Part shown: positions 1 through 64,000 of the stretch, in pieces
How positions within the stretch are numbered: the first letter of the stretch is position 1
Layout of the letters: each line of letters starts with the position of its first letter
DNA from: Cytophagaceae bacterium
GTDB taxonomy: Bacteria; Bacteroidota; Bacteroidia; Cytophagales; UBA9547
Length of the DNA: 64,000 nucleotides
Direction: 5' to 3'
Assembly (NCBI GenBank): GCA_027488865.1
Contig: JAIYAU010000034.1
Coordinates: 124,001 to 188,000, forward strand
Notes under the pieces: generated by a model
Told to the model about the DNA's origin: nothing
The model's database searches: none
What the model saw: the letters and a program-made list of their open reading frames with translations, nothing else
Program-made: the position numbers and the translations under genes

Positions 1-1
1 A

Positions 2-886
2 ATTTTGCAGCCGTCATTGGTGGTAATAGATTCAGTGCAAACCTTACAATCATCTTTTATTGAATCTTCTGCAGGCAGTATCTCACAGGTAAGAGAATGT
101 ACTGGTGAGTTTTTAAAATATGCCAAAGAAACTGGTACACCTGTTTTTTTAATTGGGCACATTACAAAAGAGGGTACACTCGCAGGACCAAAAGTTTTAG
201 AACATATGGTCGATACAGTACTCCAATTTGAAGGAGACCGGCATTTGTCCTATAGAATTTTGCGAACGATTAAAAACCGTTTTGGTTCCACTTCAGAGCT
301 AGGAATCTATGAGATGACTGGCAAAGGACTTAGGGAAGTTAATAATCCATCAGAAATATTGATTTCTCAACGGGACGAGGCACTAAGTGGTACAACCATT
401 GGTGCTTCTATTGAAGGCAATAGACCGCTTTTAGTAGAAATTCAATCGCTTGTGAGCCCAGCTACTTATGGTACACCTCAAAGAAGTTGTACAGGTTTTG
501 ATGCAAAAAGATTAAATATGCTTTTGGCAGTCCTTGAAAAACGAGGAGGATTTAGATTGGGTGTTCATGACGTTTTCTTAAATATTGCAGGAGGTATTAA
601 AATTGAAGATCCAGCTATAGATTTGGCTGTTTGCGCCTCTATATTATCAAGTTATGAAGACATATCTATTTCTAACCACGTTTGTTTCGCAGCGGAAGTA
701 GGATTAGGTGGAGAGATAAGAGCAGTTCATAAAATCGAAAATAGGATTTCTGAAGCCGAAAAACTTGGATTCAAAGAAATCTACATTTCAAAATATAACA
801 AAAAAGGTCTTGACCTTTCGGGTTTTGCAATTAAAATAAACCCTGTTTCTAAACTGACTGATGTGATAGAGGGCTTATTTGGATAA
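2..886 (+). CDS. radA: DNA repair protein RadA/Sms (5'-truncated by window edge)
   Basis: This is the C-terminal ~294 residues of RadA, the RecA-like, Lon-related ATPase that promotes branch migration in recombinational repair. Visible are the end of the RecA-type core (VVIDSVQTL strand, GSISQVRECTGEFLKYA, GHITKEG), the RadA signature KNRFG within LRTIKNRFGSTSELGIYEM, and the Lon-protease-like C-terminal domain (GGIKIEDPAIDLAVCASILS). The zinc finger and Walker A lie upstream of the window. The reading frame is open to the left edge, so the apparent TTG at position 5 is not the true start. The gene ends two bases before the convergent rhomboid gene, with no terminator visible between them. 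Confidence 0.95.
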   Translation: MLQPSLVVIDSVQTLQSSFIESSAGSISQVRECTGEFLKYAKETGTPVFLIGHITKEGTLAGPKVLEHMVDTVLQFEGDRHLSYRILRTIKNRFGSTSELGIYEMTGKGLREVNNPSEILISQRDEALSGTTIGASIEGNRPLLVEIQSLVSPATYGTPQRSCTGFDAKRLNMLLAVLEKRGGFRLGVHDVFLNIAGGIKIEDPAIDLAVCASILSSYEDISISNHVCFAAEVGLGGEIRAVHKIENRISEAEKLGFKEIYISKYNKKGLDLSGFAIKINPVSKLTDVIEGLFG

Positions 887-887
887 T

Positions 888-1502
888 CTAATGCAACAAA
901 CTTGATATTTGTTCTACAAAATTGATGAGAACACGTGGAAATATAATCACACCTGCTATCAAACCAAACAAAGCACCAAACAAATGGGCATCGTGACTAA
1001 TGTTGTCATATTGGTTTTTGGACATCCAATAAGAATAACCCATATATAAAACGCCCATTACTACCGCTGGCATTGGAATAAAATACAATCGAACCTCGGA
1101 TGTTGGAAAAAATAATATTACCAAAAAAATTACACTTGAAACAGCACCAGATGCCCCAAGTGCGCGATAATTATAATTATCTTTTTGTTTAAAAAACACT
1201 GGTAAATCAGAAGCTACAAGGGCTACTAAATAAAAAACAAGAAATGCAAATTTACCAATAGGGCCAAAAATTTGTTCAAAAATTGACTCTGCGACCTCGC
1301 CAAAACTAAATAAAGAAAACATATTTAGCCCTAAATGAAGATAATCAGCATGTATGAAGCCTGAAGTTAAAAATCGATGGTATTCATTTTTACGCTTCAT
1401 GGTGTAAGGCTCCAGCATCCACCTATACATAATATCCGCATTATTCCAAGCATAAAAACTTGCGGCAACTGTAACTATGATAATTATAAGTGTAATGGAC
1501 AT
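888..1502 (-). CDS. rhomboid family intramembrane serine protease
   Basis: This 204-residue membrane protein has about six hydrophobic segments and should cleave transmembrane substrates within the lipid bilayer. The catalytic Ser118 sits in GASGAVSS and the catalytic His in DAHLFGALFG (His173). The conserved HLGLNMFSLFSFG element provides the Asn and His of the second membrane segment. Length is typical of the minimal six-TM bacterial rhomboid with no extra domain. It converges with radA, and its upstream neighbour on the same strand is the OmpA-family gene about 80 bp away. The substrate cannot be deduced. A second, longer rhomboid lies at 56168-56998. Confidence 0.9.
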   Translation of the reverse strand: MSITLIIIIVTVAASFYAWNNADIMYRWMLEPYTMKRKNEYHRFLTSGFIHADYLHLGLNMFSLFSFGEVAESIFEQIFGPIGKFAFLVFYLVALVASDLPVFFKQKDNYNYRALGASGAVSSVIFLVILFFPTSEVRLYFIPMPAVVMGVLYMGYSYWMSKNQYDNISHDAHLFGALFGLIAGVIIFPRVLINFVEQISSLLH

Positions 1503-1584
1503 TTTTTTTGATTAAAGAAGTACAAAACAGGCAGTTTTATTTGAAAAGAACAAATAATCGACTATTATTAATTAAAAAGTCATT

Positions 1585-3687
1585 TTATTTTTTTGTAATT
1601 CTAAATTCAACACGTCTATTTAATTTTCTTGTTTCCTCTTTTGCATTGCTGGCGATGGGCTGTGTTTGTCCATAACCTTTGCCTGTAATTCGCTTCGCAT
1701 TAATTCCTTTAGAAATACAATACTTTTTAATGGCTTCCACCCGCTCTTCCGATAAAATTAAATTTTTATCAGGTTCTCCTTGGTTATCAGTGTGGCCTGC
1801 CAATTCTATTTCCAATGCAGGCTTTTTCTTTAATAAAGCAATCATCCTATCAAGCTCTGGGTAAGATTCAGGCAACAAGACTGCCTTACTTTGCTCAAAA
1901 AATACATTATTTAAAGCCACTTTTTCACCGACTTCAATAGGCACTAAATAAACATTAATTTCTATTTCTTTATAACTATGCACCTTTGAAACATCAATAT
2001 TTTCATGTTGAGGAAAATAGCCATCCTTATTGGCATACACTCCATATTTTTTGCCGAAGGGCACAATTATTCGATAATCACCAGTGTTAGGATCTGAACT
2101 TGCTGTCCCCAATTCTTTACCCTCTAAAAGTTGTTCATAAGTAAGGTCGGCCGAAATAATTTTTTTGGTTTTGGAGTCATATACTTTACCATAAACTACC
2201 ACAACAGGGTCTGGTCTAGCGTTTTCGGGCATTTTTACCTTTACAATATCCTCATCACCAATCGATTTATGGGCGGTAACCATATATGCGTAATCACCTT
2301 TAGCGGTTATGGAAAAATAAGCGTCAAATTCAAGGGAGTTTATGTAAGGTCCTAAGTTTAATGGTTCACTCCATTTTGTCCAACTTTCATCAAGCCGTTT
2401 GGTTACAAACACGTCCATATCTCCATAACCTGGTCTTCCATTGCTACTAAAATATAATGTTTTATTATCCGCTGCTAAATATGGCGAGGCTTCATCCAAT
2501 GTGGAATTAACTATCCCGCCCAAATTAAAAGGTTCCGACCATTCGTTTTTTCGCTCTCTAAAAGAAACATACAAGTCATTGGTATTTTGACCATAACTAT
2601 CATTCCTTTGAGCTGTAAAAACCATGGTTTTTTTGTCAGGACCAAAACAAGCCTCCTGAAAAGTAGATTTGTTATAAAAATTTTTAATTTTTATTCGTTC
2701 TGGGACCGACCATCCTGTAGAGAGCCGTTCGGAGGACGAAAAACCCATGCCTGCAAAGGAGCCATCTTTGTTATATAAGCCTGAAAGATAAAGAGTATTA
2801 TTGTCTGGCGATATAGAAATTACCCCGTTGGTTTCTATATTATTAATAGGCTTTCCCAAATTAACGGCCTTACTCCAAGTAGAATCGGGTAACATTTTAC
2901 TCATCCAAATATCTTGGCCACTACCTCCCGTATTTAAAGGGCTATCTTCTATAATGTAATATATTGTTTTGCCGTCAGAAGATATAACAGGACCAATTTC
3001 AGTATATTTGGTATTAATATTAGCACCTAAATTAATTTTCTCCCTTTTAATAAGTGCATCATTGGTTAATTTAATTTTGACATCCTGAGTGAATTTAAAA
3101 TTTTCAACTTCTAATTCATTTAACCCTTGCACAACAAAACCAACACCATTATTCCCTACAATAAAGTTATTTTCTTGAGTACTATATACTTCTTTGTCAT
3201 TTATATAAAATATGTATTGGGAGGCCTTTTTGGATATTTTTAAGTTATTATTTACCCCTATATTGTTAATTTCAGGAAGCTTCGTCCATTCTTTAACAGG
3301 TTTTATGGCATTATCATATTTTACCACTATTGTATACCAACCGTTTGGACGAATAAAAAATCCATTATAACCAGCTTCACTTTTACACCATACCAATCCA
3401 GAAATATTTTTAAAATCTTTTGTTAGCTGGTCGTAACTAAGTTCTATTGAAAAATCCTTTTTCCAATCAATAAATGGATAACAACAAGACAACGCCTCCC
3501 CATCCTTTAGTTTAGATTTGAGTAAATATTTGCCATTTTTTAGGCTTCCAGCTGCATCTTCGTCGTCAAATAAAGGCCATTCTGAATCTTCATTAAATTC
3601 GTCGATAAAGGAGTTGGTGCTAGTTTGGCTAAAACAAAAACCTATTATCCAAAAGAAAAAAAAACCTAAATATAAATTCCTTAGCAT
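1585..3687 (-). CDS. OmpA family protein with PD40 beta-propeller repeats and a LamG-like N-terminus
   Basis: This 700-residue exported envelope protein has several domains. A signal peptide covers ~1-20 (ending GFCFSQ). Residues ~25-205 resemble a concanavalin/LamG-like jelly roll. Residues ~225-480 contain PD40/WD40-like repeats (ISSDGKTIYYI, ISPDNNTLYLSG, GPDKKTMVFTA, LAADNKTLYFSSNGRPGYGDMD). A carboxypeptidase-regulatory-like fold lies at ~495-590, and an OmpA peptidoglycan-binding domain at ~600-700 (ELAGHTDNQGEPDKN, RRVEFRI). The C-terminal domain should anchor it to peptidoglycan from the outer membrane side. PD40-OmpA proteins are common in Bacteroidetes, and some relatives (PorE-type) work with T9SS. 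Assignment to that system is only inference here. Confidence 0.88.
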   Translation of the reverse strand: MLRNLYLGFFFFWIIGFCFSQTSTNSFIDEFNEDSEWPLFDDEDAAGSLKNGKYLLKSKLKDGEALSCCYPFIDWKKDFSIELSYDQLTKDFKNISGLVWCKSEAGYNGFFIRPNGWYTIVVKYDNAIKPVKEWTKLPEINNIGVNNNLKISKKASQYIFYINDKEVYSTQENNFIVGNNGVGFVVQGLNELEVENFKFTQDVKIKLTNDALIKREKINLGANINTKYTEIGPVISSDGKTIYYIIEDSPLNTGGSGQDIWMSKMLPDSTWSKAVNLGKPINNIETNGVISISPDNNTLYLSGLYNKDGSFAGMGFSSSERLSTGWSVPERIKIKNFYNKSTFQEACFGPDKKTMVFTAQRNDSYGQNTNDLYVSFRERKNEWSEPFNLGGIVNSTLDEASPYLAADNKTLYFSSNGRPGYGDMDVFVTKRLDESWTKWSEPLNLGPYINSLEFDAYFSITAKGDYAYMVTAHKSIGDEDIVKVKMPENARPDPVVVVYGKVYDSKTKKIISADLTYEQLLEGKELGTASSDPNTGDYRIIVPFGKKYGVYANKDGYFPQHENIDVSKVHSYKEIEINVYLVPIEVGEKVALNNVFFEQSKAVLLPESYPELDRMIALLKKKPALEIELAGHTDNQGEPDKNLILSEERVEAIKKYCISKGINAKRITGKGYGQTQPIASNAKEETRKLNRRVEFRITKK

Positions 3688-3703
3688 TTTGTACGATTGA
3701 AAA

Positions 3704-4504
3704 TTATTTCATTCTAACCAAATCTATCAATTGCATTACCATGGTATGCAATTGAGGGTTAGATGCGCAAATTGTAAAATTATCTAAATAATTGTTCTCA
3801 TTTACGTTAAAATCAAGTGGTTTGTTATTTATATCTGTTACCTTGCCACCTGCCTCCGTAATTATTAATGACGGAGCTGCAATATCCCAAATTTTTGTAG
3901 TTTGATTGATACAACCTCCTAGTTTTCCATCAGCAGTATAACAAAAGTCAGTCACACTGTTAGTTGCGCGCAAGTTTCTACAGTTTTTTACAAGTTGTGA
4001 GATAATTCTCGCTTCAAACTCTGTTTTGCCCTCTTGGCTGCTGTAGTCCAAACAATAAGAAAAAAGTAACTTTTTTAAATCATCTTCCTCGGCAACTCTT
4101 ATTTTTTTGTTATTCAAAAAAGCCCCTTGGCCCTTTTCGGCTAGATAAAGTTGATCAGTAAATGGTAAATACATACCAGCCGATATAGGTTCGGCATCCT
4201 TGAGTACTGCAACGATTACTCCAAACCACGGAATTAGACTTGCAAAATTGGAGGTGCCATCAAGTGGATCAACTATCCAGGTATAAGGAGAATTTTTATT
4301 TCGATAGCCCGTTTCCTCCGCTATAATGCTATGATTTGGATAATCCCTTTCTATGATAGCCACTATGGCTGCCTCTGCGTCCAAATCTGCTTGGGTAACT
4401 ACATTGCTTTGATCATGTTTTAAAACAATGTGTTCAATTTTTCCAAAGCTATTTTTAAGAATTTCCCCTGCACTGTAAAGTGCATTCACAATGGTTTGTT
4501 GCAT
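3704..4504 (-). CDS. inositol monophosphatase family protein
   Basis: This is a Mg2+-dependent sugar-phosphate phosphatase of the FIG superfamily (IMPase/SuhB/CysQ-like). The metal site is visible as EETG, then WIVDPLDGTSNFA, and the C-terminal WDIAAPSLIITEAGG. An ATG at 4504 (MQQTIVNAL) is taken as start because the longer frame to 4543 begins with TTG and adds a non-conserved 13-residue tail. That gives 266 residues, the usual length. The substrate cannot be fixed: inositol phosphate, PAP or another sugar phosphate are all possible. It ends 16 bp before the start of the OmpA-family gene, so the two are probably co-transcribed. Confidence 0.88.
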   Translation of the reverse strand: MQQTIVNALYSAGEILKNSFGKIEHIVLKHDQSNVVTQADLDAEAAIVAIIERDYPNHSIIAEETGYRNKNSPYTWIVDPLDGTSNFASLIPWFGVIVAVLKDAEPISAGMYLPFTDQLYLAEKGQGAFLNNKKIRVAEEDDLKKLLFSYCLDYSSQEGKTEFEARIISQLVKNCRNLRATNSVTDFCYTADGKLGGCINQTTKIWDIAAPSLIITEAGGKVTDINNKPLDFNVNENNYLDNFTICASNPQLHTMVMQLIDLVRMK

Positions 4505-4602
4505 TAATAATTGGTTCGTAATAATAAAATCAAATATGACCAAAAATGAAGATTTACCAAAACCAATTAGTAATTCTATTAAAAAATAAACAATTCAAAT
4601 TA

Positions 4603-4965
4603 TTACATTTTTATGTCCTCCATTTTTGCCACTACCTCATGTGGGCATGGTAATGGACTAAAAGTTAGAATTGTTTTTAAAACCAACCGTACGCTGATAG
4701 ATGGAATCACAAAAGTCATTTTGGTAATTCTGTTCTTAATCAATTCGGTATTAACTTTTACCCATTTACTTTGTTGTATTCTATTTTCAGCAGACAAATA
4801 TTTTGACAAAGAAGTATCATATACTATTGAAAACGAATCTTTTTGGGTAAGAAATTGATCAAGCCGCTGTAGGTATTCTTTATATTCATCTGTTGTAGGC
4901 TCAAATGAGGGATAACTTACTAGTAGAACATTTTCATTCCAATTAATATCACCATATTTTCTCAT
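4603..4965 (-). CDS. small STAS/SpoIIAA-like protein
   Basis: This 120-residue soluble protein starts at the ATG at 4965 (MRKYGDINWNENVL). A further 14 residues upstream would need a TTG start and look unrelated. The alternating pattern of strands and helices, with a core SIVYDTSLSKYL followed by a helix and TKMTFVIPS, resembles the STAS-like fold of small Bacteroidetes proteins that act as stand-alone regulators or adaptors. No phospho-acceptor serine of classical anti-sigma antagonists is evident. It lies upstream of the inositol-phosphatase-family gene on the same strand (~100 bp). The function is unknown and the fold assignment is by appearance only. Confidence 0.6.
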   Translation of the reverse strand: MRKYGDINWNENVLLVSYPSFEPTTDEYKEYLQRLDQFLTQKDSFSIVYDTSLSKYLSAENRIQQSKWVKVNTELIKNRITKMTFVIPSISVRLVLKTILTFSPLPCPHEVVAKMEDIKM

Positions 4966-5149
4966 CCTGATAATTTTTATTTGGATAAACGTTATCAAAA
5001 AAAACAAGGTTACATTAAGGACAAATTCATTTATTAGTTTTCCAATTCCAAATGTTAAAATGCTAATTCAAGTTGCATTTTTACACTAATAAATATTTCC
5101 AAGTGCATCTGTAATTTTAATTCAAGCCATCTGATGTAAAATGGATTTT

Positions 5150-5170
5150 AAATGCAACAATATTGCATTT
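5150..5170. promoter_or_regulatory. perfect palindrome overlapping the -33 element (candidate Fur/Zur-family operator)
   Basis: Two perfect 8-base arms, AAATGCAA (5150-5157) and TTGCATTT (5163-5170), flank a 5-base spacer. The right arm contains the TTG at 5163-5165 that serves as the -33 element of the TonB-receptor promoter. An extra copy of the half-site TTGCATTT lies at 5073-5080. The A/T-rich 21-bp dyad has the size and symmetry of Fur-superfamily operators. Which metal regulator binds is inference. Confidence 0.6.
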
Positions 5171-5192
5171 GTTAAAATTGTAGGTATCTTTG
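5163..5192 (+). promoter_or_regulatory. Bacteroidetes-type promoter of the TonB receptor operon
   Basis: TTG (5163-5165), a 19-base spacer, then TATCTTTG (5185-5192) matches the Bacteroidetes consensus TTG-N19-20-TAnnTTTG exactly. The expected transcription start falls at about 5198-5200, essentially on the ATG at 5200. The transcript is therefore predicted to be leaderless or nearly so. Confidence 0.65.
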
Positions 5193-5200
5193 TACCTACA
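5179..5200. promoter_or_regulatory. second palindrome, over the -7 element and start codon
   Basis: TGTAGGTA (5179-5186) and TACCTACA (5193-5200) form a perfect 8-bp dyad with a 6-base spacer. It straddles the TATCTTTG -7 element and ends on the first base of the start codon. Its sequence differs from the dyad at 5150-5170, so either two regulators bind here or one tolerates both. A repressor at this site would directly occlude RNA polymerase. Confidence 0.55.
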
Positions 5201-7548
5201 TGATAAAAACATTATACTATGTATACTTCCTGATCAGTTTCATAACATTCGGACAGGACAACTGTAATCTATTTATAAAAGGCGAAATCTATGATGTCAG
5301 TAATCAAGTTATAAGTGATGCAACTATCGTAATCAAAAACGATAGTATACGCACCATTACAAATGAAAAAGGAGAATATAAACTATTAAATCTATGTGCA
5401 GGACAATATGAAATAGTAGTATCCGCATTAGGCTATAATAAGATCACCAAAACTATGTATCTAAAACATTCCATCCATCAAGATTTTGTGTTGGAAAATG
5501 ACGGGGTATCTTTAAATGAGGTAAAAATAGTTTCTCAAAAAACATATAACCTTACCGAGCCTACTTCAGATTTAAAGGAAGCAGACCTGAATAAAAGCAG
5601 AGGTCAAAGTTTAGGAGAAATTCTTAAAGTTTTACCTGGAGTAAATGCCGTTCAAACAGGTCCTTCGTTATATAAACCCATGATTCATGGTTTATTTGGC
5701 AACAGAATTGTTACTATTAACAATGGTTTAAGGCTTGAAAGTCAACAATGGGGTAGCGATCATGCCCCTGAGATAGACCCATTTACGGCTAACAAAATTA
5801 CGGTGGTGAAAGGCGCAAGTGGGGTCAAATATGGCAGTGAGGCAATAGGTGGGGTAATAATACTTTCGCCTGAAGAAGTATTAACAACGCCTGGATATAA
5901 AGTTGGAGGTTTCGTTTCTGGCTTTTCCAACAATAATCAAGCAAACTTTGGTATAAAAACTGATGTTTCAGGAAAGAAGATAAAAGGACTAGGTTTAAGA
6001 CTAAGTTCTTCCTTTAAAAAAGGTGGGAATTTTAAAACTCCTAATTATTATTTAGCCAATACTGGTTCCAGCGAATATAACTTATCCACAACACTAGTTT
6101 ACAAGTACAAAAATTGGCTCACTGAGGTATACTTAAGTCAATTTAAGGCCAATATAGGTTTATTCAGAGGCGCACAATTTGGAAATATGGAAGATCTAGC
6201 AACGGCCATTACTAGCAGTAGACCTAGGGTTAACGCTGATTTTACTTATGACATTTCAAAACCATATCAGGAGGTAAAACATCAAGTATATAAATTGGCT
6301 CAGAAAATCAAAATTGATAATATTGGCAATCTTGAATTAATTTTTGGCGCACAAAATAATTATCGTGCTGAATGGGATATCAAGGAGTTAGGACAACAAC
6401 AGGATAAAGCCACGATTGATTTTGGCCTAACTACTTATTCTGCTAATATTAATTTTCAGCACTCTATTTTCAAAGGATTTGTTGGAGAAGTTGGAACTTT
6501 TGCCATGCGTCAAGCGAATGTTGTATCTTCAAACAATGTGCGGTTGTTTATACCAAATTATCGTTCTTATAATGCTGGAATTTTCTGGACTGAAAAATAT
6601 GCTACAACAAAATGGGAATTTGAAGCCGGGATGAGATATGATAATCGGTACTATAAAGTATTTAAATATGACAAAAACGAATTAATCAGCCCTGAATTAC
6701 GATATGATAACTTTTCTTATTCTTTAGGAGCTAACCGATTAATAAACAAACACATAACCTTAAAGTCAAATATTGGTACAGCTTACAGACCTCCTGGCAT
6801 GAATGAATTGTATGCAGATGGCTTGCATCATGGCCTTAGTTCATTTGAAATTGGAAACCAAAATTTAAAAACAGAGGTAGCTAATAACACAAATCTTTCA
6901 TTAGTTGCACTTTATAGTAAGACGAAGTTGGAGCTTACGGTCTTTAACAATGTAATTAACAATTATATTTATCTCACTCCTTCTATTCCTGCGGTAGTTA
7001 CGGTTAGAGGAGTTTTTTTATCCTACAAGTATGTACAAGCAGATATAGTAATGAGAGGGGTTGATCTTTATTTTGAACAATTATTCACAAAAACCATAAA
7101 GTACCAATTAAAAGCAAGTGGATTAATTGGCAAAAATCGTTTAAATCATGACTACCTTATTATGATGCCCCCTAACCGTGTTAATAACGCTATAGACTAT
7201 ATTTTTGGCAAAAAAGGAATTTTTCACGATTTAACATTCAGTTTAAATCACCAATATGTTGCAAAACAGAATAATCTTCCAACTACTAAACAAACTTTAG
7301 AGATAAATACTTCAAGCAACACGGTCACTTTTGGTCAAAACGATGACTATCTCGCTCCTCCTAGTGGATATCATTTGTTTGGATCGTCGCTTTCTTCGAA
7401 CGTTAAAATTCGTAATCAAATTATTGATTTTAGAATGGGAGTACAAAACGTATTTAATATTACTTACAGAGATTATCTCAATCGATACAGATACTTTGCT
7501 AATGAAGCGGGTAGGAATTTCTTTTTTCAATTCAATTTTAATCTTTAA
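5200..7548 (+). CDS. TonB-dependent receptor with carboxypeptidase-regulatory-like N-terminus (candidate metal receptor)
   Basis: This is a 782-residue outer-membrane active transporter. It has a signal peptide ~1-18 (ending FITFGQ), a CarboxypepD-regulatory/CNA-B-like domain at ~25-105, a plug domain at ~125-240 (KVLPGVNAVQTGPS, VVKGASGVKYGSEAIGGVI), and a 22-strand-type barrel ending in FFFQFNFNL. The plug motif HGLFGNRI...QQWGSDHAPEIDP resembles ZnuD-like zinc receptors. Together with the Fur/Zur-like palindromes this suggests metal uptake, but the ligand is inference. The start at 5200 gives a complete signal peptide. A lipoprotein gene follows after 12 bp. Confidence 0.9.
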   Translation: MIKTLYYVYFLISFITFGQDNCNLFIKGEIYDVSNQVISDATIVIKNDSIRTITNEKGEYKLLNLCAGQYEIVVSALGYNKITKTMYLKHSIHQDFVLENDGVSLNEVKIVSQKTYNLTEPTSDLKEADLNKSRGQSLGEILKVLPGVNAVQTGPSLYKPMIHGLFGNRIVTINNGLRLESQQWGSDHAPEIDPFTANKITVVKGASGVKYGSEAIGGVIILSPEEVLTTPGYKVGGFVSGFSNNNQANFGIKTDVSGKKIKGLGLRLSSSFKKGGNFKTPNYYLANTGSSEYNLSTTLVYKYKNWLTEVYLSQFKANIGLFRGAQFGNMEDLATAITSSRPRVNADFTYDISKPYQEVKHQVYKLAQKIKIDNIGNLELIFGAQNNYRAEWDIKELGQQQDKATIDFGLTTYSANINFQHSIFKGFVGEVGTFAMRQANVVSSNNVRLFIPNYRSYNAGIFWTEKYATTKWEFEAGMRYDNRYYKVFKYDKNELISPELRYDNFSYSLGANRLINKHITLKSNIGTAYRPPGMNELYADGLHHGLSSFEIGNQNLKTEVANNTNLSLVALYSKTKLELTVFNNVINNYIYLTPSIPAVVTVRGVFLSYKYVQADIVMRGVDLYFEQLFTKTIKYQLKASGLIGKNRLNHDYLIMMPPNRVNNAIDYIFGKKGIFHDLTFSLNHQYVAKQNNLPTTKQTLEINTSSNTVTFGQNDDYLAPPSGYHLFGSSLSSNVKIRNQIIDFRMGVQNVFNITYRDYLNRYRYFANEAGRNFFFQFNFNL

Positions 7549-7560
7549 ACAATAATTCCA

Positions 7561-8124
7561 ATGAAAAACAATTTTAGTGCTCCATTTTGTGTTTTAGTTG
7601 CAACAATGTTGCTTTTGTCCTGTAAAAAAAAGGAGGAAAATCCACAAAAAAATCCAGAAAATGAACTAATTACGACAGTTCAAATAAAAGTATCTGATGG
7701 TACCGAAACTAAGACCGCGCAATGGAAAAATGTTGCAGGATATGGAAACTCTGGTAATATAACTATTGACACTTTATTTTTAAAACAAGGAAGTACCTAT
7801 ACAGGCGAAATTGTGTTATTGAATGAAAGTAATCCAAACGACATTGATACAATTAGTTATGAGGTAGAAGAAGAAGCAGAAGATCACCAGTTTTTTTATT
7901 TTGTGCAGCCTACAAGCTTATTTACTTTAAACATTTTAGATAAGGATAAAAACATGGTTCCTATTGGTTTGGAATTTGAAGTTAAAAATTTAAGCAATGT
8001 AGGCACTGGAAGTCTAAGAGCAGTACTTAAACACCAGGCTGCATTAAAACCTAAATCTGGACAGGGCGATTTTACACTGGGCAGTACAGATGTGGATATA
8101 AGTATTCCAGTAAAAATTAAATAA
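7561..8124 (+). CDS. TonB-receptor-associated lipoprotein
   Basis: This 187-residue lipoprotein has a signal peptide with lipobox LLLLSCKKK (Cys at about residue 21) and should sit at the outer membrane. The rest is predicted beta-rich, with a conserved-looking acidic stretch (YEVEEEAEDHQFFYF) and a C-terminal VDISIPVKIK strand. It resembles lipoproteins that Bacteroidetes genomes place directly behind ZnuD-like TonB receptors. Twelve bp from the receptor and no terminator between them indicate one operon. The acidic/His segment could bind a metal ion, but this is inference. Confidence 0.75.
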   Translation: MKNNFSAPFCVLVATMLLLSCKKKEENPQKNPENELITTVQIKVSDGTETKTAQWKNVAGYGNSGNITIDTLFLKQGSTYTGEIVLLNESNPNDIDTISYEVEEEAEDHQFFYFVQPTSLFTLNILDKDKNMVPIGLEFEVKNLSNVGTGSLRAVLKHQAALKPKSGQGDFTLGSTDVDISIPVKIK

Positions 8125-8185
8125 AATGATATTTGTTTGGTACAATAATTGATTACTTTTATATCAAACTTTAACTTTTATTAAA

Positions 8186-8548
8186 ATGAAAAAAATGCTC
8201 TTTGTTATAGCGTTTGTAGGATGCACATCGCTATTTGCCCAAAAAAATTATGAATTTTTGCAAATGTCAACTGTTGAATCAGTTGTACCAGGTGGTTTAG
8301 GTCGTTCTCGTTTAATTGCAACGGACGAAAACGGTCAAATGCAAGAAAAATCTCTCGAAAACTTCTTTAGTTTTGTTGGTATCAACTTTGGTAACATTAG
8401 AAATAATGACAAGGTAATTACTGACAAGATTCAGGAGTACGGTGCACAAGGCTGGGAGCTTATGAATCTAACTACTGGCGTATACGGTGTAGAAAAAAGC
8501 ACTGGTATCTTTATTACAAGATATTTGTTCAGAAGAGAAAAGAAATAA
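8186..8548 (+). CDS. small secreted DUF4177-like protein
   Basis: This 120-residue protein has a signal peptide (residues ~1-18, ending TSLFAQ). Its C-terminal segment has the pattern IQEYGAQGWELMNLTTG...GIFITRYLFRRE, which matches the short DUF4177-like fold. It begins 61 bp after the lipoprotein gene, with no terminator in between but no clear promoter either. It is followed by a strong bidirectional terminator. Mature size is about 100 residues with no catalytic motif visible. Function unknown. Confidence 0.7.
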   Translation: MKKMLFVIAFVGCTSLFAQKNYEFLQMSTVESVVPGGLGRSRLIATDENGQMQEKSLENFFSFVGINFGNIRNNDKVITDKIQEYGAQGWELMNLTTGVYGVEKSTGIFITRYLFRREKK

Positions 8549-8562
8549 GACTAGAATCATTA

Positions 8563-8599
8563 AAAAAGGGGCTTATTCAGTTTTGAATAGCCCCTTTTT
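8563..8599. terminator. bidirectional intrinsic terminator
   Basis: The hairpin AAAAAGGGGCT-ATTC with loop ~CAGTTTT and the complementary arm GAAT-AGCCCCTTTTT has T-runs on both strands. It serves the plus-strand secreted-protein gene (stop at 8548) and the convergent glyA (stop at 8619). Confidence 0.88.
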
Positions 8600-8618
8600 G
8601 TGTTTATTACCCAATTAT

Positions 8619-9905
8619 TTACATTTGAAATAATGGAAAATCCCGCATCCATTTGTTAATATCGGTACGAACTGCTGCTATTTTTGCCTCATTTTCATGA
8701 TTCATTAAAACATCATCAATATATTCCGCTATTCGTAACATATCGTTTTCTTTTAAACCTCGTGTGGTCATAGCAGCAGTACCTATTCGCATACCTGAGG
8801 TAACAAAAGGCGACTTGTCGTCAAAAGGAACCATGTTTTTATTAATCGTGATATCAGCCTTAATCAAGGTATTTTCAGCTAGCTTACCAGTAAGGCCTTT
8901 TGACCTTAAGTCAATTAACATTAAGTGATTATCAGTTCCTCCAGAAATTACTTTATATCCTTTATCAACAAATGCTTGACAGATAACTGAGGCGTTTTTT
9001 CTTACCTGTTTTACATAATCTCCGTATTCTGGTGTAAGTGCTTCATAGAATGCCACAGCCTTGGCAGCAATTACATGTTCTAATGGGCCACCTTGAGTAC
9101 CTGGAAAAACTGCCATGTCTAATAAATTCGACATCATTTTCACTTCACCTTTTGGAGTTGTTAATCCCCAAGGGTTTTCAAAATCTTTACCCAACATAAT
9201 TACACCACCTCTTGGCCCTCTCAAGGTTTTATGCGTAGTTGTGGTAACGATATGGCAATAATGCAACGGATTGTTTAACAACCCTTTAGCGATAAGTCCT
9301 GATGGATGTGAAATATCAGCTAATAACAATGCTCCAACTGAATCGGCAATTTGACGAAGTTTGGCGTAATCCCAGTCACGAGAATAAGCAGAGGCTCCGC
9401 ATATTAAAAGTTTTGGTTTTTCCCTTTTGGCAATTTCTTCAACTTTATTCCAGTCAATAAGTCCTGTTTCTTGATCTACACCATAAAAATTTGGTTTGTA
9501 AATTTTACCAGAAAAATTAACTGGTGAACCATGCGTAAGATGACCTCCATGAGACAGGTCGAAACCTAAAATGGCATCACCCGGTTGTAAAACAGCTAAC
9601 ATAACCGCAGCATTTGCTTGTGCACCAGAGTGTGGCTGCACATTTACCCATTCTGCGCCAAACAACTCTTTCAACCTATCAATTGCCAGTTGCTCGGTAA
9701 TATCAACAATTTCGCACCCACCATAATATCTTTTACCTGGTAGGCCTTCAGCGTATTTATTGGTAAGCACACTACCTTGTGCCTCCATTACCTGCTGTGA
9801 TACATAATTTTCTGATGCAATAAGCTCTATGCCATGATGTTGGCGTTGCTTTTCTTTTTCGATAAGGTCGAAAATTTGAGTGTCACGAACAAGTGTAGTT
9901 ACCAT
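8619..9905 (-). CDS. glyA: serine hydroxymethyltransferase
   Basis: This PLP enzyme interconverts serine + tetrahydrofolate and glycine + 5,10-methylene-THF, feeding one-carbon metabolism. The 428-residue length is normal. The PLP lysine is Lys226 in [14 protein letters not shown]. Also visible are the substrate-site [23 protein letters not shown], and [11 protein letters not shown]. The start ATG at 9905 follows a clear promoter at 9946-9953. It is the last gene of this minus-strand run and shares the terminator at 8563-8599. Confidence 0.97.
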
Positions 9906-9945
9906 GAATGTACGGTTTTGAAGTACAGCAATTATTTAAGAAATG

Positions 9946-9953
9946 CAAAGGTA
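9946..9953 (-). promoter_or_regulatory. glyA promoter -7 element
   Basis: On the minus strand TACCTTTG matches TAnnTTTG, with TTTG 19 bases upstream as the -33 element. It predicts a leader of about 35 nt before the glyA ATG at 9905. Confidence 0.6.
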
Positions 9954-10043
9954 AGATAGCTAAAGGTTAAATCAAAAAAGACTTTGAACAAAGCTCTTTT
10001 CATAACATACCAATCAACCAAATACCTATAGCTGTATAGCTAA

Positions 10044-10072
10044 AAGAAAAAAAGCGGTTATACACCGCTTTT
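10044..10072 (-). terminator. intrinsic terminator of the TPR gene
   Basis: On the minus strand AAAGCGGT-GTATA-ACCGCTTT is followed by a long T-run. The stem begins only a few bases after the stop codon of the TPR gene (10075). Confidence 0.85.
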
Positions 10073-10074
10073 AT

Positions 10075-10800
10075 TTAATTAGAAGAACTTAACTCTTCAA
10101 CTAGTGCTTTGTATTTTTTAGCGTCGTTATAACGCTGAGCATTAGGATACTTGGTGATTATTTTATCGTAAGCCTTGATAGCCGTTTCATAATCTTTCGC
10201 TTTTTCACAAGCAAGTGCTTGTTTCATTAGATACTCAGGGGTGAATTCTTTGGTTGGTTTATATCCCGCTGCTTTAGCGTAGTAATCAGCCGCACTTTCA
10301 TAATCTGCTTTTTCCATATAGGCATCACCTATCAAAGAATAAGCTCTTGCCTGAAAAATAATATCATCGGCACTAAATTTTTTCAAATACTCAATAGCAT
10401 CATCAAATTTGCCTTGTTTCAAATAAATCAAACCAGCAGAATAGTTTGCAATATTAGCACTTGGTGTAAAAGGATAAGTCTCACTTATTTCTAAAAACCC
10501 CAAATTATTTCCATCACCATTCAATGCCTTTTTTAATGAATCAGCTTCTAAATAATACTGCGCTTGAAAAATCAGCGTTTTTGCTTCTTCATCTTGAGTG
10601 GTGAGATAATATTTTGCACCTACAATAAGACCAACTATTAACAATATACCACCCCCAATATAACTTAATAAGTTTTTATTTTTGTTTACAAACTCTTCTG
10701 CCCTATCTAACTGGTCTTGAACCGAGTCCGTAGTTGTACTATTTAATTCTTGAGGAATAATTACTTCCTGATCTCCTTTGGTTGTCTTAGCCTTTGCCAT
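10075..10800 (-). CDS. membrane-anchored tetratricopeptide repeat protein (YfgM-like)
   Basis: This 241-residue protein has a ~42-residue polar N-terminus, one transmembrane helix at ~43-66 (SYIGGGILLIVGLIVGAKYYL), and a periplasmic TPR region. TPR-like units are visible at ANYSAGLIYLKQGKFDDAIEYL, RAYSLIGDAYMEKADYESAADYY and DYETAIKAYDKIITKYPNA. The layout matches YfgM-type proteins, which attach to the Sec translocon and help periplasmic folding. The specific role here is inference. It has its own promoter (10845-10852) and terminator, so it is probably monocistronic. Confidence 0.8.
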   Translation of the reverse strand: MAKAKTTKGDQEVIIPQELNSTTTDSVQDQLDRAEEFVNKNKNLLSYIGGGILLIVGLIVGAKYYLTTQDEEAKTLIFQAQYYLEADSLKKALNGDGNNLGFLEISETYPFTPSANIANYSAGLIYLKQGKFDDAIEYLKKFSADDIIFQARAYSLIGDAYMEKADYESAADYYAKAAGYKPTKEFTPEYLMKQALACEKAKDYETAIKAYDKIITKYPNAQRYNDAKKYKALVEELSSSN

Positions 10801-10844
10801 TTGTAATGAATCACTTATAAAAAAACTTCACCGAGTTTTCCCGG

Positions 10845-10852
10845 CAAAGCTA
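10845..10852 (-). promoter_or_regulatory. TPR-gene promoter -7 element
   Basis: TAGCTTTG on the minus strand matches TAnnTTTG, with the predicted start about 38 nt upstream of the ATG at 10800. No convincing -33 TTTG is seen at the expected spacing. Confidence 0.45.
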
Positions 10853-10898
10853 TGAATTATTTTCTATATTTTTAGTATAGAATTATTTGGAACAATAT

Positions 10899-11936
10899 TT
10901 AATCTTTAATGTAAGGGTAAGCATTATCAACATAAACGTCAGTATATGCCTCTTCAGCAGAAGGATATGGTGATTCTTCTGCAAATTTTACACTTTCATC
11001 TATTTTTGCTTTAATGTTTTCATCAATCGCTTCCAATTCAGCTTCCGTAGCGTATTTATTATTTAAAATAGTGGCTCTAACTTTTTCAATTGGATCTTGT
11101 GATTTATATTCTTCGAGTTCTTCTTTAGTTCTATATTTTGCTGGATCACTCATCGAGTGGCCTTTATAACGATACGTTCTAAACTCTAATAAAGAAGGCC
11201 CTTCACCCTTTCTTGCTCTTTCAGCAGCCCAAGTTACTGCATTATGTACATCTTCACAAGTCATTCCGTCAACTGGCATGGAAGGGATATCATATCCTTC
11301 TCCTAATGTATATAATTCAATAACGTTAGAGGTACGTTGTACTGAAGTCCCCATCGCGTAACCGTTGTTTTCAATTACAAAAATCACAGGTATTTTCCAT
11401 AACATAGCCATGTTTAAAGTTTCATGAAACGCGCCTTGCCTCACAGCACCATCACCCATAAAACAAATACAAAGGCCATCTTCACCTTTATACATTTCAG
11501 CAAAAGCCAAGCCTGCTCCAAGTGGGATTTGACCCCCAACTATGCCATGGCCTCCAACGAAATTAACAGATTTATCAAATATGTGCATAGAACCACCTTT
11601 CCCTTTAGAAATTCCAGTTCTTTTGGCCATCAATTCAGCCATAATTGCCTTTGGATCAGAACCCAAGGCTAGGGGGAATGCATGGTCACGGTATGAAGTA
11701 ATCCATTTGTCTTGTTTTTTAAGCGCACTTACAGCACCAGCAGCGCAGGCCTCCTGACCAATATATAAATGACAAAACCCTTTAATTTTTTGTTGTCCAT
11801 ACAACTGACCGCATTTTTCTTCAAACTTGCGCATTAATTGCATAGACTCATACCAAAACATATAGTTTTCTTTGGTAAAACTTACTTTATCAGAAGCAGT
11901 TTTTGATTTTTTGATCTCTTTCTCGGTTGTTGCCAT
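10899..11936 (-). CDS. pdhA: pyruvate dehydrogenase E1 component, alpha subunit
   Basis: This 345-residue thiamine-diphosphate subunit of the pyruvate dehydrogenase complex decarboxylates pyruvate to feed acetyl-CoA synthesis. The TPP/Mg motif runs from GDGAVRQGAF to VIENNGYAMG. Further E1-alpha signatures are GQEACAAGAVSAL, GGSMHIFDK, and the phosphorylation-loop-like YRYKGHSMSDPAKYRT. The beta subunit (pdhB) is not adjacent; in Bacteroidetes these genes are often separated. The ATG at 11936 is the natural start. Branched-chain 2-oxoacid dehydrogenase E1-alpha is the alternative, but length and motifs favour pyruvate. Confidence 0.93.
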   Translation of the reverse strand: MATTEKEIKKSKTASDKVSFTKENYMFWYESMQLMRKFEEKCGQLYGQQKIKGFCHLYIGQEACAAGAVSALKKQDKWITSYRDHAFPLALGSDPKAIMAELMAKRTGISKGKGGSMHIFDKSVNFVGGHGIVGGQIPLGAGLAFAEMYKGEDGLCICFMGDGAVRQGAFHETLNMAMLWKIPVIFVIENNGYAMGTSVQRTSNVIELYTLGEGYDIPSMPVDGMTCEDVHNAVTWAAERARKGEGPSLLEFRTYRYKGHSMSDPAKYRTKEELEEYKSQDPIEKVRATILNNKYATEAELEAIDENIKAKIDESVKFAEESPYPSAEEAYTDVYVDNAYPYIKD

Positions 11937-12145
11937 AATGAAATCTTCTATATTTAATTTGTTGTTTGTAAATGTCTTGACCGCGAAAGCACAAGAAACT
12001 AAAGTTTAAAGTAGCTTTAACCCACAATACTGTGTTTAAACTCAACTGCGAATTTAATAAAATTTTGTAGTATTCGAAATATTAATGGCATAAGCGAAAA
12101 TAATGAATCAAATTCAATATTACATTACGATATTTAACAGTCAAT

Positions 12146-13093
12146 CTAAACTACTGTTACTTCTTTGGCAGCGAGGTATCTTTCTAAATCAAGTGCAGCC
12201 ATACATCCTGTGCCCGCAGCAGTTACCGCTTGTCTGTATATCGTATCTTGTACGTCACCAGCAGCAAAAACACCCTCAACACTCGTTTTAGTAGTACCCG
12301 GAAGTGTTAAAATATACCCTGCTTCATCAAGCACAATTTGTTTCTCAAAGATATCGGTATTTGGCTTATGACCAATTGCCACGAAAAAGCCATCCACTTG
12401 TAATTCGCGTAATTCACCTGTCTTATTATTCTTTATTATAGCTCCTGCGACAGCATCTATACCTGTGATTTCCTGTGTTTCAGAATTCCAAAGGATTTCA
12501 ATATTTGGAGTATTCAAAACACGTTTTTGCATTATTTTTGATGCTCTCATTTCATCTTTTCGCACTATCATGTAAACCTTTTTACATAATTTAGATAAAT
12601 ATGTTGCCTCTTCACATGCTGTGTCGCCCGCCCCAACTACTATTACATCCTTTCCACGGTAAAAATACCCGTCACAAACGGCACAAGCAGACACACCAGC
12701 ATACATAAATTTACGTTCTCCTTCCAGCCCTAGCCATTTGGCAGAGGCTCCTGTTGCAATAATAATAGCATCAGCGGTGATTTCATGGGTATCGTCTATT
12801 ATCACCTTCAGTGCGTCAGAATTCGAAAAATCTACCGAGGTAGCCAACCCATTTCTAATGTCCGTACCAAATCGTTCTGCTTGTTTTTGAAAGTCTACCA
12901 TCATTTGAGGGCCATTTACACCCTCTGGATAGCCTGGATAATTTTCAACATCGTTTGTAATGGTAAGTTGTCCTCCTACTTGAGGACCTTGATAAACAAC
13001 TGGTTTAATGCCTGCTCGTGCTGCATAAATAGCTGCCGTATATCCTGCGGGACCAGATCCCAAAATTAAACAATGAATATGTTCTTGAGTCAT
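12146..13093 (-). CDS. trxB: thioredoxin-disulfide reductase
   Basis: This 315-residue flavoenzyme transfers electrons from NADPH to thioredoxin. It has the FAD-binding GSGPAGYTAA (12-21), the redox-active CAVC (Cys137/Cys140) in the NADPH domain, the NADPH-binding GAGDTACEEA (~154), and the C-terminal FAD motif GVFAAGDVQD. It starts at the ATG at 13093, about 50 bp after ispF ends on the same strand, so the two may be co-transcribed. Confidence 0.96.
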   Translation of the reverse strand: MTQEHIHCLILGSGPAGYTAAIYAARAGIKPVVYQGPQVGGQLTITNDVENYPGYPEGVNGPQMMVDFQKQAERFGTDIRNGLATSVDFSNSDALKVIIDDTHEITADAIIIATGASAKWLGLEGERKFMYAGVSACAVCDGYFYRGKDVIVVGAGDTACEEATYLSKLCKKVYMIVRKDEMRASKIMQKRVLNTPNIEILWNSETQEITGIDAVAGAIIKNNKTGELRELQVDGFFVAIGHKPNTDIFEKQIVLDEAGYILTLPGTTKTSVEGVFAAGDVQDTIYRQAVTAAGTGCMAALDLERYLAAKEVTVV

Positions 13094-13146
13094 AATATTT
13101 CTTTTATTAATAACAATTAAATGAACTTAAAAGTGTAATATTTTTT

Positions 13147-13626
13147 CTAAATTTTACTAATAAGTGCAACTGCATAAGCGTGCACTCCTTCCTCTCTACC
13201 AATATAGCCTAGTTGTTCATTGGTTGTTGCTTTGATTGAAATATCGTCCGATGAAATTTCCATGACCTGAGCTAGACATTGTTGCATAGCTTCAACATGA
13301 GGATTGATTTTTGGAAATTCTAATGTAAGGGTGGCATCGATGTTACCAATTTCAAATCCTTTATCTCTGACCATTTTGCAAACCTCCTTTAACAAAATCT
13401 TACTATCGATTCCCTTCCATCTTGGGTCCTTATTGGAAAAATGATGCCCAATATCTCTTAAATTGGCGGCACCTAGTACGGCATCACAAATGGCGTGTAT
13501 CAAAACATCAGCATCTGAATGACCTAATGCACCCTTATAATGTTCTATTTTAATTCCTCCAAGCCACAGTTCTCGGCCTTCTTTAAGTTGGTGAACATCA
13601 AAACCAAATCCTACTTTAATTTTCAT
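13147..13626 (-). CDS. ispF: 2-C-methyl-D-erythritol 2,4-cyclodiphosphate synthase
   Basis: IspF forms the cyclic diphosphate intermediate of the non-mevalonate isoprenoid (MEP) pathway. At 159 residues it has the normal length of the trimeric enzyme. The Zn2+ ligands Asp10 and His12 lie in GFDVHQL and His44 in VLIHAICDA. The substrate loop GHSDADV and the signature NIDATLTLEFPKI are also present. It lies between the M16 peptidase gene upstream and trxB downstream with gaps under 60 bp, suggesting a transcription unit. Confidence 0.97.
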   Translation of the reverse strand: MKIKVGFGFDVHQLKEGRELWLGGIKIEHYKGALGHSDADVLIHAICDAVLGAANLRDIGHHFSNKDPRWKGIDSKILLKEVCKMVRDKGFEIGNIDATLTLEFPKINPHVEAMQQCLAQVMEISSDDISIKATTNEQLGYIGREEGVHAYAVALISKI

Positions 13627-13670
13627 AATAGAAATATCAATTATGTTGAAAATATTTTATGAGACAATGT

Positions 13671-14912
13671 CTACTTTGGCTCTGCATGATAAAACAATGT
13701 TGAACAATTTGAATCTACCAAAATCTCATTGGCAACCATATTTACTTGTTGTTCATTTACACTCTCGATATTTGCAATATCGAGATTTACGTAGTTAGGG
13801 TCACCTAAATTAGCTGCAAAAGCGAGGTTCATAGCTCTATTAAGCAACTCTATTTCTCCAAACAATAATGTTGACAAGGCTTGATTTTTAACTTTGGTGA
13901 GTTCATTTGGAGTAACTTGATTGTTTTTGAGGTTTTCCAATACCGTTAATATTTGTTGGTCAGCTACTTCCATTTCCACGCCTTCATTAAGTTTGCCATC
14001 AATAATAAAAAGCCCAGGCTCAAAAGAACTCGTGACGTAACAATTGATGCTATTAAAGAGTTTTTTATTTTTTACCAGCTCGTCATAAAGTCTTGAAGAT
14101 TGACCCCTACCTAATATATCAGAAAGGAGATCCGTAGCAAAATAATTTGGTGAAAGCCTGTCTCCTATGTGATAGGCCTTATAAATTGCGTTAAGAGGTA
14201 CAGCAGCAGTGGTTTTTAAAGTTCTTGACAGGGTTTGTTTAGGTTCTTGGGGTAAACTCCTTTTATATTTAATTCCTGCTGGTATTGGTGCAAACCATTT
14301 TTCAGACAGTTGTTTTATCTGGTTTACTGTAACATCGCCTGCCACCACCATTATGGCATTATTAGGCACATAATATTTGTAAAAAAAAGATTTTACGTCT
14401 TCCATGGTGGCATTTTCAATATGGGATATTTCTTTGCCAATAGTAGCCCATTTATAAGGATGCACTTGATAGGCAAGTGGCCTTAGTTTGAGCCAAGCAT
14501 CACCATATGGTTGATTCAGGTAACGTTGTTTAAATTCTTCTATAACTACTTTTCGCTGAACTTCTAGCACATGAGGATCAAAAGAAAGGCTTAACATTCT
14601 ATCTGATTCAAGCCAAAAAGCCGTTTCTATGTTGTCAGCAGGAAGTGTAAGATAGTAGTTTGTAATGTCGGGGGAAGTAAAAGCATTATTCTCTCCACCT
14701 ACTTTCTGAAGAGGTTCGTCATAAGAAGGTATATTGATAGAACCGCCAAACATAAGGTGTTCAAACAAGTGAGCGAAACCGGTTTTTCCCTCATCTTCGT
14801 CTCTACTGCCTACATTGTAAATAATGTTAACTACTGCGGTGGGTGTAGCGTGGTCTTCATGTACAATTACTTCCAAGCCGTTAGGCAAGGTAAATTTTTC
14901 AAAATCTATCAT
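13671..14912 (-). CDS. M16 family zinc peptidase
   Basis: This is a 413-residue single-domain-pair M16 (pitrilysin/processing-peptidase-like) protein. The inverted zinc motif HLFEH (His48, Glu51, His52 from the ATG at 14912) is intact, with a downstream EEFKQRYLNQPYGD supplying the third ligand region. The second half is the non-catalytic M16 domain. There is no signal peptide, so it is probably cytoplasmic or released differently. The longer frame to 14930 starts at TTG and is disfavoured. In many Bacteroidetes two M16 genes are adjacent (catalytic + inactive). Only this catalytic one is present here. Confidence 0.9.
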   Translation of the reverse strand: MIDFEKFTLPNGLEVIVHEDHATPTAVVNIIYNVGSRDEDEGKTGFAHLFEHLMFGGSINIPSYDEPLQKVGGENNAFTSPDITNYYLTLPADNIETAFWLESDRMLSLSFDPHVLEVQRKVVIEEFKQRYLNQPYGDAWLKLRPLAYQVHPYKWATIGKEISHIENATMEDVKSFFYKYYVPNNAIMVVAGDVTVNQIKQLSEKWFAPIPAGIKYKRSLPQEPKQTLSRTLKTTAAVPLNAIYKAYHIGDRLSPNYFATDLLSDILGRGQSSRLYDELVKNKKLFNSINCYVTSSFEPGLFIIDGKLNEGVEMEVADQQILTVLENLKNNQVTPNELTKVKNQALSTLLFGEIELLNRAMNLAFAANLGDPNYVNLDIANIESVNEQQVNMVANEILVDSNCSTLFYHAEPK

Positions 14913-14943
14913 GGTGCGAAAATAGCACAAACCATTTAAAAGT

Positions 14944-14968
14944 AAAAAGGCTGCTACCGCAGCCTTTT
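14944..14968 (-). terminator. intrinsic terminator between the small secreted gene and the M16 gene
   Basis: AAAAGGCTGC (14945-14954), loop TACC, GCAGCCTTTT (14959-14968). On the minus strand the stem ends in a T-run and follows the stop of the 14988-15455 gene. Only ~31 bp remain before the M16 start codon. Confidence 0.85.
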
Positions 14969-14987
14969 CAATATTTACACAAATAAA

Positions 14988-15455
14988 TTATTTAATTGTG
15001 TCATCCATAGCCCTTTTAATCATTTTTTCAAAAAATATAATGGACTGAATTATGTTTGTTTTATCTGAATAAGGGATTACGTCATCAAGGGTGTTTTTAA
15101 CCGCTTCAAGATAAAGTTTTTTACTTTTCACGGCATTTTCCATGTGTTCTATATTGGCTCTGGTTTCAGGAATTCCCATTTCTTTGAGTGTGGCCCCAGG
15201 TTTCGTATGCAAAGCTAGATAAGGAATAACTTCTGTTAAAACCACAATTCGCTCCATATAAATCTGAGTAAGCTCAATTTTTCCAAGTTTATCCAACTCT
15301 TCTTGTGTATGATATTTTTCTAAAACAGCGGTAGGGCTTACATAGGTATTAGGCAATTTTTCGTTTTTTGATTTTTTTTCGTCCTGAGCAAAAACTGCAC
15401 TTATCGAAAACGCAATGACTGCGGCAATCAAAAATATTACGGAAGATTTTCTCAT
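14988..15455 (-). CDS. small secreted helical protein, unknown function
   Basis: This 155-residue protein starts at ATG 15455 (MRKSSVIFL; an in-frame TTG two codons upstream is less likely). The signal peptide at ~1-23 ends VFAQ. The mature part is predicted helical and charged (NEKLPNTYVSPTAVLEKYHTQEELDKLGKIELTQIY), with no Cys after the signal and no catalytic motif. I do not recognise the family. A 200-bp upstream gap and its own terminator suggest a single-gene unit. Confidence 0.65.
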   Translation of the reverse strand: MRKSSVIFLIAAVIAFSISAVFAQDEKKSKNEKLPNTYVSPTAVLEKYHTQEELDKLGKIELTQIYMERIVVLTEVIPYLALHTKPGATLKEMGIPETRANIEHMENAVKSKKLYLEAVKNTLDDVIPYSDKTNIIQSIIFFEKMIKRAMDDTIK

Positions 15456-15664
15456 GTTCAAATTTAAATTAGAGTGCGAATTTCATATATTTCAATGAAT
15501 TATCAAAAAAAATGCCAATTTTATCTTGGTAAAGTTACAAGCACAGTTTTTAATCTTAAAATGAGTGGTTTTTGCAATAATATATTTATAACTACCTAAT
15601 TATCAAAGTACCTATATTCTCACAATTTTTCGGTTTAAACAAAAACAATTTCAGAAATAATTGG

Positions 15665-17311
15665 CTATTTCACCAACTCTCCATTAAAATCGTATTGTTC
15701 TCCTTCTTTTACTTGGGTTTGTTTGTCCTTTTTAATAATTATTCCTTTTGGTGTTATAGTGAGGTCGTCTAATACGTAGTCACTTTCTACACTTTTTGGT
15801 TTTCTTTCTATAACTACATACATCTTCCCCTTTCTCATAGTGATATAATTAGATAATTGTGGGCGCTCTTTAGGTAAAATTTTACCTGACATGCTAATTC
15901 TGTCTCCGTTGGTGAGTTTACTTATTTTGCCATCGGCACTTTTATAATCACCTGACTTTTTTACCACGCTGTTATCTCCAAGTGTAAGATCTTCGGTCAT
16001 AGCTATTGAGGCACCTTCATTTACCAAATACATCACTCCACCTCTCATTACCAAATATCCGTTGGTAATTTTTGGTCCTTTATCCAAGTTGCTCGGCTTA
16101 GGTTCTTCTTTGGGAGTAACGTCTGTAGTGGGCTTGTTTTCTATTGGTTTTACAGTGGCAACTCCCATTAGTTCCCCTTTGGTGTCCATTTTTTCTCCAT
16201 CCTTTAGCATAAATTTGCTACCATCTTTTCGTATTACATGGCCATGTTTACCAAGTTTATTTCCATTTGGCAAGGTTAATTCTTTAGAAATAATAGATGG
16301 TTCACCGTCTTTTACCATCAAAACTTTCCCATGTTTGAATACAAAGTGGTCAATGGCTGCACGATCTTCAGCAGCCTTGGCGTCGAGTTTTACCCCTCTA
16401 GATATCATAAGTTGCCCTTCTGTTGAGATTATGTCCCCTTCTCGCAACATGAATTTGCCCCCATCAGCTAAAGTTAGCAAGCCTCCGGGCAACAGCACCA
16501 TACCGTTTTGAAATGTATAAATTGAGTCAATAAGTTTAGGCTTGCCACCCGTAATAATGACCATTTTACCGTCCCTTTTTGTGATTAACTCTTGTAATAA
16601 ATCACTTTTTAAGAAAAATACTTCTCCTTTGGTATTGATATACTCACCGTCGGTTAAATTAAATTTGTTACCATCTTTTGTAGTAAGTACCCCATCCGTC
16701 CCAATCCTATTACCCGTGGCATTATAGTCTGTAAACAACCAAGAACCTTTGCCATTATCAAACTTAATAAGCCTATTTTCGCGCATGAGAACACCGTCAA
16801 GTTGCATTAACTCTTCTTTTCTTTTTACCAATTCGCCTGTAAGACCGATAAAATCTCCCTCCTTGAGCTGGGTAAAGGTACTATCTTTAAGATAAAGACG
16901 CCCTAAAGGGCTTAACTTTAAGCCATTCTCAAACAAAATGTTATCTGAAATATCTTGGTAAGAACCTTCTTTTACCAGTGTTATTTTTTTGTCCTTAAAG
17001 AAATATCCTTGCATTTTAAAAACGGCTTCTTCCATTACCACTAGCTCACCTTTTTTAGTGAAGGCTTCACCGTTTTTAAGTTTTATTCTTTGGCCTCCAT
17101 CAAGCCTAATATCTCCTGTTTTTGAAACTTTTGTACTACCTAAATCGAAGTCAGCTTCAACGATTTTTAGTGAACCATCTTTTGCAATTTGATAGAGCCT
17201 ATTGTCGCGAAAGATTACACCTTCTTTTAATATTTTAAGATCGGAGGTTTGAGCAAAAAGCAGCTGGGTAAAAAGGAAGATTAAAAGGAATGTTTTATAA
17301 ATAATATTCAT
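15665..17311 (-). CDS. secreted protein with seven DUF6799-like repeats
   Basis: This 548-residue exported protein (signal peptide 1-20, ending LLFAQ) is built from seven imperfect ~70-80-residue repeats. Each ends in a signature LKxGExxxxxGEL. The ends fall at residues ~78-91, 149-162, 219-232, 289-302, 369-382, 466-479 and 534-547. Each unit also holds a GxVxxRDGxMxxV-type hairpin. Between units 5 and 6 (residues ~385-415) lies a Pro/Lys/Glu-rich linker (ENKPTTDVTPKEEPKPSN). This resembles the DUF6799 family found as one to a few copies in Bacteroidetes. Function is unknown. It may be a beta-solenoid or a string of beta-hairpin modules in the periplasm. Confidence 0.75.
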   Translation of the reverse strand: MNIIYKTFLLIFLFTQLLFAQTSDLKILKEGVIFRDNRLYQIAKDGSLKIVEADFDLGSTKVSKTGDIRLDGGQRIKLKNGEAFTKKGELVVMEEAVFKMQGYFFKDKKITLVKEGSYQDISDNILFENGLKLSPLGRLYLKDSTFTQLKEGDFIGLTGELVKRKEELMQLDGVLMRENRLIKFDNGKGSWLFTDYNATGNRIGTDGVLTTKDGNKFNLTDGEYINTKGEVFFLKSDLLQELITKRDGKMVIITGGKPKLIDSIYTFQNGMVLLPGGLLTLADGGKFMLREGDIISTEGQLMISRGVKLDAKAAEDRAAIDHFVFKHGKVLMVKDGEPSIISKELTLPNGNKLGKHGHVIRKDGSKFMLKDGEKMDTKGELMGVATVKPIENKPTTDVTPKEEPKPSNLDKGPKITNGYLVMRGGVMYLVNEGASIAMTEDLTLGDNSVVKKSGDYKSADGKISKLTNGDRISMSGKILPKERPQLSNYITMRKGKMYVVIERKPKSVESDYVLDDLTITPKGIIIKKDKQTQVKEGEQYDFNGELVK

Positions 17312-17393
17312 GATTGGAAATTGATTATAAAATTTTGATGTTCAAGTTAATAAATAGTTATTAGAAAAGAAATTTTATCAAATAATTTATCTT

Positions 17394-18605
17394 TTAACTA
17401 AATTTAATAGCTTTCACTGGCTTTATATTGGGCAAAATAATAATTGGTACCAACAAAGCTAAAATAATTAAGCCGCTTATAATGAGGTTTAAGAATAGAA
17501 TATTGACAAAATCCCAGTGAATAGGCACGGCATCCATATAATAGTTGTCAGGATCTAAAGGGACGACGTGAAAATAATACTGAATTAAACAATAACCGAT
17601 ACCAAAAATATTACCTAAAAGTAGTCCCTTAAACAAGATATGGAGCCCATTATATAGAAAGATTAGCCCTATTTGTGTATTGGTAGCTCCAACGGCTTTA
17701 AGAATACCAATCATGTTGGTTCTTTCCATCATGAGCACTACCACTGTAGACATCATGTTGAATCCGGCCACAGACATTATGATAATCAAAAAAATAATAA
17801 CGTTTTTATCCAAAAGTCTTAGCCAGTCAAATATTTGAATGTATTTTTCAGTTACTACTTCCATTTGCAGGTCTATGTCCATGGCGTCATAAACGGCTTC
17901 TGAGGTTGGCGTTAGTTCCTGAAAATCTTTTACGAAAATTTCTATTCCACCAATAATGGAGTCATTCCAACCATTTATTTTTCTTATTAACTGTAAATCA
18001 CCAATTACATAATATTCGTCAAACTCCTCCATACCTGTTTGATAGATTCCTGTAATCTTAATTTTGCGGTATCTAGGAGGATTCTGAATAAAATAAACTA
18101 GCACTTCATCGTTGAGTTTAAGTCTTAGTTTGTTAGCCATCCTTCTACTCAAAAGTACTTCTTTACTATCTTTATCACCCTGAAGGTTAGGAAACCTTCC
18201 TTCTATCAAATTTTGTTGAAAACTGGTTTGATTAAAGTCAGCATCAATGCCTTTAAAAATAATACCATGTACTTCTTCTTCGGTTTTAAGCAATCCTGTC
18301 TTAAGACTAAACGACTGTACATGATCTATTTGTGATATTTTATCATACCTATTTTTTCTATTAACAGACATAGGCATTTCTTCAAAAGAGTCGTTTTCGT
18401 CAAATTTGGTAATTTGAATATGAGACCCAAAGCTAATTATTTTATCACGTATAGTTCGTTTAAAGCCTTCGAGGATCGCAAAAGAAATAATCATAACGAA
18501 TAATCCAACTGCTATACTAGAAATAGCAATGTTGGTAACTGTTGATGAGAAACTCTCCCCATCCGTTTTACGAATTTTTCTTCCTATAAAAAATGAAATA
18601 TTCAA
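17394..18605 (-). CDS. FtsX/LolE-type ABC transporter permease
   Basis: This 403-residue inner-membrane permease belongs to the lipoprotein-releasing (LolC/E) or MacB-like type. It has a cytoplasmic N-terminus, TM1 at ~25-45 (NIAISSIAVGLFVMIISFAIL), a large periplasmic domain (~50-265), then three TM segments with the FtsX core (VAGFNMMSTVVVLMMERTNMIGILKAVGAT). The start is the TTG at 18605. No in-frame ATG lies near enough to preserve the cytoplasmic N-terminus and TM1. No ATPase gene is adjacent, so its LolD-like partner is elsewhere. It probably moves lipoproteins from the inner membrane, by family analogy. Confidence 0.85.
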   Translation of the reverse strand: MNISFFIGRKIRKTDGESFSSTVTNIAISSIAVGLFVMIISFAILEGFKRTIRDKIISFGSHIQITKFDENDSFEEMPMSVNRKNRYDKISQIDHVQSFSLKTGLLKTEEEVHGIIFKGIDADFNQTSFQQNLIEGRFPNLQGDKDSKEVLLSRRMANKLRLKLNDEVLVYFIQNPPRYRKIKITGIYQTGMEEFDEYYVIGDLQLIRKINGWNDSIIGGIEIFVKDFQELTPTSEAVYDAMDIDLQMEVVTEKYIQIFDWLRLLDKNVIIFLIIIMSVAGFNMMSTVVVLMMERTNMIGILKAVGATNTQIGLIFLYNGLHILFKGLLLGNIFGIGYCLIQYYFHVVPLDPDNYYMDAVPIHWDFVNILFLNLIISGLIILALLVPIIILPNIKPVKAIKFS

Positions 18606-18733
18606 CTTAAGATGTTGATTATATAAAGTGATATGTGCAAAGTTAATAAGTTGTGGAATTTAACCTTAGCTTTTGCCAAGTGTTTTATAATATTCGTGTG
18701 AATTATGTTGCCATGAGCGATATTTTCTAGAAC

Positions 18734-18763
18734 TTTGATAAAAAATGGATATAAAAATCTTTG
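18734..18763 (+). promoter_or_regulatory. promoter of the cytochrome-b5-like gene, near-leaderless
   Basis: TTTG (18734-18737), an 18-base spacer, then AATCTTTG (18756-18763; one mismatch to TAnnTTTG). The predicted start falls at 18768-18770, on the ATG at 18770. This is the same leaderless arrangement as at 5200. Confidence 0.45.
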
Positions 18764-18769
18764 TACAGA

Positions 18770-19009
18770 ATGAATATATCATTGCCTGAATATTCTAAAC
18801 AACAACTTGCGCTCAGAAACGGGGTGGACCGTGAGGAGATATGGATTGCTTTTGAGGGAAAAATTTATGATGTGGCTAAATCTAGGTTATGGAAAAATGG
18901 GCAACATTATGAACATTGGGCTGGCCAAGACCTAACAGAAGAGCTAAAAGATGCACCTCACAATGCTCACGTTTTTGATAAATTTAAAATAGTTGGAGTA
19001 TTAAAATAG
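18770..19009 (+). CDS. mini cytochrome b5-like heme-binding domain protein
   Basis: This 79-residue soluble protein consists of one cytochrome-b5/MAPR-type domain: a WIAFEGKIYDVAKS strand pair, then WKNGQHYEHWAGQDLTEELKDAPHNAHV, then FDKFKIVGVLK. His46, His49, His64 and His67 are candidate axial ligands. The classical HPGG loop is replaced by GQHYEHWAG, as in the membrane-associated progesterone-receptor-like and bacterial short forms. A TTG three codons earlier also fits the frame but lies within the promoter. It converges with mutL (4 bp between stops). Its redox partner is unknown. Confidence 0.8.
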   Translation: MNISLPEYSKQQLALRNGVDREEIWIAFEGKIYDVAKSRLWKNGQHYEHWAGQDLTEELKDAPHNAHVFDKFKIVGVLK

Positions 19010-19013
19010 ACTA

Positions 19014-20846
19014 TTAGTTTCCTAAAAATGAGGCGATTTTGACCATATCCATTACAACATAGGTTCTATTACCATCTGGCGAATAAAGAGGTTGCTTACA
19101 GGCAAAAAGCTGATCTATGAGGCTGGTCATTTCCTGAGTGCTTAATTTTACACCCTTTTTTAAACTGGATTTTTTTGCCATTGCACGTGCCAAAGACTCA
19201 TTTACACCCAACTTAAGCTCTGATTGATTATGTTTAAACTGTTCAATTAATCCTTCAAAAAGTTGCTTTTCATCACCACCCCTTATGTCTGTAGGTACTC
19301 CATTGATCACAATCATATTTTTCCCTAGAAAACTAAATGAAAAGCCTAATGCATGAATTTCTGTTTCTAGCTCACTAACTAGGCCATAATCTGTTGGAGA
19401 CAATTCTATTGACAATGGAAAAAGGAATTGCTGAGAAGCACCAAATTTTTTATCCAACATATCTAGGTATTTTTCATAGTGAATTCGTTCACCAGCTAGC
19501 TGTTGATCAATAAGCATAATTCCAGCGCGTATTTGGCTCAAAATATAGGTATTATGAATTTGATATAAGTTACTTGACTCGGTGTGCAGTTGTTCTTTTT
19601 CAAAAAGATTCTCAATTTTATTAATCGAACTTTCCACCGTAAGCACCTGAGAGATAGGATTTAACTCGCTTTGTTCATTAGAGAAGTCGTACATTTTTTC
19701 CCAGTTTTTTAGGTTGTGTTGTTCCTGAGGCGATTTGCGCTGGATATTATCTTGATATGCATTATTAAAATCATTTTTTAGGGATTGTCTATCCATTCCA
19801 AATGAAAGTTTTATGCTATTTACATCACTTTCAAAATCTATGCTAGATGCTATCAAATGCGTTCCTAGTGACCTCCTTATAGCGGCATTCACCAACCCAT
19901 ACACACTTCGCTCGTCATCAAATTTTATTTCTATTTTTGAAGGATGTACGTTTACGTCAATATGTGAGGGATCTATTTCAATAAAAAGCACATAAAAAGG
20001 GAAGCTTTCTTCTGGCAATAGGCTGTCAAATGCTTCCATTACAGCGTGATGCAAATAAGGATGTCGGAAAAAGCGATTATTAACAAAAAAGAACTGTTCT
20101 CCTCTTGTCTTTTTGGCAAAATCTGGCTTGCCGATATAACCTGTTATAGTCGCAAGTGCAGAATTTTCTTCTTTACAAGGAATAATTTGTTCTCTATAAG
20201 AATTGCCAAACAAACCCAAAATTCTTTGATTCAGCTTACCGCTTGGCAGTCTATAAATCTCTTGGTCGGCATTGACTAAACTGAATGCGATTTCGGGAAA
20301 GGCCAAAGCTACTTTGGTAAATTCATCTAAAATATGTTTAAACTCAACAGTGTTGGTTTTTAAAAAATTTCGTCTTGCAGGTACATTATAGAAAAGATTT
20401 TTGACAATTATTTGAGTGCCTGGCGACATTTGGGCAGGTTCTTGACTTTTTACCTCAGATGCCTCAATACAAATATTTGTGCCCAATTCGCTTTCTGCTT
20501 TTCTACTTTTGAGCTCAACTTGTGCCACTGCAGCAATAGATGCCATAGCTTCACCTCTAAAACCCATAGTGCGAATGTTAAACAAATCGCCAGACTTACT
20601 TATTTTAGAGGTGGCGTGACGCTCAAAACACATTCTTGCGTCAGTTTCAGACATTCCATGGCCATCATCGACAACTTGCACCAACTGTTTGCCAGCATCT
20701 TTTATGATTAGTTGGATATTTTGACTGTGAGCATCTACAGAATTTTCTAATAACTCCTTCACTATGGATGCAGGCCTTTGCACCACCTCTCCGGCGGCTA
20801 TTTGGTTAGCTAGAAATTCAGGTAATAATTTAATAATATCAGGCAC
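19014..20846 (-). CDS. mutL: DNA mismatch repair protein MutL
   Basis: This 610-residue GHKL-ATPase links MutS mismatch recognition to strand processing. The N-terminal ATPase motifs are present: AAGEVVQRPASIVKELLENSVDA, DDGHGM, TSKI and GFRGEAMASIA. The DNA-binding transducer domain (FFVNNRFFRHPYLHHAV, DVNVHPSKIEIKF) follows, then a C-terminal dimerisation region ending in CKQPLYSPDGNRTYVVMD. The start is GTG at 20846, because an in-frame stop lies directly upstream. The C-terminal region lacks the clear DQHAxxER endonuclease motif (DQQLAGERIHYE is present as a remnant), so nicking activity is doubtful. Confidence 0.95.
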   Translation of the reverse strand: MPDIIKLLPEFLANQIAAGEVVQRPASIVKELLENSVDAHSQNIQLIIKDAGKQLVQVVDDGHGMSETDARMCFERHATSKISKSGDLFNIRTMGFRGEAMASIAAVAQVELKSRKAESELGTNICIEASEVKSQEPAQMSPGTQIIVKNLFYNVPARRNFLKTNTVEFKHILDEFTKVALAFPEIAFSLVNADQEIYRLPSGKLNQRILGLFGNSYREQIIPCKEENSALATITGYIGKPDFAKKTRGEQFFFVNNRFFRHPYLHHAVMEAFDSLLPEESFPFYVLFIEIDPSHIDVNVHPSKIEIKFDDERSVYGLVNAAIRRSLGTHLIASSIDFESDVNSIKLSFGMDRQSLKNDFNNAYQDNIQRKSPQEQHNLKNWEKMYDFSNEQSELNPISQVLTVESSINKIENLFEKEQLHTESSNLYQIHNTYILSQIRAGIMLIDQQLAGERIHYEKYLDMLDKKFGASQQFLFPLSIELSPTDYGLVSELETEIHALGFSFSFLGKNMIVINGVPTDIRGGDEKQLFEGLIEQFKHNQSELKLGVNESLARAMAKKSSLKKGVKLSTQEMTSLIDQLFACKQPLYSPDGNRTYVVMDMVKIASFLGN

Positions 20847-20956
20847 TTATCAATCTTGGATTATAGTTTGGGTATTAAATAAAATTCAAAGGATAGTCTT
20901 ATAACTTATAAAATGAAATTTAAGTTTGAACATCGATAAGATAAAATCAGAGGTTC

Positions 20957-23203
20957 TTACTGTTCTAAAATCATTAATTTGGCAAAACCCAATAAAAGTG
21001 TTTTATCACCAATGTTTTCAAATGATATTACTGCCTTTTTGTCATTTCCACTAATGTCTACCATCTTTACAACGCCAAAACCAAACTTAATATGTTCAAC
21101 TTTCATACCTGCTTTTAAAATATTAAGATTACTTGGGTTAAAATTAGAAGAGGGCGTATGCAATGGCACAACTGGCAAGGCTGGTTTGGGAATCAGGTTT
21201 CTCCTTTGCAAGGGTTCGTCCTTGGAAAATTGTGGGAAAAAATCTTCCTGTTGTACAAACTTCTTAGTTACTTTTAAATATTTTGCATCTATTTCATCTA
21301 AGAAACGACTTGGTTCACAGGGCTTTATTTTACCAAACCTATATCTTGAAGTGGCATAAGACAAAGTAAGCTTCTTTTCGGCCCGAGTGATAGCCACATA
21401 AAATAACCTTCTTTCTTCTTCCAAATCATCGCGACTACTGAGCATCATTTGAGAAGGAAAGAGGTCTTCTTCAAGTCCTACTACAAAAACGCTTTTAAAT
21501 TCAAGACCTTTAGATGAATGTATAGTCATTAAAGTGACCGTTTCTTCATCACTTTCTCCCTTTTTCTCTGTATCTGTGAGCAAAGATACTTCTTGTAAGA
21601 AAGCACCAAGGGTTTTATCCTCTCTTTCAGGACTATCAACAAACTCCTTGATAGCATTCAGCAATTCTTGAATATTTTCATAACGTGCCAAGCCCTCTAC
21701 CGTTTTATCGTCGTAGAGTTCTTTTAACAAACCTGAATTTTTGGCAATGAATGTAGCAGCTTCGAAAGCGTCTTTGGCTTTAGTGGCCACTTCGAAACTT
21801 TTAATTAAAATACTAAAAGCCTGTATAGTTTCTGAGGCCCTACCTCCAATTAACCTATTGTAAGCAACAATTACATCCCAAAGTGCAACATTATTCTCGT
21901 CGGCCTTCACAATAATATTTGCCACAGTAGAATCGCCAATTCCGCGTCTTGGATAATTTATTATTCTCTTAAGCGCCTCTTCGTCGTTATGATTAACAGT
22001 GAGTCTCAAATAAGCCACTAAGTCTTTCACTTCCTTTCTTTGATAAAAAGACAGCCCACCCACGATTTTATATTTGATATTCATACGCCGAAGCGATTCT
22101 TCAAAAGATCTAGATTGAGAATTAGTGCGATACAAAATAGCAAAGTCTCCAAATCTAAGTTTATCCTGCATTTTCTGTTCAAAAATGGCATTGGCTACTA
22201 ATCGACCTTCTTCGTTGTCAGAACTCGCTTTTATAACTTCTACTAAATCTCCAGAATCATTAGATGTCCATACGGCTTTTCGTAATTGTGCATGGTTTTT
22301 TGATATCAATGAGTTGGCTGACTGCACAATATTTTGGGTGGAGCGATAGTTCTGTTCGAGTTTTATTACCTTAAGATCTGGATAATCTTTTTCAAAGTTT
22401 AATATATTTTGAATGTCTGCACCTCTAAACGCATAAATACTCTGGGCGTCGTCACCTACAACGCATATGTTTTCTCTTAGGGCAGATAACTTTCTGGTAA
22501 TTAAATACTGTGATATGTTGGTATCTTGAAACTCATCTACCATCACATAATGAAATCTATTTTGATATTTATTTAATACATCAAGGTGTAGTTTAAATAA
22601 AACATTGGTATTATACAAAAGATCATCAAAATCCATCGCTCCAGCCTTAAAACATCGCTCGGCATATTTAAGGTAAATTTTACCTGTGTGAGGGCGCAAG
22701 GCTGCGGCATCATCAGCCATTAAAATTGGATCTTTAGCATAAGTCTGAGGACCGATAAGTCTGTTTTTTGCGGAAGAAATACGCGCTAAAATGCTTGAAG
22801 GCTTGTATATTTTATCGTCAAGGTGCAATTCTTTAAGAATGGTTTTGATTAAAGATTTTGCATCGTCGGTATCATAAATTGTGAAGTTACTAGGATAACC
22901 AAGTTTTTCTGCTTCGACCCGTAAAATTCTAGCGAATACAGAGTGAAAAGTGCCCATCCAAAGATTTTTTGCTTCTGAACCTACAACACTTTCTATTCTA
23001 TTTCGCATTTCTTTAGCAGCTTTGTTGGTAAAGGTTAGCGACAAAATGTTGAAGGCGTCAACACCATTTCCTATCAAATTTGCAATGCGGTATGTAAGTA
23101 CACGTGTTTTGCCCGATCCTGCCCCAGCGATTATCATCATGGGGCCTTCGGTATTTAATACTGCTTCTCGTTGTGGAGGGTTAAGAGATTCTAAATAATC
23201 CAT
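20957..23203 (-). CDS. UvrD/PcrA-type ATP-dependent DNA helicase
   Basis: This 748-residue SF1A 3'-5' helicase acts in nucleotide excision repair, mismatch repair or replication restart. Motifs run in order: the Q-motif LNPPQREAV, Walker A AGAGSGKT (26-33), DEFQDTN (motif II), VGDDAQSIYAFRGA (III), QNYRST (IV), TIHSSKGLEFKSVFVVGLEE (V) and YVAITRAEKKL (VI). The C-terminal ~60 residues carry the PcrA-type KVEHIKFGFGVV module that binds RNA polymerase in relatives. It lies just upstream of mutL on the same strand (110 bp). Confidence 0.95.
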   Translation of the reverse strand: MDYLESLNPPQREAVLNTEGPMMIIAGAGSGKTRVLTYRIANLIGNGVDAFNILSLTFTNKAAKEMRNRIESVVGSEAKNLWMGTFHSVFARILRVEAEKLGYPSNFTIYDTDDAKSLIKTILKELHLDDKIYKPSSILARISSAKNRLIGPQTYAKDPILMADDAAALRPHTGKIYLKYAERCFKAGAMDFDDLLYNTNVLFKLHLDVLNKYQNRFHYVMVDEFQDTNISQYLITRKLSALRENICVVGDDAQSIYAFRGADIQNILNFEKDYPDLKVIKLEQNYRSTQNIVQSANSLISKNHAQLRKAVWTSNDSGDLVEVIKASSDNEEGRLVANAIFEQKMQDKLRFGDFAILYRTNSQSRSFEESLRRMNIKYKIVGGLSFYQRKEVKDLVAYLRLTVNHNDEEALKRIINYPRRGIGDSTVANIIVKADENNVALWDVIVAYNRLIGGRASETIQAFSILIKSFEVATKAKDAFEAATFIAKNSGLLKELYDDKTVEGLARYENIQELLNAIKEFVDSPEREDKTLGAFLQEVSLLTDTEKKGESDEETVTLMTIHSSKGLEFKSVFVVGLEEDLFPSQMMLSSRDDLEEERRLFYVAITRAEKKLTLSYATSRYRFGKIKPCEPSRFLDEIDAKYLKVTKKFVQQEDFFPQFSKDEPLQRRNLIPKPALPVVPLHTPSSNFNPSNLNILKAGMKVEHIKFGFGVVKMVDISGNDKKAVISFENIGDKTLLLGFAKLMILEQ

Positions 23204-23290
23204 AACGCAAAGTTACACTGGTTTTAAAAACTTGTGACTAAAATTATTCAATAATTGCCTAAAATAGGATTGAGAGAATGTATTCTGTTA

Positions 23291-23617
23291 TTATCTTATG
23301 GCAACGTCAATTATCGTATTCTCTCCTATGTCGTTATTAATCAACGTTAATATTTTTGACTTGGACATAATAAGTTCATTTTTAAGTGGTGCCGAATCAA
23401 TGGTAATAAAAAGGACCTTTTTATGTATGTAAATTTTGCTGGTTCTGTTGGCAATTGTTTTACCCATTATGCGTTCCCATGAGGCCAATACATTGGTTTC
23501 GTTAAACTTATCTTTGATTTTAAAGGCATCCAACAACAGCTCAATTGCACCTTTTAAAGAATGGACTTCTGCATGACGTTTTGTAATAGGATTCTTGTCT
23601 GGTTTTCTAAGTTTCAT
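23291..23617 (-). CDS. DUF721 (DciA-like) protein
   Basis: This 108-residue small basic protein has the DUF721 pattern ELLLDAFKIKDKFNETNVLASWERIMGKTIANRTSKIYI, with the SWxxxxG core. DUF721 includes DciA, an ancestral loader or operator of the replicative helicase DnaB in bacteria without DnaC/DnaI. The same role is plausible here but inferred. It follows mtgA after 3 bp on the minus strand and is therefore probably co-translated with it. It ends about 87 bp before the helicase gene. Confidence 0.82.
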   Translation of the reverse strand: MKLRKPDKNPITKRHAEVHSLKGAIELLLDAFKIKDKFNETNVLASWERIMGKTIANRTSKIYIHKKVLFITIDSAPLKNELIMSKSKILTLINNDIGENTIIDVAIR

Positions 23618-23620
23618 CTT

Positions 23621-24394
23621 TTAGTCAAAGTTAAGTTTACCTATTATAGTCATGTTACGTCTTATCCAGCGTTGTTTCTTTTGTACAAAGGAAGTTGGGT
23701 GTGTAACGGACCATTTTCTTGGGCTTGGCAAAATAGAGACAATGGATGCTGCCTCGGATTTGGTCAAACGCTTAGCAGATTTTTTATAATATTTTTTTGA
23801 AGCAGCCTCCGCGCCATATATTCCGTCTCCCATTTCAATTACATTTACGTATACCTCCAAAATCCTTTCTTTGGACCAAACGAGTTCTATCAACATGGTA
23901 AAGTAAGCCTCGATTCCCTTTCTAATCCAGTTACGACCAGGCCAAAGAAATACATTTTTGGCCGTTTGTTGACTAATGGTGCTTCCTCCCTTTATCTTTT
24001 TATGATTTTTATTGTGCTTAAGTGCGTTACCAATAGCCTCAAAGTCGAAACCATTGTGAATCAAAAATTGTGCGTCTTCACCTGCCACAGCTGCCAAAGG
24101 CACGTAGCCACATTCCTCAAAATCAACCCAGTCCTTTTTAAGTTTAATTTCTTTACCAGCACCTATTTGTTCAACCACCCTTATCAGCATAAGGGGAGTG
24201 AGCAGTACAGGTACAAAACGATATAAAATCACCATAAATATGGACGAGGCAAAGAAAAACACAACTAGCCTTATCGTCCAAAATTTGAGCAGTTGCAGCC
24301 CTTTTTTATAAGTGCTTGCTAACTTAGCTAATGGTTTTGCACCAGATTTTTTACTAGCACTTGTGGCTTTTAGTTTATTTTTACGAACTGCCAA
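23621..24394 (-). CDS. mtgA: monofunctional peptidoglycan glycosyltransferase
   Basis: This 257-residue GT51 enzyme polymerises lipid II into glycan strands. A basic cytoplasmic tail (~1-35) is followed by one TM helix (~40-62), then the GT51 domain: EDAQFLIHNGFDF (catalytic Glu), IKGGSTISQQTAKNVFLW, RKGIEAYFTMLIE and ILEVYVNVIEMGDGIYGAEAAS. No transpeptidase domain is present. The start is TTG at 24394; no ATG is available upstream before a stop codon. The DUF721 gene follows immediately. Confidence 0.94.
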   Translation of the reverse strand: MAVRKNKLKATSASKKSGAKPLAKLASTYKKGLQLLKFWTIRLVVFFFASSIFMVILYRFVPVLLTPLMLIRVVEQIGAGKEIKLKKDWVDFEECGYVPLAAVAGEDAQFLIHNGFDFEAIGNALKHNKNHKKIKGGSTISQQTAKNVFLWPGRNWIRKGIEAYFTMLIELVWSKERILEVYVNVIEMGDGIYGAEAASKKYYKKSAKRLTKSEAASIVSILPSPRKWSVTHPTSFVQKKQRWIRRNMTIIGKLNFD

Positions 24395-24564
24395 AATAAC
24401 AATGTTTGAAATCCAAAATTACTAATATTGTTGCAATGGAAATGATTAATTATAAAAAAAGCTTTTTGAGATGTAAACGAGAAAAAAGACTGAATAATAA
24501 ACAATTATAATATAAAGGTTTATAAACGAGCCAATTAGTTAAGTAAATCAATGTTGGCTAAAAA

Positions 24565-24597
24565 ATAAAAAAGGCCATCATTTTAATGACAGCCTCT
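24565..24597 (-). terminator. intrinsic terminator of the 24623-25606 lipoprotein gene
   Basis: On the minus strand AGGCTGTCATT-AA-AATGATGGCCT, with a small internal mismatch, is followed by a T-run. It starts about 25 bp past the stop at 24623. Confidence 0.75.
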
Positions 24598-24622
24598 AAA
24601 ATCTACCTACCTCCTCTTTGGT

Positions 24623-25606
24623 TTAGAAGTTTCTATACAAGGTTAAGATAAATTCTCCTTGTGTATTATTTCTCTTTGTATAAGTAATTTTTGCGGATGT
24701 TTTAGAGCAATTTTCCGATACCATTGTACCCGAAACATTATATCCAAATTCAATTGTGTTAGTTTTATTTCCTACCTCATGGGTGTATTTACCAGATGTG
24801 ATTCTGTTTTGAGTTTTATTTGTACAAGTTAATCTTTCTATCACTATTGGCGTTACTATTTTGTTGGTAAAGTTAGTGCCAAATCTATTGGTGCCAGTTT
24901 CTACTATTCCGCCTTCTACATTTGATGAAGACAAGGTGATTTTAAAATATTCGAACTCTCTTTTTCTTGAGATTGACCAGTTGCGTTCAGATCCACCGTC
25001 AAATGCCGCTTTCATTGTACCGCTAATGGAGTGTGATACTTTAGAAGAGTTTGGCGTAATTAATGCGTAAATGGCTCTACCACCTGTTACATTAGTAACT
25101 ATATGCTCTCCGTTTATCAAAATTGACTTGCCACTTGCAATGTTGGTAACCTTTAAGTTTACAAAAATTACTTTTAATACAGCTCCTTGGTCAGACCATA
25201 CTTTAGGATTGGTACCCGTGGTGTCCAATTGTGCAATAATTGTTCCGGTGCGTGTTCTTTGTCCATCTTTTGACTCAGAATTATCAAATTTTAAAATTAC
25301 CTTTCTTTGTTTAGGGTATGCATAGGCGGTTTTGGCACCACCTTTATCATCTATAGCAGTAACTGTTATACTATCTGGGTTCGCTGGTGCATCTATTCTA
25401 GCTATTGTTGACCCAAACGAACTATTTTCGGTATAAGAACTAGCTTCATTTATTGCTTGATCACCTTCTTCACGGGCTGTAGAGGCATCGGATGAACTGA
25501 TAGAGGCTTCTTCTGTTGTAACTTCTTCGTCATTTTTTTTACAGGACGACAAAACAAATACCGTGGCAAATGCCAAAATAGCGAGGTTTAAAAAGATTTT
25601 TTTCAT
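24623..25606 (-). CDS. lipoprotein of unknown function
   Basis: This 327-residue lipoprotein has lipobox FVLSSCKKN (Cys21) and a Ser/Glu/Ala-rich flexible stretch (~25-70: EEASISSSDASTAREEGDQ). The beta-rich domain that follows contains repeated short strands such as RKVILKFDNSES and GTIIAQLDTTGTNPKVW. It lacks a catalytic signature. The C-terminal strand KITYTKRNNTQGEFILTLYRNF could pair at the outer membrane. The layout resembles Bacteroidetes surface or periplasmic lipoproteins with one large beta domain. I do not recognise the family. It appears monocistronic, with its own terminator. Confidence 0.65.
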   Translation of the reverse strand: MKKIFLNLAILAFATVFVLSSCKKNDEEVTTEEASISSSDASTAREEGDQAINEASSYTENSSFGSTIARIDAPANPDSITVTAIDDKGGAKTAYAYPKQRKVILKFDNSESKDGQRTRTGTIIAQLDTTGTNPKVWSDQGAVLKVIFVNLKVTNIASGKSILINGEHIVTNVTGGRAIYALITPNSSKVSHSISGTMKAAFDGGSERNWSISRKREFEYFKITLSSSNVEGGIVETGTNRFGTNFTNKIVTPIVIERLTCTNKTQNRITSGKYTHEVGNKTNTIEFGYNVSGTMVSENCSKTSAKITYTKRNNTQGEFILTLYRNF

Positions 25607-25646
25607 GTTTTGATTGTTAATAATGGTGGAATTATCGGAGCAGGAA

Positions 25647-26459
25647 TTAATACAATAGCTTATTGATTTTTATAAAGTTGGAAGCTTCTATTAATAAGGT
25701 ACTGTGCCTACTCTCTAGTTCAAAGATACTTAAGTTATTTAATTTCACTAGTTTTTTTGTCAACTCTCTTAACGGAATTACTAAATCTTGGTTGCCCAAA
25801 AAAACAACAATTTTAAAATCACCAATTTGTTGCGCATGAGTCAATTTTTTAAATGGTGTATTTATTTTCCTAAAAACCATCCAAGTATCATAAACTTGAC
25901 TTCTTTTGACTTGGGTGTCCATTTGGTTTTTGGCAAATTTTATAACAGTAGGATTCGCAAGTTTAAATGAATTTGCCAAAAACAACAACATAAAAAAAAG
26001 ATTTGGATTAAAAACTACTGTTTTATAAAATCTTCTTGACAGTCCGTTACCAGTGGCTAGTTGATACCAAAAATTTGGCACAACACCATCAGGACCGACT
26101 AAAATCAAATGATTTATATCTTTAGCAAAGTACTGTGTTAGTAACAAGGCAAATTTTGCCCCTATACTAAAGCCTATAATGGAAAATTTTTGTATGAATT
26201 CTCTTTCTAAAAACGATGAAAAGAGTGTTATAAAAACTTGTGGGTCAAGAGCCTTATCCTTTTCGACATAATGGCTATCACCATGAAAGAACAAATCAAA
26301 ACTATAAACTGTATATTGATGCAGGTGCTCCGCAAAAGGTTTGTAAACAGATTTGTCTTGCCCAAACCCATGAAATGCCACTAACGCCTTATTTCCTATG
26401 CCATATTTAACATAAGCCATTTTGCAACCACCAGGGCTCAACTGCAGCACATTAATCAT
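25647..26459 (-). CDS. alpha/beta hydrolase
   Basis: This 270-residue cytoplasmic alpha/beta-hydrolase fold protein has an intact triad: nucleophile Ser98 in GFSIGAKF, Asp225 in LGNQDLVIP and His252 in ESRHSTLL. The oxyanion strand VAFHGFGQDKSVY is also present. No lipid or signal sequence. Its start codon overlaps the stop of the HPt gene by 4 bases, so the two are translationally coupled. Substrate unknown. Confidence 0.8.
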   Translation of the reverse strand: MINVLQLSPGGCKMAYVKYGIGNKALVAFHGFGQDKSVYKPFAEHLHQYTVYSFDLFFHGDSHYVEKDKALDPQVFITLFSSFLEREFIQKFSIIGFSIGAKFALLLTQYFAKDINHLILVGPDGVVPNFWYQLATGNGLSRRFYKTVVFNPNLFFMLLFLANSFKLANPTVIKFAKNQMDTQVKRSQVYDTWMVFRKINTPFKKLTHAQQIGDFKIVVFLGNQDLVIPLRELTKKLVKLNNLSIFELESRHSTLLIEASNFIKINKLLY

Positions 26460-26812
26460 TTCAATTCACTTATTCTAATTTTTAGTTCTTCGTATACAAC
26501 TTCTAGAATATTACTTAATCTCGCCATTATTTCATAAAATCGTGGATTCTTTGAACCAATAACACCAATTTGTTCTAAATCAAGTAAATCTTGTCCGAAA
26601 TTTTCAATACCCAACATGGGAAAGGTAGGCTTCATTTTGTGCGCAAGTTTTTTTAATTCGGCATAATTTTCGTTTTGGTACGCTTGGTTTAGTTCTTCTA
26701 TAAATTGAGGCGTTTGATTCAAAAATGTCTGAATCATATCAGCTATAAACTCACAATTATCGTCAGAAAGCTGTTTTAAGTACTCCAAATTGGTATATTG
26801 GTATTCGATCAT
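26456..26812 (-). CDS. histidine phosphotransfer (HPt) domain protein
   Basis: This 118-residue stand-alone HPt protein has the conserved phospho-acceptor His58 in LKKLAHKMKPTFPMLG, with the typical four-helix pattern around it. It should relay phosphate between hybrid kinases and response regulators. No kinase or regulator gene is nearby. It overlaps the downstream hydrolase gene by 4 bases (an ATGA-type junction), indicating translational coupling. Confidence 0.82.
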   Translation of the reverse strand: MIEYQYTNLEYLKQLSDDNCEFIADMIQTFLNQTPQFIEELNQAYQNENYAELKKLAHKMKPTFPMLGIENFGQDLLDLEQIGVIGSKNPRFYEIMARLSNILEVVYEELKIRISELK

Positions 26813-26999
26813 AAATCTGTTTTAAAAATGAGAAGTTCTTTGGTTAAGAAAACAAATTTTGCTTGTTGGTACAAAGTTGAATATATTTTTTGTTTTTGAA
26901 GTTTATTACCACGATTTTGTTAATAAAATCTCCTCCTTTTAATTTCATTTTTTCCTGTTCACTTTTTATTTATAAATTGCAGCTCTATTTTTATCTATA

Positions 27000-27932
27000 A
27001 TGTCCCAATCAATTAAAGTATTTGCCCCTGCCACAGTTGCTAACGTAGTGTGTGGTTTTGATGTACTAGGCTTTGCCGTTCATAGTCCTGGTGATGAAGT
27101 AGTATTACGTTTAAGTGATAAACCTGGGGTAAATATTATTAAAATAGATGGTGATGAAGGTCGTCTTCCAACTAATCCAGAAAAAAACACTGTAGGAATA
27201 TCGGTAATTAAGTTTTTAGAAAAAATAGGTTCAACGCAAGGCATTGAAATTGAATTGTATAAAAAGATGCCATTGGGTAGTGGCCTGGGTTCAAGCTCTG
27301 CAAGTACTGTAGCAGGAGTGTTTGCAATTAATGAATTGATGGGTGGGCCACTCAGCAAAGAAGAATTATTGCCATTTGCCATGGAAGGAGAACGATTAGC
27401 CTGTGGTTCGGCACATGCAGATAATGTAGCACCTGCACTCTTTGGTGGCTTTGTACTAGTAAGAAGCTATAACCCATTGGATATTATTAAGTTGCCTAGT
27501 CCAAAAGGTCTATATTGTACTCTGATACATCCACATATAGAAGTACAAACAAAGGATGCACGAAATATTCTACCGAAACAAATAGACCTGCAAGATGCTG
27601 TAGAACAATGGGGCAATGTGGCTGGTTTGATATCTGGTTTGTATCAAAGCGATTATAGTTTGATTTCAAGGTCATTGAAGGATGTAATCGTAGAGCCTGT
27701 AAGATCTGTTTTAATTCCAGGCTTTCATCAAGTGAAAAATGCAGCTTTAGATGTTGGAGCTTTAGGAGGTGGAATTTCAGGTTCAGGACCTTCTATTTTT
27801 GTACTTTCTACCAACGAAGATATTGCCAATAAGGCTGCTAAGGCCATGGAAAAAGAATTTTTAAAGCTTGGGATTGGAAATGACACCTACATATCTCAAA
27901 TTAATCCAAAAGGACCAGTGGTTATTGGTTAA
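27000..27932 (+). CDS. thrB: homoserine kinase
   Basis: This 310-residue GHMP kinase phosphorylates homoserine on the route to threonine. The GHMP ATP-binding motif is at residues ~91-102 (PLGSGLGSSSAS), with the substrate region ERLACGSAHADNVAPALFGG and the C-terminal GGGISGSGPSIFVLS. Length matches ThrB. The usual neighbours thrA and thrC are absent. No strong promoter consensus is visible in the 186 bp upstream. Confidence 0.94.
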   Translation: MSQSIKVFAPATVANVVCGFDVLGFAVHSPGDEVVLRLSDKPGVNIIKIDGDEGRLPTNPEKNTVGISVIKFLEKIGSTQGIEIELYKKMPLGSGLGSSSASTVAGVFAINELMGGPLSKEELLPFAMEGERLACGSAHADNVAPALFGGFVLVRSYNPLDIIKLPSPKGLYCTLIHPHIEVQTKDARNILPKQIDLQDAVEQWGNVAGLISGLYQSDYSLISRSLKDVIVEPVRSVLIPGFHQVKNAALDVGALGGGISGSGPSIFVLSTNEDIANKAAKAMEKEFLKLGIGNDTYISQINPKGPVVIG

Positions 27933-27986
27933 AACATAACTGAAAACAATATTTTTCTGGTTAAATTAGAATTATTCTAAATAATA

Positions 27987-28018
27987 TTTGCAAATTTAAT
28001 ATTGCGCCAATACATTTG
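27987..28018 (+). promoter_or_regulatory. promoter of the DUF4856-imelysin-HTTM operon
   Basis: TTTG (27987-27990), a 20-base spacer, then TACATTTG (28011-28018) matches TTTG-N19-20-TAnnTTTG. It predicts a leader of about 20-25 nt before the ATG at 28048. Confidence 0.6.
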
Positions 28019-28047
28019 TATTATTATTTTTAATTAATCTAAATAAA

Positions 28048-29262
28048 ATGAAAAAAATATTACTTTATACAAGTCTAGTAGCTACTTTGCTTTCTTGTAA
28101 CAAAAAAGAGGAAATTATTAATCAAATAAATGAAGTTGAGGTTAATGGCAGTTATGATTTCACTTCTTTTAAAACAAACTCTAAACAAGACTCTATAGTA
28201 GTTGGAACTTTAAGAAGTTTGTTAGCAGACATCCAAAAAGCACGACCTGGCAAAGATGCCGATAGCATTGCTGGCACTAAGGATCAACAACTGGATGCTA
28301 ACACCCTATATAATAAATATTTAGCAAATACTCCTTCTCTTGAATCCATTGCCACTAGTGAATTTAAAACTTTAATTGGAAATGCAACTACAGGATTATT
28401 TAAGGATATCGCAGATGCAAGTGGTCAAGATTATATTCTAGTAAGTCCAGTTCCTGACAACGCTCAAGGAGGTAGATATGGCGGAGATGCAGGCTATTTG
28501 TTTAACGAATTTGGCGTAGACTTAGAAGAATTTTTTATTAAGAATTATTTATGCAGCATGTATAATAAAGTTTTCACTGACTATCTAACAAGTGAAAAAG
28601 TTACGCTTGCCAATATCGATAAGGCTCTTGTTCTGTACGGAGCACCTACGAGTTTTCCAAATGGCTTAACAATTTCGGTAAATGGTATTACCTATACCGA
28701 TCTATTTACTGCTGCATACGCAGCACGTAGAGATAATTCTAATGGTAATGACAAAGGTGGTTTTTATACATTAATTAAATTGAATTTTATTAGACTACAA
28801 AATGCACTTAAGGCATCACCGATAAATACTGTGGAGCGGGATTTAGCAATTATGGGTATTAGAGAAAACTGGGAAAAAGCCTTAGCAGCTACCGCAATCA
28901 ACTACTTTTGGAGTGCAAGTGGTCAATTTTCTAAATCTAACCCAACAGAAGCTGAACTTGCATCAGGCTTTCACGCACTAGGAGAAGCTTCTGGATTATT
29001 GAATGGCATGAAAGGCATTACAGCGAATAAAATAATTTCAACTTCACAACTAAATGAAGTACTGGATAAAATTTATGTTAACAATTCCACTAAAGAGAAC
29101 AACCCCATTAAGTTAAAATCTAACCCAACTGAACTGGCAAGATTAAATGAGGCAATTGCATTGGTTCAAAACGTTTATGGCTTCTCTGGTGTTCAAGTAA
29201 ACACTTACTTTAAAATCAACGATGTAACAAGAAGAAATGTTGGTTATAGACAAGAAGATTAA
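28048..29262 (+). CDS. DUF4856 lipoprotein
   Basis: This 404-residue lipoprotein has lipobox TLLSCNKKE (Cys17) and belongs to DUF4856. The N-terminal VNGSYDFTSFKTNSKQDS and the C-terminal region LNEAIALVQNVYGFSGVQ fit the family. DUF4856 proteins are typically encoded next to imelysin-like and HTTM genes in Bacteroidetes, a grouping associated with iron uptake, which matches this locus. Several conserved acidic/aromatic positions could bind metal or heme, but no ligand can be read from the sequence. Confidence 0.82.
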   Translation: MKKILLYTSLVATLLSCNKKEEIINQINEVEVNGSYDFTSFKTNSKQDSIVVGTLRSLLADIQKARPGKDADSIAGTKDQQLDANTLYNKYLANTPSLESIATSEFKTLIGNATTGLFKDIADASGQDYILVSPVPDNAQGGRYGGDAGYLFNEFGVDLEEFFIKNYLCSMYNKVFTDYLTSEKVTLANIDKALVLYGAPTSFPNGLTISVNGITYTDLFTAAYAARRDNSNGNDKGGFYTLIKLNFIRLQNALKASPINTVERDLAIMGIRENWEKALAATAINYFWSASGQFSKSNPTEAELASGFHALGEASGLLNGMKGITANKIISTSQLNEVLDKIYVNNSTKENNPIKLKSNPTELARLNEAIALVQNVYGFSGVQVNTYFKINDVTRRNVGYRQED

Positions 29263-29289
29263 AAAATAGGTTTTAAACATGTTTTAGTT

Positions 29290-29325
29290 AAACACCTTGT
29301 TAACAATTTTGAAAACAAGGTGTTT
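29290..29325 (+). terminator. strong hairpin between the DUF4856 and imelysin genes
   Basis: AAACACCTTGTT (29290-29301) and AACAAGGTGTTT (29314-29325) form a perfect 12-bp stem followed by TGTTTT. It may act as a partial terminator that lowers expression of the downstream genes, or as an mRNA 3'-end stabiliser. No clear new promoter follows. Confidence 0.75.
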
Positions 29326-29348
29326 GTTTTATAATTTTGAAAATAATT

Positions 29349-30452
29349 ATGAAAAAGGAAATTACATATTTTTTAGTACTAGTAACAATGTTGTTGATGT
29401 CAAGTTGTACCAAATCGCCAGAGACGTTATCTCAAGGTTCAACAGACATGCGATTGCGATTTTTAAAAAATATAGGTAGAAATATCATATTGCCTGAATA
29501 TGCCAAGCTTAAGGTTAACACAGATTCTTTGTTAATAGCTACTCGTAGATTTAACAACTTTACTAATGAAACAAACTTGATTTCACTTCAAAACTCTTGG
29601 GATCAAGCTTATAGCCAATACATGCGCTGTAATGCTTTCAATTTTGGCCCAGGTAGAGATGCCTTGGACAAAGAACTTGTGAACCAAATAGGACTTTTTC
29701 CAGTGTCCATTGCTCAAATAGAAAAAAAAATAAGTGATGCAAATTATACATCTAATGATTTTGCAAGGGACACTAGAGGATTTTTGGTTTTAGATTACCT
29801 ACTTTTTGATTCAATTCAAAATAATTCATCCACAATCACCAGATATTCTGATACCAAACGTAAAATATTTACAGATAGCGTTGTTTGTCATTTGAAAAAA
29901 ACTATTGATAAACTAAATTTGGATTGGTCAAGTTACATCACAGTTTTTGAAAACGATCAATCTACAGCTGCATCTAGCAACATAGCTTCCTTTTATAATG
30001 AATTCGTTGCCAATTACGAGCTTGCTAAAAATTATAAAGTGCAACAACCTGCTGGGTTAAGAGCAGACCAAACTAGTACTGTAGTAAAATCGCTGGAAGC
30101 ATATTACAGTGGCAAATCACTTAAGTACTTTAAACTTCATCTTCAACATCTCAATGACATTTGGGAAGGAAATGGTCAGGATCCATTAAATACAACTGGA
30201 TTTGATGATTATCTTAACGATATTCCTGGAGGAAACCAACTTGTAGCTGATACACGAAATTCTTGGAACGAAATCCAATTAGCATTGGAAAATATACCTG
30301 ACAATCAAACACTTGAATACAACATCAATAACAATATAGAATCGGTGAAAACACTTTACACCAAACTAAGTAATCATACCAAATTTTATAAAAGCGAATT
30401 ATCTTCGAAAATTGGTATTGACATTACGTATTCCAGTGGCGACAATGACTAA
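29349..30452 (+). CDS. imelysin family lipoprotein
   Basis: This 367-residue protein starts at the ATG at 29349; the in-frame TTG at 29337 is less likely. It has lipobox LLMSSCTKS. Two helical repeat halves and the characteristic tail SKIGIDITYSSGDND match the imelysin-like (IrpA/EfeO-related) fold. The region DTRGFLVLDYLLFD corresponds to the family's GLxAIEYLLF element. The canonical GxHxxE site of the M75/IrpA class is not visible, so metal binding must use other residues if it occurs. The gene sits between DUF4856 and HTTM partners. Confidence 0.84.
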   Translation: MKKEITYFLVLVTMLLMSSCTKSPETLSQGSTDMRLRFLKNIGRNIILPEYAKLKVNTDSLLIATRRFNNFTNETNLISLQNSWDQAYSQYMRCNAFNFGPGRDALDKELVNQIGLFPVSIAQIEKKISDANYTSNDFARDTRGFLVLDYLLFDSIQNNSSTITRYSDTKRKIFTDSVVCHLKKTIDKLNLDWSSYITVFENDQSTAASSNIASFYNEFVANYELAKNYKVQQPAGLRADQTSTVVKSLEAYYSGKSLKYFKLHLQHLNDIWEGNGQDPLNTTGFDDYLNDIPGGNQLVADTRNSWNEIQLALENIPDNQTLEYNINNNIESVKTLYTKLSNHTKFYKSELSSKIGIDITYSSGDND

Positions 30453-30469
30453 ATAAATACTTCACTTAA

Positions 30470-31810
30470 ATGGCAAGTACCGTGTTTCTAATATGCCAGA
30501 AGTATTTTCGTAGCACCACGCACATAGCACCATTAATAGTTTTTAGAATTGTTTTTGGTCTAACCATGACGTTTAGTTCTATCCGGTTTTTAGCACTGGG
30601 CTGGTTAGAGGAACAATATATTCAAACAAAATTTCACTTTACCTATTATGGGTTCGAATGGGTAAAGCCAATTGACGCATTTGGCATGAATATCCTCTAT
30701 GTGATATTAATAATTAGTGCGTTATGTATCACGGTGGGGGCGATGTACAAAATAGCAACCGTGTTTCATTTTCTCATTTTCACCTACATAGAACTTCTAG
30801 ACAAAACTTATTACCTTAATCACTATTACTTTGTAAGTGTGATAAGCTTTTTACTCATATTTTTACCTGCTCAAAAATATTTTTCAATTGACGTTCTTAG
30901 AAATCCCAAAAACAAAATTAATAATATACCCTGTTGGATGATTGATGTACTCAAACTCCAACTAGGAATAGTGTATTTTTATGCTGGCCTAGCAAAAATC
31001 AACTACGATTGGCTTATAAGAGCCATGCCATTAAGCATTTGGTTGCCAGCTAACGACCACATGCCACTTTTGGGTTTTTTGTTTAGATATAAGTATATGC
31101 CCTTTGTGTTCAGTTGGTGTGGGATGATTTTTGACGTCTGTATTCCTTTTTTATTACTTCATCGACGAATAAGACCCTGGGCATATTTGATTCTATTGTT
31201 TTTTCATGGTGTCACAGGTTGGTTGTTTCAAATTGGGGTATTCCCATTGATAATGTCAGCCGCGGTTTTAATATTTTTCTCGACAGAATTTCACTTAAAA
31301 CTACTTAAGTATTTGGGTGCATTCCCATTGTCAGAAGTTGGTAATGTGCTCATTCCTAAGTATAAATGGTATAGTTTGTCATTAGTCTTGTTTTTCATAA
31401 TTCAACTATTATTACCCTGGAGATATCTTTTATATCCAGGAAATTTGTTTTGGACAGAAGAAGGCTACCGTTTTAGTTGGCGAGTTATGTTGGTTGAAAA
31501 AGCAGGTACAGCCACATTTTATGTTAAAAATCCAATTACTAAAAGGGAAGGTGCAGTAATAAATGAAGATTTTTTAAACCAACATCAAATAAAACAGATG
31601 GCATATCAGCCAGATATGATTTTACAATTTGCTCATTATTTAGCAAATCATTATGAAATACTAATGGGGGTTAGACCAGAAGTAAGGGCAGAAGTATTTG
31701 TGACTGTGAACGGTAGCGCAAGCAAAATGCTGATTGACCCAACAATAGACTTAGCCAAGGAAAAAGAAAGTTTTTTGCCCAAGAAGTGGATTCTGTCAGC
31801 AAATAAATAA
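30470..31810 (+). CDS. HTTM / vitamin-K-dependent gamma-carboxylase-like membrane protein
   Basis: This 446-residue polytopic protein has about six to eight TM helices followed by a C-terminal soluble tail. It belongs to the HTTM family (horizontally transferred transmembrane domain; VKGC homologs). Typical elements are YFYAGLAKINYDWLIRAMP, a short basic cytoplasmic turn LLHRRIRPW, and HGVTGWLFQIGVFP. The C-terminal ~130 residues resemble the VKGC-linked domain. It starts 17 bp after the imelysin gene. In Bacteroidetes this triplet is linked with iron acquisition, so a role in maturing or transporting an iron-binding product is inferred, not shown. Confidence 0.85.
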   Translation: MASTVFLICQKYFRSTTHIAPLIVFRIVFGLTMTFSSIRFLALGWLEEQYIQTKFHFTYYGFEWVKPIDAFGMNILYVILIISALCITVGAMYKIATVFHFLIFTYIELLDKTYYLNHYYFVSVISFLLIFLPAQKYFSIDVLRNPKNKINNIPCWMIDVLKLQLGIVYFYAGLAKINYDWLIRAMPLSIWLPANDHMPLLGFLFRYKYMPFVFSWCGMIFDVCIPFLLLHRRIRPWAYLILLFFHGVTGWLFQIGVFPLIMSAAVLIFFSTEFHLKLLKYLGAFPLSEVGNVLIPKYKWYSLSLVLFFIIQLLLPWRYLLYPGNLFWTEEGYRFSWRVMLVEKAGTATFYVKNPITKREGAVINEDFLNQHQIKQMAYQPDMILQFAHYLANHYEILMGVRPEVRAEVFVTVNGSASKMLIDPTIDLAKEKESFLPKKWILSANK

Positions 31811-31919
31811 TTTACGGCCTTTAAAACGTTTACCAGATCACATATACACAGTGTAAAAGTGAACGTAATCAACATTAGCACGATAACTTCCCGTTGAATT
31901 TATAGATTACATTAAAGTT

Positions 31920-33161
31920 TTAAACGTCTGCACGTACTTTCATTTCCTTTAGCATTTTCCAAGTCATGAATAAGAGCAAACCTGTTACAAGTATAATGCA
32001 AGTACCTATATAATAATTATTTAACTCACCATCTTTTTTATCCTGTTGCTCCTTTTGTATAATCATAAAAGTAGACCCCAACCTTGCTCGCGGGAAATCT
32101 TCCTTAAGTTTTTGTTCAAAATATTCCAAATCATATTCAGGAGCAGCCAAGGTATTATCGCCATAATATAAAGTATATTGTTTGCTACTGTCTAATGGGG
32201 CTACGATCCAAGTTGGTTTTTGATATGCCTTAATCCCACTTATTTTGAGAGGTGGACTATCCTTGTTATAGATGGTTAATCTTAGTTTATGGGTTAGTAC
32301 ATCTTGTAATTGTATTATATTTTTGTCAAAATAGGAAGCAAAACGACCTTGCCCCAGTTGAATATACCTACCATCTTTTATTGAGCCGACCCAAGCTTCA
32401 ACATTTACCTCTCTATAAAAATCCCAATCCTCCTTGATTTCCACAGACAATTGGTTAATAAGAAACGTTTGATTATACTTAATCTCAATAATCGTTGTTT
32501 TGTTAGAGTCTATATCTATTTGACTATATGCTGCTTGAGGCATTTCAAAATTATTTACCCCATTTTTAAATATTTCTTTAAAGCCAAAACCTTTAATATC
32601 AATTTTGCCAGTAGTAGAATCATTTACCACACACCTCAAATAACGGTGATTGGTAGTAGGCAAATTAATAATTGCCTCTTTTACCGAATCGCCACCCAGG
32701 TAAAATGGATTTAACCGAATAGATTGAATTGCATACCATGATGTAGTATTATTACTTCCTTCAAATGAAAGTGATTTTTCAATGTCCGCATTGGAGATTT
32801 TAAGTATCAACTGTTGATTGGGCTTACCATCCAACCTATCAATTAAATAAACAGTAGCACCTTGTGTAGACTTAGTACTAATGATGGTAAAATCACGATA
32901 ATTTTCGCTTTGGTATGAGCCTACATCCTTTAATAATAAATAGGGTACTTCATTGCCTCTTTCATCTTTTATTCTCAGATCTTGTAGCCCAAATTGACAT
33001 CGACCCACTACCTGAGGTATAAGCTTAATACGATAATATGATTTTAACTTAACAGGGTCAACAGATGTTTTGTAGGAAAAATTTTGCGCAGCTATTAAAC
33101 CTCCATAAAGAAACAACACTATAAAACATAAAAATACAATCCACCTATGCTTATACACCAT
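31920..33161 (-). CDS. membrane-anchored beta-rich periplasmic protein (DUF3999-like layout)
   Basis: This 413-residue protein has a signal peptide (~1-24), a large beta-rich periplasmic region (~30-370) and a single C-terminal TM helix (IGTCIILVTGLLLFMTWKML) with a short cytoplasmic end. The N-terminal LKSYYRIKLIPQVVGRCQFGLQDLRIKDERGNEVPYL and the IRLNPFYLGG region fit the discoidin-like DUF3999 architecture. The family assignment is by layout only. Its 5' end overlaps the SH3 gene by 11 bases, so the two are coupled and probably work together in the envelope. Confidence 0.6.
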   Translation of the reverse strand: MVYKHRWIVFLCFIVLFLYGGLIAAQNFSYKTSVDPVKLKSYYRIKLIPQVVGRCQFGLQDLRIKDERGNEVPYLLLKDVGSYQSENYRDFTIISTKSTQGATVYLIDRLDGKPNQQLILKISNADIEKSLSFEGSNNTTSWYAIQSIRLNPFYLGGDSVKEAIINLPTTNHRYLRCVVNDSTTGKIDIKGFGFKEIFKNGVNNFEMPQAAYSQIDIDSNKTTIIEIKYNQTFLINQLSVEIKEDWDFYREVNVEAWVGSIKDGRYIQLGQGRFASYFDKNIIQLQDVLTHKLRLTIYNKDSPPLKISGIKAYQKPTWIVAPLDSSKQYTLYYGDNTLAAPEYDLEYFEQKLKEDFPRARLGSTFMIIQKEQQDKKDGELNNYYIGTCIILVTGLLLFMTWKMLKEMKVRADV

Positions 33162-33876
33162 TACTAAAATAGATTACCACTTGGTTTTCCAGATAATACA
33201 TTTTAAATTCGTACATAGACCCTTCAGAATAGCTCAGAGAAATACTGGCAATATTGCCATTTTCTTTGGTAATCTTTACGCTAATATCTTCTTGTTCTTT
33301 TTTAAAAATACCACCATTCTTTGGAATGTTCGGAAATCTCTTTGTTAACGTTTCAAATTCCGGTATCAACTTTAATAACAAATAAGCGGTTTCTATAGAA
33401 CAATCCATTAAAAAATAGGTGCTTGAACCAAATTCATATCCTCCAAAATAATGTGTTTCATTGCCGTTTTTATAAAGTTGTTTAGAAAGCCTCCACATAT
33501 TATCAGAATCCTTGGGTGTTCTATCTATCACCAACTCCGTTCCAAACTTTTCGCTTAGTTGGTTGAAATATCCATACATATCTTTTGTACCGATCCTAGG
33601 AGCAGGGAAATTGCTAATGTATTGACTTGCTACATAACCCACATTACCAGCGTACTTAGTTTTTACCCAAAAGCCAGCAATATTGTCTAACTCAATGGGC
33701 ACTTCAGTCCAAACAAACTCCTCAATCACCGCTCCATACGGTATAGTAGCTAATAAGGTAGCACTTGTACTTGACTTCTCTCGAAGATTTAACCCTGATT
33801 TGGCAATAATGTAATATTTTGTTTGGCCACTAACACCAAAACCCACCAAAAGTAGAAGAATGAAGAAATTTTTCAT
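33151..33876 (-). CDS. secreted SH3-domain protein
   Basis: This 241-residue protein has a signal peptide (~1-16, GFGVSGQ) followed by one bacterial SH3-like domain (SGLNLREKSSTSATLLATIPYGAVIEEF, residues ~26-90), which probably binds peptidoglycan or a protein partner. The rest (~95-241) is mixed alpha/beta without a recognised motif. It is upstream of the beta-rich membrane protein on the same strand and overlaps it by 11 bases. Confidence 0.75.
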   Translation of the reverse strand: MKNFFILLLLVGFGVSGQTKYYIIAKSGLNLREKSSTSATLLATIPYGAVIEEFVWTEVPIELDNIAGFWVKTKYAGNVGYVASQYISNFPAPRIGTKDMYGYFNQLSEKFGTELVIDRTPKDSDNMWRLSKQLYKNGNETHYFGGYEFGSSTYFLMDCSIETAYLLLKLIPEFETLTKRFPNIPKNGGIFKKEQEDISVKITKENGNIASISLSYSEGSMYEFKMYYLENQVVIYFSNGV

Positions 33877-33921
33877 AAAAGATTAATATCCGAAGATAAC
33901 AGATAGAAACCGACAGACAAT

Positions 33922-33955
33922 AAAAAAACCCGAAGTTTTAAGCTTCGGGTTTTTA
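33922..33955 (-). terminator. intrinsic terminator of the 33975-35063 lipoprotein gene
   Basis: ACCCGAAG (33928-33935) pairs with CTTCGGGT (33943-33950), with a T-run on the minus strand. It lies 20 bp past the stop and just upstream of the SH3 gene. Confidence 0.87.
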
Positions 33956-33974
33956 ATAAGATAATTTTTGAAAA

Positions 33975-35063
33975 CTATCTCTGAACTTTTACTTGTAAGT
34001 TAACAGATCCAGTAGTTGTATTTGCATTATTCACGCTCACAACTTTAATTAACCCCTTTTTGCCGCTTGCAGTTATAAAAGCAAGTACTTTTCCGGTAGG
34101 CTCAGATGTGAAATTAACCAAGCTAGCAGTAGGAGCCGCATTATCAACAGCAGTTACTAATGATGCATCACCAACAATAGTAGAAAAATCTACACTAACT
34201 TCTTTAATTTTAATGACATTTTTAATTTTATCCACACCACCTGGATTTTGCTTGAAGCCAGCAGTTACATCTGCATTGGTTGTAGTGGCGTTGCTATAGA
34301 AAGATCCAAAAGTAAATGTACCTGAGGTAAAATTATTATAAACAAAGTCAATACCTGCTCCATTCAATGTATCTTGAGCGAATGCTCTAGTATAATTTGA
34401 ACCAGTTGAAGTTGAGAATAATGAACCAAGTTCAGTATTTTTAGAACTTCCTAATTCTGTTTCATAATTGTTAATCAAAGCTTCGTTTGTATAATTTAAC
34501 TTAACTGTAGCGATTCCATATGCCAAATTTTTGGCTGGGTTGTCAAATCTTCCAGTTTTACCGTTCTGTGTAACCCAGATTTGAAACACATCAGATTTTG
34601 CAGTAGTTTCATTTTTTCTCAACAATATTGGGAATGTAAATTTGAAATCTTTGTTATGGCTATTTGGAATGTTAAAAGTATAATCAGCACCAGCAAAGTT
34701 AAATTTAACAGAGTTTGTGCCATCATATCTAGTTCCACTATAACCAGCTGCTGGAATTGGGGTTCCATTAGGAAATTTTGTAAACTTCTCAGACTTTTCA
34801 TTGTCTTTTTGGTAAGTAATATACAAAGCACCCATTGAATTAGTACCATTCACAGATACAACAACAAAAGCAGTGTCACCCGTAGTAGAAACAGTGGCAC
34901 TCACTTCAAAATCCTTTTGAACGCCAAAATTTGCTTTGTCAAATTCAACTGTTACAGTTGGTTTACCTGAAGTAGGCGTAACTTCATCAGCTGGTTTACA
35001 AGAATACAAAAAAGCCACTCCCGCCAAAGCAAGAATTGTCAATTTAGAGAAAATCTTTTTCAT
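33975..35063 (-). CDS. lipoprotein of unknown function
   Basis: This 362-residue lipoprotein has lipobox AFLYSCKPA (Cys22) and beta-rich Ig-like domains throughout: PTVTVEFDKANFGVQKDFEVSA near residue 35, then strands such as GKTGRFDNPAKNLAYG. No catalytic or binding motif is recognised. The overall look is of a Bacteroidetes surface-associated lipoprotein. It has its own promoter (35112-35140) and terminator (33922-33955), and is therefore monocistronic. Confidence 0.65.
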   Translation of the reverse strand: MKKIFSKLTILALAGVAFLYSCKPADEVTPTSGKPTVTVEFDKANFGVQKDFEVSATVSTTGDTAFVVVSVNGTNSMGALYITYQKDNEKSEKFTKFPNGTPIPAAGYSGTRYDGTNSVKFNFAGADYTFNIPNSHNKDFKFTFPILLRKNETTAKSDVFQIWVTQNGKTGRFDNPAKNLAYGIATVKLNYTNEALINNYETELGSSKNTELGSLFSTSTGSNYTRAFAQDTLNGAGIDFVYNNFTSGTFTFGSFYSNATTTNADVTAGFKQNPGGVDKIKNVIKIKEVSVDFSTIVGDASLVTAVDNAAPTASLVNFTSEPTGKVLAFITASGKKGLIKVVSVNNANTTTGSVNLQVKVQR

Positions 35064-35111
35064 GATTATAAAAATTAGTTTTTTAAAATGTTATTTTTTC
35101 GTTAAACAGTA

Positions 35112-35140
35112 CAAAATTATACCTTTTTTTCAATTTCCAA
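35112..35140 (-). promoter_or_regulatory. promoter of the 33975-35063 lipoprotein gene
   Basis: On the minus strand TTG (35138-35140), an 18-base spacer and TAATTTTG (35112-35119) match the TTG-N18-20-TAnnTTTG form. It predicts a leader of about 45 nt before the ATG at 35063. Confidence 0.55.
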
Positions 35141-35184
35141 TAACTACCTGTGATTTATACAAAATTTAACATTTTAATAACATT

Positions 35185-35215
35185 AAAAAAGGCTTGCCCA
35201 AATTTGAACAAGCCA
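35185..35215 (-). terminator. terminator of the ATP synthase operon
   Basis: On the minus strand GGCTTG-TTCAAATTTGGG-CAAGCC is followed by TTTTTT. It lies about 25 bp after the stop of atpG (35241). Confidence 0.8.
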
Positions 35216-35240
35216 TTTTAACAAAATCGTATAATTTTAA

Positions 35241-36134
35241 TTATTTATTTAAAGCTTCAGCTCCACCAACAATCTCCAAAATTTCTTTTGTTATTGCAGC
35301 TTGTCTAGTACGGTTATAAGTTAATTTTAACGCTTTTAACATTTCTCCGGCATTTTCAGTAGCCTTTTCCATGGCTGTCATTCTTGCGCCTTGTTCCGAG
35401 GCATTCGACTCCAGTAAATAACTATAAAACTTCACCTTAAGTGACTTTGGAATCAATTCATCCAAAATCTCATTTTTACTTGGCTCAAAAAGGTAGTCAT
35501 TAACGGTCTTCTTAGTTAGAAGCTTTGAGGAAGTAAGAATAGAAGTCAAAGGCAAAAATTGCTCCACTTTCACTATTTGGGTAGCTACATTTTTAAATTC
35601 ATTGTAAACTACATCCACAACATCTACGTCGCCTTTTCTAAAAGACTCCATAATATACTCCGCAGCAACTTTTACATTTTCAAAGTTTAAGGTAGTAAAA
35701 AGTGTTGCATACTTTGCATCAACTTTCACCTCTCTTTTCTGCATAAACTCAGTTCCCTTTTTGCCAATTGTAATTAGCTGCAGCGTACCGCCTGATTTCT
35801 GAGTAGAATATTTTTCATTGATGGTAGCCGTTACAGCTTTAATAACATTGCTATTAAAACCACCACATAAACCTCTGTCAGAAGTAATTACTACAACCCA
35901 AACCTTTTTTGCATCTCTGTTTACAGAGTATTGTTTAATAACCTCTGAATCAGTATCAGAAGAATTAAGGTTATTAATAATTTCAGATAATTTTTGAGAA
36001 TAAGGTCTCAACTGCATAATACCATCTTGGGCACGACGTAACTTTGCAGCCGCAACCATTTTCATGGCTTTGGTAATCTGCTGGGTCGAACCAACAGATT
36101 TAATTCTATTTCGTACTTCTTTTAATCCAGACAT
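35241..36134 (-). CDS. atpG: F0F1 ATP synthase subunit gamma
   Basis: This 297-residue central rotor-shaft subunit couples proton flow to catalysis. The N-terminal helix LKEVRNRIKSVGSTQQITKAMKMVAAAKLRRAQ, the Rossmann-like middle (VITSDRGLCGGFNSNVIK) and the C-terminal helix (LTYNRTRQAAITKEILEIVGGAEAL) are all diagnostic. It is last in the operon. The beta and epsilon subunits (atpD, atpC) are not here, as is common in Bacteroidetes. Confidence 0.97.
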   Translation of the reverse strand: MSGLKEVRNRIKSVGSTQQITKAMKMVAAAKLRRAQDGIMQLRPYSQKLSEIINNLNSSDTDSEVIKQYSVNRDAKKVWVVVITSDRGLCGGFNSNVIKAVTATINEKYSTQKSGGTLQLITIGKKGTEFMQKREVKVDAKYATLFTTLNFENVKVAAEYIMESFRKGDVDVVDVVYNEFKNVATQIVKVEQFLPLTSILTSSKLLTKKTVNDYLFEPSKNEILDELIPKSLKVKFYSYLLESNASEQGARMTAMEKATENAGEMLKALKLTYNRTRQAAITKEILEIVGGAEALNK

Positions 36135-36186
36135 GAAATATGAGTCATATTAGGAGAGGCATAAAACAACCCCTCCTTCTTAAAAT

Positions 36187-37764
36187 CTATTTAAACGATT
36201 TGGCTAATTCTTTAGCCACTGACTTAAGTACTTCGGTTACGCTATCGTCAATCTTTCCAGAACGAATGGCATCCAAAGTAGCGCTGTGATTTACCTCTAA
36301 AAATTTAGTAAACTCCGCTTCAAAAGCTCTAACCTTATTAACTGCAACATCATCAATTAAACCAGTTGTAGACACATAAATTATAGCAACTTGTTTTTCA
36401 ACTGGTACAGGTGAAAACTGCGCCTGTTTTAAGATTTCCAAGTTACGTTTACCCCTTTCAATCGTTAATTTGGTAGCAGCATCTAAATCAGAACCAAATT
36501 TTGAAAAGGCCTCAAGTTCCCTAAACTGTGCTTGATCCAGTTTTAAAGTTCCTGCAACTTTTTTCATAGATTTGATTTGGGCATTACCACCTACACGAGA
36601 TACAGAGATACCTACGTTGATAGCTGGTCTAATACCAGAGTTAAACAAATTCGACTCCAAAAATATTTGTCCGTCGGTAATTGAAATAACGTTAGTAGGA
36701 ATATAAGCAGATACGTCACCTGCTTGTGTTTCTATAATGGGCAACGCTGTTAATGAACCACCACCTTTTACCAAATGCCTAATAGAATCAGGCAAGTCAT
36801 TCATTTGTTGAGCGATAGCGTCAGTATTATTAACCTTCGCAGCTCTTTCTAACAACCTACTATGCAAATAGAACACATCACCAGGGTAAGCTTCACGTCC
36901 TGGAGGACGACGAAGTAATAGTGACACTTCGCGGTACGCAACAGCTTGTTTTGAAAGGTCATCATAAATTACCAATGCTGGGCGGCCGGTATCCCTAAAG
37001 AACTCGCCAATTGCAGCACCTGTAAACGGTGCATAAAATTGTAAAGGAGCTGGAACTGCAGCTGTAGCAGCCACAATAACTGTATATTGTAAAGCTCCAC
37101 CTTTTTCTAAAGTACTTACTATTTGTGCAACTGTAGATGCCTTTTGGCCAATAGCTACATAGATACACAACACAGGTTTTCCTTGGTCAAAATATTGCTT
37201 TTGATTTAAAATCGTATCAATAGCTACAGTTGTTTTACCAGTTTGACGGTCACCAATGATTAACTCACGTTGACCACGTCCAATAGGAATCATAGCGTCA
37301 ATAGCCTTAATACCAGTCTGTAACGGTTCAGTTACTGGTTGGCGATAAATTACACCAGGTGCCTTACGTTCTAGTGGCATGGCATATACATCTCCTGTTA
37401 CTGGCCCTTTACCATCAATAGGATTTCCTAGGGTATCAACTACACGACCTAATAACCCGTCACCAACATTCACAGATGCAATTTGACCGGTGCGTTTAAC
37501 AATGTCCCCCTCTTTTATTTCACTCGAGTCACCAAGTAAAACGGCTCCTACGTTATCTTCTTCTAAGTTAAGAACGAGTGCTTTAAGACCATTCTCAAAT
37601 ACCAAAAGTTCACCGGATTGAGCTTTAGTAAGGCCATAAATACGTGCAACACCGTCACCAACTTGTAATACTGTACCAATTTCTTCGAGCTCGGCTTGAG
37701 ACTTGAAGCTAGAAAGCTGCTCTCTTAAAATTGCAGAAATCTCATCGGGTCTAACATCAACCAT
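36187..37764 (-). CDS. atpA: F0F1 ATP synthase subunit alpha
   Basis: This 525-residue non-catalytic nucleotide-binding subunit has Walker A GDRQTGKT at 171-178, the signature [14 protein letters not shown], and the [45 protein letters not shown] region spanning motif B. It alternates with beta in the F1 hexamer. It sits between atpH and atpG with gaps of 35-52 bp. Confidence 0.98.
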
Positions 37765-37799
37765 CTTTTCTTTGTTTTAATTTTTAAGGCCTATGCTTA

Positions 37800-38357
37800 T
37801 TAGAACTTAGGCTCGTATGGATTATCCTTAAACTTTGTTTTTAATCTTTGCAGCATAGTTTTAATGGACTCGTCAATTTGAAGATCTCCAACTCTAAGAA
37901 TATATCCACCAATAATTCTTGGGTCTATCTTAGTTACTATTTGCACGTCTTTGCCAGTGTTCTTTCTTACCACTTGAGCAAAATCTTCATATAAGTTAGA
38001 TGTAAGTGGGCTTGCTGTGTATACAGTAGCCATTTCAATATTAAACATCTTATTATATTGAGCCAAAAATTCTTTGGCTATAGAAAACAAAATATTTTCT
38101 CTGCCTTTTCTAGAAGTTATTTCAATAATTGACATGGTTAGACCATTGACTTTACCTTGAAATACTGCTTTTAATATCGCTAACTTTCTATCATGACTTA
38201 TGATAGGGCTACGAAGGGCATCAGCAAAGGCCTTATTGTTTTCACAAACATGTACCAAAAGTTTCATGTCCTCTTTTACAGTATCAAGAAGACCCTTTTC
38301 CTTTGATAAGTCCACTAGTGACTTGGCATATCGTGAAGCTACTCTAAATTCTGACAT
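37800..38357 (-). CDS. atpH: F0F1 ATP synthase subunit delta
   Basis: This 185-residue peripheral-stalk subunit joins the F1 head to the b-subunit. The family pattern is visible: VASRYAKSLVDLSKEK at the N-terminus, and the C-terminal RVGDLQIDESIKTMLQRLKTKF. Position between atpF and atpA confirms the call. Confidence 0.94.
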   Translation of the reverse strand: MSEFRVASRYAKSLVDLSKEKGLLDTVKEDMKLLVHVCENNKAFADALRSPIISHDRKLAILKAVFQGKVNGLTMSIIEITSRKGRENILFSIAKEFLAQYNKMFNIEMATVYTASPLTSNLYEDFAQVVRKNTGKDVQIVTKIDPRIIGGYILRVGDLQIDESIKTMLQRLKTKFKDNPYEPKF

Positions 38358-38389
38358 AAAATTGGCTTAATTAAATTCAAGAAGAATTA

Positions 38390-38890
38390 TTAGTTCATCT
38401 TGGCTTCGTTAATATATTCTTGCACCAACTGCGTTTGTGAGCCATCGTTGTTAAGCGATCTTCTCACAAGCATTTCAGCTATTTCAACGGAAAGAACAGC
38501 TGCATGATTTTTAACTTCTAATATTGCGGCGTGTTTTTCATTATTAATAATAACCTTAGCGCTTTCTATTAAGCGATTAGATTCTTGAGTAGCTTTTTCC
38601 TTTGCTTCAGCTACTAGATTATTTGCTACAGCTTGTGCTTCACGTACAATTTTTTCACGTTCTTGGCGAGCTACTTCTAGCATCTTTTCGTTTTCAGCTT
38701 GTAAATTGGCAATGTCAGCTTTGGCTTTATCTGCTGCGTTTAATGCATCAGCGATTGTATTTTCTCTTTCTTTAATAGAGCCCATGATAGGTTTCCAAGC
38801 AAATTTTGCTAAAATTAGCAAAACTGCCAAAAAGGTTATTGAGTTCCAAAAAAGCAAACCAAGCCCTTGACTTACAAATTCTTGTATCAT
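38390..38890 (-). CDS. atpF: F0F1 ATP synthase subunit b
   Basis: This 166-residue peripheral stalk has one N-terminal TM helix (QGLGLLFWNSITFLAVLLILAKFAW) followed by a long charged coiled coil (GSIKERENTIADALNAADKAKADIANLQAENEKM). It links F0 to delta/F1. It sits between atpE and atpH. Confidence 0.95.
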   Translation of the reverse strand: MIQEFVSQGLGLLFWNSITFLAVLLILAKFAWKPIMGSIKERENTIADALNAADKAKADIANLQAENEKMLEVARQEREKIVREAQAVANNLVAEAKEKATQESNRLIESAKVIINNEKHAAILEVKNHAAVLSVEIAEMLVRRSLNNDGSQTQLVQEYINEAKMN

Positions 38891-38957
38891 AATTATAAAA
38901 TTAAAGATTCAAAATTAATAAAGTTCCGACCCTATCCGAGTCAGAACTTTAAGTGTC

Positions 38958-39206
38958 TTAATTACCTCCAATAAGGAAACAAACTGCGATAGCGAATAGC
39001 GCAGCACCCTCAACGAAAGCGGCAATGATCAACATGGCAGTTTGGATTTTTCCAGCCATCTCAGGTTGACGAGCCATTGATTCCATTGCTTTGCCACCGA
39101 TAGAACCAATACCAAGGCCTGCACCAATAGCAGCAATACCCGCTCCGATACCTGCACCTAAAGTACCTACACTACCTGCAACTTCTAATAAAATGTTAGA
39201 CAACAT
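38958..39206 (-). CDS. atpE: F0F1 ATP synthase subunit c
   Basis: This 82-residue two-helix hairpin forms the rotor ring. The ion-carrying carboxylate is Glu66 (AAFVEGAALFA), and the polar loop is MARQPEM. The Gln, Ser and Thr residues typical of sodium-type rings are absent around Glu66 and in the first helix (GAGIAAIGAGLGIGSIGGKA), so the ring should carry protons. Confidence 0.97.
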   Translation of the reverse strand: MLSNILLEVAGSVGTLGAGIGAGIAAIGAGLGIGSIGGKAMESMARQPEMAGKIQTAMLIIAAFVEGAALFAIAVCFLIGGN

Positions 39207-39249
39207 ACAACTTTTAAATTAAAGTGAATAAACGTAAAATTAAGATTTA

Positions 39250-40269
39250 TTAATGGTGTTCCTCATGATGTTCTTCAACCGCGGTGCCTATAAACAAGGC
39301 GGCCAACATTGTAAAGATAAATGCTTGTAGAAAAGCTACAAACAACTCCATGAAGGTCATTAAAGTAGCGAATATTGCAACTGGCACTGCTACTGCAAAA
39401 CTATTAAATACAAAGATAAAACTAAACAAACTCAATATAATGATATGACCAGCTGTAATGTTTGCAAACAAACGTATTGTTAGTGCAAATGGCTTAGTAA
39501 AAATACCTAACATCTCGATTGGAACTATCATTGGATATAACCACAATGGTACACCCGGAGGCATAAATATGTGTTTCCAATATGTTGCTTTTCCCGAAAA
39601 ATTAACCACTACAGCAGTTATAAGGGCTAGTATAATTGTAAAATAAACACTTCCTGAGGCATTGGCACCTGTAGGAATAAGACCTAACATATTATTAAAT
39701 AGAATAAAGAAAAAGATCGTTAATAAGAAGGGCATATATTTGGCATAGTTATGACCCAAATTAGGTATAGCTACTTCGTCTCTTAAATAAACAATCACAG
39801 GCTCAAAAAATGATTGAATCCCTTTTGGGGCTTTACCACGGTTAGCTTTATAACCAGCTTTCACTGAAAACATTACTATTAACAATAAAATCACCGCAAG
39901 AAACATGGAGGCGACATTTTTAGTAATTGAAAAATCATAAACCACTTTACCGGTGGAACTAATTTTTTCATGATCTAATACATAAGAACCATAGGTTTTA
40001 GGCCCGTGATGGCCTCCAACAAAATTGGATGATAAGAATATTTCTAATTGCCCATCACTAATTAAGATAATAGGAAGTGGTATTGCGTACGATTCGCCTC
40101 CTAGGTCAAACACATGCCACTCATGTGAATCTCCAATGTGATGACGTATCATGGAGCTAGCATCGAATTTCTCTTCGTGTGAATTTGCAGATTCATGTTC
40201 AGAAGAAGCGTAAGTCCCTGATAATGAAAATATAAAAATCGAAATAAATATATAAATTATTCTAATCAC
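39250..40269 (-). CDS. atpB: F0F1 ATP synthase subunit a
   Basis: This 339-residue stator channel subunit has the essential Arg266 (FALTIRLFANITAGH) and the conserved GLIPTGANASGS segment. A long N-terminal extension holds a signal-peptide-like hydrophobic stretch (~1-20, ending GTYA) and a His/Glu-rich segment (SEHESANSHEEKF, HHIGDSHEWH); a second His/Glu tail ends the protein (VEEHHEEHH). Such extensions are usual for Bacteroidetes AtpB. The start is GTG at 40269. Confidence 0.95.
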   Translation of the reverse strand: MIRIIYIFISIFIFSLSGTYASSEHESANSHEEKFDASSMIRHHIGDSHEWHVFDLGGESYAIPLPIILISDGQLEIFLSSNFVGGHHGPKTYGSYVLDHEKISSTGKVVYDFSITKNVASMFLAVILLLIVMFSVKAGYKANRGKAPKGIQSFFEPVIVYLRDEVAIPNLGHNYAKYMPFLLTIFFFILFNNMLGLIPTGANASGSVYFTIILALITAVVVNFSGKATYWKHIFMPPGVPLWLYPMIVPIEMLGIFTKPFALTIRLFANITAGHIIILSLFSFIFVFNSFAVAVPVAIFATLMTFMELFVAFLQAFIFTMLAALFIGTAVEEHHEEHH

Positions 40270-40313
40270 CGTACTAACTCTTTTAATTAAATATTCTCAG
40301 AACCCTAGGGTTT

Positions 40314-40697
40314 CTAAATTTGAGCGCGCAAGTTAGCTAATAACATTTTAATTTCAAATGCGGTATATGTTAAATAAATGGCAAAAAGATTAAAAATAAA
40401 TGAGATTTTATTAACTTCTATTATATTGATATACAGAATTATAATAATCGCAGAAAAAATTATCTTTAAACCTTTTGCGATAAAAAACTTATTGATGTAA
40501 TCTAAACCATCTTGACTGGGATTCTTATTAAGTAGCATAAAACTCGCTACGGTAATTGCCAAAAACAGATATTGAAGATAATAAAAATAGGTGTTTATAT
40601 AAGTGGGCTTGTAAACATTGATTGTAAATGCGATAGCCGAGATGATTAAAGAAAATATTATGGATGAAAATATAAATTTTGTACTACTTGCCTTCAT
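40314..40697 (-). CDS. small four-TM membrane protein in the ATP synthase operon
   Basis: This 127-residue hydrophobic protein has about four TM helices (FIFSSIIFSLIISAIAFTI, YLFLAITVASFMLL, GLKIIFSAIIIILYIN, ISFIFNLFAIYLTYTAF). It holds the place where AtpI is usually found and overlaps the AtpZ-like gene by 14 bases, so the two are coupled. The sequence is not a clear AtpI match. A role in c-ring assembly or Mg2+ handling is inference from position. Confidence 0.7.
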   Translation of the reverse strand: MKASSTKFIFSSIIFSLIISAIAFTINVYKPTYINTYFYYLQYLFLAITVASFMLLNKNPSQDGLDYINKFFIAKGLKIIFSAIIIILYINIIEVNKISFIFNLFAIYLTYTAFEIKMLLANLRAQI

Positions 40698-40902
40698 TAT
40701 CCTTGTTTATCTGCCTAATTAAATTAATTATTGACCCAACAACACCAAACAACATTCCTGCTAAAGTCATATAGGGCTGTTTGGTTTTGAGATAATCATC
40801 CAGCTTGCTTCCAAGCCATGCAAAAACTATTATTGTTAACAACATTTGCACCCCTATTCCAGTGTACTTGCCAATGGCGGATTTTTGATTATCGTTTTTC
40901 AT
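40684..40902 (-). CDS. AtpZ/AtpI family protein
   Basis: This 72-residue protein has two TM helices (VQMLLTIIVFAWLGSKLDDYL and MTLAGMLFGVVGSIINLIRQI). The GSKLDDYL...GMLFGVVGSIINL pattern is the AtpZ/AtpI signature. These proteins accompany ATP synthase operons and are thought to help assembly or Mg2+ transport. It is the first gene of the run, and its start codon is only ~10 bp from the gldJ terminator. Confidence 0.85.
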   Translation of the reverse strand: MKNDNQKSAIGKYTGIGVQMLLTIIVFAWLGSKLDDYLKTKQPYMTLAGMLFGVVGSIINLIRQINKDNEGK

Positions 40903-40911
40903 GATTCATAA

Positions 40912-40938
40912 AAAAAGGCTCTTGTTAAAGAGCCTTTT
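40912..40938 (-). terminator. gldJ terminator, directly before the ATP synthase operon
   Basis: AAAAGGCTCTT (40913-40923), loop GTTA, AAGAGCCTTTT (40928-40938), with T-rich sequence following on the minus strand. It is an 11-bp near-perfect hairpin, only ~10 bp before the first ATP synthase operon start codon. Confidence 0.85.
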
Positions 40939-40959
40939 CACTAAGGTTATGAAAATATT

Positions 40960-42153
40960 TTAATAATTGGTACCTGCACGAATCATTGCGCAACGGAAAC
41001 CAATAGTAGCAGTACAAGAATCTTCTTCTAAGAATCTACGTGTACCTGGAGACAACCAATAGGCAACGTCTTTCCAAGAACCACCTTTGTAAACCCTTAC
41101 ATGGTCATCAATTAAAGTTTGGAAACCTTTTTTATCGTAACCTTTAGCTTCATCCAAGAAACCATCTCTTCTTAATGGATTCAAGTCATCAAAATCACGG
41201 AACGAAAGTGGACGATAAACATCATAAACCCATTCGTTTACGTTACCAGCCATATTGTAAAGACCAAAATCGTTAGGAGGGAAAGAATAGATATAATCAG
41301 TGATCATAGCACCATCGTTCAATTTACCAGCTATACCGGCATAATCACCACGACCTCTTTTGAAATTTCCTAAGAAAAAGCCCATTTGATTTCCGTATGG
41401 ATTACGAAGTGCGTGACCATCCCAAGGATAAAGTCTTTTTTGAGTTTGATTTTCATCTAACCATTGTGTACCTATTAATGCATATGCTGCATATTCCCAC
41501 TCAGACTCCGAAGGTAATCTGTAGTTTGGAAGAACTGCGCCAGATTCCAAAGGAATACGACCACCATCTTCAGGGATTTGAATTCCAGCATCTTCAGCAA
41601 GTTTTTTATTAACTACTGATGTTCTCCAATCAGAGTAGCTTACGGCTTGTTTCCAAGAAATACCTACAACTGGGAAAAAGCGAAAACCTGGATATCTTAA
41701 ATAGTGGTCTACGTAAGGGTCGTTATAAGCTAACTCACTTGCCCAAACAGTTGTATCAGGCATTGAAGCTTTGAATGCCTCTTCTGAAGAGTCACGCTGC
41801 ACAGCAAACATATACTCTAACCAGTGAATGTTAGCAATTTCAGTTTCATCCATATAGAAAGAAGCTACTGTAACTGTTCTTTCAACGTTATCGTGGGTAT
41901 TAAGAAGATCCTCTTCAAAAGAACCTAAAACGGTTCTACCACCTTCGATAAATACCAAGTTAGGACCATCTGGTTGGCCAGAAAAGTCAGCTACTTGAAA
42001 ACCGCCTTCTTCATTATAAGGCATACCCGTTACTGTACTTACGCTACCAGCATCTGTACTTGTTGGGTTTTTGGATTTTGAACACGCTGAGATTATCAGC
42101 ACGCCGACCATAATATATGGTAAACTGTTTAACACTCTGAATAACTTAGTCAT
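40960..42153 (-). CDS. gldJ: gliding motility lipoprotein GldJ-like (sulfatase-modifying-factor fold)
   Basis: This 397-residue lipoprotein (Cys24 in IISACSKS) has a formylglycine-generating-enzyme-like (SUMF1) fold, without the catalytic Cys pair expected of true FGE. GldJ-specific stretches are FIEGGRTVLGS, RTVTVASFYMDETEIANIHWLEYMFA, NYRLPSESEWEYAA, NFKRGRGDYAGIAG, YNMAGNVNEWVYDVYRPLSF and VYKGGSWKDVAYWLSPGTRRF. GldJ is needed for gliding and T9SS function in Flavobacterium. This protein is shorter than Flavobacterium GldJ as I remember it. No porU or porV gene is adjacent. GldK, a paralog, is the alternative. Confidence 0.8.
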   Translation of the reverse strand: MTKLFRVLNSLPYIMVGVLIISACSKSKNPTSTDAGSVSTVTGMPYNEEGGFQVADFSGQPDGPNLVFIEGGRTVLGSFEEDLLNTHDNVERTVTVASFYMDETEIANIHWLEYMFAVQRDSSEEAFKASMPDTTVWASELAYNDPYVDHYLRYPGFRFFPVVGISWKQAVSYSDWRTSVVNKKLAEDAGIQIPEDGGRIPLESGAVLPNYRLPSESEWEYAAYALIGTQWLDENQTQKRLYPWDGHALRNPYGNQMGFFLGNFKRGRGDYAGIAGKLNDGAMITDYIYSFPPNDFGLYNMAGNVNEWVYDVYRPLSFRDFDDLNPLRRDGFLDEAKGYDKKGFQTLIDDHVRVYKGGSWKDVAYWLSPGTRRFLEEDSCTATIGFRCAMIRAGTNY

Positions 42154-42282
42154 AACCTGCTTAGTTTATAGTTTTTATACTATTAGAACGTAAAATTATG
42201 CAATTGCAAGTTTATAATCAACTTTTTTGCAAAAAAAATAATAATGTTTTTAATTAAAATAAAATCTTTTGGAAAAATCAAA

Positions 42283-42312
42283 TAAAAAGGGGGACAATCG
42301 CCCCCTTTTTTA
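42283..42312 (-). terminator. intrinsic terminator of the TonB receptor gene at 42330-44519
   Basis: AAAAAGGGGG (42284-42293), loop ACAATCG, CCCCCTTTTT (42301-42310). On the minus strand it follows the stop at 42330 by about 18 bp. Confidence 0.88.
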
Positions 42313-42329
42313 TCTTTCTCTTTTTACGA

Positions 42330-44519
42330 TTAATAGTCATAATGTACTCCTAACATAACTTGATAACCAATTTTATCAGTCCCAAAACCTTCTCTTGAAT
42401 CGGCATTGAATATGTTACGACCACTAACAAATGTGGTAATTCCTTTTGCTACTTTATACCCTACCGCCAAGTTGACCATGATCTTCTTTTGTATGATTGA
42501 TTCTTTAGGATCTGCTGGAGCTGCAGTGGTAGAACCTACAGGATAAATGAAATTGGTCGTTAACTTATATTCATCAAATGCATAACTACCCAGGTTAACA
42601 TTTAGTTTTTTGTTATGTAAGTAATTGGCGTACAGTCCTCCATATAGCTTTGGTGTGTAGTTTGAGTTATTATTTTCTTTGGTGTTGGTATTTAGCACAG
42701 GATTCGCCGCAGGATCTGAATAATATCTTGTATAGTTTCTTAGTTCCGTCTGTTGCACCGTTACGTTTGGCTTTATTTGAAGCCTATTATCCAATAGATT
42801 CAACTGAAGATATATCGAAGCACCATGTTGTATTGCTTTAAGTGCAAGATTTCGTTGAGCCACATCTATACCTATATTTGTTGGCGCCATTGGATTAGGC
42901 TCATAGTAAAAAGGTTGTGCAACACCAGAATTGAAGTTGCTAAACTCTTGTCTATAGATTGCTATATCCAGTTGGATATTATCTGTTAACTTGTTTCTAA
43001 TACCCGCTTCATACATATCATTTTGTACAAGGTTAAGATTTTTATTACCTCTAAAGTAAAAGTTTATGGGTATAGGTAGAGAAACAGTATCAGTAGCCGC
43101 TATAAAGTTAACAAATACGTCGCCCAAGTATGATCCTTTAAAGGATCTGGCAGCTACAAAACGGAGGATAGTGTTGTCACCAAACTTTTGATTAATAATA
43201 AATTGATAAGAAGGATAAAGTTTGTTAGGATATGTAAATTTATCTAAACGAGATGCCGCAATAAATTTTGTATTTTTTATAACATAATCTACTTTTAAAG
43301 AAGCAGCATAATTGTTTATGGTTGCTTTATTTTTAAATACCCCTCCAAATCCTTTATCAACGGTATATGGCAAATCGTTAACAAATGCACGCTGAAAAGA
43401 AACGGCTGGCCTTATAGAGAGATTTTTAAGAATATTGAGATTATAGTCCGCATAAAAATCGGTGGTTTTGTAACGATATTTAAATCCATCTAAATTTCCT
43501 AACAGCGATTGCAAACCATCTAGATGGGACACTTGTAAATTAACACCGTAGATATCGGCTTTAAAATAAATATTATTGCTTGTATTTTTATTGTTTGTAG
43601 CTGGAGGGCCTACATTGATAGGGGTAAAGTTCTTATTGTCGTTGCGTCCTACAGTTAAAAATAATTTGATTTTTGAAGTAGGGTTGTAGTTTACATAAAA
43701 GTTGCCGCCATATTGACTCAAGGATTTATTACCCAATGGGAAATAACGTCTATTCCTGCGGTCTTTGGAGAAATTATCAAATGAGCCATAGGTTTTAGTT
43801 GAATCACTAAGGTAATCTTCAAAATACCGTTCTCTACTTGTAAAGTTACCAGAAACACCTACATCCAGTTTGTCATTAAATTTGTAACCGATTAAAGCGC
43901 TAGAAACAACAGCTGTTGGAAAACCAGCTTGTACGTTTGCAGAGGCATTAAGTCCCTTTTTAGAAAATTTTCTAGTTATGATGTTAATAACCCCAGAAAC
44001 CGCATTTGGACCAAAAAGAGGGGAGGATGCGCTGTTTACCACCTCGATTCTTTCAATATCTACGATGGCAATTGGTAAATTTGCCCAGTACGTACCACCA
44101 CTTAGGTTATTAAAAACAGGTCTATTGTCAATCATTACCAAAATAGAAGAATTGGTGTATGTATATTGATAAGTTGGAAGACCATCGATTCCACCTCTTA
44201 TAGATACGTCATAAGTACCAGGAGCATGTTCTCTCACAATTAAGCCCGGACATATTTTAAGAGCATCTGGAACAGAGGTGGCAGCCATATTTAAAATTTC
44301 TTGTCGTGTAATTACACAAGAAGATAAAGGAGCCTCAAATGCACTTTCTTCTTTTCTTGAGGCTGATACAATCTTGACATCCATTAAGTCTTCTAAAGAT
44401 AATTCGAGTAATTCATCTGGTTTAACATCATTTGATACCTTTGATGTATCAGATTGACCTAAAACCAAAGAAATGGGCCATAAAATAGCGCATAATAAAA
44501 TCGGGTAGCTTATTTTCAT
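42330..44519 (-). CDS. TonB-dependent outer-membrane receptor
   Basis: This 729-residue receptor has a signal peptide (~1-21), a TonB-box-like LEDLMDVKIVSASRKEE, a plug domain (~60-190: ALKICPGLIVREHAPGTYDVSIRGG, ASSPLFGPNAVSGVINIITRKF) and a large barrel ending VMLGVHYDY. The layout matches the iron-siderophore/vitamin B12-type (CirA/BtuB-like) receptors. There is no adjacent lipoprotein, SusD homolog or regulator, so the ligand cannot be assigned. It has its own terminator, and the leader upstream is AT-rich. Confidence 0.9.
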   Translation of the reverse strand: MKISYPILLCAILWPISLVLGQSDTSKVSNDVKPDELLELSLEDLMDVKIVSASRKEESAFEAPLSSCVITRQEILNMAATSVPDALKICPGLIVREHAPGTYDVSIRGGIDGLPTYQYTYTNSSILVMIDNRPVFNNLSGGTYWANLPIAIVDIERIEVVNSASSPLFGPNAVSGVINIITRKFSKKGLNASANVQAGFPTAVVSSALIGYKFNDKLDVGVSGNFTSRERYFEDYLSDSTKTYGSFDNFSKDRRNRRYFPLGNKSLSQYGGNFYVNYNPTSKIKLFLTVGRNDNKNFTPINVGPPATNNKNTSNNIYFKADIYGVNLQVSHLDGLQSLLGNLDGFKYRYKTTDFYADYNLNILKNLSIRPAVSFQRAFVNDLPYTVDKGFGGVFKNKATINNYAASLKVDYVIKNTKFIAASRLDKFTYPNKLYPSYQFIINQKFGDNTILRFVAARSFKGSYLGDVFVNFIAATDTVSLPIPINFYFRGNKNLNLVQNDMYEAGIRNKLTDNIQLDIAIYRQEFSNFNSGVAQPFYYEPNPMAPTNIGIDVAQRNLALKAIQHGASIYLQLNLLDNRLQIKPNVTVQQTELRNYTRYYSDPAANPVLNTNTKENNNSNYTPKLYGGLYANYLHNKKLNVNLGSYAFDEYKLTTNFIYPVGSTTAAPADPKESIIQKKIMVNLAVGYKVAKGITTFVSGRNIFNADSREGFGTDKIGYQVMLGVHYDY

Positions 44520-44630
44520 TTTGTGAATATTTTAAAAGCGCAGAATTAAATTAACTTAATAAAAATCGGGTATTAAATAATATTTGTAAATATTTTCTTC
44601 TAATCGATTAAAGTTTACGACAATATTAAT

Positions 44631-47600
44631 TTAATGTTTCACAATTCCTTGTAGTATTTCTATAGCTTGTTGAATATTTTTTACCTCTTCAAAGATAACA
44701 AGTAGTTTATCCTTCATTTCTTTAAGTTTTGATGATTTTCCATTTAAGTTTACAAATGCGATAATCTTACCAAAAACTTCAGATTTGAAATAATTTTCAT
44801 TTTTGGCGTCTAAGTAGCATCTTAAAGTTTGAGATTTAAGAGAAAGTTTTTCAAATCCCAACGTTTCGGCTGCCCACCTCAACTTAACCGTTTCAATCAA
44901 GTCTCTTACTTCGGAAGGATATGGACCAAATCGATCTTTGATTGATGCTATAAATTTTTGTAAGGCATCTTGATCCTTAATATTGTCAAGCTCGGAATAA
45001 AGGGAAAGCCTTTCTGTGATATTACTCACATACAACTCTGGTATTAAAATGGATAGGTCAGTTTCTATCACACAATCTACTAACAAGCTTTTTAAATTAA
45101 GGTCATTTTTAAAAAGCTCCTTAAAGTCGGTTTCTTTAAGTTCTTGGATAGCTTCGTCCAGAATTTGGTGATAAGTTTCGAAACCTAGGTCTGTAATGAA
45201 GCCACTTTGCTCTCCACCCAACAAGTTTCCGGCACCTCTGATGTCAAGATCTCTCATGGCTACCTTAAAACCGTCACCTAATTCAGAAAATTCTTCTAAT
45301 GTGGCTAAACGCTTGCGGGCATCGGTTGATAACAAGGTAGGTGCTGGTGTGATGAGGTAACAATAGGCCTTTTTATTGGATCTTCCCACTCTTCCACGCA
45401 TTTGGTGCAGATCAGAAAGACCAAACATGTGGGCATTGTTGATTATAATGGTATTTGCGTTAGGAATATCTAGACCAGACTCAATAATATTGGTAGCAAC
45501 AAGAACATCATATTCTCCTTCTATAAACTTCATCATGGCATTTTCAAGCCTTTCGCCGTCCATTTGACCATGCGCAATGCCGATTCTGGCATCTGGCACC
45601 ATTTTAAAAATAATATCTGCTATTTCACTAATGTCAGTCACCCTTGTGTGCACAAAAAACACTTGCCCTCCCCTTTTAATTTCAGCACTTACAGCATCTC
45701 TTATTACTTCTTTGTCAAAAACCTTAAGTTCGGTGGTAACAGGTTGCCTGTTTGGCGGTGGAGTGGCAATAACAGAAAGATCTCTTGCGCCCATGAGTGA
45801 AAAATGTAGCGTTCTAGGTATGGGGGTGGCCGTTAAAGTAAGTGTATCCACATTTACCTTGATTTGTTTTAATTTTTCTTTAATAGTTACACCAAACTTT
45901 TGTTCTTCATCAATAATTAAAAGCCCTAAATTGTGAAAGGCAACATCTTTACTTACAATACGATGGGTGCCAATAAGAATATCCGTTTTCCCCTCTTTAA
46001 CCCTTTGTAATGTTTCCTTTATTTGTCCAGCAGTTTTAAACCTATTCACATATTCTACTCTGCAAGGAAACCTTTCTAGTCGATCTCTAAATGTTTTATA
46101 ATGTTGCATGGCTAATACCGTGGTAGGTACCAATACTGCAACTTGTTTGTTATCACAAACAGCTTTAAAAGCTGCTCGTATTGCAACTTCTGTTTTACCA
46201 AAACCAACATCACCACATACAAGTCTGTCCATTGGATGTGGTTTTTCCATATCCTCTTTAACTTCTCGTGTTGCTTTGCCTTGATCTGGGGTATCTTCAT
46301 AAATAAAAGAGGTTTCTAGTTCTGCTTGCATAAATGTGTCTCTGCTAAATGCAAAACCAGGGGCAGTTCTGCTTTTAGCATAAAGCCCCATCAACTCTTC
46401 TGCAATATCTTTTACTTTTTTCTTAGCTGATTTCTTTTTGTTTTCCCATTCAGGCGAACCAAGCTTACTCATGTTTGGCGGGCCACCCTCTTTGCCACTG
46501 TATTTGGAAATTTTATGTAATGAATGTATGCTTACATATAACAAATCGTCGTCTTTAAAAATCAGGCGTATGGCTTCTTGCTTTTTTTCACCAACATCCA
46601 CCTTTTCCAAACCAACAAACCGCCCTATACCATAGTCCTCATGAACCACATAATCTCCTGGCTGAAGAGTTTTTAACTCTTTAAGGGTAAGCGATTTGGA
46701 TTTAGAATGTTTTTCCTTGTGTTTATATCTGTGAAATCTCTCAAAGAGTTGATGGTCGGTATAACAGACTAATTTAAGGTCGTGGTCAACAAAACCCTCT
46801 CGAAGTGGTTGAGCAACATGGTAGGTTTTTAAATCAGGTGAAATCTCGTCAAATATGGTCTCCAGCTTATCATACTGAATGTTGGATTCTGCAAAAATTA
46901 GATTTTTATAACCAGCAGATTGGTGGTCAAATAGGTTTTTGGCAATTAAATTAAAATCTTTATTAAAAGATGGCTGGGACTTGAAGTTAAAAGTATATTC
47001 CTGTTCGGACTTTTTATTAAACCGATTTCCAAACTCAACAAGATGATGTGTTTTTATTGATTCTGTAAAACTAGCCTGTGTTTCAAATAAGTCCTCTGGT
47101 CTGTTTACGATTGCCGAGCCATTATTTTGTGCTAAAATGTTTGTGAAGGACTCTTTAGCCTTATCAAAATATTTTGCAATAATACTGAGCTGTCCTTCAT
47201 AATCTTTGTACCAAATAATAGTATCTTTGGGTAAAAAATTAAAAAAGGCTTCTCTTGATTCTTGTAATAATTTTGTTTGAACATTGGGAATAATTGAAAC
47301 ATATTTCTTTGTTTCAACCGACAATTGGGTATCAGGATTGAAGGTACGAATACTTTCAACTTCATCTCCAAAAAGTTCTAAGCGATATGGCAACTCGTTG
47401 GCATAAGAAAAAATATCGATGATTCCTCCACGAACCGAGAATTGCCCTGGTTCATAAACAAAGTCGGCTTTTTCAAAATCGTAAGAATGAAGTAGCTCTG
47501 TAATAAAACCTACATCCAAACTTTCACCTACACTTGCCCCGAAAGTATTTGAAGTAAGAGATCGTTTGTTGATCACCTTTTCACATAAAGCCTCAGGATA

Positions 47601-47975
47601 AGACACCAACATCAATTTTCCAGCTTTATCGGCATTTAATTTATTTAATACCTCTGCACGTTGTAAGATATTGGCATTTTCTGTTTCTTCAAATTGATAA
47701 GGTTTTTTATAGGAGGCTGGGAACATTAGGATGTCTACCCCTTCTATTAAGTTCTGAATATCGTTGTAAAAATAAAAGGCCTGTTCTTTATCCTCTAAAA
47801 TAAAAAAATGGTTGTTTGAGGTAATACCCTGCAAGGCAGAAACAAGAACTGCGTCTGAACTTCCTACTAACCCTTTAATTTGTAGCCTTTTAACATCAGA
47901 AGTATTAAAACTTTCTGCGATTGACTTAGTAAATGGGTCGTTTTCGTAGTACTCAATAAAGTCTTTTACTTTCAA
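44631..47975 (-). CDS. mfd: transcription-repair coupling factor
   Basis: This 1114-residue translocase removes RNA polymerase stalled at DNA damage and recruits UvrA. Domains in order: a UvrB-like N-terminus (~1-350), the RNAP-interacting CarD-like domain (LQPGDYVVHEDYGIGRF, ~440), SF2 motor with Walker A GDVGFGKTEVAIRA, DEEQKFGV (motif II), TATPIPRTLHFSLMGARDL and QMRGRVGRSNKKAYCYL, and the C-terminal TRCF domain. The start is TTG at 47975: an in-frame stop lies four codons upstream and no ATG intervenes. Confidence 0.97.
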   Translation of the reverse strand: MKVKDFIEYYENDPFTKSIAESFNTSDVKRLQIKGLVGSSDAVLVSALQGITSNNHFFILEDKEQAFYFYNDIQNLIEGVDILMFPASYKKPYQFEETENANILQRAEVLNKLNADKAGKLMLVSYPEALCEKVINKRSLTSNTFGASVGESLDVGFITELLHSYDFEKADFVYEPGQFSVRGGIIDIFSYANELPYRLELFGDEVESIRTFNPDTQLSVETKKYVSIIPNVQTKLLQESREAFFNFLPKDTIIWYKDYEGQLSIIAKYFDKAKESFTNILAQNNGSAIVNRPEDLFETQASFTESIKTHHLVEFGNRFNKKSEQEYTFNFKSQPSFNKDFNLIAKNLFDHQSAGYKNLIFAESNIQYDKLETIFDEISPDLKTYHVAQPLREGFVDHDLKLVCYTDHQLFERFHRYKHKEKHSKSKSLTLKELKTLQPGDYVVHEDYGIGRFVGLEKVDVGEKKQEAIRLIFKDDDLLYVSIHSLHKISKYSGKEGGPPNMSKLGSPEWENKKKSAKKKVKDIAEELMGLYAKSRTAPGFAFSRDTFMQAELETSFIYEDTPDQGKATREVKEDMEKPHPMDRLVCGDVGFGKTEVAIRAAFKAVCDNKQVAVLVPTTVLAMQHYKTFRDRLERFPCRVEYVNRFKTAGQIKETLQRVKEGKTDILIGTHRIVSKDVAFHNLGLLIIDEEQKFGVTIKEKLKQIKVNVDTLTLTATPIPRTLHFSLMGARDLSVIATPPPNRQPVTTELKVFDKEVIRDAVSAEIKRGGQVFFVHTRVTDISEIADIIFKMVPDARIGIAHGQMDGERLENAMMKFIEGEYDVLVATNIIESGLDIPNANTIIINNAHMFGLSDLHQMRGRVGRSNKKAYCYLITPAPTLLSTDARKRLATLEEFSELGDGFKVAMRDLDIRGAGNLLGGEQSGFITDLGFETYHQILDEAIQELKETDFKELFKNDLNLKSLLVDCVIETDLSILIPELYVSNITERLSLYSELDNIKDQDALQKFIASIKDRFGPYPSEVRDLIETVKLRWAAETLGFEKLSLKSQTLRCYLDAKNENYFKSEVFGKIIAFVNLNGKSSKLKEMKDKLLVIFEEVKNIQQAIEILQGIVKH

Positions 47976-48005
47976 AAAAAATAATTATTAAATTTCGTGG
48001 TGTAC

Positions 48006-49013
48006 CTATCTTGATTCTTTAAGTTCTTTTAAACTAATCATTTTTTGAATTTCAGGATCCCATAATTTAAGCTGAAAACAGCGATAAATTTCAAGGGGAT
48101 TTAAGGAAGTAACCCCAGGATTCTGAAGTTCAGGGATATTTTCCATGGTTTCTTTAAGTCTGTAAAATGGTATTTTTGCGTTCATGTGGTGAATATGGTG
48201 AAAGCCAATGTTAGCTGTGAACCAATGCATTAGCGCACTCATTTTCATATAACTGCTAGATTGTAACGCTGCGTGGTTATAGCTCCATTCAATATTTTCT
48301 TTAAAAATCACACCAGGAAAATTATGTTGAGCATAAAACAGATAGGCTCCTATGGCAGAGGATACCACAAAAGGAATTGTTTGTACGAATACCAAAGATT
48401 GCCATCCACCTGTTACAAACAAGGCCACACCAATACCAATATGTAGAATTAATGCTAAAAGAGAGTCAAAATGTTTTTTGGGAGACGACTTGAAAGAACG
48501 CAGACACATGCCGTAAGCAAACATGATGATATAGCCTGACGCAATCGTGAGTGGATGCCTGGTAAACAAATAAAAGTTTCTTACCTTTTTAGAAGAAGCA
48601 AGAAATTTTTGTTTTGTCATAATGGGGTAGCTTCCAATGTCAGCGGTATGGAGTTTTGAGTTATGTGCATGGTGGTAGTCGTGGGAGCGTTTCCAAATTG
48701 AACTAGGAGCCAACACCAACATTCCATAAAAATACATGATTACCTCGGCTAATTTAGATTTGGTAAGTATAGTATGGTGCTGGTAATCATGAGCAATCAC
48801 AAACATTCGTACCATGGTAAAGCCCATGATTATACTTAAAGGAAGACGAAGATACCATTGAGGTAAAACAATTAACCCAGTACACATTATGGCCAAAATG
48901 ACCAAGGTACTAATAGTTAAATACCAACTTTTGGCGCGGTTTTCAACAGTAAATTTTTTGGTAGCTAAGATCAGCTCCTTACCACTTCTAACATTATTTT
49001 CAATAACGACCAT
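48006..49013 (-). CDS. membrane fatty acid desaturase
   Basis: This 335-residue di-iron membrane desaturase has the three histidine boxes HDYQHH (75-80), HDYHHAH (111-117) and HHIHH (272-276), separated by hydrophobic TM segments. It should introduce a double bond into acyl chains or a related lipid. The sequence alone does not separate acyl-CoA/lipid desaturases from carotenoid-type relatives. Genes flanking it on the same strand are an LpxL-like acyltransferase and mfd. Confidence 0.87.
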   Translation of the reverse strand: MVVIENNVRSGKELILATKKFTVENRAKSWYLTISTLVILAIMCTGLIVLPQWYLRLPLSIIMGFTMVRMFVIAHDYQHHTILTKSKLAEVIMYFYGMLVLAPSSIWKRSHDYHHAHNSKLHTADIGSYPIMTKQKFLASSKKVRNFYLFTRHPLTIASGYIIMFAYGMCLRSFKSSPKKHFDSLLALILHIGIGVALFVTGGWQSLVFVQTIPFVVSSAIGAYLFYAQHNFPGVIFKENIEWSYNHAALQSSSYMKMSALMHWFTANIGFHHIHHMNAKIPFYRLKETMENIPELQNPGVTSLNPLEIYRCFQLKLWDPEIQKMISLKELKESR

Positions 49014-49051
49014 TTGAATCTATGAGGCAAATATTGTTCTAAAGAAATAAC

Positions 49052-49939
49052 CTAATTTTGTACGTTTTGTGGCCTTTTATGTTTCCATCTGCGATGCGAC
49101 CAAAGCCAAGTTTCTGGTTGTCTTAATATGTCTTGTTCCAACCTTTTTGTGTGTAATGTTGAAATTTCTCCATCCTTTGTATTAATTGGGTCTTCTAATA
49201 ATATTTCCGCGTGGATTTGATAAAAGCCTCTTTTCACTTTGTTTACTGAGGCATATACAATGGGATAACCCAATTTTTTTGCAATTTTTTCAGTTCCTAT
49301 AAAAACTGGCGTGTCTTGGTTTAAAAAAGTCGTCCAAAACGCGCCCTTGGGTTGTGGTGTTTGATCAGCAATAAAAGCAGTGGCATTTAAAGTGTTTTTA
49401 TTATTGACCATGTCCCTAAAAGTATCTTGCATTTTTATCAGTTTGCTGCCAAATCTACAACGCATATCAATAATCAAATTGTTAAAGTATTTGTTTTGAA
49501 GCGGGTGATATATCACAAACAATTGATTTTTACGTAGCAAGGTATAACTGTTGCCTCCCCACTCCCAATTGCCAAAGTGACCCATCACAATAATAAAATT
49601 GGTGTTTTGTTTGTATAATTTGTCAAATACCTCCACTGCTGAAGGTTCGAAACTGCATCTTTCAAGCATTTCTTTTTCAGAAATCGTCAAGGTTTTAAAT
49701 GTTTCTAGAAATAAATCACAAAGGTGGGTGTAAAATTGTTGAGCTATTTTTTTAATTTCTTTTTCCGATTTTTCTGGAAACGAGTTTTTTAGGTTTTCTA
49801 GAATAACAGCTTTACGATATCCTAAAACATCGCGCATGATAAAACAAAAAAAATTAGAAACGCCATATAAAACTGGAAATGGCAAATACGATACCAGGTA
49901 TAAAAATGGTAGAGAAATATAATAAATTAGTGCCTGCAT
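49052..49939 (-). CDS. LpxL/HtrB-type lipid A (acyl) acyltransferase family protein
   Basis: This 295-residue membrane-bound acyltransferase starts at the ATG at 49939 (MQALIYYIS); a longer frame to 49966 adds a non-conserved 9-residue tail. It has an N-terminal TM anchor and the catalytic His/Glu motif MGHFGNWEWGG, with the later FIADQTPQPKGAFWTTF. It should transfer acyl chains to lipid A or a related lipid, such as ornithine lipids. It lies directly before the desaturase gene in the transcript. Confidence 0.87.
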   Translation of the reverse strand: MQALIYYISLPFLYLVSYLPFPVLYGVSNFFCFIMRDVLGYRKAVILENLKNSFPEKSEKEIKKIAQQFYTHLCDLFLETFKTLTISEKEMLERCSFEPSAVEVFDKLYKQNTNFIIVMGHFGNWEWGGNSYTLLRKNQLFVIYHPLQNKYFNNLIIDMRCRFGSKLIKMQDTFRDMVNNKNTLNATAFIADQTPQPKGAFWTTFLNQDTPVFIGTEKIAKKLGYPIVYASVNKVKRGFYQIHAEILLEDPINTKDGEISTLHTKRLEQDILRQPETWLWSHRRWKHKRPQNVQN

Positions 49940-50067
49940 GTTAAAATATGAATTTAACGACCACAAATGTAATGCGTTTTATTATAAATGCCGAACTTTG
50001 AAGTTGTTATTGATGAATTACCTGCGTTTCCTACAATCACAAACCCAACTAAGTTCAAAAAATAATC

Positions 50068-51204
50068 TTATAAAGTTGCTTGATGATATACGTTCTTTAA
50101 TATTTCTACTGTTTTATCTATTTCTTGCAAAGTGTTTTGATGTCCAAATGAAAATCGAATGGTTGTTTTTTCAGAATCGGGCATAATGGCTTGAAGCACA
50201 TGAGAACCAACAGAGCTACCACTAGCGCAGGCGCTTCCACCAGAAGCAGACACTCCTTCTATATCTAGACTAAAGAGCATCAAGTCGTTACCTGTAGACT
50301 TAGGGAAGGTAACATTGATTATTTTAGATAAATGTTCATTTGTGTTTTGCCAATCTCCATTAAAGCTAACATCAGGGATTTGTTCTTGTAATAGCTTAAT
50401 CATACTTGCCTTAAGTATGGCTAAATGCCTTTGTTTTGCATCAATATCTTGAAGGGCTAACTCAAGGGCTTTGGCCAAACCTACTATTCCATACAAATTT
50501 TCGGTACCTCCACGCATGTTGCGCTCTTGTACACCACCATGTATATAGGGTGCCAATTTTTCTCGATTGTACATGAAACCCACGCCTTTTGGACCGTTAA
50601 ATTTATGTGCTGCTCCTACTATGAAATCAACAGCAGTGGCCTTCAAATCAATTTTTAAATGCCCTATAGTTTGCACTGTATCAGAATGAAAATAACAATT
50701 CGTAGACTTACAAATGTCACTAACCAAATTAATCTTAGAAATGTTGCCCAGCTCGTTGTTGGCATGCATTAAAGAAACCAATGCTCCTGGATATTTCTCA
50801 GAAAGTATTTTAAGAGATTCATAATCTATGACACCTTTATCATCGATTTTAACATAATGGATTTGTGCTAATCCCTGTTTTTGGATCCAGTCGCATGAAT
50901 GTAAAACAGCGTGATGTTCAATGGGTGAAGTTATGATATGTTTAACACCCAAAGAATAAACCGATGAAAAAAGGATGGTATTATCTGCCTCGGTGCCCCC
51001 AGAAGTAAAGAAAATTTCTGAAGGAGAAGCATTGAGTAACTCAGCAACCTGTTTCCTTGCTCTTTCTATTACTATGCGGGCAGTTCTGCCATGTGAATGT
51101 ATAGAAGATGGATTGCCATAAGTATCTTTGATAAATGGTAGCATTTCATCCAACACCTGCGGAGCTAAAGGCGTGGTGGACGCATTGTCGAGATAAATTC
51201 TCAT
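50068..51204 (-). CDS. cysteine desulfurase (NifS/IscS-like)
   Basis: This 378-residue PLP enzyme mobilises sulfur from cysteine for Fe-S clusters or tRNA thiolation. PLP is bound by Lys201 in AAHKFNGPKGVGF, the persulfide Cys is Cys326 in GGSACASGSSVGSHVL, and the N-terminal YLDNASTTPL motif is typical. The short SACASGS loop fits the IscS/NifS-like group (class I) rather than SufS. No Fe-S scaffold genes are adjacent, so a role in tRNA sulfur modification or general sulfur supply is equally plausible. Confidence 0.93.
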   Translation of the reverse strand: MRIYLDNASTTPLAPQVLDEMLPFIKDTYGNPSSIHSHGRTARIVIERARKQVAELLNASPSEIFFTSGGTEADNTILFSSVYSLGVKHIITSPIEHHAVLHSCDWIQKQGLAQIHYVKIDDKGVIDYESLKILSEKYPGALVSLMHANNELGNISKINLVSDICKSTNCYFHSDTVQTIGHLKIDLKATAVDFIVGAAHKFNGPKGVGFMYNREKLAPYIHGGVQERNMRGGTENLYGIVGLAKALELALQDIDAKQRHLAILKASMIKLLQEQIPDVSFNGDWQNTNEHLSKIINVTFPKSTGNDLMLFSLDIEGVSASGGSACASGSSVGSHVLQAIMPDSEKTTIRFSFGHQNTLQEIDKTVEILKNVYHQATL

Positions 51205-51292
51205 TTTTATTAAATTTGATTATCCTAAAGCCAAAATACGGTATTAAGATTGAAAAAGAGTTTGTATTTCTTTTTTTATTTTTGTTATTACC

Positions 51293-51300
51293 TATATTTG
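51293..51300 (+). promoter_or_regulatory. trpEG promoter -7 element
   Basis: TATATTTG matches TAnnTTTG exactly. The predicted start is at about 51307. No good -33 TTTG is found at the usual 19-20 base spacing. Confidence 0.5.
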
Positions 51301-51320
51301 CATCTCGAAGATAACAACAT

Positions 51321-51356
51321 ATGAGAATAGATAATTGGTGTAGGAACTATTGTTAG
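51321..51356 (+). CDS. candidate 11-residue trp leader peptide
   Basis: ATG at 51321 opens an 11-codon frame MRIDNWCRNYC ending TAG at 51354. The one Trp codon (TGG, 51336-51338) lies six codons before the stop, and the stop sits just before hairpin 1:2. A ribosome stalled at Trp would free region 2 for antitermination. It is too short to judge by coding statistics, so the case rests on position. Confidence 0.5.
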   Translation: MRIDNWCRNYC

Positions 51357-51397
51357 CCGACTGGATGCAGTTGACCCGATGTTCTATGCACTATAAC

Positions 51398-51431
51398 AAA
51401 AAGGCTCACTGAATCGCAGTGGGCCTTTTTT
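51398..51431 (+). terminator. intrinsic terminator/attenuator before trpE
   Basis: AAAAAGGCTCACTG, loop AATCG, CAGTGGGCCTTTTTT: 5 perfect inner pairs, one G-U, then GGC/GCC and A-T pairs. The T-run follows and the trpE start is 41 bp downstream. No gene ends just before it, so it acts in the trp leader itself. Confidence 0.85.
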
Positions 51432-51472
51432 ATTATTAAATGAAGTAACAAACGAAATAAATTATTTTTACA

Positions 51473-52888
51473 ATGGGAAAAAGGTATAAGTTAAATACGC
51501 TATTTAAAAAATTCTTAGCGGACGACATCACACCTGTAAGTATTTATCTCAAGTTAAGGGATAAATTTCCTAACAGTATCCTTCTGGAGAGCTCTGATTA
51601 TCATGGCACACAAGACATCTATTCTTACATTTGTTGCAAGCCAATTGCCGGAATTATCTTATCAGACGAGCAAGTAAACATATCTTTTCCTGATGGTGAA
51701 ATAAACAAAATCGCCATAACACCAGAAGTATCTATAACGAATCTAATCCATGATTTTGCACAGAGTTTTGAATCGGATAAACAAGATTTTCCTTTTCTGA
51801 ACAATGGGCTCTTTGGTTATACCTCTTTTGATGCTGTAAGGTATTTTGAAGATGTGGAGATTAAAACCTACGAAACAGAATACAGAAAAATTCCAGAAAT
51901 TCAATATCATGTGTATCAATATGTACTGGCGTTTAATCATTTTAACAATGAGTTGTATATTTTTGAAAACAGATATGAAAACGACCAAGAGGATAGCAAA
52001 TTGGATTTAATTGAATTTGCAATAACCGGGCGCAGCTATACCAAATTTAAGTTTGAACTAGTCGATAGAGAGGAATCCAACTTTACAGATGAAGAATTCT
52101 TAAAAGTACTTCAAAAAGGTAAGGACCATTGTAGGCGAGGTGATGTGTTTCAAATTGTTTTATCCCGAAGATTTTCAAGGCAATATAAAGGGGATGATTT
52201 TAATGTTTACCGTAGTCTAAGATCTATCAATCCGTCACCTTATCTTTTTTATTTTGATTATGGTAGTTTTAGAATTTTTGGTTCTTCTCCCGAAGCTCAG
52301 ATAGTAATAAAAGCAGAAAAAGCAACAATTTACCCTATAGCTGGCACCTTTAAACGATCAGGAAACGATATTAAAGATTACGATCTTGCCAAGCAATTGC
52401 TTAACGACCCTAAAGAAAATTCTGAGCACGTGATGTTGGTAGATTTGGCTAGAAATGACCTCAGCCGCCATTGTGACGGCGTTAAGGTAGAAACCTACAA
52501 GGAGGTTCAATATTATTCACATGTAATCCACTTAGTGTCTAAAGTAACTGGCAGAACCAACGGAAAAGGTTCGTTTATGGATATTGTAGGAGACACATTC
52601 CCTGCTGGAACACTTTCGGGCGCTCCCAAACATAATGCACTTCAACTCATTAATAAATATGAACACGGTAATCGTGGTTTTTATGGTGGTGCTATAGGTT
52701 ACATTGGTTTTAATGGAGAATTTAACCATGCCATTATGATAAGAACCGTATTAAGCAAAGATTACATCCTGTTCTACCAAGCTGGTGCTGGTGTAGTAGA
52801 TTTGTCGGTGCTTGAAAATGAACTCCAAGAAGTGAATAACAAATTAGCTGCATTAAAAAAAGCAATAGCTCAAGCAGAAAAAATATAA
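51473..52888 (+). CDS. trpE: anthranilate synthase component I
   Basis: This 471-residue chorismate-using enzyme makes anthranilate with TrpG, the first committed step of tryptophan synthesis. The tryptophan-feedback site motif LLES (LLESSDYHG, residues 37-45) and the chorismate-binding C-terminal region (GDVFQIVLSRRF, IRTVLSKDYILFYQAGAGVV, PYLFYFDYGSFRIFGSSPE, VDLARNDLSRHCDG) are clear. Feedback inhibition by Trp is therefore likely in addition to leader attenuation. PabB is the alternative but lacks the LLES element and the pairing seen here. trpG follows after 27 bp. Confidence 0.93.
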   Translation: MGKRYKLNTLFKKFLADDITPVSIYLKLRDKFPNSILLESSDYHGTQDIYSYICCKPIAGIILSDEQVNISFPDGEINKIAITPEVSITNLIHDFAQSFESDKQDFPFLNNGLFGYTSFDAVRYFEDVEIKTYETEYRKIPEIQYHVYQYVLAFNHFNNELYIFENRYENDQEDSKLDLIEFAITGRSYTKFKFELVDREESNFTDEEFLKVLQKGKDHCRRGDVFQIVLSRRFSRQYKGDDFNVYRSLRSINPSPYLFYFDYGSFRIFGSSPEAQIVIKAEKATIYPIAGTFKRSGNDIKDYDLAKQLLNDPKENSEHVMLVDLARNDLSRHCDGVKVETYKEVQYYSHVIHLVSKVTGRTNGKGSFMDIVGDTFPAGTLSGAPKHNALQLINKYEHGNRGFYGGAIGYIGFNGEFNHAIMIRTVLSKDYILFYQAGAGVVDLSVLENELQEVNNKLAALKKAIAQAEKI

Positions 52889-52915
52889 TAAATACACCTT
52901 CTGATAAATTAAGAC

Positions 52916-53497
52916 ATGACCACGAACACTAAAATCCTTGTATTTGATAACTACGACTCCTTTACATACAATCTTGTTCATCTTATAAAAGCACTTGGTT
53001 ACACCCAACTTGAGGTGTATCGTAATGACAAGATTACAATTGAGGAAATTAAAAATTATGACAAAATTCTCCTTTCACCTGGCCCTGGTATACCCTCAGA
53101 AGCAGGCATATTGCAACCACTTATAAAAGAGTATGCAGCTACAAAGAGTATTTTAGGTGTGTGTTTGGGCCATCAGGCCATTGGCGAGGTGTTTGGAGGT
53201 AAGTTGACCAATTTGGAAAAAGTTTTTCACGGGATTGCCACTAAAAGTAAAATTTTGGTAAAAGAACCTCTTTTTAATAATCTACCTGATGAATTTATGA
53301 CAGGTAGGTATCATTCGTGGGTGGTAGATACCCAAGGATTTCCTAATGATAAATTAGAAATAACAGCAGAAGATGAATCTGGCAAAATTATGGCCTTAAG
53401 GCATCGTAATTATGATGTAAGGGGCGTACAATTTCATCCAGAATCAATATTAACGGAACATGGCGAAGAATTAATAAGAAACTGGTTGAAAATGTAA
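52916..53497 (+). CDS. trpG: anthranilate synthase component II (glutamine amidotransferase)
   Basis: This 193-residue class I glutaminase supplies ammonia to TrpE. The nucleophile is Cys83 (GVCLGHQAIG), and the His/Glu of the triad are His174 and Glu176 (FHPESILTEHG). The N-terminal VFDNYDSFTYNLVHLI is typical. It shares the transcript with trpE and converges with the peroxiredoxin gene. The rest of the trp pathway (trpD, C, F, B, A) is absent here. Confidence 0.94.
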   Translation: MTTNTKILVFDNYDSFTYNLVHLIKALGYTQLEVYRNDKITIEEIKNYDKILLSPGPGIPSEAGILQPLIKEYAATKSILGVCLGHQAIGEVFGGKLTNLEKVFHGIATKSKILVKEPLFNNLPDEFMTGRYHSWVVDTQGFPNDKLEITAEDESGKIMALRHRNYDVRGVQFHPESILTEHGEELIRNWLKM

Positions 53498-53505
53498 ATC
53501 CAAAT

Positions 53506-53979
53506 TTAGGTCAGCGACTTTAATTTAGCGGTAATCGCTTCAAAGTTTGGCAAATCGCCTGCGCTCTCGAGAATCTCAGCGTATTGTACGATTCCATTTT
53601 TGTCTATGATGAACGAGGCAGTTTTTGACACATCTCTCATACCAAATACAAACTCGGTGTACAGAGTCCCATACAATCTTGATGTTTCTTTATTAAAATC
53701 GGATAACAATGCAAAGGGTAGATTTTGCTCAGTTCTATATTTTTCAAGACTAAATATAGTATCAACAGATATGGCAAGAATATCGCTCGCCACATTTCTA
53801 TAATCTGTAAAAGAATCTCTCACTATGCCCATTTGTTTGGTGCAAAGGCTGGTAAATGCCAACGGAAAGAACATCAGCAATAAATTCTTTTTTCCGTGAT
53901 ATTGTTCTAAAGAAATTTCTCTTTTATCGGAACTAAACAATTTAAAATTGGGGGCTGAATCACCTATTTTTATCGGCAT
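53506..53979 (-). CDS. 1-Cys peroxiredoxin (AhpE-like)
   Basis: This 157-residue thiol peroxidase reduces hydroperoxides. The peroxidatic Cys46 is in FFPLAFTSLCTKQM (Pro39, Thr43, Cys46). It is the only cysteine in the protein, so it is a 1-Cys type needing an external thiol (thioredoxin, mycothiol-like or other). This favours the AhpE-like branch over the 2-Cys Bcp/PrxQ branch. No signal peptide, so it is cytoplasmic. It converges with trpG. Confidence 0.9.
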   Translation of the reverse strand: MPIKIGDSAPNFKLFSSDKREISLEQYHGKKNLLLMFFPLAFTSLCTKQMGIVRDSFTDYRNVASDILAISVDTIFSLEKYRTEQNLPFALLSDFNKETSRLYGTLYTEFVFGMRDVSKTASFIIDKNGIVQYAEILESAGDLPNFEAITAKLKSLT

Positions 53980-54279
53980 AAAATCTGTTTGGTTAAAAAT
54001 TTTATTGTATTAACGATAAACCTTACAATAGGTTCAATGGCCATAATATTTGGCTCAACAATCTTGAACAATGCAAAATTGTGTGAGTCCCGTTGATAAT
54101 TGTTTGAATACATGAGAATTAGCTAATAATATTATATAAATTATACAACTTTTTTACATCTTTACACGTTTTTTATCATATTATTACTTTTCGTTTTTTG
54201 TATTTTTGCAATATTATCATAAACGCAACTGACAAAAACGCTTAGTTGGTATCTTATTCTTTACAAAATTCTTACTCAT
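53980..54279. other. divergent AT-rich intergenic region, 300 bp
   Basis: It separates the peroxiredoxin gene (minus) from the coiled-coil gene (plus). It is strongly AT-rich and holds the -7 element of the plus-strand gene at 54201-54208. No open frame, stable hairpin or RNA gene is visible. A promoter for the peroxiredoxin gene probably lies in the left part but no exact TAnnTTTG is found. Confidence 0.6.
54201..54208 (+). promoter_or_regulatory. -7 element of the 54280 gene
   Basis: TATTTTTG matches TAnnTTTG. It predicts a leader of about 65 nt before the ATG at 54280. The -33 element is not clear. Confidence 0.4.
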
Positions 54280-54903
54280 ATGAAATTATTTTTATTGGTT
54301 GTGTTGATTGCCTCATTCACTTTTCAGTCTTTTTCACAAAACGACAAGGCACTAAAAAAGGAATGGGCAAAAAAAATGAAGGAGATGGATCCATTGGAAT
54401 TTAAACAAAAAATGGAAGATTATGAGGCCACCAAATCGCAACTTGCCGCTAAATCAGGCGAACTAACCACACAAGAGGAAAAAGTAAAATCCCTTGAAAA
54501 TGATAAGCTTAATCATGAACAAGAAATAGCCACGTTGAAAGAAGAGATTGAAAGGTTAAAAAGCAGTACGGTGAAAATGCCTAAAGAAAAGGGAGAAAAG
54601 GATATTTCACATAATAATTTACATAGACAAAATGCTAATACAAAAGGACTTGTCTTTAAAGTACAAATAGGCGCATTTAAAATAAAAAATCTCACTAAAT
54701 ACTTTGATAACAATAAGAATTTTAGTGGAGAAGTTGATGAAGATGGTACTAAGAAATATACATTGGGCTATTTTACCGACTATTGGGAGGCTGACACCTT
54801 TAAAAAATATTTAAGAGAAATGGGTGTGAAAGATGCTTGGATTGTACCCTATAAAGACGGCCAAAGACTCAACATTAAAGATGTGCTAGAAGGGGTAATT
54901 TAG
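54280..54903 (+). CDS. secreted coiled-coil protein with a SPOR-like C-terminus
   Basis: This 207-residue protein has a signal peptide (~1-19, ending QSFSQ) and a charged coiled coil at ~30-95 (SQLAAKSGELTTQEEKVKSL, NHEQEIATLKEEIERLKSS). A globular C-terminus at ~125-205 has the SPOR-like pattern VFKVQIGAFKIKN...YTLGYFTDYWEADTFKKYLREMGVKDAWIVPY. SPOR domains bind denuded peptidoglycan at division sites. The short C-terminal match is suggestive, not certain. Similar proteins in Cytophagales are sometimes named ezrin/radixin/moesin family on coiled-coil grounds only. Confidence 0.65.
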   Translation: MKLFLLVVLIASFTFQSFSQNDKALKKEWAKKMKEMDPLEFKQKMEDYEATKSQLAAKSGELTTQEEKVKSLENDKLNHEQEIATLKEEIERLKSSTVKMPKEKGEKDISHNNLHRQNANTKGLVFKVQIGAFKIKNLTKYFDNNKNFSGEVDEDGTKKYTLGYFTDYWEADTFKKYLREMGVKDAWIVPYKDGQRLNIKDVLEGVI

Positions 54904-55321
54904 TTGTAATTTGTAAATTGTACAAAGCCGTAAGTAAGTTGGTGATTGATTAATTGCTCTTAATAAGACAAATAGTATTCTAGTTGTGACATTTGCATAG
55001 TTCTATTGGCTTTAGTACAAGTATGAAAATAATTGGAAGATGATCTAGTTAAGTTAGTTAATTCATTTTGTCAAAGAATTCATTTACAAAAAATCCTTAT
55101 ATTTTTATACTCTGATTTGCTTTTTGTTAATTCTAGCATCAGCTGACAATAAAAAATACTTTTGACCAAATAAATCTTATTTTCATAACATCAGATTTAA
55201 TCTATTTATTCTATCCTATATATTCATTTTTACGAACCTAAATTTGTAACTCATAATGGGCAATAGGTACAAATCTCAAATTTGGTAATTACTATTTAAG
55301 CTAATTATTCAAAGTGTCCTA
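54904..55321. other. AT-rich intergenic region, 418 bp
   Basis: This lies between the convergent stop codons of the coiled-coil gene and dapF. No open frame of sense, no tRNA and no strong hairpin are visible. It is very AT-rich with scattered short direct and inverted A/T repeats. Transcripts from both sides presumably end here without a clear intrinsic terminator. Confidence 0.55.
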
Positions 55322-56098
55322 TTAAACCTCGATTTCGCCCGAGTATACTAAAATTGCAGGACCATTTAAAAATACCTCCTCATAGCCATCTCCAACTTTT
55401 ATAAAACTTACACTAAGTCCACCTCCTTTTGTAGTTATGGATATAGGACTTTTTAATCCTTTTGTACTTGCTACAATAGCCGCAGCAGTTACTCCAGTTC
55501 CACAAGAATAGGTTTCATCTTCCACTCCTCTTTCATAGGTGCGCACGTAAAGTTGCTCATGTGCATTCAGTTCCACAAAATTGACATTAGTGCCTTTAGG
55601 AGCGTAAGTGTCACTGTAGCGAATAGTTTTACCTTGTTCATAAACAGGATAGTCAGTTAAACCATCCACAAATTTAACCACATGTGGAGACCCTGTATTT
55701 AAAAAATAATCTTCATAATTATGCTGAACAATTTTACCAACATCGATCATCTTAAGAGATACCCAATCACCATTTACTGTGGCATGGTGTGGGCCATCTA
55801 CGGCAACAAAAGTGGTTTCATGCTTTATGGCACCAATATCAAAGGCGAATTTTACCAAACACCTACCACCATTGCCACACATGGTACTTTCACTACCATC
55901 AGCATTAAAATATACCATTTTAAAGTCAAAAGCATCAGCATTCTCAAGCAACATTAACCCATCAGCCCCTATTCCAAACCTTCTATCACAAAGATCATGA
56001 ATAAGTTTTCTATTATTACCGTCAAAGATATTTTGTCTATTGTCAATGATGACAAAATCATTTCCAGTACCTTGATATTTGTAAAATTTTAGTTTCAT
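55322..56098 (-). CDS. dapF: diaminopimelate epimerase
   Basis: This 258-residue cofactor-independent racemase interconverts LL- and meso-diaminopimelate for lysine and peptidoglycan synthesis. The two catalytic cysteines are present: Cys74 in MCGNGGRC and Cys199 in YSCGTGVTAAA. Length and the N-terminal KYQGTGNDFVIIDN are typical. It lies in the same strand run as the second rhomboid, 69 bp downstream of it. Confidence 0.96.
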   Translation of the reverse strand: MKLKFYKYQGTGNDFVIIDNRQNIFDGNNRKLIHDLCDRRFGIGADGLMLLENADAFDFKMVYFNADGSESTMCGNGGRCLVKFAFDIGAIKHETTFVAVDGPHHATVNGDWVSLKMIDVGKIVQHNYEDYFLNTGSPHVVKFVDGLTDYPVYEQGKTIRYSDTYAPKGTNVNFVELNAHEQLYVRTYERGVEDETYSCGTGVTAAAIVASTKGLKSPISITTKGGGLSVSFIKVGDGYEEVFLNGPAILVYSGEIEV

Positions 56099-56167
56099 TC
56101 TTCTAAAAACGTTAGCGTATTTATTAGTTCAAAAGTTCAATGAATTTTCAAAAATTAAAAGATGCGA

Positions 56168-56998
56168 CTATTTACTTGAAAATTCGTCTAACGCATTTTT
56201 TTCTTTTTTAGTGAGGCTATTCAACCCCTGTTTATTTATCTTATCCAAGATACGATCCACTTCTCTTTGTTTTTCAACTTTTCTTGTATTGTATAAATCG
56301 TCAATGGTGTAACCAGAGTGTTTGTTAAAGAAGTAATTATCAATTAATAAAAAATTAGGGTTTTTGATTATCATGTAAATAAAAAAAACTGATGGTATTA
56401 ATAATAACATAACTGGAAGGATGTTAGCAAATGCATAACTAGGTTGTAATAAAATGGATATTAGCATTCCAACAATAGCACCTGCCAAATGAGCTTCATG
56501 TCCTATATTGCTTGTTTTGGAGCGAATACCATAAATTGAAATAATTATAAATAAAAATCCATAAAGCCAACTTGGAATAAAGAATACAAATAAACTTATC
56601 TCATAATGCGGAAACAAGGCAATGTTGGCAAATACTATACCTGAAACGGCGCCGGAGGCTCCCACCGCTGAATAATCACCATGCTGTCTATGAACAAACA
56701 ACGAAAACAGATTGCCCCCAATCAAACCTAGAAAATAAATTAGTAAAAAATAGCTGCTTCCCATAATATGCTCAAGACCGCCACTAAAAAAATATAAAGT
56801 GGTCATGTTAAAAAATAGATGAAGCCATCCGACATGTAAAAATCCCGATGAAATCAATCTTACAAATTCCTTGTCAATTAAAATTCGATCTATTTCAAAC
56901 AAATATTTTTCAAAAAACACAGCACGCTTAAAGCCCCAATAGGAGCAAACTAAGGTAACAATGATGATGATTAAGCTGGCAAAACCAATATTATCCAT
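56168..56998 (-). CDS. rhomboid family intramembrane serine protease with C-terminal extension
   Basis: This 276-residue membrane protein has catalytic Ser115 in GASGAVSG and His170 in HEAHLAGAIVGM, and the WLHLFFNMTTLYFF element. About six TM helices precede a ~70-residue charged cytoplasmic tail ending in a helix-turn-helix-like DUF6576-type segment (DRILDKINKQGLNSLTKKEKNAL). This tail is absent from the other rhomboid at 888-1502. Substrates are unknown. Confidence 0.9.
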   Translation of the reverse strand: MDNIGFASLIIIIVTLVCSYWGFKRAVFFEKYLFEIDRILIDKEFVRLISSGFLHVGWLHLFFNMTTLYFFSGGLEHIMGSSYFLLIYFLGLIGGNLFSLFVHRQHGDYSAVGASGAVSGIVFANIALFPHYEISLFVFFIPSWLYGFLFIIISIYGIRSKTSNIGHEAHLAGAIVGMLISILLQPSYAFANILPVMLLLIPSVFFIYMIIKNPNFLLIDNYFFNKHSGYTIDDLYNTRKVEKQREVDRILDKINKQGLNSLTKKEKNALDEFSSK

Positions 56999-57159
56999 GA
57001 TGTTTAAAACAAAATAGGTGCTGTTTCATAAAAACCACTAAAAATATGAAAATTATTAGACATAGACATAACAGTTCTTTTATGTTTTGAAAAAAGAAAT
57101 TCAGCCTTTTATTAAGTCATCCACATATATCTGTACCTTTTCTAAAATTGTTAAGCAAA

Positions 57160-57189
57160 TTGATTCTTTTACCCAAACGCTAAACTTTG
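57160..57189 (+). promoter_or_regulatory. promoter of the Wzi/RemB-like gene
   Basis: TTG (57160-57162), a 19-base spacer, then AAACTTTG (57182-57189; one mismatch to TAnnTTTG). The expected start is near 57196, about 42 nt before the ATG at 57238. Confidence 0.45.
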
Positions 57190-57192
57190 CAG

Positions 57193-57213
57193 ATAAGCGT
57201 AATTTTCGCTTAT
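57193..57213 (+). promoter_or_regulatory. 5'-UTR hairpin of the Wzi/RemB-like gene
   Basis: ATAAGCG (57193-57199), loop TAATTTT, CGCTTAT (57207-57213): a perfect 7-bp stem at the predicted 5' end of the transcript. It could stabilise the RNA or be an operator. Confidence 0.45.
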
Positions 57214-57237
57214 TTTAATACTTAGAATTAACCCTAG

Positions 57238-58914
57238 ATGAAAAAATTTCTTATAATTTCGATTTTTGGAATCCTCCTGCGCGTAAATGCCCAAAGTGCT
57301 TATGCACCATTAAATACTGACTACCAACATCTTATTGATAGAATAGAAATTAAATCAACTAAATTATCTTCTAGTTTATTTACAGGATTTAAACCTTATC
57401 AAAGAGTTGATATTGTTTCCTTGGTTGATTCTTCTACCAACATGATGTCTAAAGTGGATAGATTTAATTTACAGTATCTTAAGGCTGACAATTGGGAATT
57501 TGACACCTCGGATGTTAGCAATAGCAAAAGATCCATTTTTAAACACTTTTATCAAAAGCAAAATGGATTATATACGGTTAATAATAAAGACTTTAGTTTA
57601 ATTGTAAACCCCGTATTTCATTTTAATGCTGGCAAAGAAAGTAATTCAAATACAAACTTACAGTATCTCAATACCCGAGGTGTTGAAATAAGAGGTATAA
57701 TCGATAATAAGATTGGTTTCTATACATTTTTCACAGATAATCAATTTGTTTATCCTAAATATGTAAAACAGGGCCTGCCAGACAGCGTACCCTTAATGAT
57801 GGGTGAAAATTATACCAAAAACACCTCACCTTCAAAGGTCGATTTCATTTCAGCGAGAGGATACTTAACTTTTAATGTAAGCAAACACGTGGCTGTTCAG
57901 TTTGGCCATGATAAGAATTTTGTGGGAAATGGTTTTCGTTCATTAATTTTAAGTGACCACTCAGGTACTTACAATTTTCTTAAACTGAATACTAAAATAT
58001 GGAAATTTCAATATACAAATTTATTCTGTCAGCTTACTGCCGCCCCACAAGTGTCTGATGGAGTATATCCTAAAAAGTATTTTGCCTTACACCATCTAAG
58101 TCTGAATATTGGCAAAAAGCTTAATATTGGCATTTTTGAGTCCATTATGTTTGGCAGACAGGACGGAAACTTCGATTTTAATTATCTTAATCCTATCATT
58201 TTTTACCGTTCTGCAGAACAAAATGTAGGAAGCAACGATAATGCATTTCTGGGCATGGATTGGAAGTACAATATTGCTAGGCATTTATCTTGGTATGGGC
58301 AAATAGTGCTAGACGAATTTATAATGAAGCAGTTTAGAGCACGCAAAGGCAATTGGGTAAACAAACAAGGATTTCAAATGGGATTAAAATATATTGATGT
58401 TTTAAATATTAAAAATCTTGACCTTCAAGGTGAAATAAATGTTGTAAGGCCCTATATGTATGCCCATAAGGATTTGGCAAGAAGCTATAGTCATTATCTT
58501 CAACCACTTGCACACCCTAGGGGTGCTAATTTTACAGAGTTAATAGGAATTGCACGGTTTCAGCCATTAAATAGACTCGCATTTACTGGCAAAATGATTT
58601 TTGTGAAACAAGGTGTTGATAGTGTAAATTCAAGTAAAACTGTAGGTGCTAATGTGCTAAAGGACTATACAAATAGGCCATATCCAAGTGGCCAGATTGG
58701 AAATGATGATAATCATAGGTTGGGTCAAGGAGTAAGTACTAATTTGGTTTTTTTAGAATTCTGTACTACCTATCAAGCAAAACACAATATTTTTATTGAT
58801 TTGCTATTCAGGGTTAGAAATCAGAAAAGTGACAATGTTAACTTTCAATACGATAGTCAGTACGTTGGCTTGGCTTTTAGGTGTAATATTGCTAAAAGAA
58901 ATTTTGATTATTAA
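57238..58914 (+). CDS. outer-membrane beta-barrel protein, Wzi/RemB-like
   Basis: This 558-residue protein has a signal peptide (~1-18, ending RVNAQ) and a long series of amphipathic strands. It matches the capsule-assembly Wzi/gliding RemB-like group, best seen in AVQFGHDKNFVGNGFRSLILSDHSG, with YLNPIIFYRSAEQNVGSNDNAFLGMDWKYN and a final QYVGLAFRCN strand. Wzi proteins bind group-1 capsule at the surface, and RemB is a gliding-related surface protein. Either function would fit this organism, and which applies is not decided by the sequence. The C-terminal residue is Tyr (RNFDY). Confidence 0.75.
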   Translation: MKKFLIISIFGILLRVNAQSAYAPLNTDYQHLIDRIEIKSTKLSSSLFTGFKPYQRVDIVSLVDSSTNMMSKVDRFNLQYLKADNWEFDTSDVSNSKRSIFKHFYQKQNGLYTVNNKDFSLIVNPVFHFNAGKESNSNTNLQYLNTRGVEIRGIIDNKIGFYTFFTDNQFVYPKYVKQGLPDSVPLMMGENYTKNTSPSKVDFISARGYLTFNVSKHVAVQFGHDKNFVGNGFRSLILSDHSGTYNFLKLNTKIWKFQYTNLFCQLTAAPQVSDGVYPKKYFALHHLSLNIGKKLNIGIFESIMFGRQDGNFDFNYLNPIIFYRSAEQNVGSNDNAFLGMDWKYNIARHLSWYGQIVLDEFIMKQFRARKGNWVNKQGFQMGLKYIDVLNIKNLDLQGEINVVRPYMYAHKDLARSYSHYLQPLAHPRGANFTELIGIARFQPLNRLAFTGKMIFVKQGVDSVNSSKTVGANVLKDYTNRPYPSGQIGNDDNHRLGQGVSTNLVFLEFCTTYQAKHNIFIDLLFRVRNQKSDNVNFQYDSQYVGLAFRCNIAKRNFDY

Positions 58915-58961
58915 ATATCCAGTTATTATATTTTGATTTTGTTAGTAATTTATAATTTCTA

Positions 58962-59267
58962 ATGTTTGAAGGCGAAAATGTTGTTTTAATTTGCAAACCC
59001 CAATACTCAGAAAATCTTAAACTCAAAAGCTTAATGATTAAGGAGGCAAATGCTAATTTTTATAAATATTATAAAACGGGGCTTCAATTTGCAAATAGGC
59101 AAATCGTAAAAACCGCACTTACGATAAAAGGAGCTGAGTTAGAACAACGTGAATTTAACTTCTTGCCTTCCGGATTATTTAGCCGTCAAAACATCTACAC
59201 AATGAACAATCAGTTTAAAGAGTTAGATAAGGTTGTGAAATACGAATATTATACCCAAGCTTATTAG
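58962..59267 (+). CDS. short hypothetical protein
   Basis: This 101-residue soluble, basic protein has no signal peptide, TM segment or recognised motif. Short hydrophobic strands alternate with Lys/Asn-rich stretches (GENVVLICKPQYSENLKLKSL). It follows the Wzi/RemB-like gene by 47 bp on the same strand and is convergent with the exosortase cassette. The frame is plausible but no family is recognised. Confidence 0.5.
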   Translation: MFEGENVVLICKPQYSENLKLKSLMIKEANANFYKYYKTGLQFANRQIVKTALTIKGAELEQREFNFLPSGLFSRQNIYTMNNQFKELDKVVKYEYYTQAY

Positions 59268-59337
59268 TGCTTAAATTAAAATAACCTGCTCTTTAAATTC
59301 TTAAGACTCATTTATTGCACTCGATCTCTTAGCCTTA

Positions 59338-59694
59338 CTAAACTACCTTACCATTACTACTTATAATCAACAAACTAAAAAGTATAACTATCGCTAGGAG
59401 TGGGGTATTAATTAATACATACAAGCTGTCATTAACAGTGTAGGGTAGAAAATGTAGTAAACGATTGAAACCAAAAATTGAAATAAAAAATACATAAATT
59501 CCAGTAAAGAACAAGATGGTTCTTTTGCTTTTTGTAATCAAGGAGAAAGAAACTAAACTTAAACCCAGTTTAACCACTAATAATAGAATAAACAACGGAG
59601 TTGTAGGCCTACCAAATGCCTTAACACATAAATAATCGCTAATAAAAAAACCAAGAAGAATTAAAAAAGAGGAAACGACTTTAAACTTTTGCAA
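59338..59694 (-). CDS. exosortase-associated small membrane protein
   Basis: This 118-residue protein has about four TM helices (VVSSFLILLGFFISDYLCV, PLFILLLVVKLGLSLVSFSLI, ILFFTGIYVFFISIFGF, LLAIVILFSLLII). It starts at TTG 59694, overlapping the 3' end of the exosortase gene by 14 bases. Small membrane proteins in this position accompany exosortases in Bacteroidetes (XrtF/XrtX-type systems). Its role, perhaps stabilising or regulating the protease, is inference. Confidence 0.75.
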   Translation of the reverse strand: MQKFKVVSSFLILLGFFISDYLCVKAFGRPTTPLFILLLVVKLGLSLVSFSLITKSKRTILFFTGIYVFFISIFGFNRLLHFLPYTVNDSLYVLINTPLLAIVILFSLLIISSNGKVV

Positions 59695-60220
59695 TTTTTT
59701 GAGATGTCTTTTGAAACCATAGATACCATATCCAGAACACTAGAAAATACACAGAATATAAAAAGAGGTATTTATGATTAAAATCAAAAGTGCTTGGCCA
59801 AAATTTGTAATTAATTGCAAGAAGTCCTATTCTTAAGACATTGAGCATAAATACAAAAAACATGGATAAAGGTATGAACAACAGCTTATTGACCAAGGCC
59901 GTTGGGGTAGAAAAAATAAAAGCAAGGATAAGACCTAAAAAACCCACACCATTACAGGGTGAGCCAATATTAACAACATTGACACCATCAATAAATATGC
60001 GATCTACTTCGTTGGTGGAGTTTAGCCCCATAATCGACAAAAGGGTGGCGGTAGAATGTGCTAAATACTCATTGAGTACGAACATGTAACTCTGAGAGTT
60101 TACCCATTCGTACATGGCATAGTCCCAGACAAAATAAAAGACGATAAGTTTAAAAACAAAGAGCCCATAAGTATATTGGGCTCTGTTGTTATTAATCCAT
60201 TGCTTAGTTTTTTCTAGCAT
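59681..60220 (-). CDS. exosortase (XrtX/XrtF-type)
   Basis: This 179-residue polytopic membrane protease/transpeptidase has about six TM segments and the catalytic triad of exosortases: Cys89 in NIGSPCNGVGFLG, Arg130 in MLNVLRIGLLA and His149 in FDFNHKYLFLY. It should cut the C-terminal sorting signal of its substrate. It lies directly after the PID-CTERM-like gene (17-base overlap) and overlaps the small membrane-protein gene (14 bases). A short-form Bacteroidetes exosortase is the best match; the exact subfamily cannot be fixed from one sequence. Confidence 0.88.
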   Translation of the reverse strand: MLEKTKQWINNNRAQYTYGLFVFKLIVFYFVWDYAMYEWVNSQSYMFVLNEYLAHSTATLLSIMGLNSTNEVDRIFIDGVNVVNIGSPCNGVGFLGLILAFIFSTPTALVNKLLFIPLSMFFVFMLNVLRIGLLAINYKFWPSTFDFNHKYLFLYSVYFLVFWIWYLWFQKTSQKIAKV

Positions 60221-60389
60221 CCAAGATTTTCTTAAGACCTACAACAATGCCAGCACCAGCCAAAAGACTCAAGCCTCCATCAAATGGAACAGCAGGTGGC
60301 GGTGGTGGTGGACCTTGTGCAAACAAAGACGCAACTGGAACACAACATAACATAACCAATATAATTGGGAGATTTTTCAAATTTTTCAT
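60204..60389 (-). CDS. PID-CTERM-like minimal exosortase substrate
   Basis: This 61-residue protein starts at the ATG at 60389 (an in-frame upstream extension to 60425 adds an unlikely 12 residues). Residues ~1-24 are a signal peptide (ending VASLFA). The mature part is only ~37 residues: a Pro-rich stretch GPPPPPPAV, then the sorting signal PFDGG (35-39), a hydrophobic TM segment LSLLAGAGIVVGL, and a basic tail KKILDARKN. This is the PID-CTERM-type layout (P-x-D-G-G, TM, positive tail). It overlaps the exosortase gene by 17 bases, so it is almost certainly its dedicated substrate. There is essentially no passenger domain. Confidence 0.82.
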   Translation of the reverse strand: MKNLKNLPIILVMLCCVPVASLFAQGPPPPPPAVPFDGGLSLLAGAGIVVGLKKILDARKN

Positions 60390-60417
60390 TTTTGTAGTTT
60401 TTGGATATTTTGAAATC

Positions 60418-60449
60418 AAAGCCATCCGTTAAAATTGACGGATGGCCTT
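60418..60449 (-). terminator. terminator between the T9SS adhesin gene and the PID-CTERM gene
   Basis: GCCATCCGT (60421-60429), loop TAAAATTG, ACGGATGGC (60438-60446): a perfect 9-bp stem just after the adhesin stop (60457). The T-run after it is poor (CTTTGATTT), so read-through into the PID-CTERM gene is possible. Confidence 0.7.
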
Positions 60450-60456
60450 GTTAATA

Positions 60457-63400
60457 TTATTGAATAACGATTTTAGTAGCAATAGATTTGCCTTGGTTGG
60501 TAGCATTTACAATGTAAATACCAGCAGACTTATTTGACAAGTTGATGTCAAATAAACCGTTTCCTGCCTTACGAGCAACTACTTGACCAGCTAAATCATA
60601 AACAACTACTTCACTTGGAGTTGAGGTATTTACATATACCATTTTATCAATGCCATATACTTGGAATGTTGCATCATTTTGAGCATCAATTCCAGTTACT
60701 TTTGCATTATTAAAGTGAAGTGCAAAACGTTGGTTATTTTTAGTAGCAGCAGAGCTAAAAGTATAAACTGGATTAGCCTTTAAGTCAATAAACTTGGCTA
60801 ATGTTTTATCTTCTAAGCTTACAGATGCTTCTTCAAGTGCCACTAAGGAATCTAACTTTAAAGTATAAACACCTGCTACACTTGCATCGTATCCTAATTG
60901 TACAGCTTTGTTAGCTGCCAATGGTGATAAAATATTGATCGCAAAGTCATACTCGTTATTGCTAATTTTAGAGAATAACTGAAGAATGGTATTACCTTTT
61001 AGCTTATAAGCATCGTAGTTAACCTCGAAATTATCAGAAGCATCATCGCGGAACTCTATTTGAGTTTTATCTACCAAAGAAGAAGGATTTACCAAAGACA
61101 CATATGCTTTAGGATTATTACCTTCACGAACTAAAGCACCACCTGTATTACTTCTCATTGCATTGGTATAACTCACCGCACCAGCAGCAGTTGCTTGTAC
61201 AAAAAACCCTTGACTGCTTGGAATCACTCCTGAGTTAAGTGTATTGTAGTTTGTGCCATTCCAAAGATAAACACCAGCACCTGCTATTCTTGTTGAATTT
61301 CCTGAAAGAAAGGTAGTTACCGTGATAGCAGAAGGATAAGGATTACCAAGTAAGTTCCAACCGTTTGTTGCAGCACTTTGTGTATTAGTTAAGGTAAGCA
61401 AAGTTGGGGATAAAGTACCATTGTTAACAGTACCAGCAAAAGATACCGAACCTGAACCACCACCAGCATATCCTAAACCTGTAGTCATTGCTCCACTTGC
61501 AGTTACCCAACCAGAAGTATAGTCGGTAGCATTTCTACCATTTTCTGCATAGCGGTATATTGGACCACTTATAGAAGACAAATTGCCTGAAGAGATTGGC
61601 GAAGAAAGATAACTGTAAGTACCAGCTCCAGCAAGATTACGTTGTACTATATAAGATCCAGTTCCTGCAAAATTGTTAACACTACCCATTACAGTTCCAG
61701 TATTACCAATAGTCATTAATCCGTTGTTCGTAAGTGTTCCAGTACTAGAGAAATTGAAAACCCCATTTATTGTACTAGCCCCTGTGATTGTTGTATTAAC
61801 TGAGGTCCCAGACAGTGTTAATGAAGAACCAGCATCAATAATTATCCCAGCAAATTGAGCCGCAGAAGTGGAACTATTGCTTGAGTTGTTAGTAAATCTA
61901 GCAATTGGGAATGTTCTTCCAGCAGTTGAGAACCCACTATTAGAACGATAAACCATAGTACTTGCAGGATTAAATGCGACCACTGATGCCGGTGCGCTTA
62001 AAGCAAAAGGATTTGCACCTGCATTGTTATGTGTGTAAGTTGCTCCAGCATTAAACACGATTGAATTTGCCGTACCAGCACCAAATGCATTACCTGCGAA
62101 AAAAGAACCTACTGTAAATGTTCCTGTACTTGTAAAGGTGATCCCTGAAGCATCTGCTGCAGTTAATCTGTGTGCAGCACTAGAGGTTCCGTTAAAAGTA
62201 ATACTACCGTCAACCTTCCCTGTTTCACCAGTAGTAACATTTAAAACAACTGGGTTGGTACCGTTACTAAAAAATGTAAGGCTACTTCCAGCCTCCACTA
62301 CAAAGTCATCACCGGATATTCCGCCATCCACGTTAATGGTGCCACCAGTGCTAGTTGTAGAAAAGGTTGTACTGGCGTTATTTGTCAATTTAAGATGGCC
62401 TACAGTTTGGGAAGTGAAGTCGATATTTACTGTAGCTGTAGGTGTTATGCTACCATTGAAGATTAAAATGTCTGAAGCCAAAACTGTGGTTCTAGCTGGT
62501 GACCAACTGGCGGGAGTTGACCAAGATCCTGAACTTACATTCCAAGTATAACTGAAATTAGAAGCAATTGAAATAGGTGCACTTGTAGCTGCATCGGTTA
62601 AGCCGCTCGTAGAAGCATTAATAGTATAACTACCAGCCTGATTAAAAGAAATATTACTAAATGTTGCTATTCCCGCTACTGCCGCCACGGTTGCTGTTCC
62701 CCCAAGTACTCCTGGGCCTGAAACCTTGTTTATTGTAATGTTTCCAGTAAAGCTATTATCCACCGTAGCACCGGAAGTTTGTGCTTCAACTGTGAAAGAT
62801 GCTAAAGAAGAAGAAGTCAACGCTGCGGTTGGAACATTCTTTAAAACCAAGTTTGTAGCAACATCTTGAACAGTAAAAGTGGCTGAAGTACCTGTCGATA
62901 ATACATCACCCGATGTTCTAGCAGCAATAATAGTGGCTCCTAATTGTGGAGTATTTATTGACAGGCCTGAAAATGAAATAGAATTAGTGCCAGCATTAAT
63001 TGTTCCTGTCAATGTGCCAGACAAGACACCTGTACCACCCAATGAGATAGTTACTCCTGTATTTGAGGTAACTGCCGCAACAGCATTTGTAGCATCTTGA
63101 GATTGAACAGTAACCGTAAATGAGCCATTTTTTACTGGACTTGATGGACTAATAGATGATATTACTAACTTGGTAGGAGCAGCAGCCGAACAATTTACAT
63201 TTAATGGCGCATCAGTTGATATAATGTTAACTGATGTTGTTCCTCCTGTAGGATTAACTGTAATCGCTCCAGATGGCCAAGTTCCATCCAAATCAGTAGC
63301 ACATCCTACGGAGGCCCCTGATGTTATTGATAGCTGGTCAATTTTTCTTACCCCATTTGTGTTGGTATTAGGTATTATCGTATTCCATGCCGCAGCTGTT

Positions 63401-64000
63401 GTACTGTAACCAGTTACAATATTTGCAATCGTTGTACTAATACTTTCAACCACTGTACATGACAAGGGACGACCAGTACCTGCAACGTTATTATACAAGG
63501 TGACAATATTTTTTTCGGTGGCAGATGATGCTCCTTTAATTAATGTTCCATTGTTTGCCCCAGCACTTGCAGACCAAGCCAATACCGTTATCCCTACATT
63601 GGAGGCGTATCTTACTACTTGCGTGGGTGTTGCGGGCAATGCCAATGTTAAGGTTGGGAAAACGATATTTCCAGCCGTAAATCTCGTATTTGTAGTATGC
63701 ACAACACCAAACCAACTAGTATAACTTCCAGAAGCATCGGTGGTAAATGTTTCAAAATTTCCAGCGGTATTAGTATTAGCTGATGTAGAATATGTATACG
63801 TTGATCCAGCGGTATTTATCATCAAGGGATTTCCCGCACCTGACTGGGCAGTTCCAATATCCGTCCCTAAAGCTAAACCTGGAAAGTATCGGTACTGTGT
63901 ATTCGGGTTAAGTCCTGAAACTGTTAATCTAAACATAACAGGAAGTCTAGTATTATTTCCTCCACTAGCCATATATTGTGGTGTTATAACACTTGCAATG
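60457..64000 (-). CDS. giant T9SS-secreted adhesin-like protein (5'-truncated by window edge)
   Basis: This is the C-terminal ~1180 residues of a surface or secreted protein. The reading frame continues past the apparent Met at 63972 to the window edge, so the true N-terminus is outside. It holds several Ig-like/cadherin-like beta domains (FTVEAQTSGATVDNSFTGN, GVTISLGGTGVLSGTLTGTI) and long Thr/Ser/Asn/Ala-rich regions. The last ~80 residues are a T9SS type A sorting domain (TFQVYGIDKMVYVNTSTPSE, VVVYDLAGQVVARK, LSNKSAGIYIVNATNQGKSI, ATKIVIQ). It is therefore exported through type IX secretion and probably anchored or released at the surface. The exosortase cassette follows, with only a weak terminator between. 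Confidence 0.88.
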   Translation of the reverse strand, partial: IASVITPQYMASGGNNTRLPVMFRLTVSGLNPNTQYRYFPGLALGTDIGTAQSGAGNPLMINTAGSTYTYSTSANTNTAGNFETFTTDASGSYTSWFGVVHTTNTRFTAGNIVFPTLTLALPATPTQVVRYASNVGITVLAWSASAGANNGTLIKGASSATEKNIVTLYNNVAGTGRPLSCTVVESISTTIANIVTGYSTTAAAWNTIIPNTNTNGVRKIDQLSITSGASVGCATDLDGTWPSGAITVNPTGGTTSVNIISTDAPLNVNCSAAAPTKLVISSISPSSPVKNGSFTVTVQSQDATNAVAAVTSNTGVTISLGGTGVLSGTLTGTINAGTNSISFSGLSINTPQLGATIIAARTSGDVLSTGTSATFTVQDVATNLVLKNVPTAALTSSSLASFTVEAQTSGATVDNSFTGNITINKVSGPGVLGGTATVAAVAGIATFSNISFNQAGSYTINASTSGLTDAATSAPISIASNFSYTWNVSSGSWSTPASWSPARTTVLASDILIFNGSITPTATVNIDFTSQTVGHLKLTNNASTTFSTTSTGGTINVDGGISGDDFVVEAGSSLTFFSNGTNPVVLNVTTGETGKVDGSITFNGTSSAAHRLTAADASGITFTSTGTFTVGSFFAGNAFGAGTANSIVFNAGATYTHNNAGANPFALSAPASVVAFNPASTMVYRSNSGFSTAGRTFPIARFTNNSSNSSTSAAQFAGIIIDAGSSLTLSGTSVNTTITGASTINGVFNFSSTGTLTNNGLMTIGNTGTVMGSVNNFAGTGSYIVQRNLAGAGTYSYLSSPISSGNLSSISGPIYRYAENGRNATDYTSGWVTASGAMTTGLGYAGGGSGSVSFAGTVNNGTLSPTLLTLTNTQSAATNGWNLLGNPYPSAITVTTFLSGNSTRIAGAGVYLWNGTNYNTLNSGVIPSSQGFFVQATAAGAVSYTNAMRSNTGGALVREGNNPKAYVSLVNPSSLVDKTQIEFRDDASDNFEVNYDAYKLKGNTILQLFSKISNNEYDFAINILSPLAANKAVQLGYDASVAGVYTLKLDSLVALEEASVSLEDKTLAKFIDLKANPVYTFSSAATKNNQRFALHFNNAKVTGIDAQNDATFQVYGIDKMVYVNTSTPSEVVVYDLAGQVVARKAGNGLFDINLSNKSAGIYIVNATNQGKSIATKIVIQ

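Follow-up and report, generated by a model that had tools for sequence, protein, structure and literature searches.

Three genes on the minus strand of the window, the whole 64,000-nucleotide stretch of DNA analysed here, form a compact cassette comprising a passenger-free PID-CTERM mini-protein (60204..60389), an exosortase (59681..60220) and a membrane partner (59338..59694). The genes for the mini-protein and the exosortase overlap by 17 bases and those for the exosortase and the partner by 14 bases, which confirms the overlapping frames described in the initial annotation of this DNA. The frame of the mini-protein reaches 60425 (60204-60425) and would encode 73 residues if started there. 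The ATG at 60389, placed just before the signal peptide, yields 61 residues and is the likelier start because the ATG at 60425 is buried in a strong hairpin, within its 3' arm. The mini-protein consists of a signal peptide ending near FAQ, the stretch GPPPPPPAVP, the motif PFDGG, a hydrophobic segment and a basic tail. It was assigned from its frame and from the NCBIfam PID_CTERM profile (NF046080), against which it scores 28.7 bits for a cut-off of 26 and is thus a member of the family. The partner was identified as an open reading frame (ORF) of 118 residues with a TTG start. It is hydrophobic and gave no family match of note in profile searches. An ORF of at least 70 residues occupies the same position in 46 of 55 exosortase loci, the window included, and most of these products are hydrophobic by eye.

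The exosortase comprises 179 residues and was characterized by profiles, alignment and a tree. It belongs to the exosortase/archaeosortase family (TIGR04178, 41.6 bits, cut-off 23), and the Cys89/Arg130/His149 set first read from the sequence was recovered in an alignment of 50 exosortases drawn from the 55 found in the sampled regions, where Cys89 and Arg130 never vary and His149 is conserved in at least 90%. It would be expected to cleave its substrate and transfer the product. Its score against exosortase X (NF046081) is 113.5 bits, under the cut-off of 170, and in the tree it sits on a very long branch (length 2.06), grouped with the exosortase of locus L041 at a support of 83/52. Because of this score and the long branch, we call it XrtX-like rather than XrtX. 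Judged from its sequence, it appears to be a divergent second copy, and it may be drifting. The other exosortase of the genome, at C5:94187, reaches 172.5 bits and exceeds the XrtX cut-off. The latter has a 166-residue partner and lies among glycan-type genes, including glycosyltransferase-like and methyltransferase-like ones (names given by eye); no PID gene was found beside this locus. A third, exosortase-like match at C38:10629 (25.6 bits to TIGR04178; a 447-residue frame behind a 311-residue frame) is possibly XrtN-like. With its long branch and a score so much lower than that of the second enzyme, the window copy might be a decaying duplicate, the exosortase X at C5:94187 handling the other mini-proteins; yet its three frames are open, the Cys/Arg/His set is intact and the gene overlaps are present, and we consider such decay quite unlikely.

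Upstream of the cassette, on the same strand, lies the gene for a T9SS type A cargo protein (60457..64000), which encodes 1217 residues and extends to 64110, just beyond the window. Its residues 1158-1217 match the type A C-terminal domain (CTD) profile TIGR04183 with 38.6 bits for a cut-off of 23. Between the T9SS stop and the start of the mini-gene, a hairpin at 60417..60450 on the minus strand folds at -21.7 kcal/mol (z -7.43). A weak terminator had been placed here in the initial annotation. The hairpin itself is real, but its minus-strand tail is T-poor and our scan called a terminator on the plus strand only (shuffles gave a mean of 1.0). Such a structure is not general, with 19 of 54 stretches 3' of a T9SS stop folding below -12 kcal/mol. 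In the window, it could set the ratio of the T9SS protein to the mini-protein.

PID-CTERM mini-proteins in the genome and across Bacteroidota

The initial annotation had proposed a one-to-one pairing of enzyme and substrate. This does not hold, as the genome contains four PID-like mini-genes and the second exosortase described above. Of the three further mini-genes, the one on C20 scores over the family cut-off, while those on C44 and C54 score under it; we accepted these two on their motif and position, a choice that is in part circular. A profile of our own, built with all four, revealed no fifth PID-like gene in the genome. Classical PEP-CTERM systems sort many large substrates, and the window enzyme could likewise act as a general sorter of large cargo. 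We rejected this candidate on the basis of genome-wide searches with NF046080 and our own profile, which would miss substrates with another tail: all four PID-like proteins recovered were mini-proteins, and a general role appears extremely improbable.

Absence of cargo is a rule of the PID-CTERM family. A match over the cut-off was observed in 124 of 295 genomes drawn from the class. We fetched 100 regions around the highest-ranking matches and added further copies from some multi-copy genomes, so that the sample is not a random draw; 98 of them surround PID matches and two surround exosortases of the genome studied here. Together with the window, these regions gave 99 PID frames by our own profile, with a median of 76 residues and a maximum of 157, so that the lack of a passenger noted for the window protein is general. 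The one large PID_CTERM match that was followed up (genome G188, C1:2167132) is an MSEP-CTERM protein (TIGR04286, 743 bits); the tail of this protein cross-matches the PID_CTERM model over its cut-off.

The cassette is also often kept across relatives, beyond chance. We examined 80 XrtX loci from named genomes, a set that was found with canonical XrtX and overlaps in its genomes with the first sample. Of these loci, 74 have a PID mini-gene no more than 8 kb away, and in 68 it immediately precedes the exosortase. CWPPPC stands ahead of the motif in many of the mini-proteins at XrtX loci, though not in the window copy. At four loci of family f6 (L100, L111, L130, L131), the PID mini-gene and the exosortase stand behind a gene for about 300 residues whose product is membrane hydroxylase-like by eye. 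The window cassette represents a divergent version of a system that NCBIfam already curates as PID_CTERM and exosortase X; the term PID-CTERM was not found in the literature searched.

T9SS neighbours and the NPYP domain

A side remark of the initial annotation linked the cassette to the neighbouring T9SS gene, and this link proved to be the main result of our analysis. A T9SS gene is located directly upstream (gap of -150 to 300 bases) of 52 of 95 PID genes, compared with 35 of 866 other gene-like ORFs from the same regions (Fisher p 2.6e-36); four frames with less than 1 kb upstream were dropped to reach the 95, two of these do adjoin a T9SS gene, and those two T9SS genes may have been counted in the background of 35. 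The adjacency is observed in 21 of 31 families and 39 of 78 genomes. In the genome studied here, all four PID-like genes have a T9SS type A gene as their nearest upstream neighbour on the strand, with gaps, measured by frame ends, of 67 bases in the window, 11 at C20, 0 at C44 and about 350 at C54, the last of which fails our adjacency rule. The 43 PID genes without a T9SS gene directly upstream count against the companion role that we propose below.

The T9SS proteins found next to PID genes share a domain of about 270 residues just before the CTD, which we named NPYP after its GNPYPS motif. In the window, this domain was located by profile and sequence comparison at 60718..61488 on the minus strand. 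It is present in 50 of 54 PID-adjacent T9SS proteins, the four others being ORFs of 167 to 462 residues, versus 7 of 36 non-adjacent ones from the same regions, with NPYP and T9SS profiles that were iterated on this same ORF set and seeded from this genome. The corresponding counts in the overlapping named set are 25 of 29 and 7 of 20. The pairing of mini-genes with NPYP-type T9SS proteins is thus well supported. CTD subtype was considered as the common factor and set aside: the PNP motif occurs in 20 of 54 PID-adjacent and 26 of 36 non-adjacent CTDs, and NPYP separates the two groups better. The 4.3 Mb genome has at least 149 T9SS CTD matches (150 of 225 candidates were scored), among which six NPYP proteins were found. 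Four of the six genes precede the four PID-like mini-genes, both PID genes over the cut-off sitting directly behind NPYP genes, and the other two are without a mini-gene behind them. Single inheritance of one orthologous operon is weakened as an explanation by the number of families that show the adjacency and by its occurrence at several NPYP proteins of a single genome.

Sequence comparison revealed that NPYP is common to RemA and RemZ of F. johnsoniae. The NPYP profile matches RemA with E 3.2e-41 and RemZ with E 1.4e-40, and the window domain alone matches them at 3e-11 and 7.3e-10, which makes it a RemA/RemZ-type domain. By analogy with RemA, drawn from this single domain, the window T9SS protein may be an adhesin. 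The first half of NPYP is similar to part of the fimbrial protein Mfa5 (E 1.2e-8). No named family was assigned from NCBIfam (12 families, best E 0.0017) or Pfam (7 families, best E 0.012), where every match concerns one of 32 members and was taken as chance. AlphaFold modelled the window domain with confidence (mean pLDDT 86.6, pTM 0.66), but the model gave no confident fold match in the PDB (Foldseek best E 0.35; VIA best Z 4.6); the folds listed may be common arrangements, and the absence of a match excludes no family.

The arrangement of these genes bears on what the mini-protein does. An exosortase lies directly downstream of 42 of the 95 PID genes, and 18 have both a T9SS gene upstream and an exosortase downstream. 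Placed directly before the enzyme in the 68 named loci, the mini-protein could license the exosortase or help it to fold, its T9SS neighbour being incidental. However, 34 of the 53 PID genes that do not adjoin an exosortase are preceded by a T9SS gene, and NPYP and exosortase are co-inherited (see below); we judge this role very unlikely. The released peptide could also be a free signal, or pheromone, of T9SS or surface state, as a small Pro-rich product, predicted export and an operon-like array might suggest. Against this, the copies multiply with the NPYP/T9SS genes, as would be expected of companions: 5 of 5 PID copies in G240, 4 of 5 in G058 and 3 of 3 in G188 lie directly behind T9SS genes. 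The comparative data favour a companion of the T9SS protein over a free signal, to which we give only a small chance.

Exosortases and NPYP also occur together at the level of genomes. Among the 295 genomes, 164 have both, 8 an exosortase only, 20 NPYP only and 103 neither, where an exosortase is counted by the XrtX profile at E 1e-8 or better, which also matches other exosortases, and NPYP numbers per genome are minimum values among at most eight matches listed for each. Stratification by family gave an odds ratio of 23 (p 1.7e-9, 12 informative families), species being treated as independent within families. Scored by family majority, the same four classes number 40, 1, 3 and 29. T9SS presence was rejected as the cause of this co-occurrence because SprA is nearly universal (286 of 295 genomes).

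Some mini-genes of related type are also found in genomes where a PID match is weak or absent. A CTERM-type mini-gene was observed behind 2 of 23 NPYP genes in such genomes: in G014 and G215, the NPYP gene is overlapped by the gene of a mini-protein with the variant VPI[TS]G, and the other 21 have none of this type. At 30 further NPYP loci from 15 PID-poor genomes, a CTERM-type mini-gene lies directly behind seven (one each in G009, G165 and G231, two each in G203 and G280). In four genomes of family f43, counting one more locus in G114, six mini-proteins of P[LV]D type stand behind 13 NPYP matches, and the exosortases of G203 and G231, the two of these genomes that were scanned, exceed the exosortase Y cut-off. 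Among XrtF genomes, one of the two loci read in G165 has a CTERM-type mini-gene, and none was seen at the four NPYP loci read in G065 and G247. NPYP proteins outnumber mini-genes, so that one mini-gene would serve several NPYP proteins, or some NPYP proteins would work without one. These bare NPYP loci speak against the companion role proposed below, as do the two NPYP genes of the present genome that lack a mini-gene, the 20 genomes with NPYP only and the long branch of the window exosortase.

Small proteins of another kind are found at three loci of G272 and G134 (L338, L339, L352), where NPYP genes are followed by genes for proteins of 51-58 residues whose N-terminal part includes a hydrophobic segment and whose end is rich in Pro; two carry SPEPPG and none has a CTERM tail. 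In G172 (L307), a row of NPYP-type T9SS genes includes two that are followed by similar ORFs of 48-50 residues with a hydrophobic N-terminus. The three proteins of G272 and G134 would suit a model in which the small membrane protein works as a whole, ahead of cleavage or with none: it would guide or gate the T9SS protein at the inner membrane, and the exosortase would serve only to clear it away later. So would the PID tails themselves: in an alignment of 15, the Pro and Asp of the motif are invariant, and the hydrophobic segment likewise has one invariant Leu, one invariant Gly and a nearly invariant Ala. An exosortase with invariant Cys and Arg that is co-inherited with NPYP suggests, on the other side, that processing matters, and we consider the model of a whole-protein escort unlikely.

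Proposed role of the cassette

We propose that the cassette makes a short surface peptide that would be the dedicated companion of the upstream RemA-type T9SS protein, a reading whose chance we put a little short of even. Sec would export the mini-protein, and the signal peptide would be removed. The exosortase would then cut near P-F-D-G-G and pass a short Pro-rich peptide (about GPPPPPPAVP) to an acceptor in the envelope, a step with which the partner protein may help; the cleaved peptide would be the product. T9SS would deliver the large protein to the surface, where its NPYP domain might dock on the presented peptide, or be retained or licensed by it, peptide and domain acting together. 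In a broader form of this proposal, exosortases X and Y, and perhaps F, would mainly install short, often Pro-rich peptides that dock or anchor one class of T9SS proteins, with NPYP as the receptor; we hold this generalization to be somewhat doubtful.

If this broader proposal is true, two separate surface-sorting systems converge on a single site, and these mini-proteins are the exosortase substrates that are missing in many Bacteroidota. The mini-proteins and one T9SS class are tied by position and co-inheritance, which offers a concrete explanation of how exosortase mutants could come to resemble T9SS mutants. Domain, peptide and enzyme are each named and can be tested together.

Comparison with known systems

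The window cassette shares with the PID-CTERM/exosortase X system (NF046080, NF046081) the tail motif, the size of the mini-protein and the order mini-protein-exosortase-partner. It differs by an exosortase that scores below the XrtX cut-off and by a mini-protein that has PFDGG and is without CWPPPC. Exosortase Y and XrtF (NF046083, TIGR04128) are likewise Bacteroidota exosortases from genomes with NPYP proteins, but they correspond to other enzyme models and to the tail motif P[LV]D, mostly PLDTW, and most NPYP loci read in XrtF genomes are without a local mini-gene. The XrtN/VIT and MSEP-CTERM pairs (TIGR04477, TIGR04286) have one dedicated substrate per exosortase, and these substrates are large, unlike the window mini-protein. 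PEP-CTERM substrates are usually larger secreted proteins. As far as the sections of the source considered here describe it, the PEP-CTERM/EpsH system resembles the window cassette in its motif, hydrophobic segment, basic tail and membrane exosortase (PMC7468200).

In F. johnsoniae, according to the sections of the report used here, deletions of xrtF and of its partner cause a loss of biofilm and zorbs as do deletions of porU, porV, porZ and sprA (PMC10936215). The same sections describe two deletions outside T9SS and exosortase that lose biofilm and zorbs too; the phenotype is therefore not specific, and its sharing by xrtF and T9SS mutants fits a shared pathway without being proof of one. 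They also name exosortase substrates as future work (PMC10936215). The window T9SS protein has the same pre-CTD domain and type A CTD as RemA and RemZ of F. johnsoniae (PDB 8gl6, 8gl8; PMC10994853), the comparison covering these two parts. The word exosortase is absent from the RemA/RemZ paper, and the pairing of a PID cassette with NPYP-type T9SS proteins was not found in the portions of the exosortase literature covered by our search. This kind of system is already described in profile collections, and the new part is the tie of the PID cassette to RemA-type T9SS proteins.
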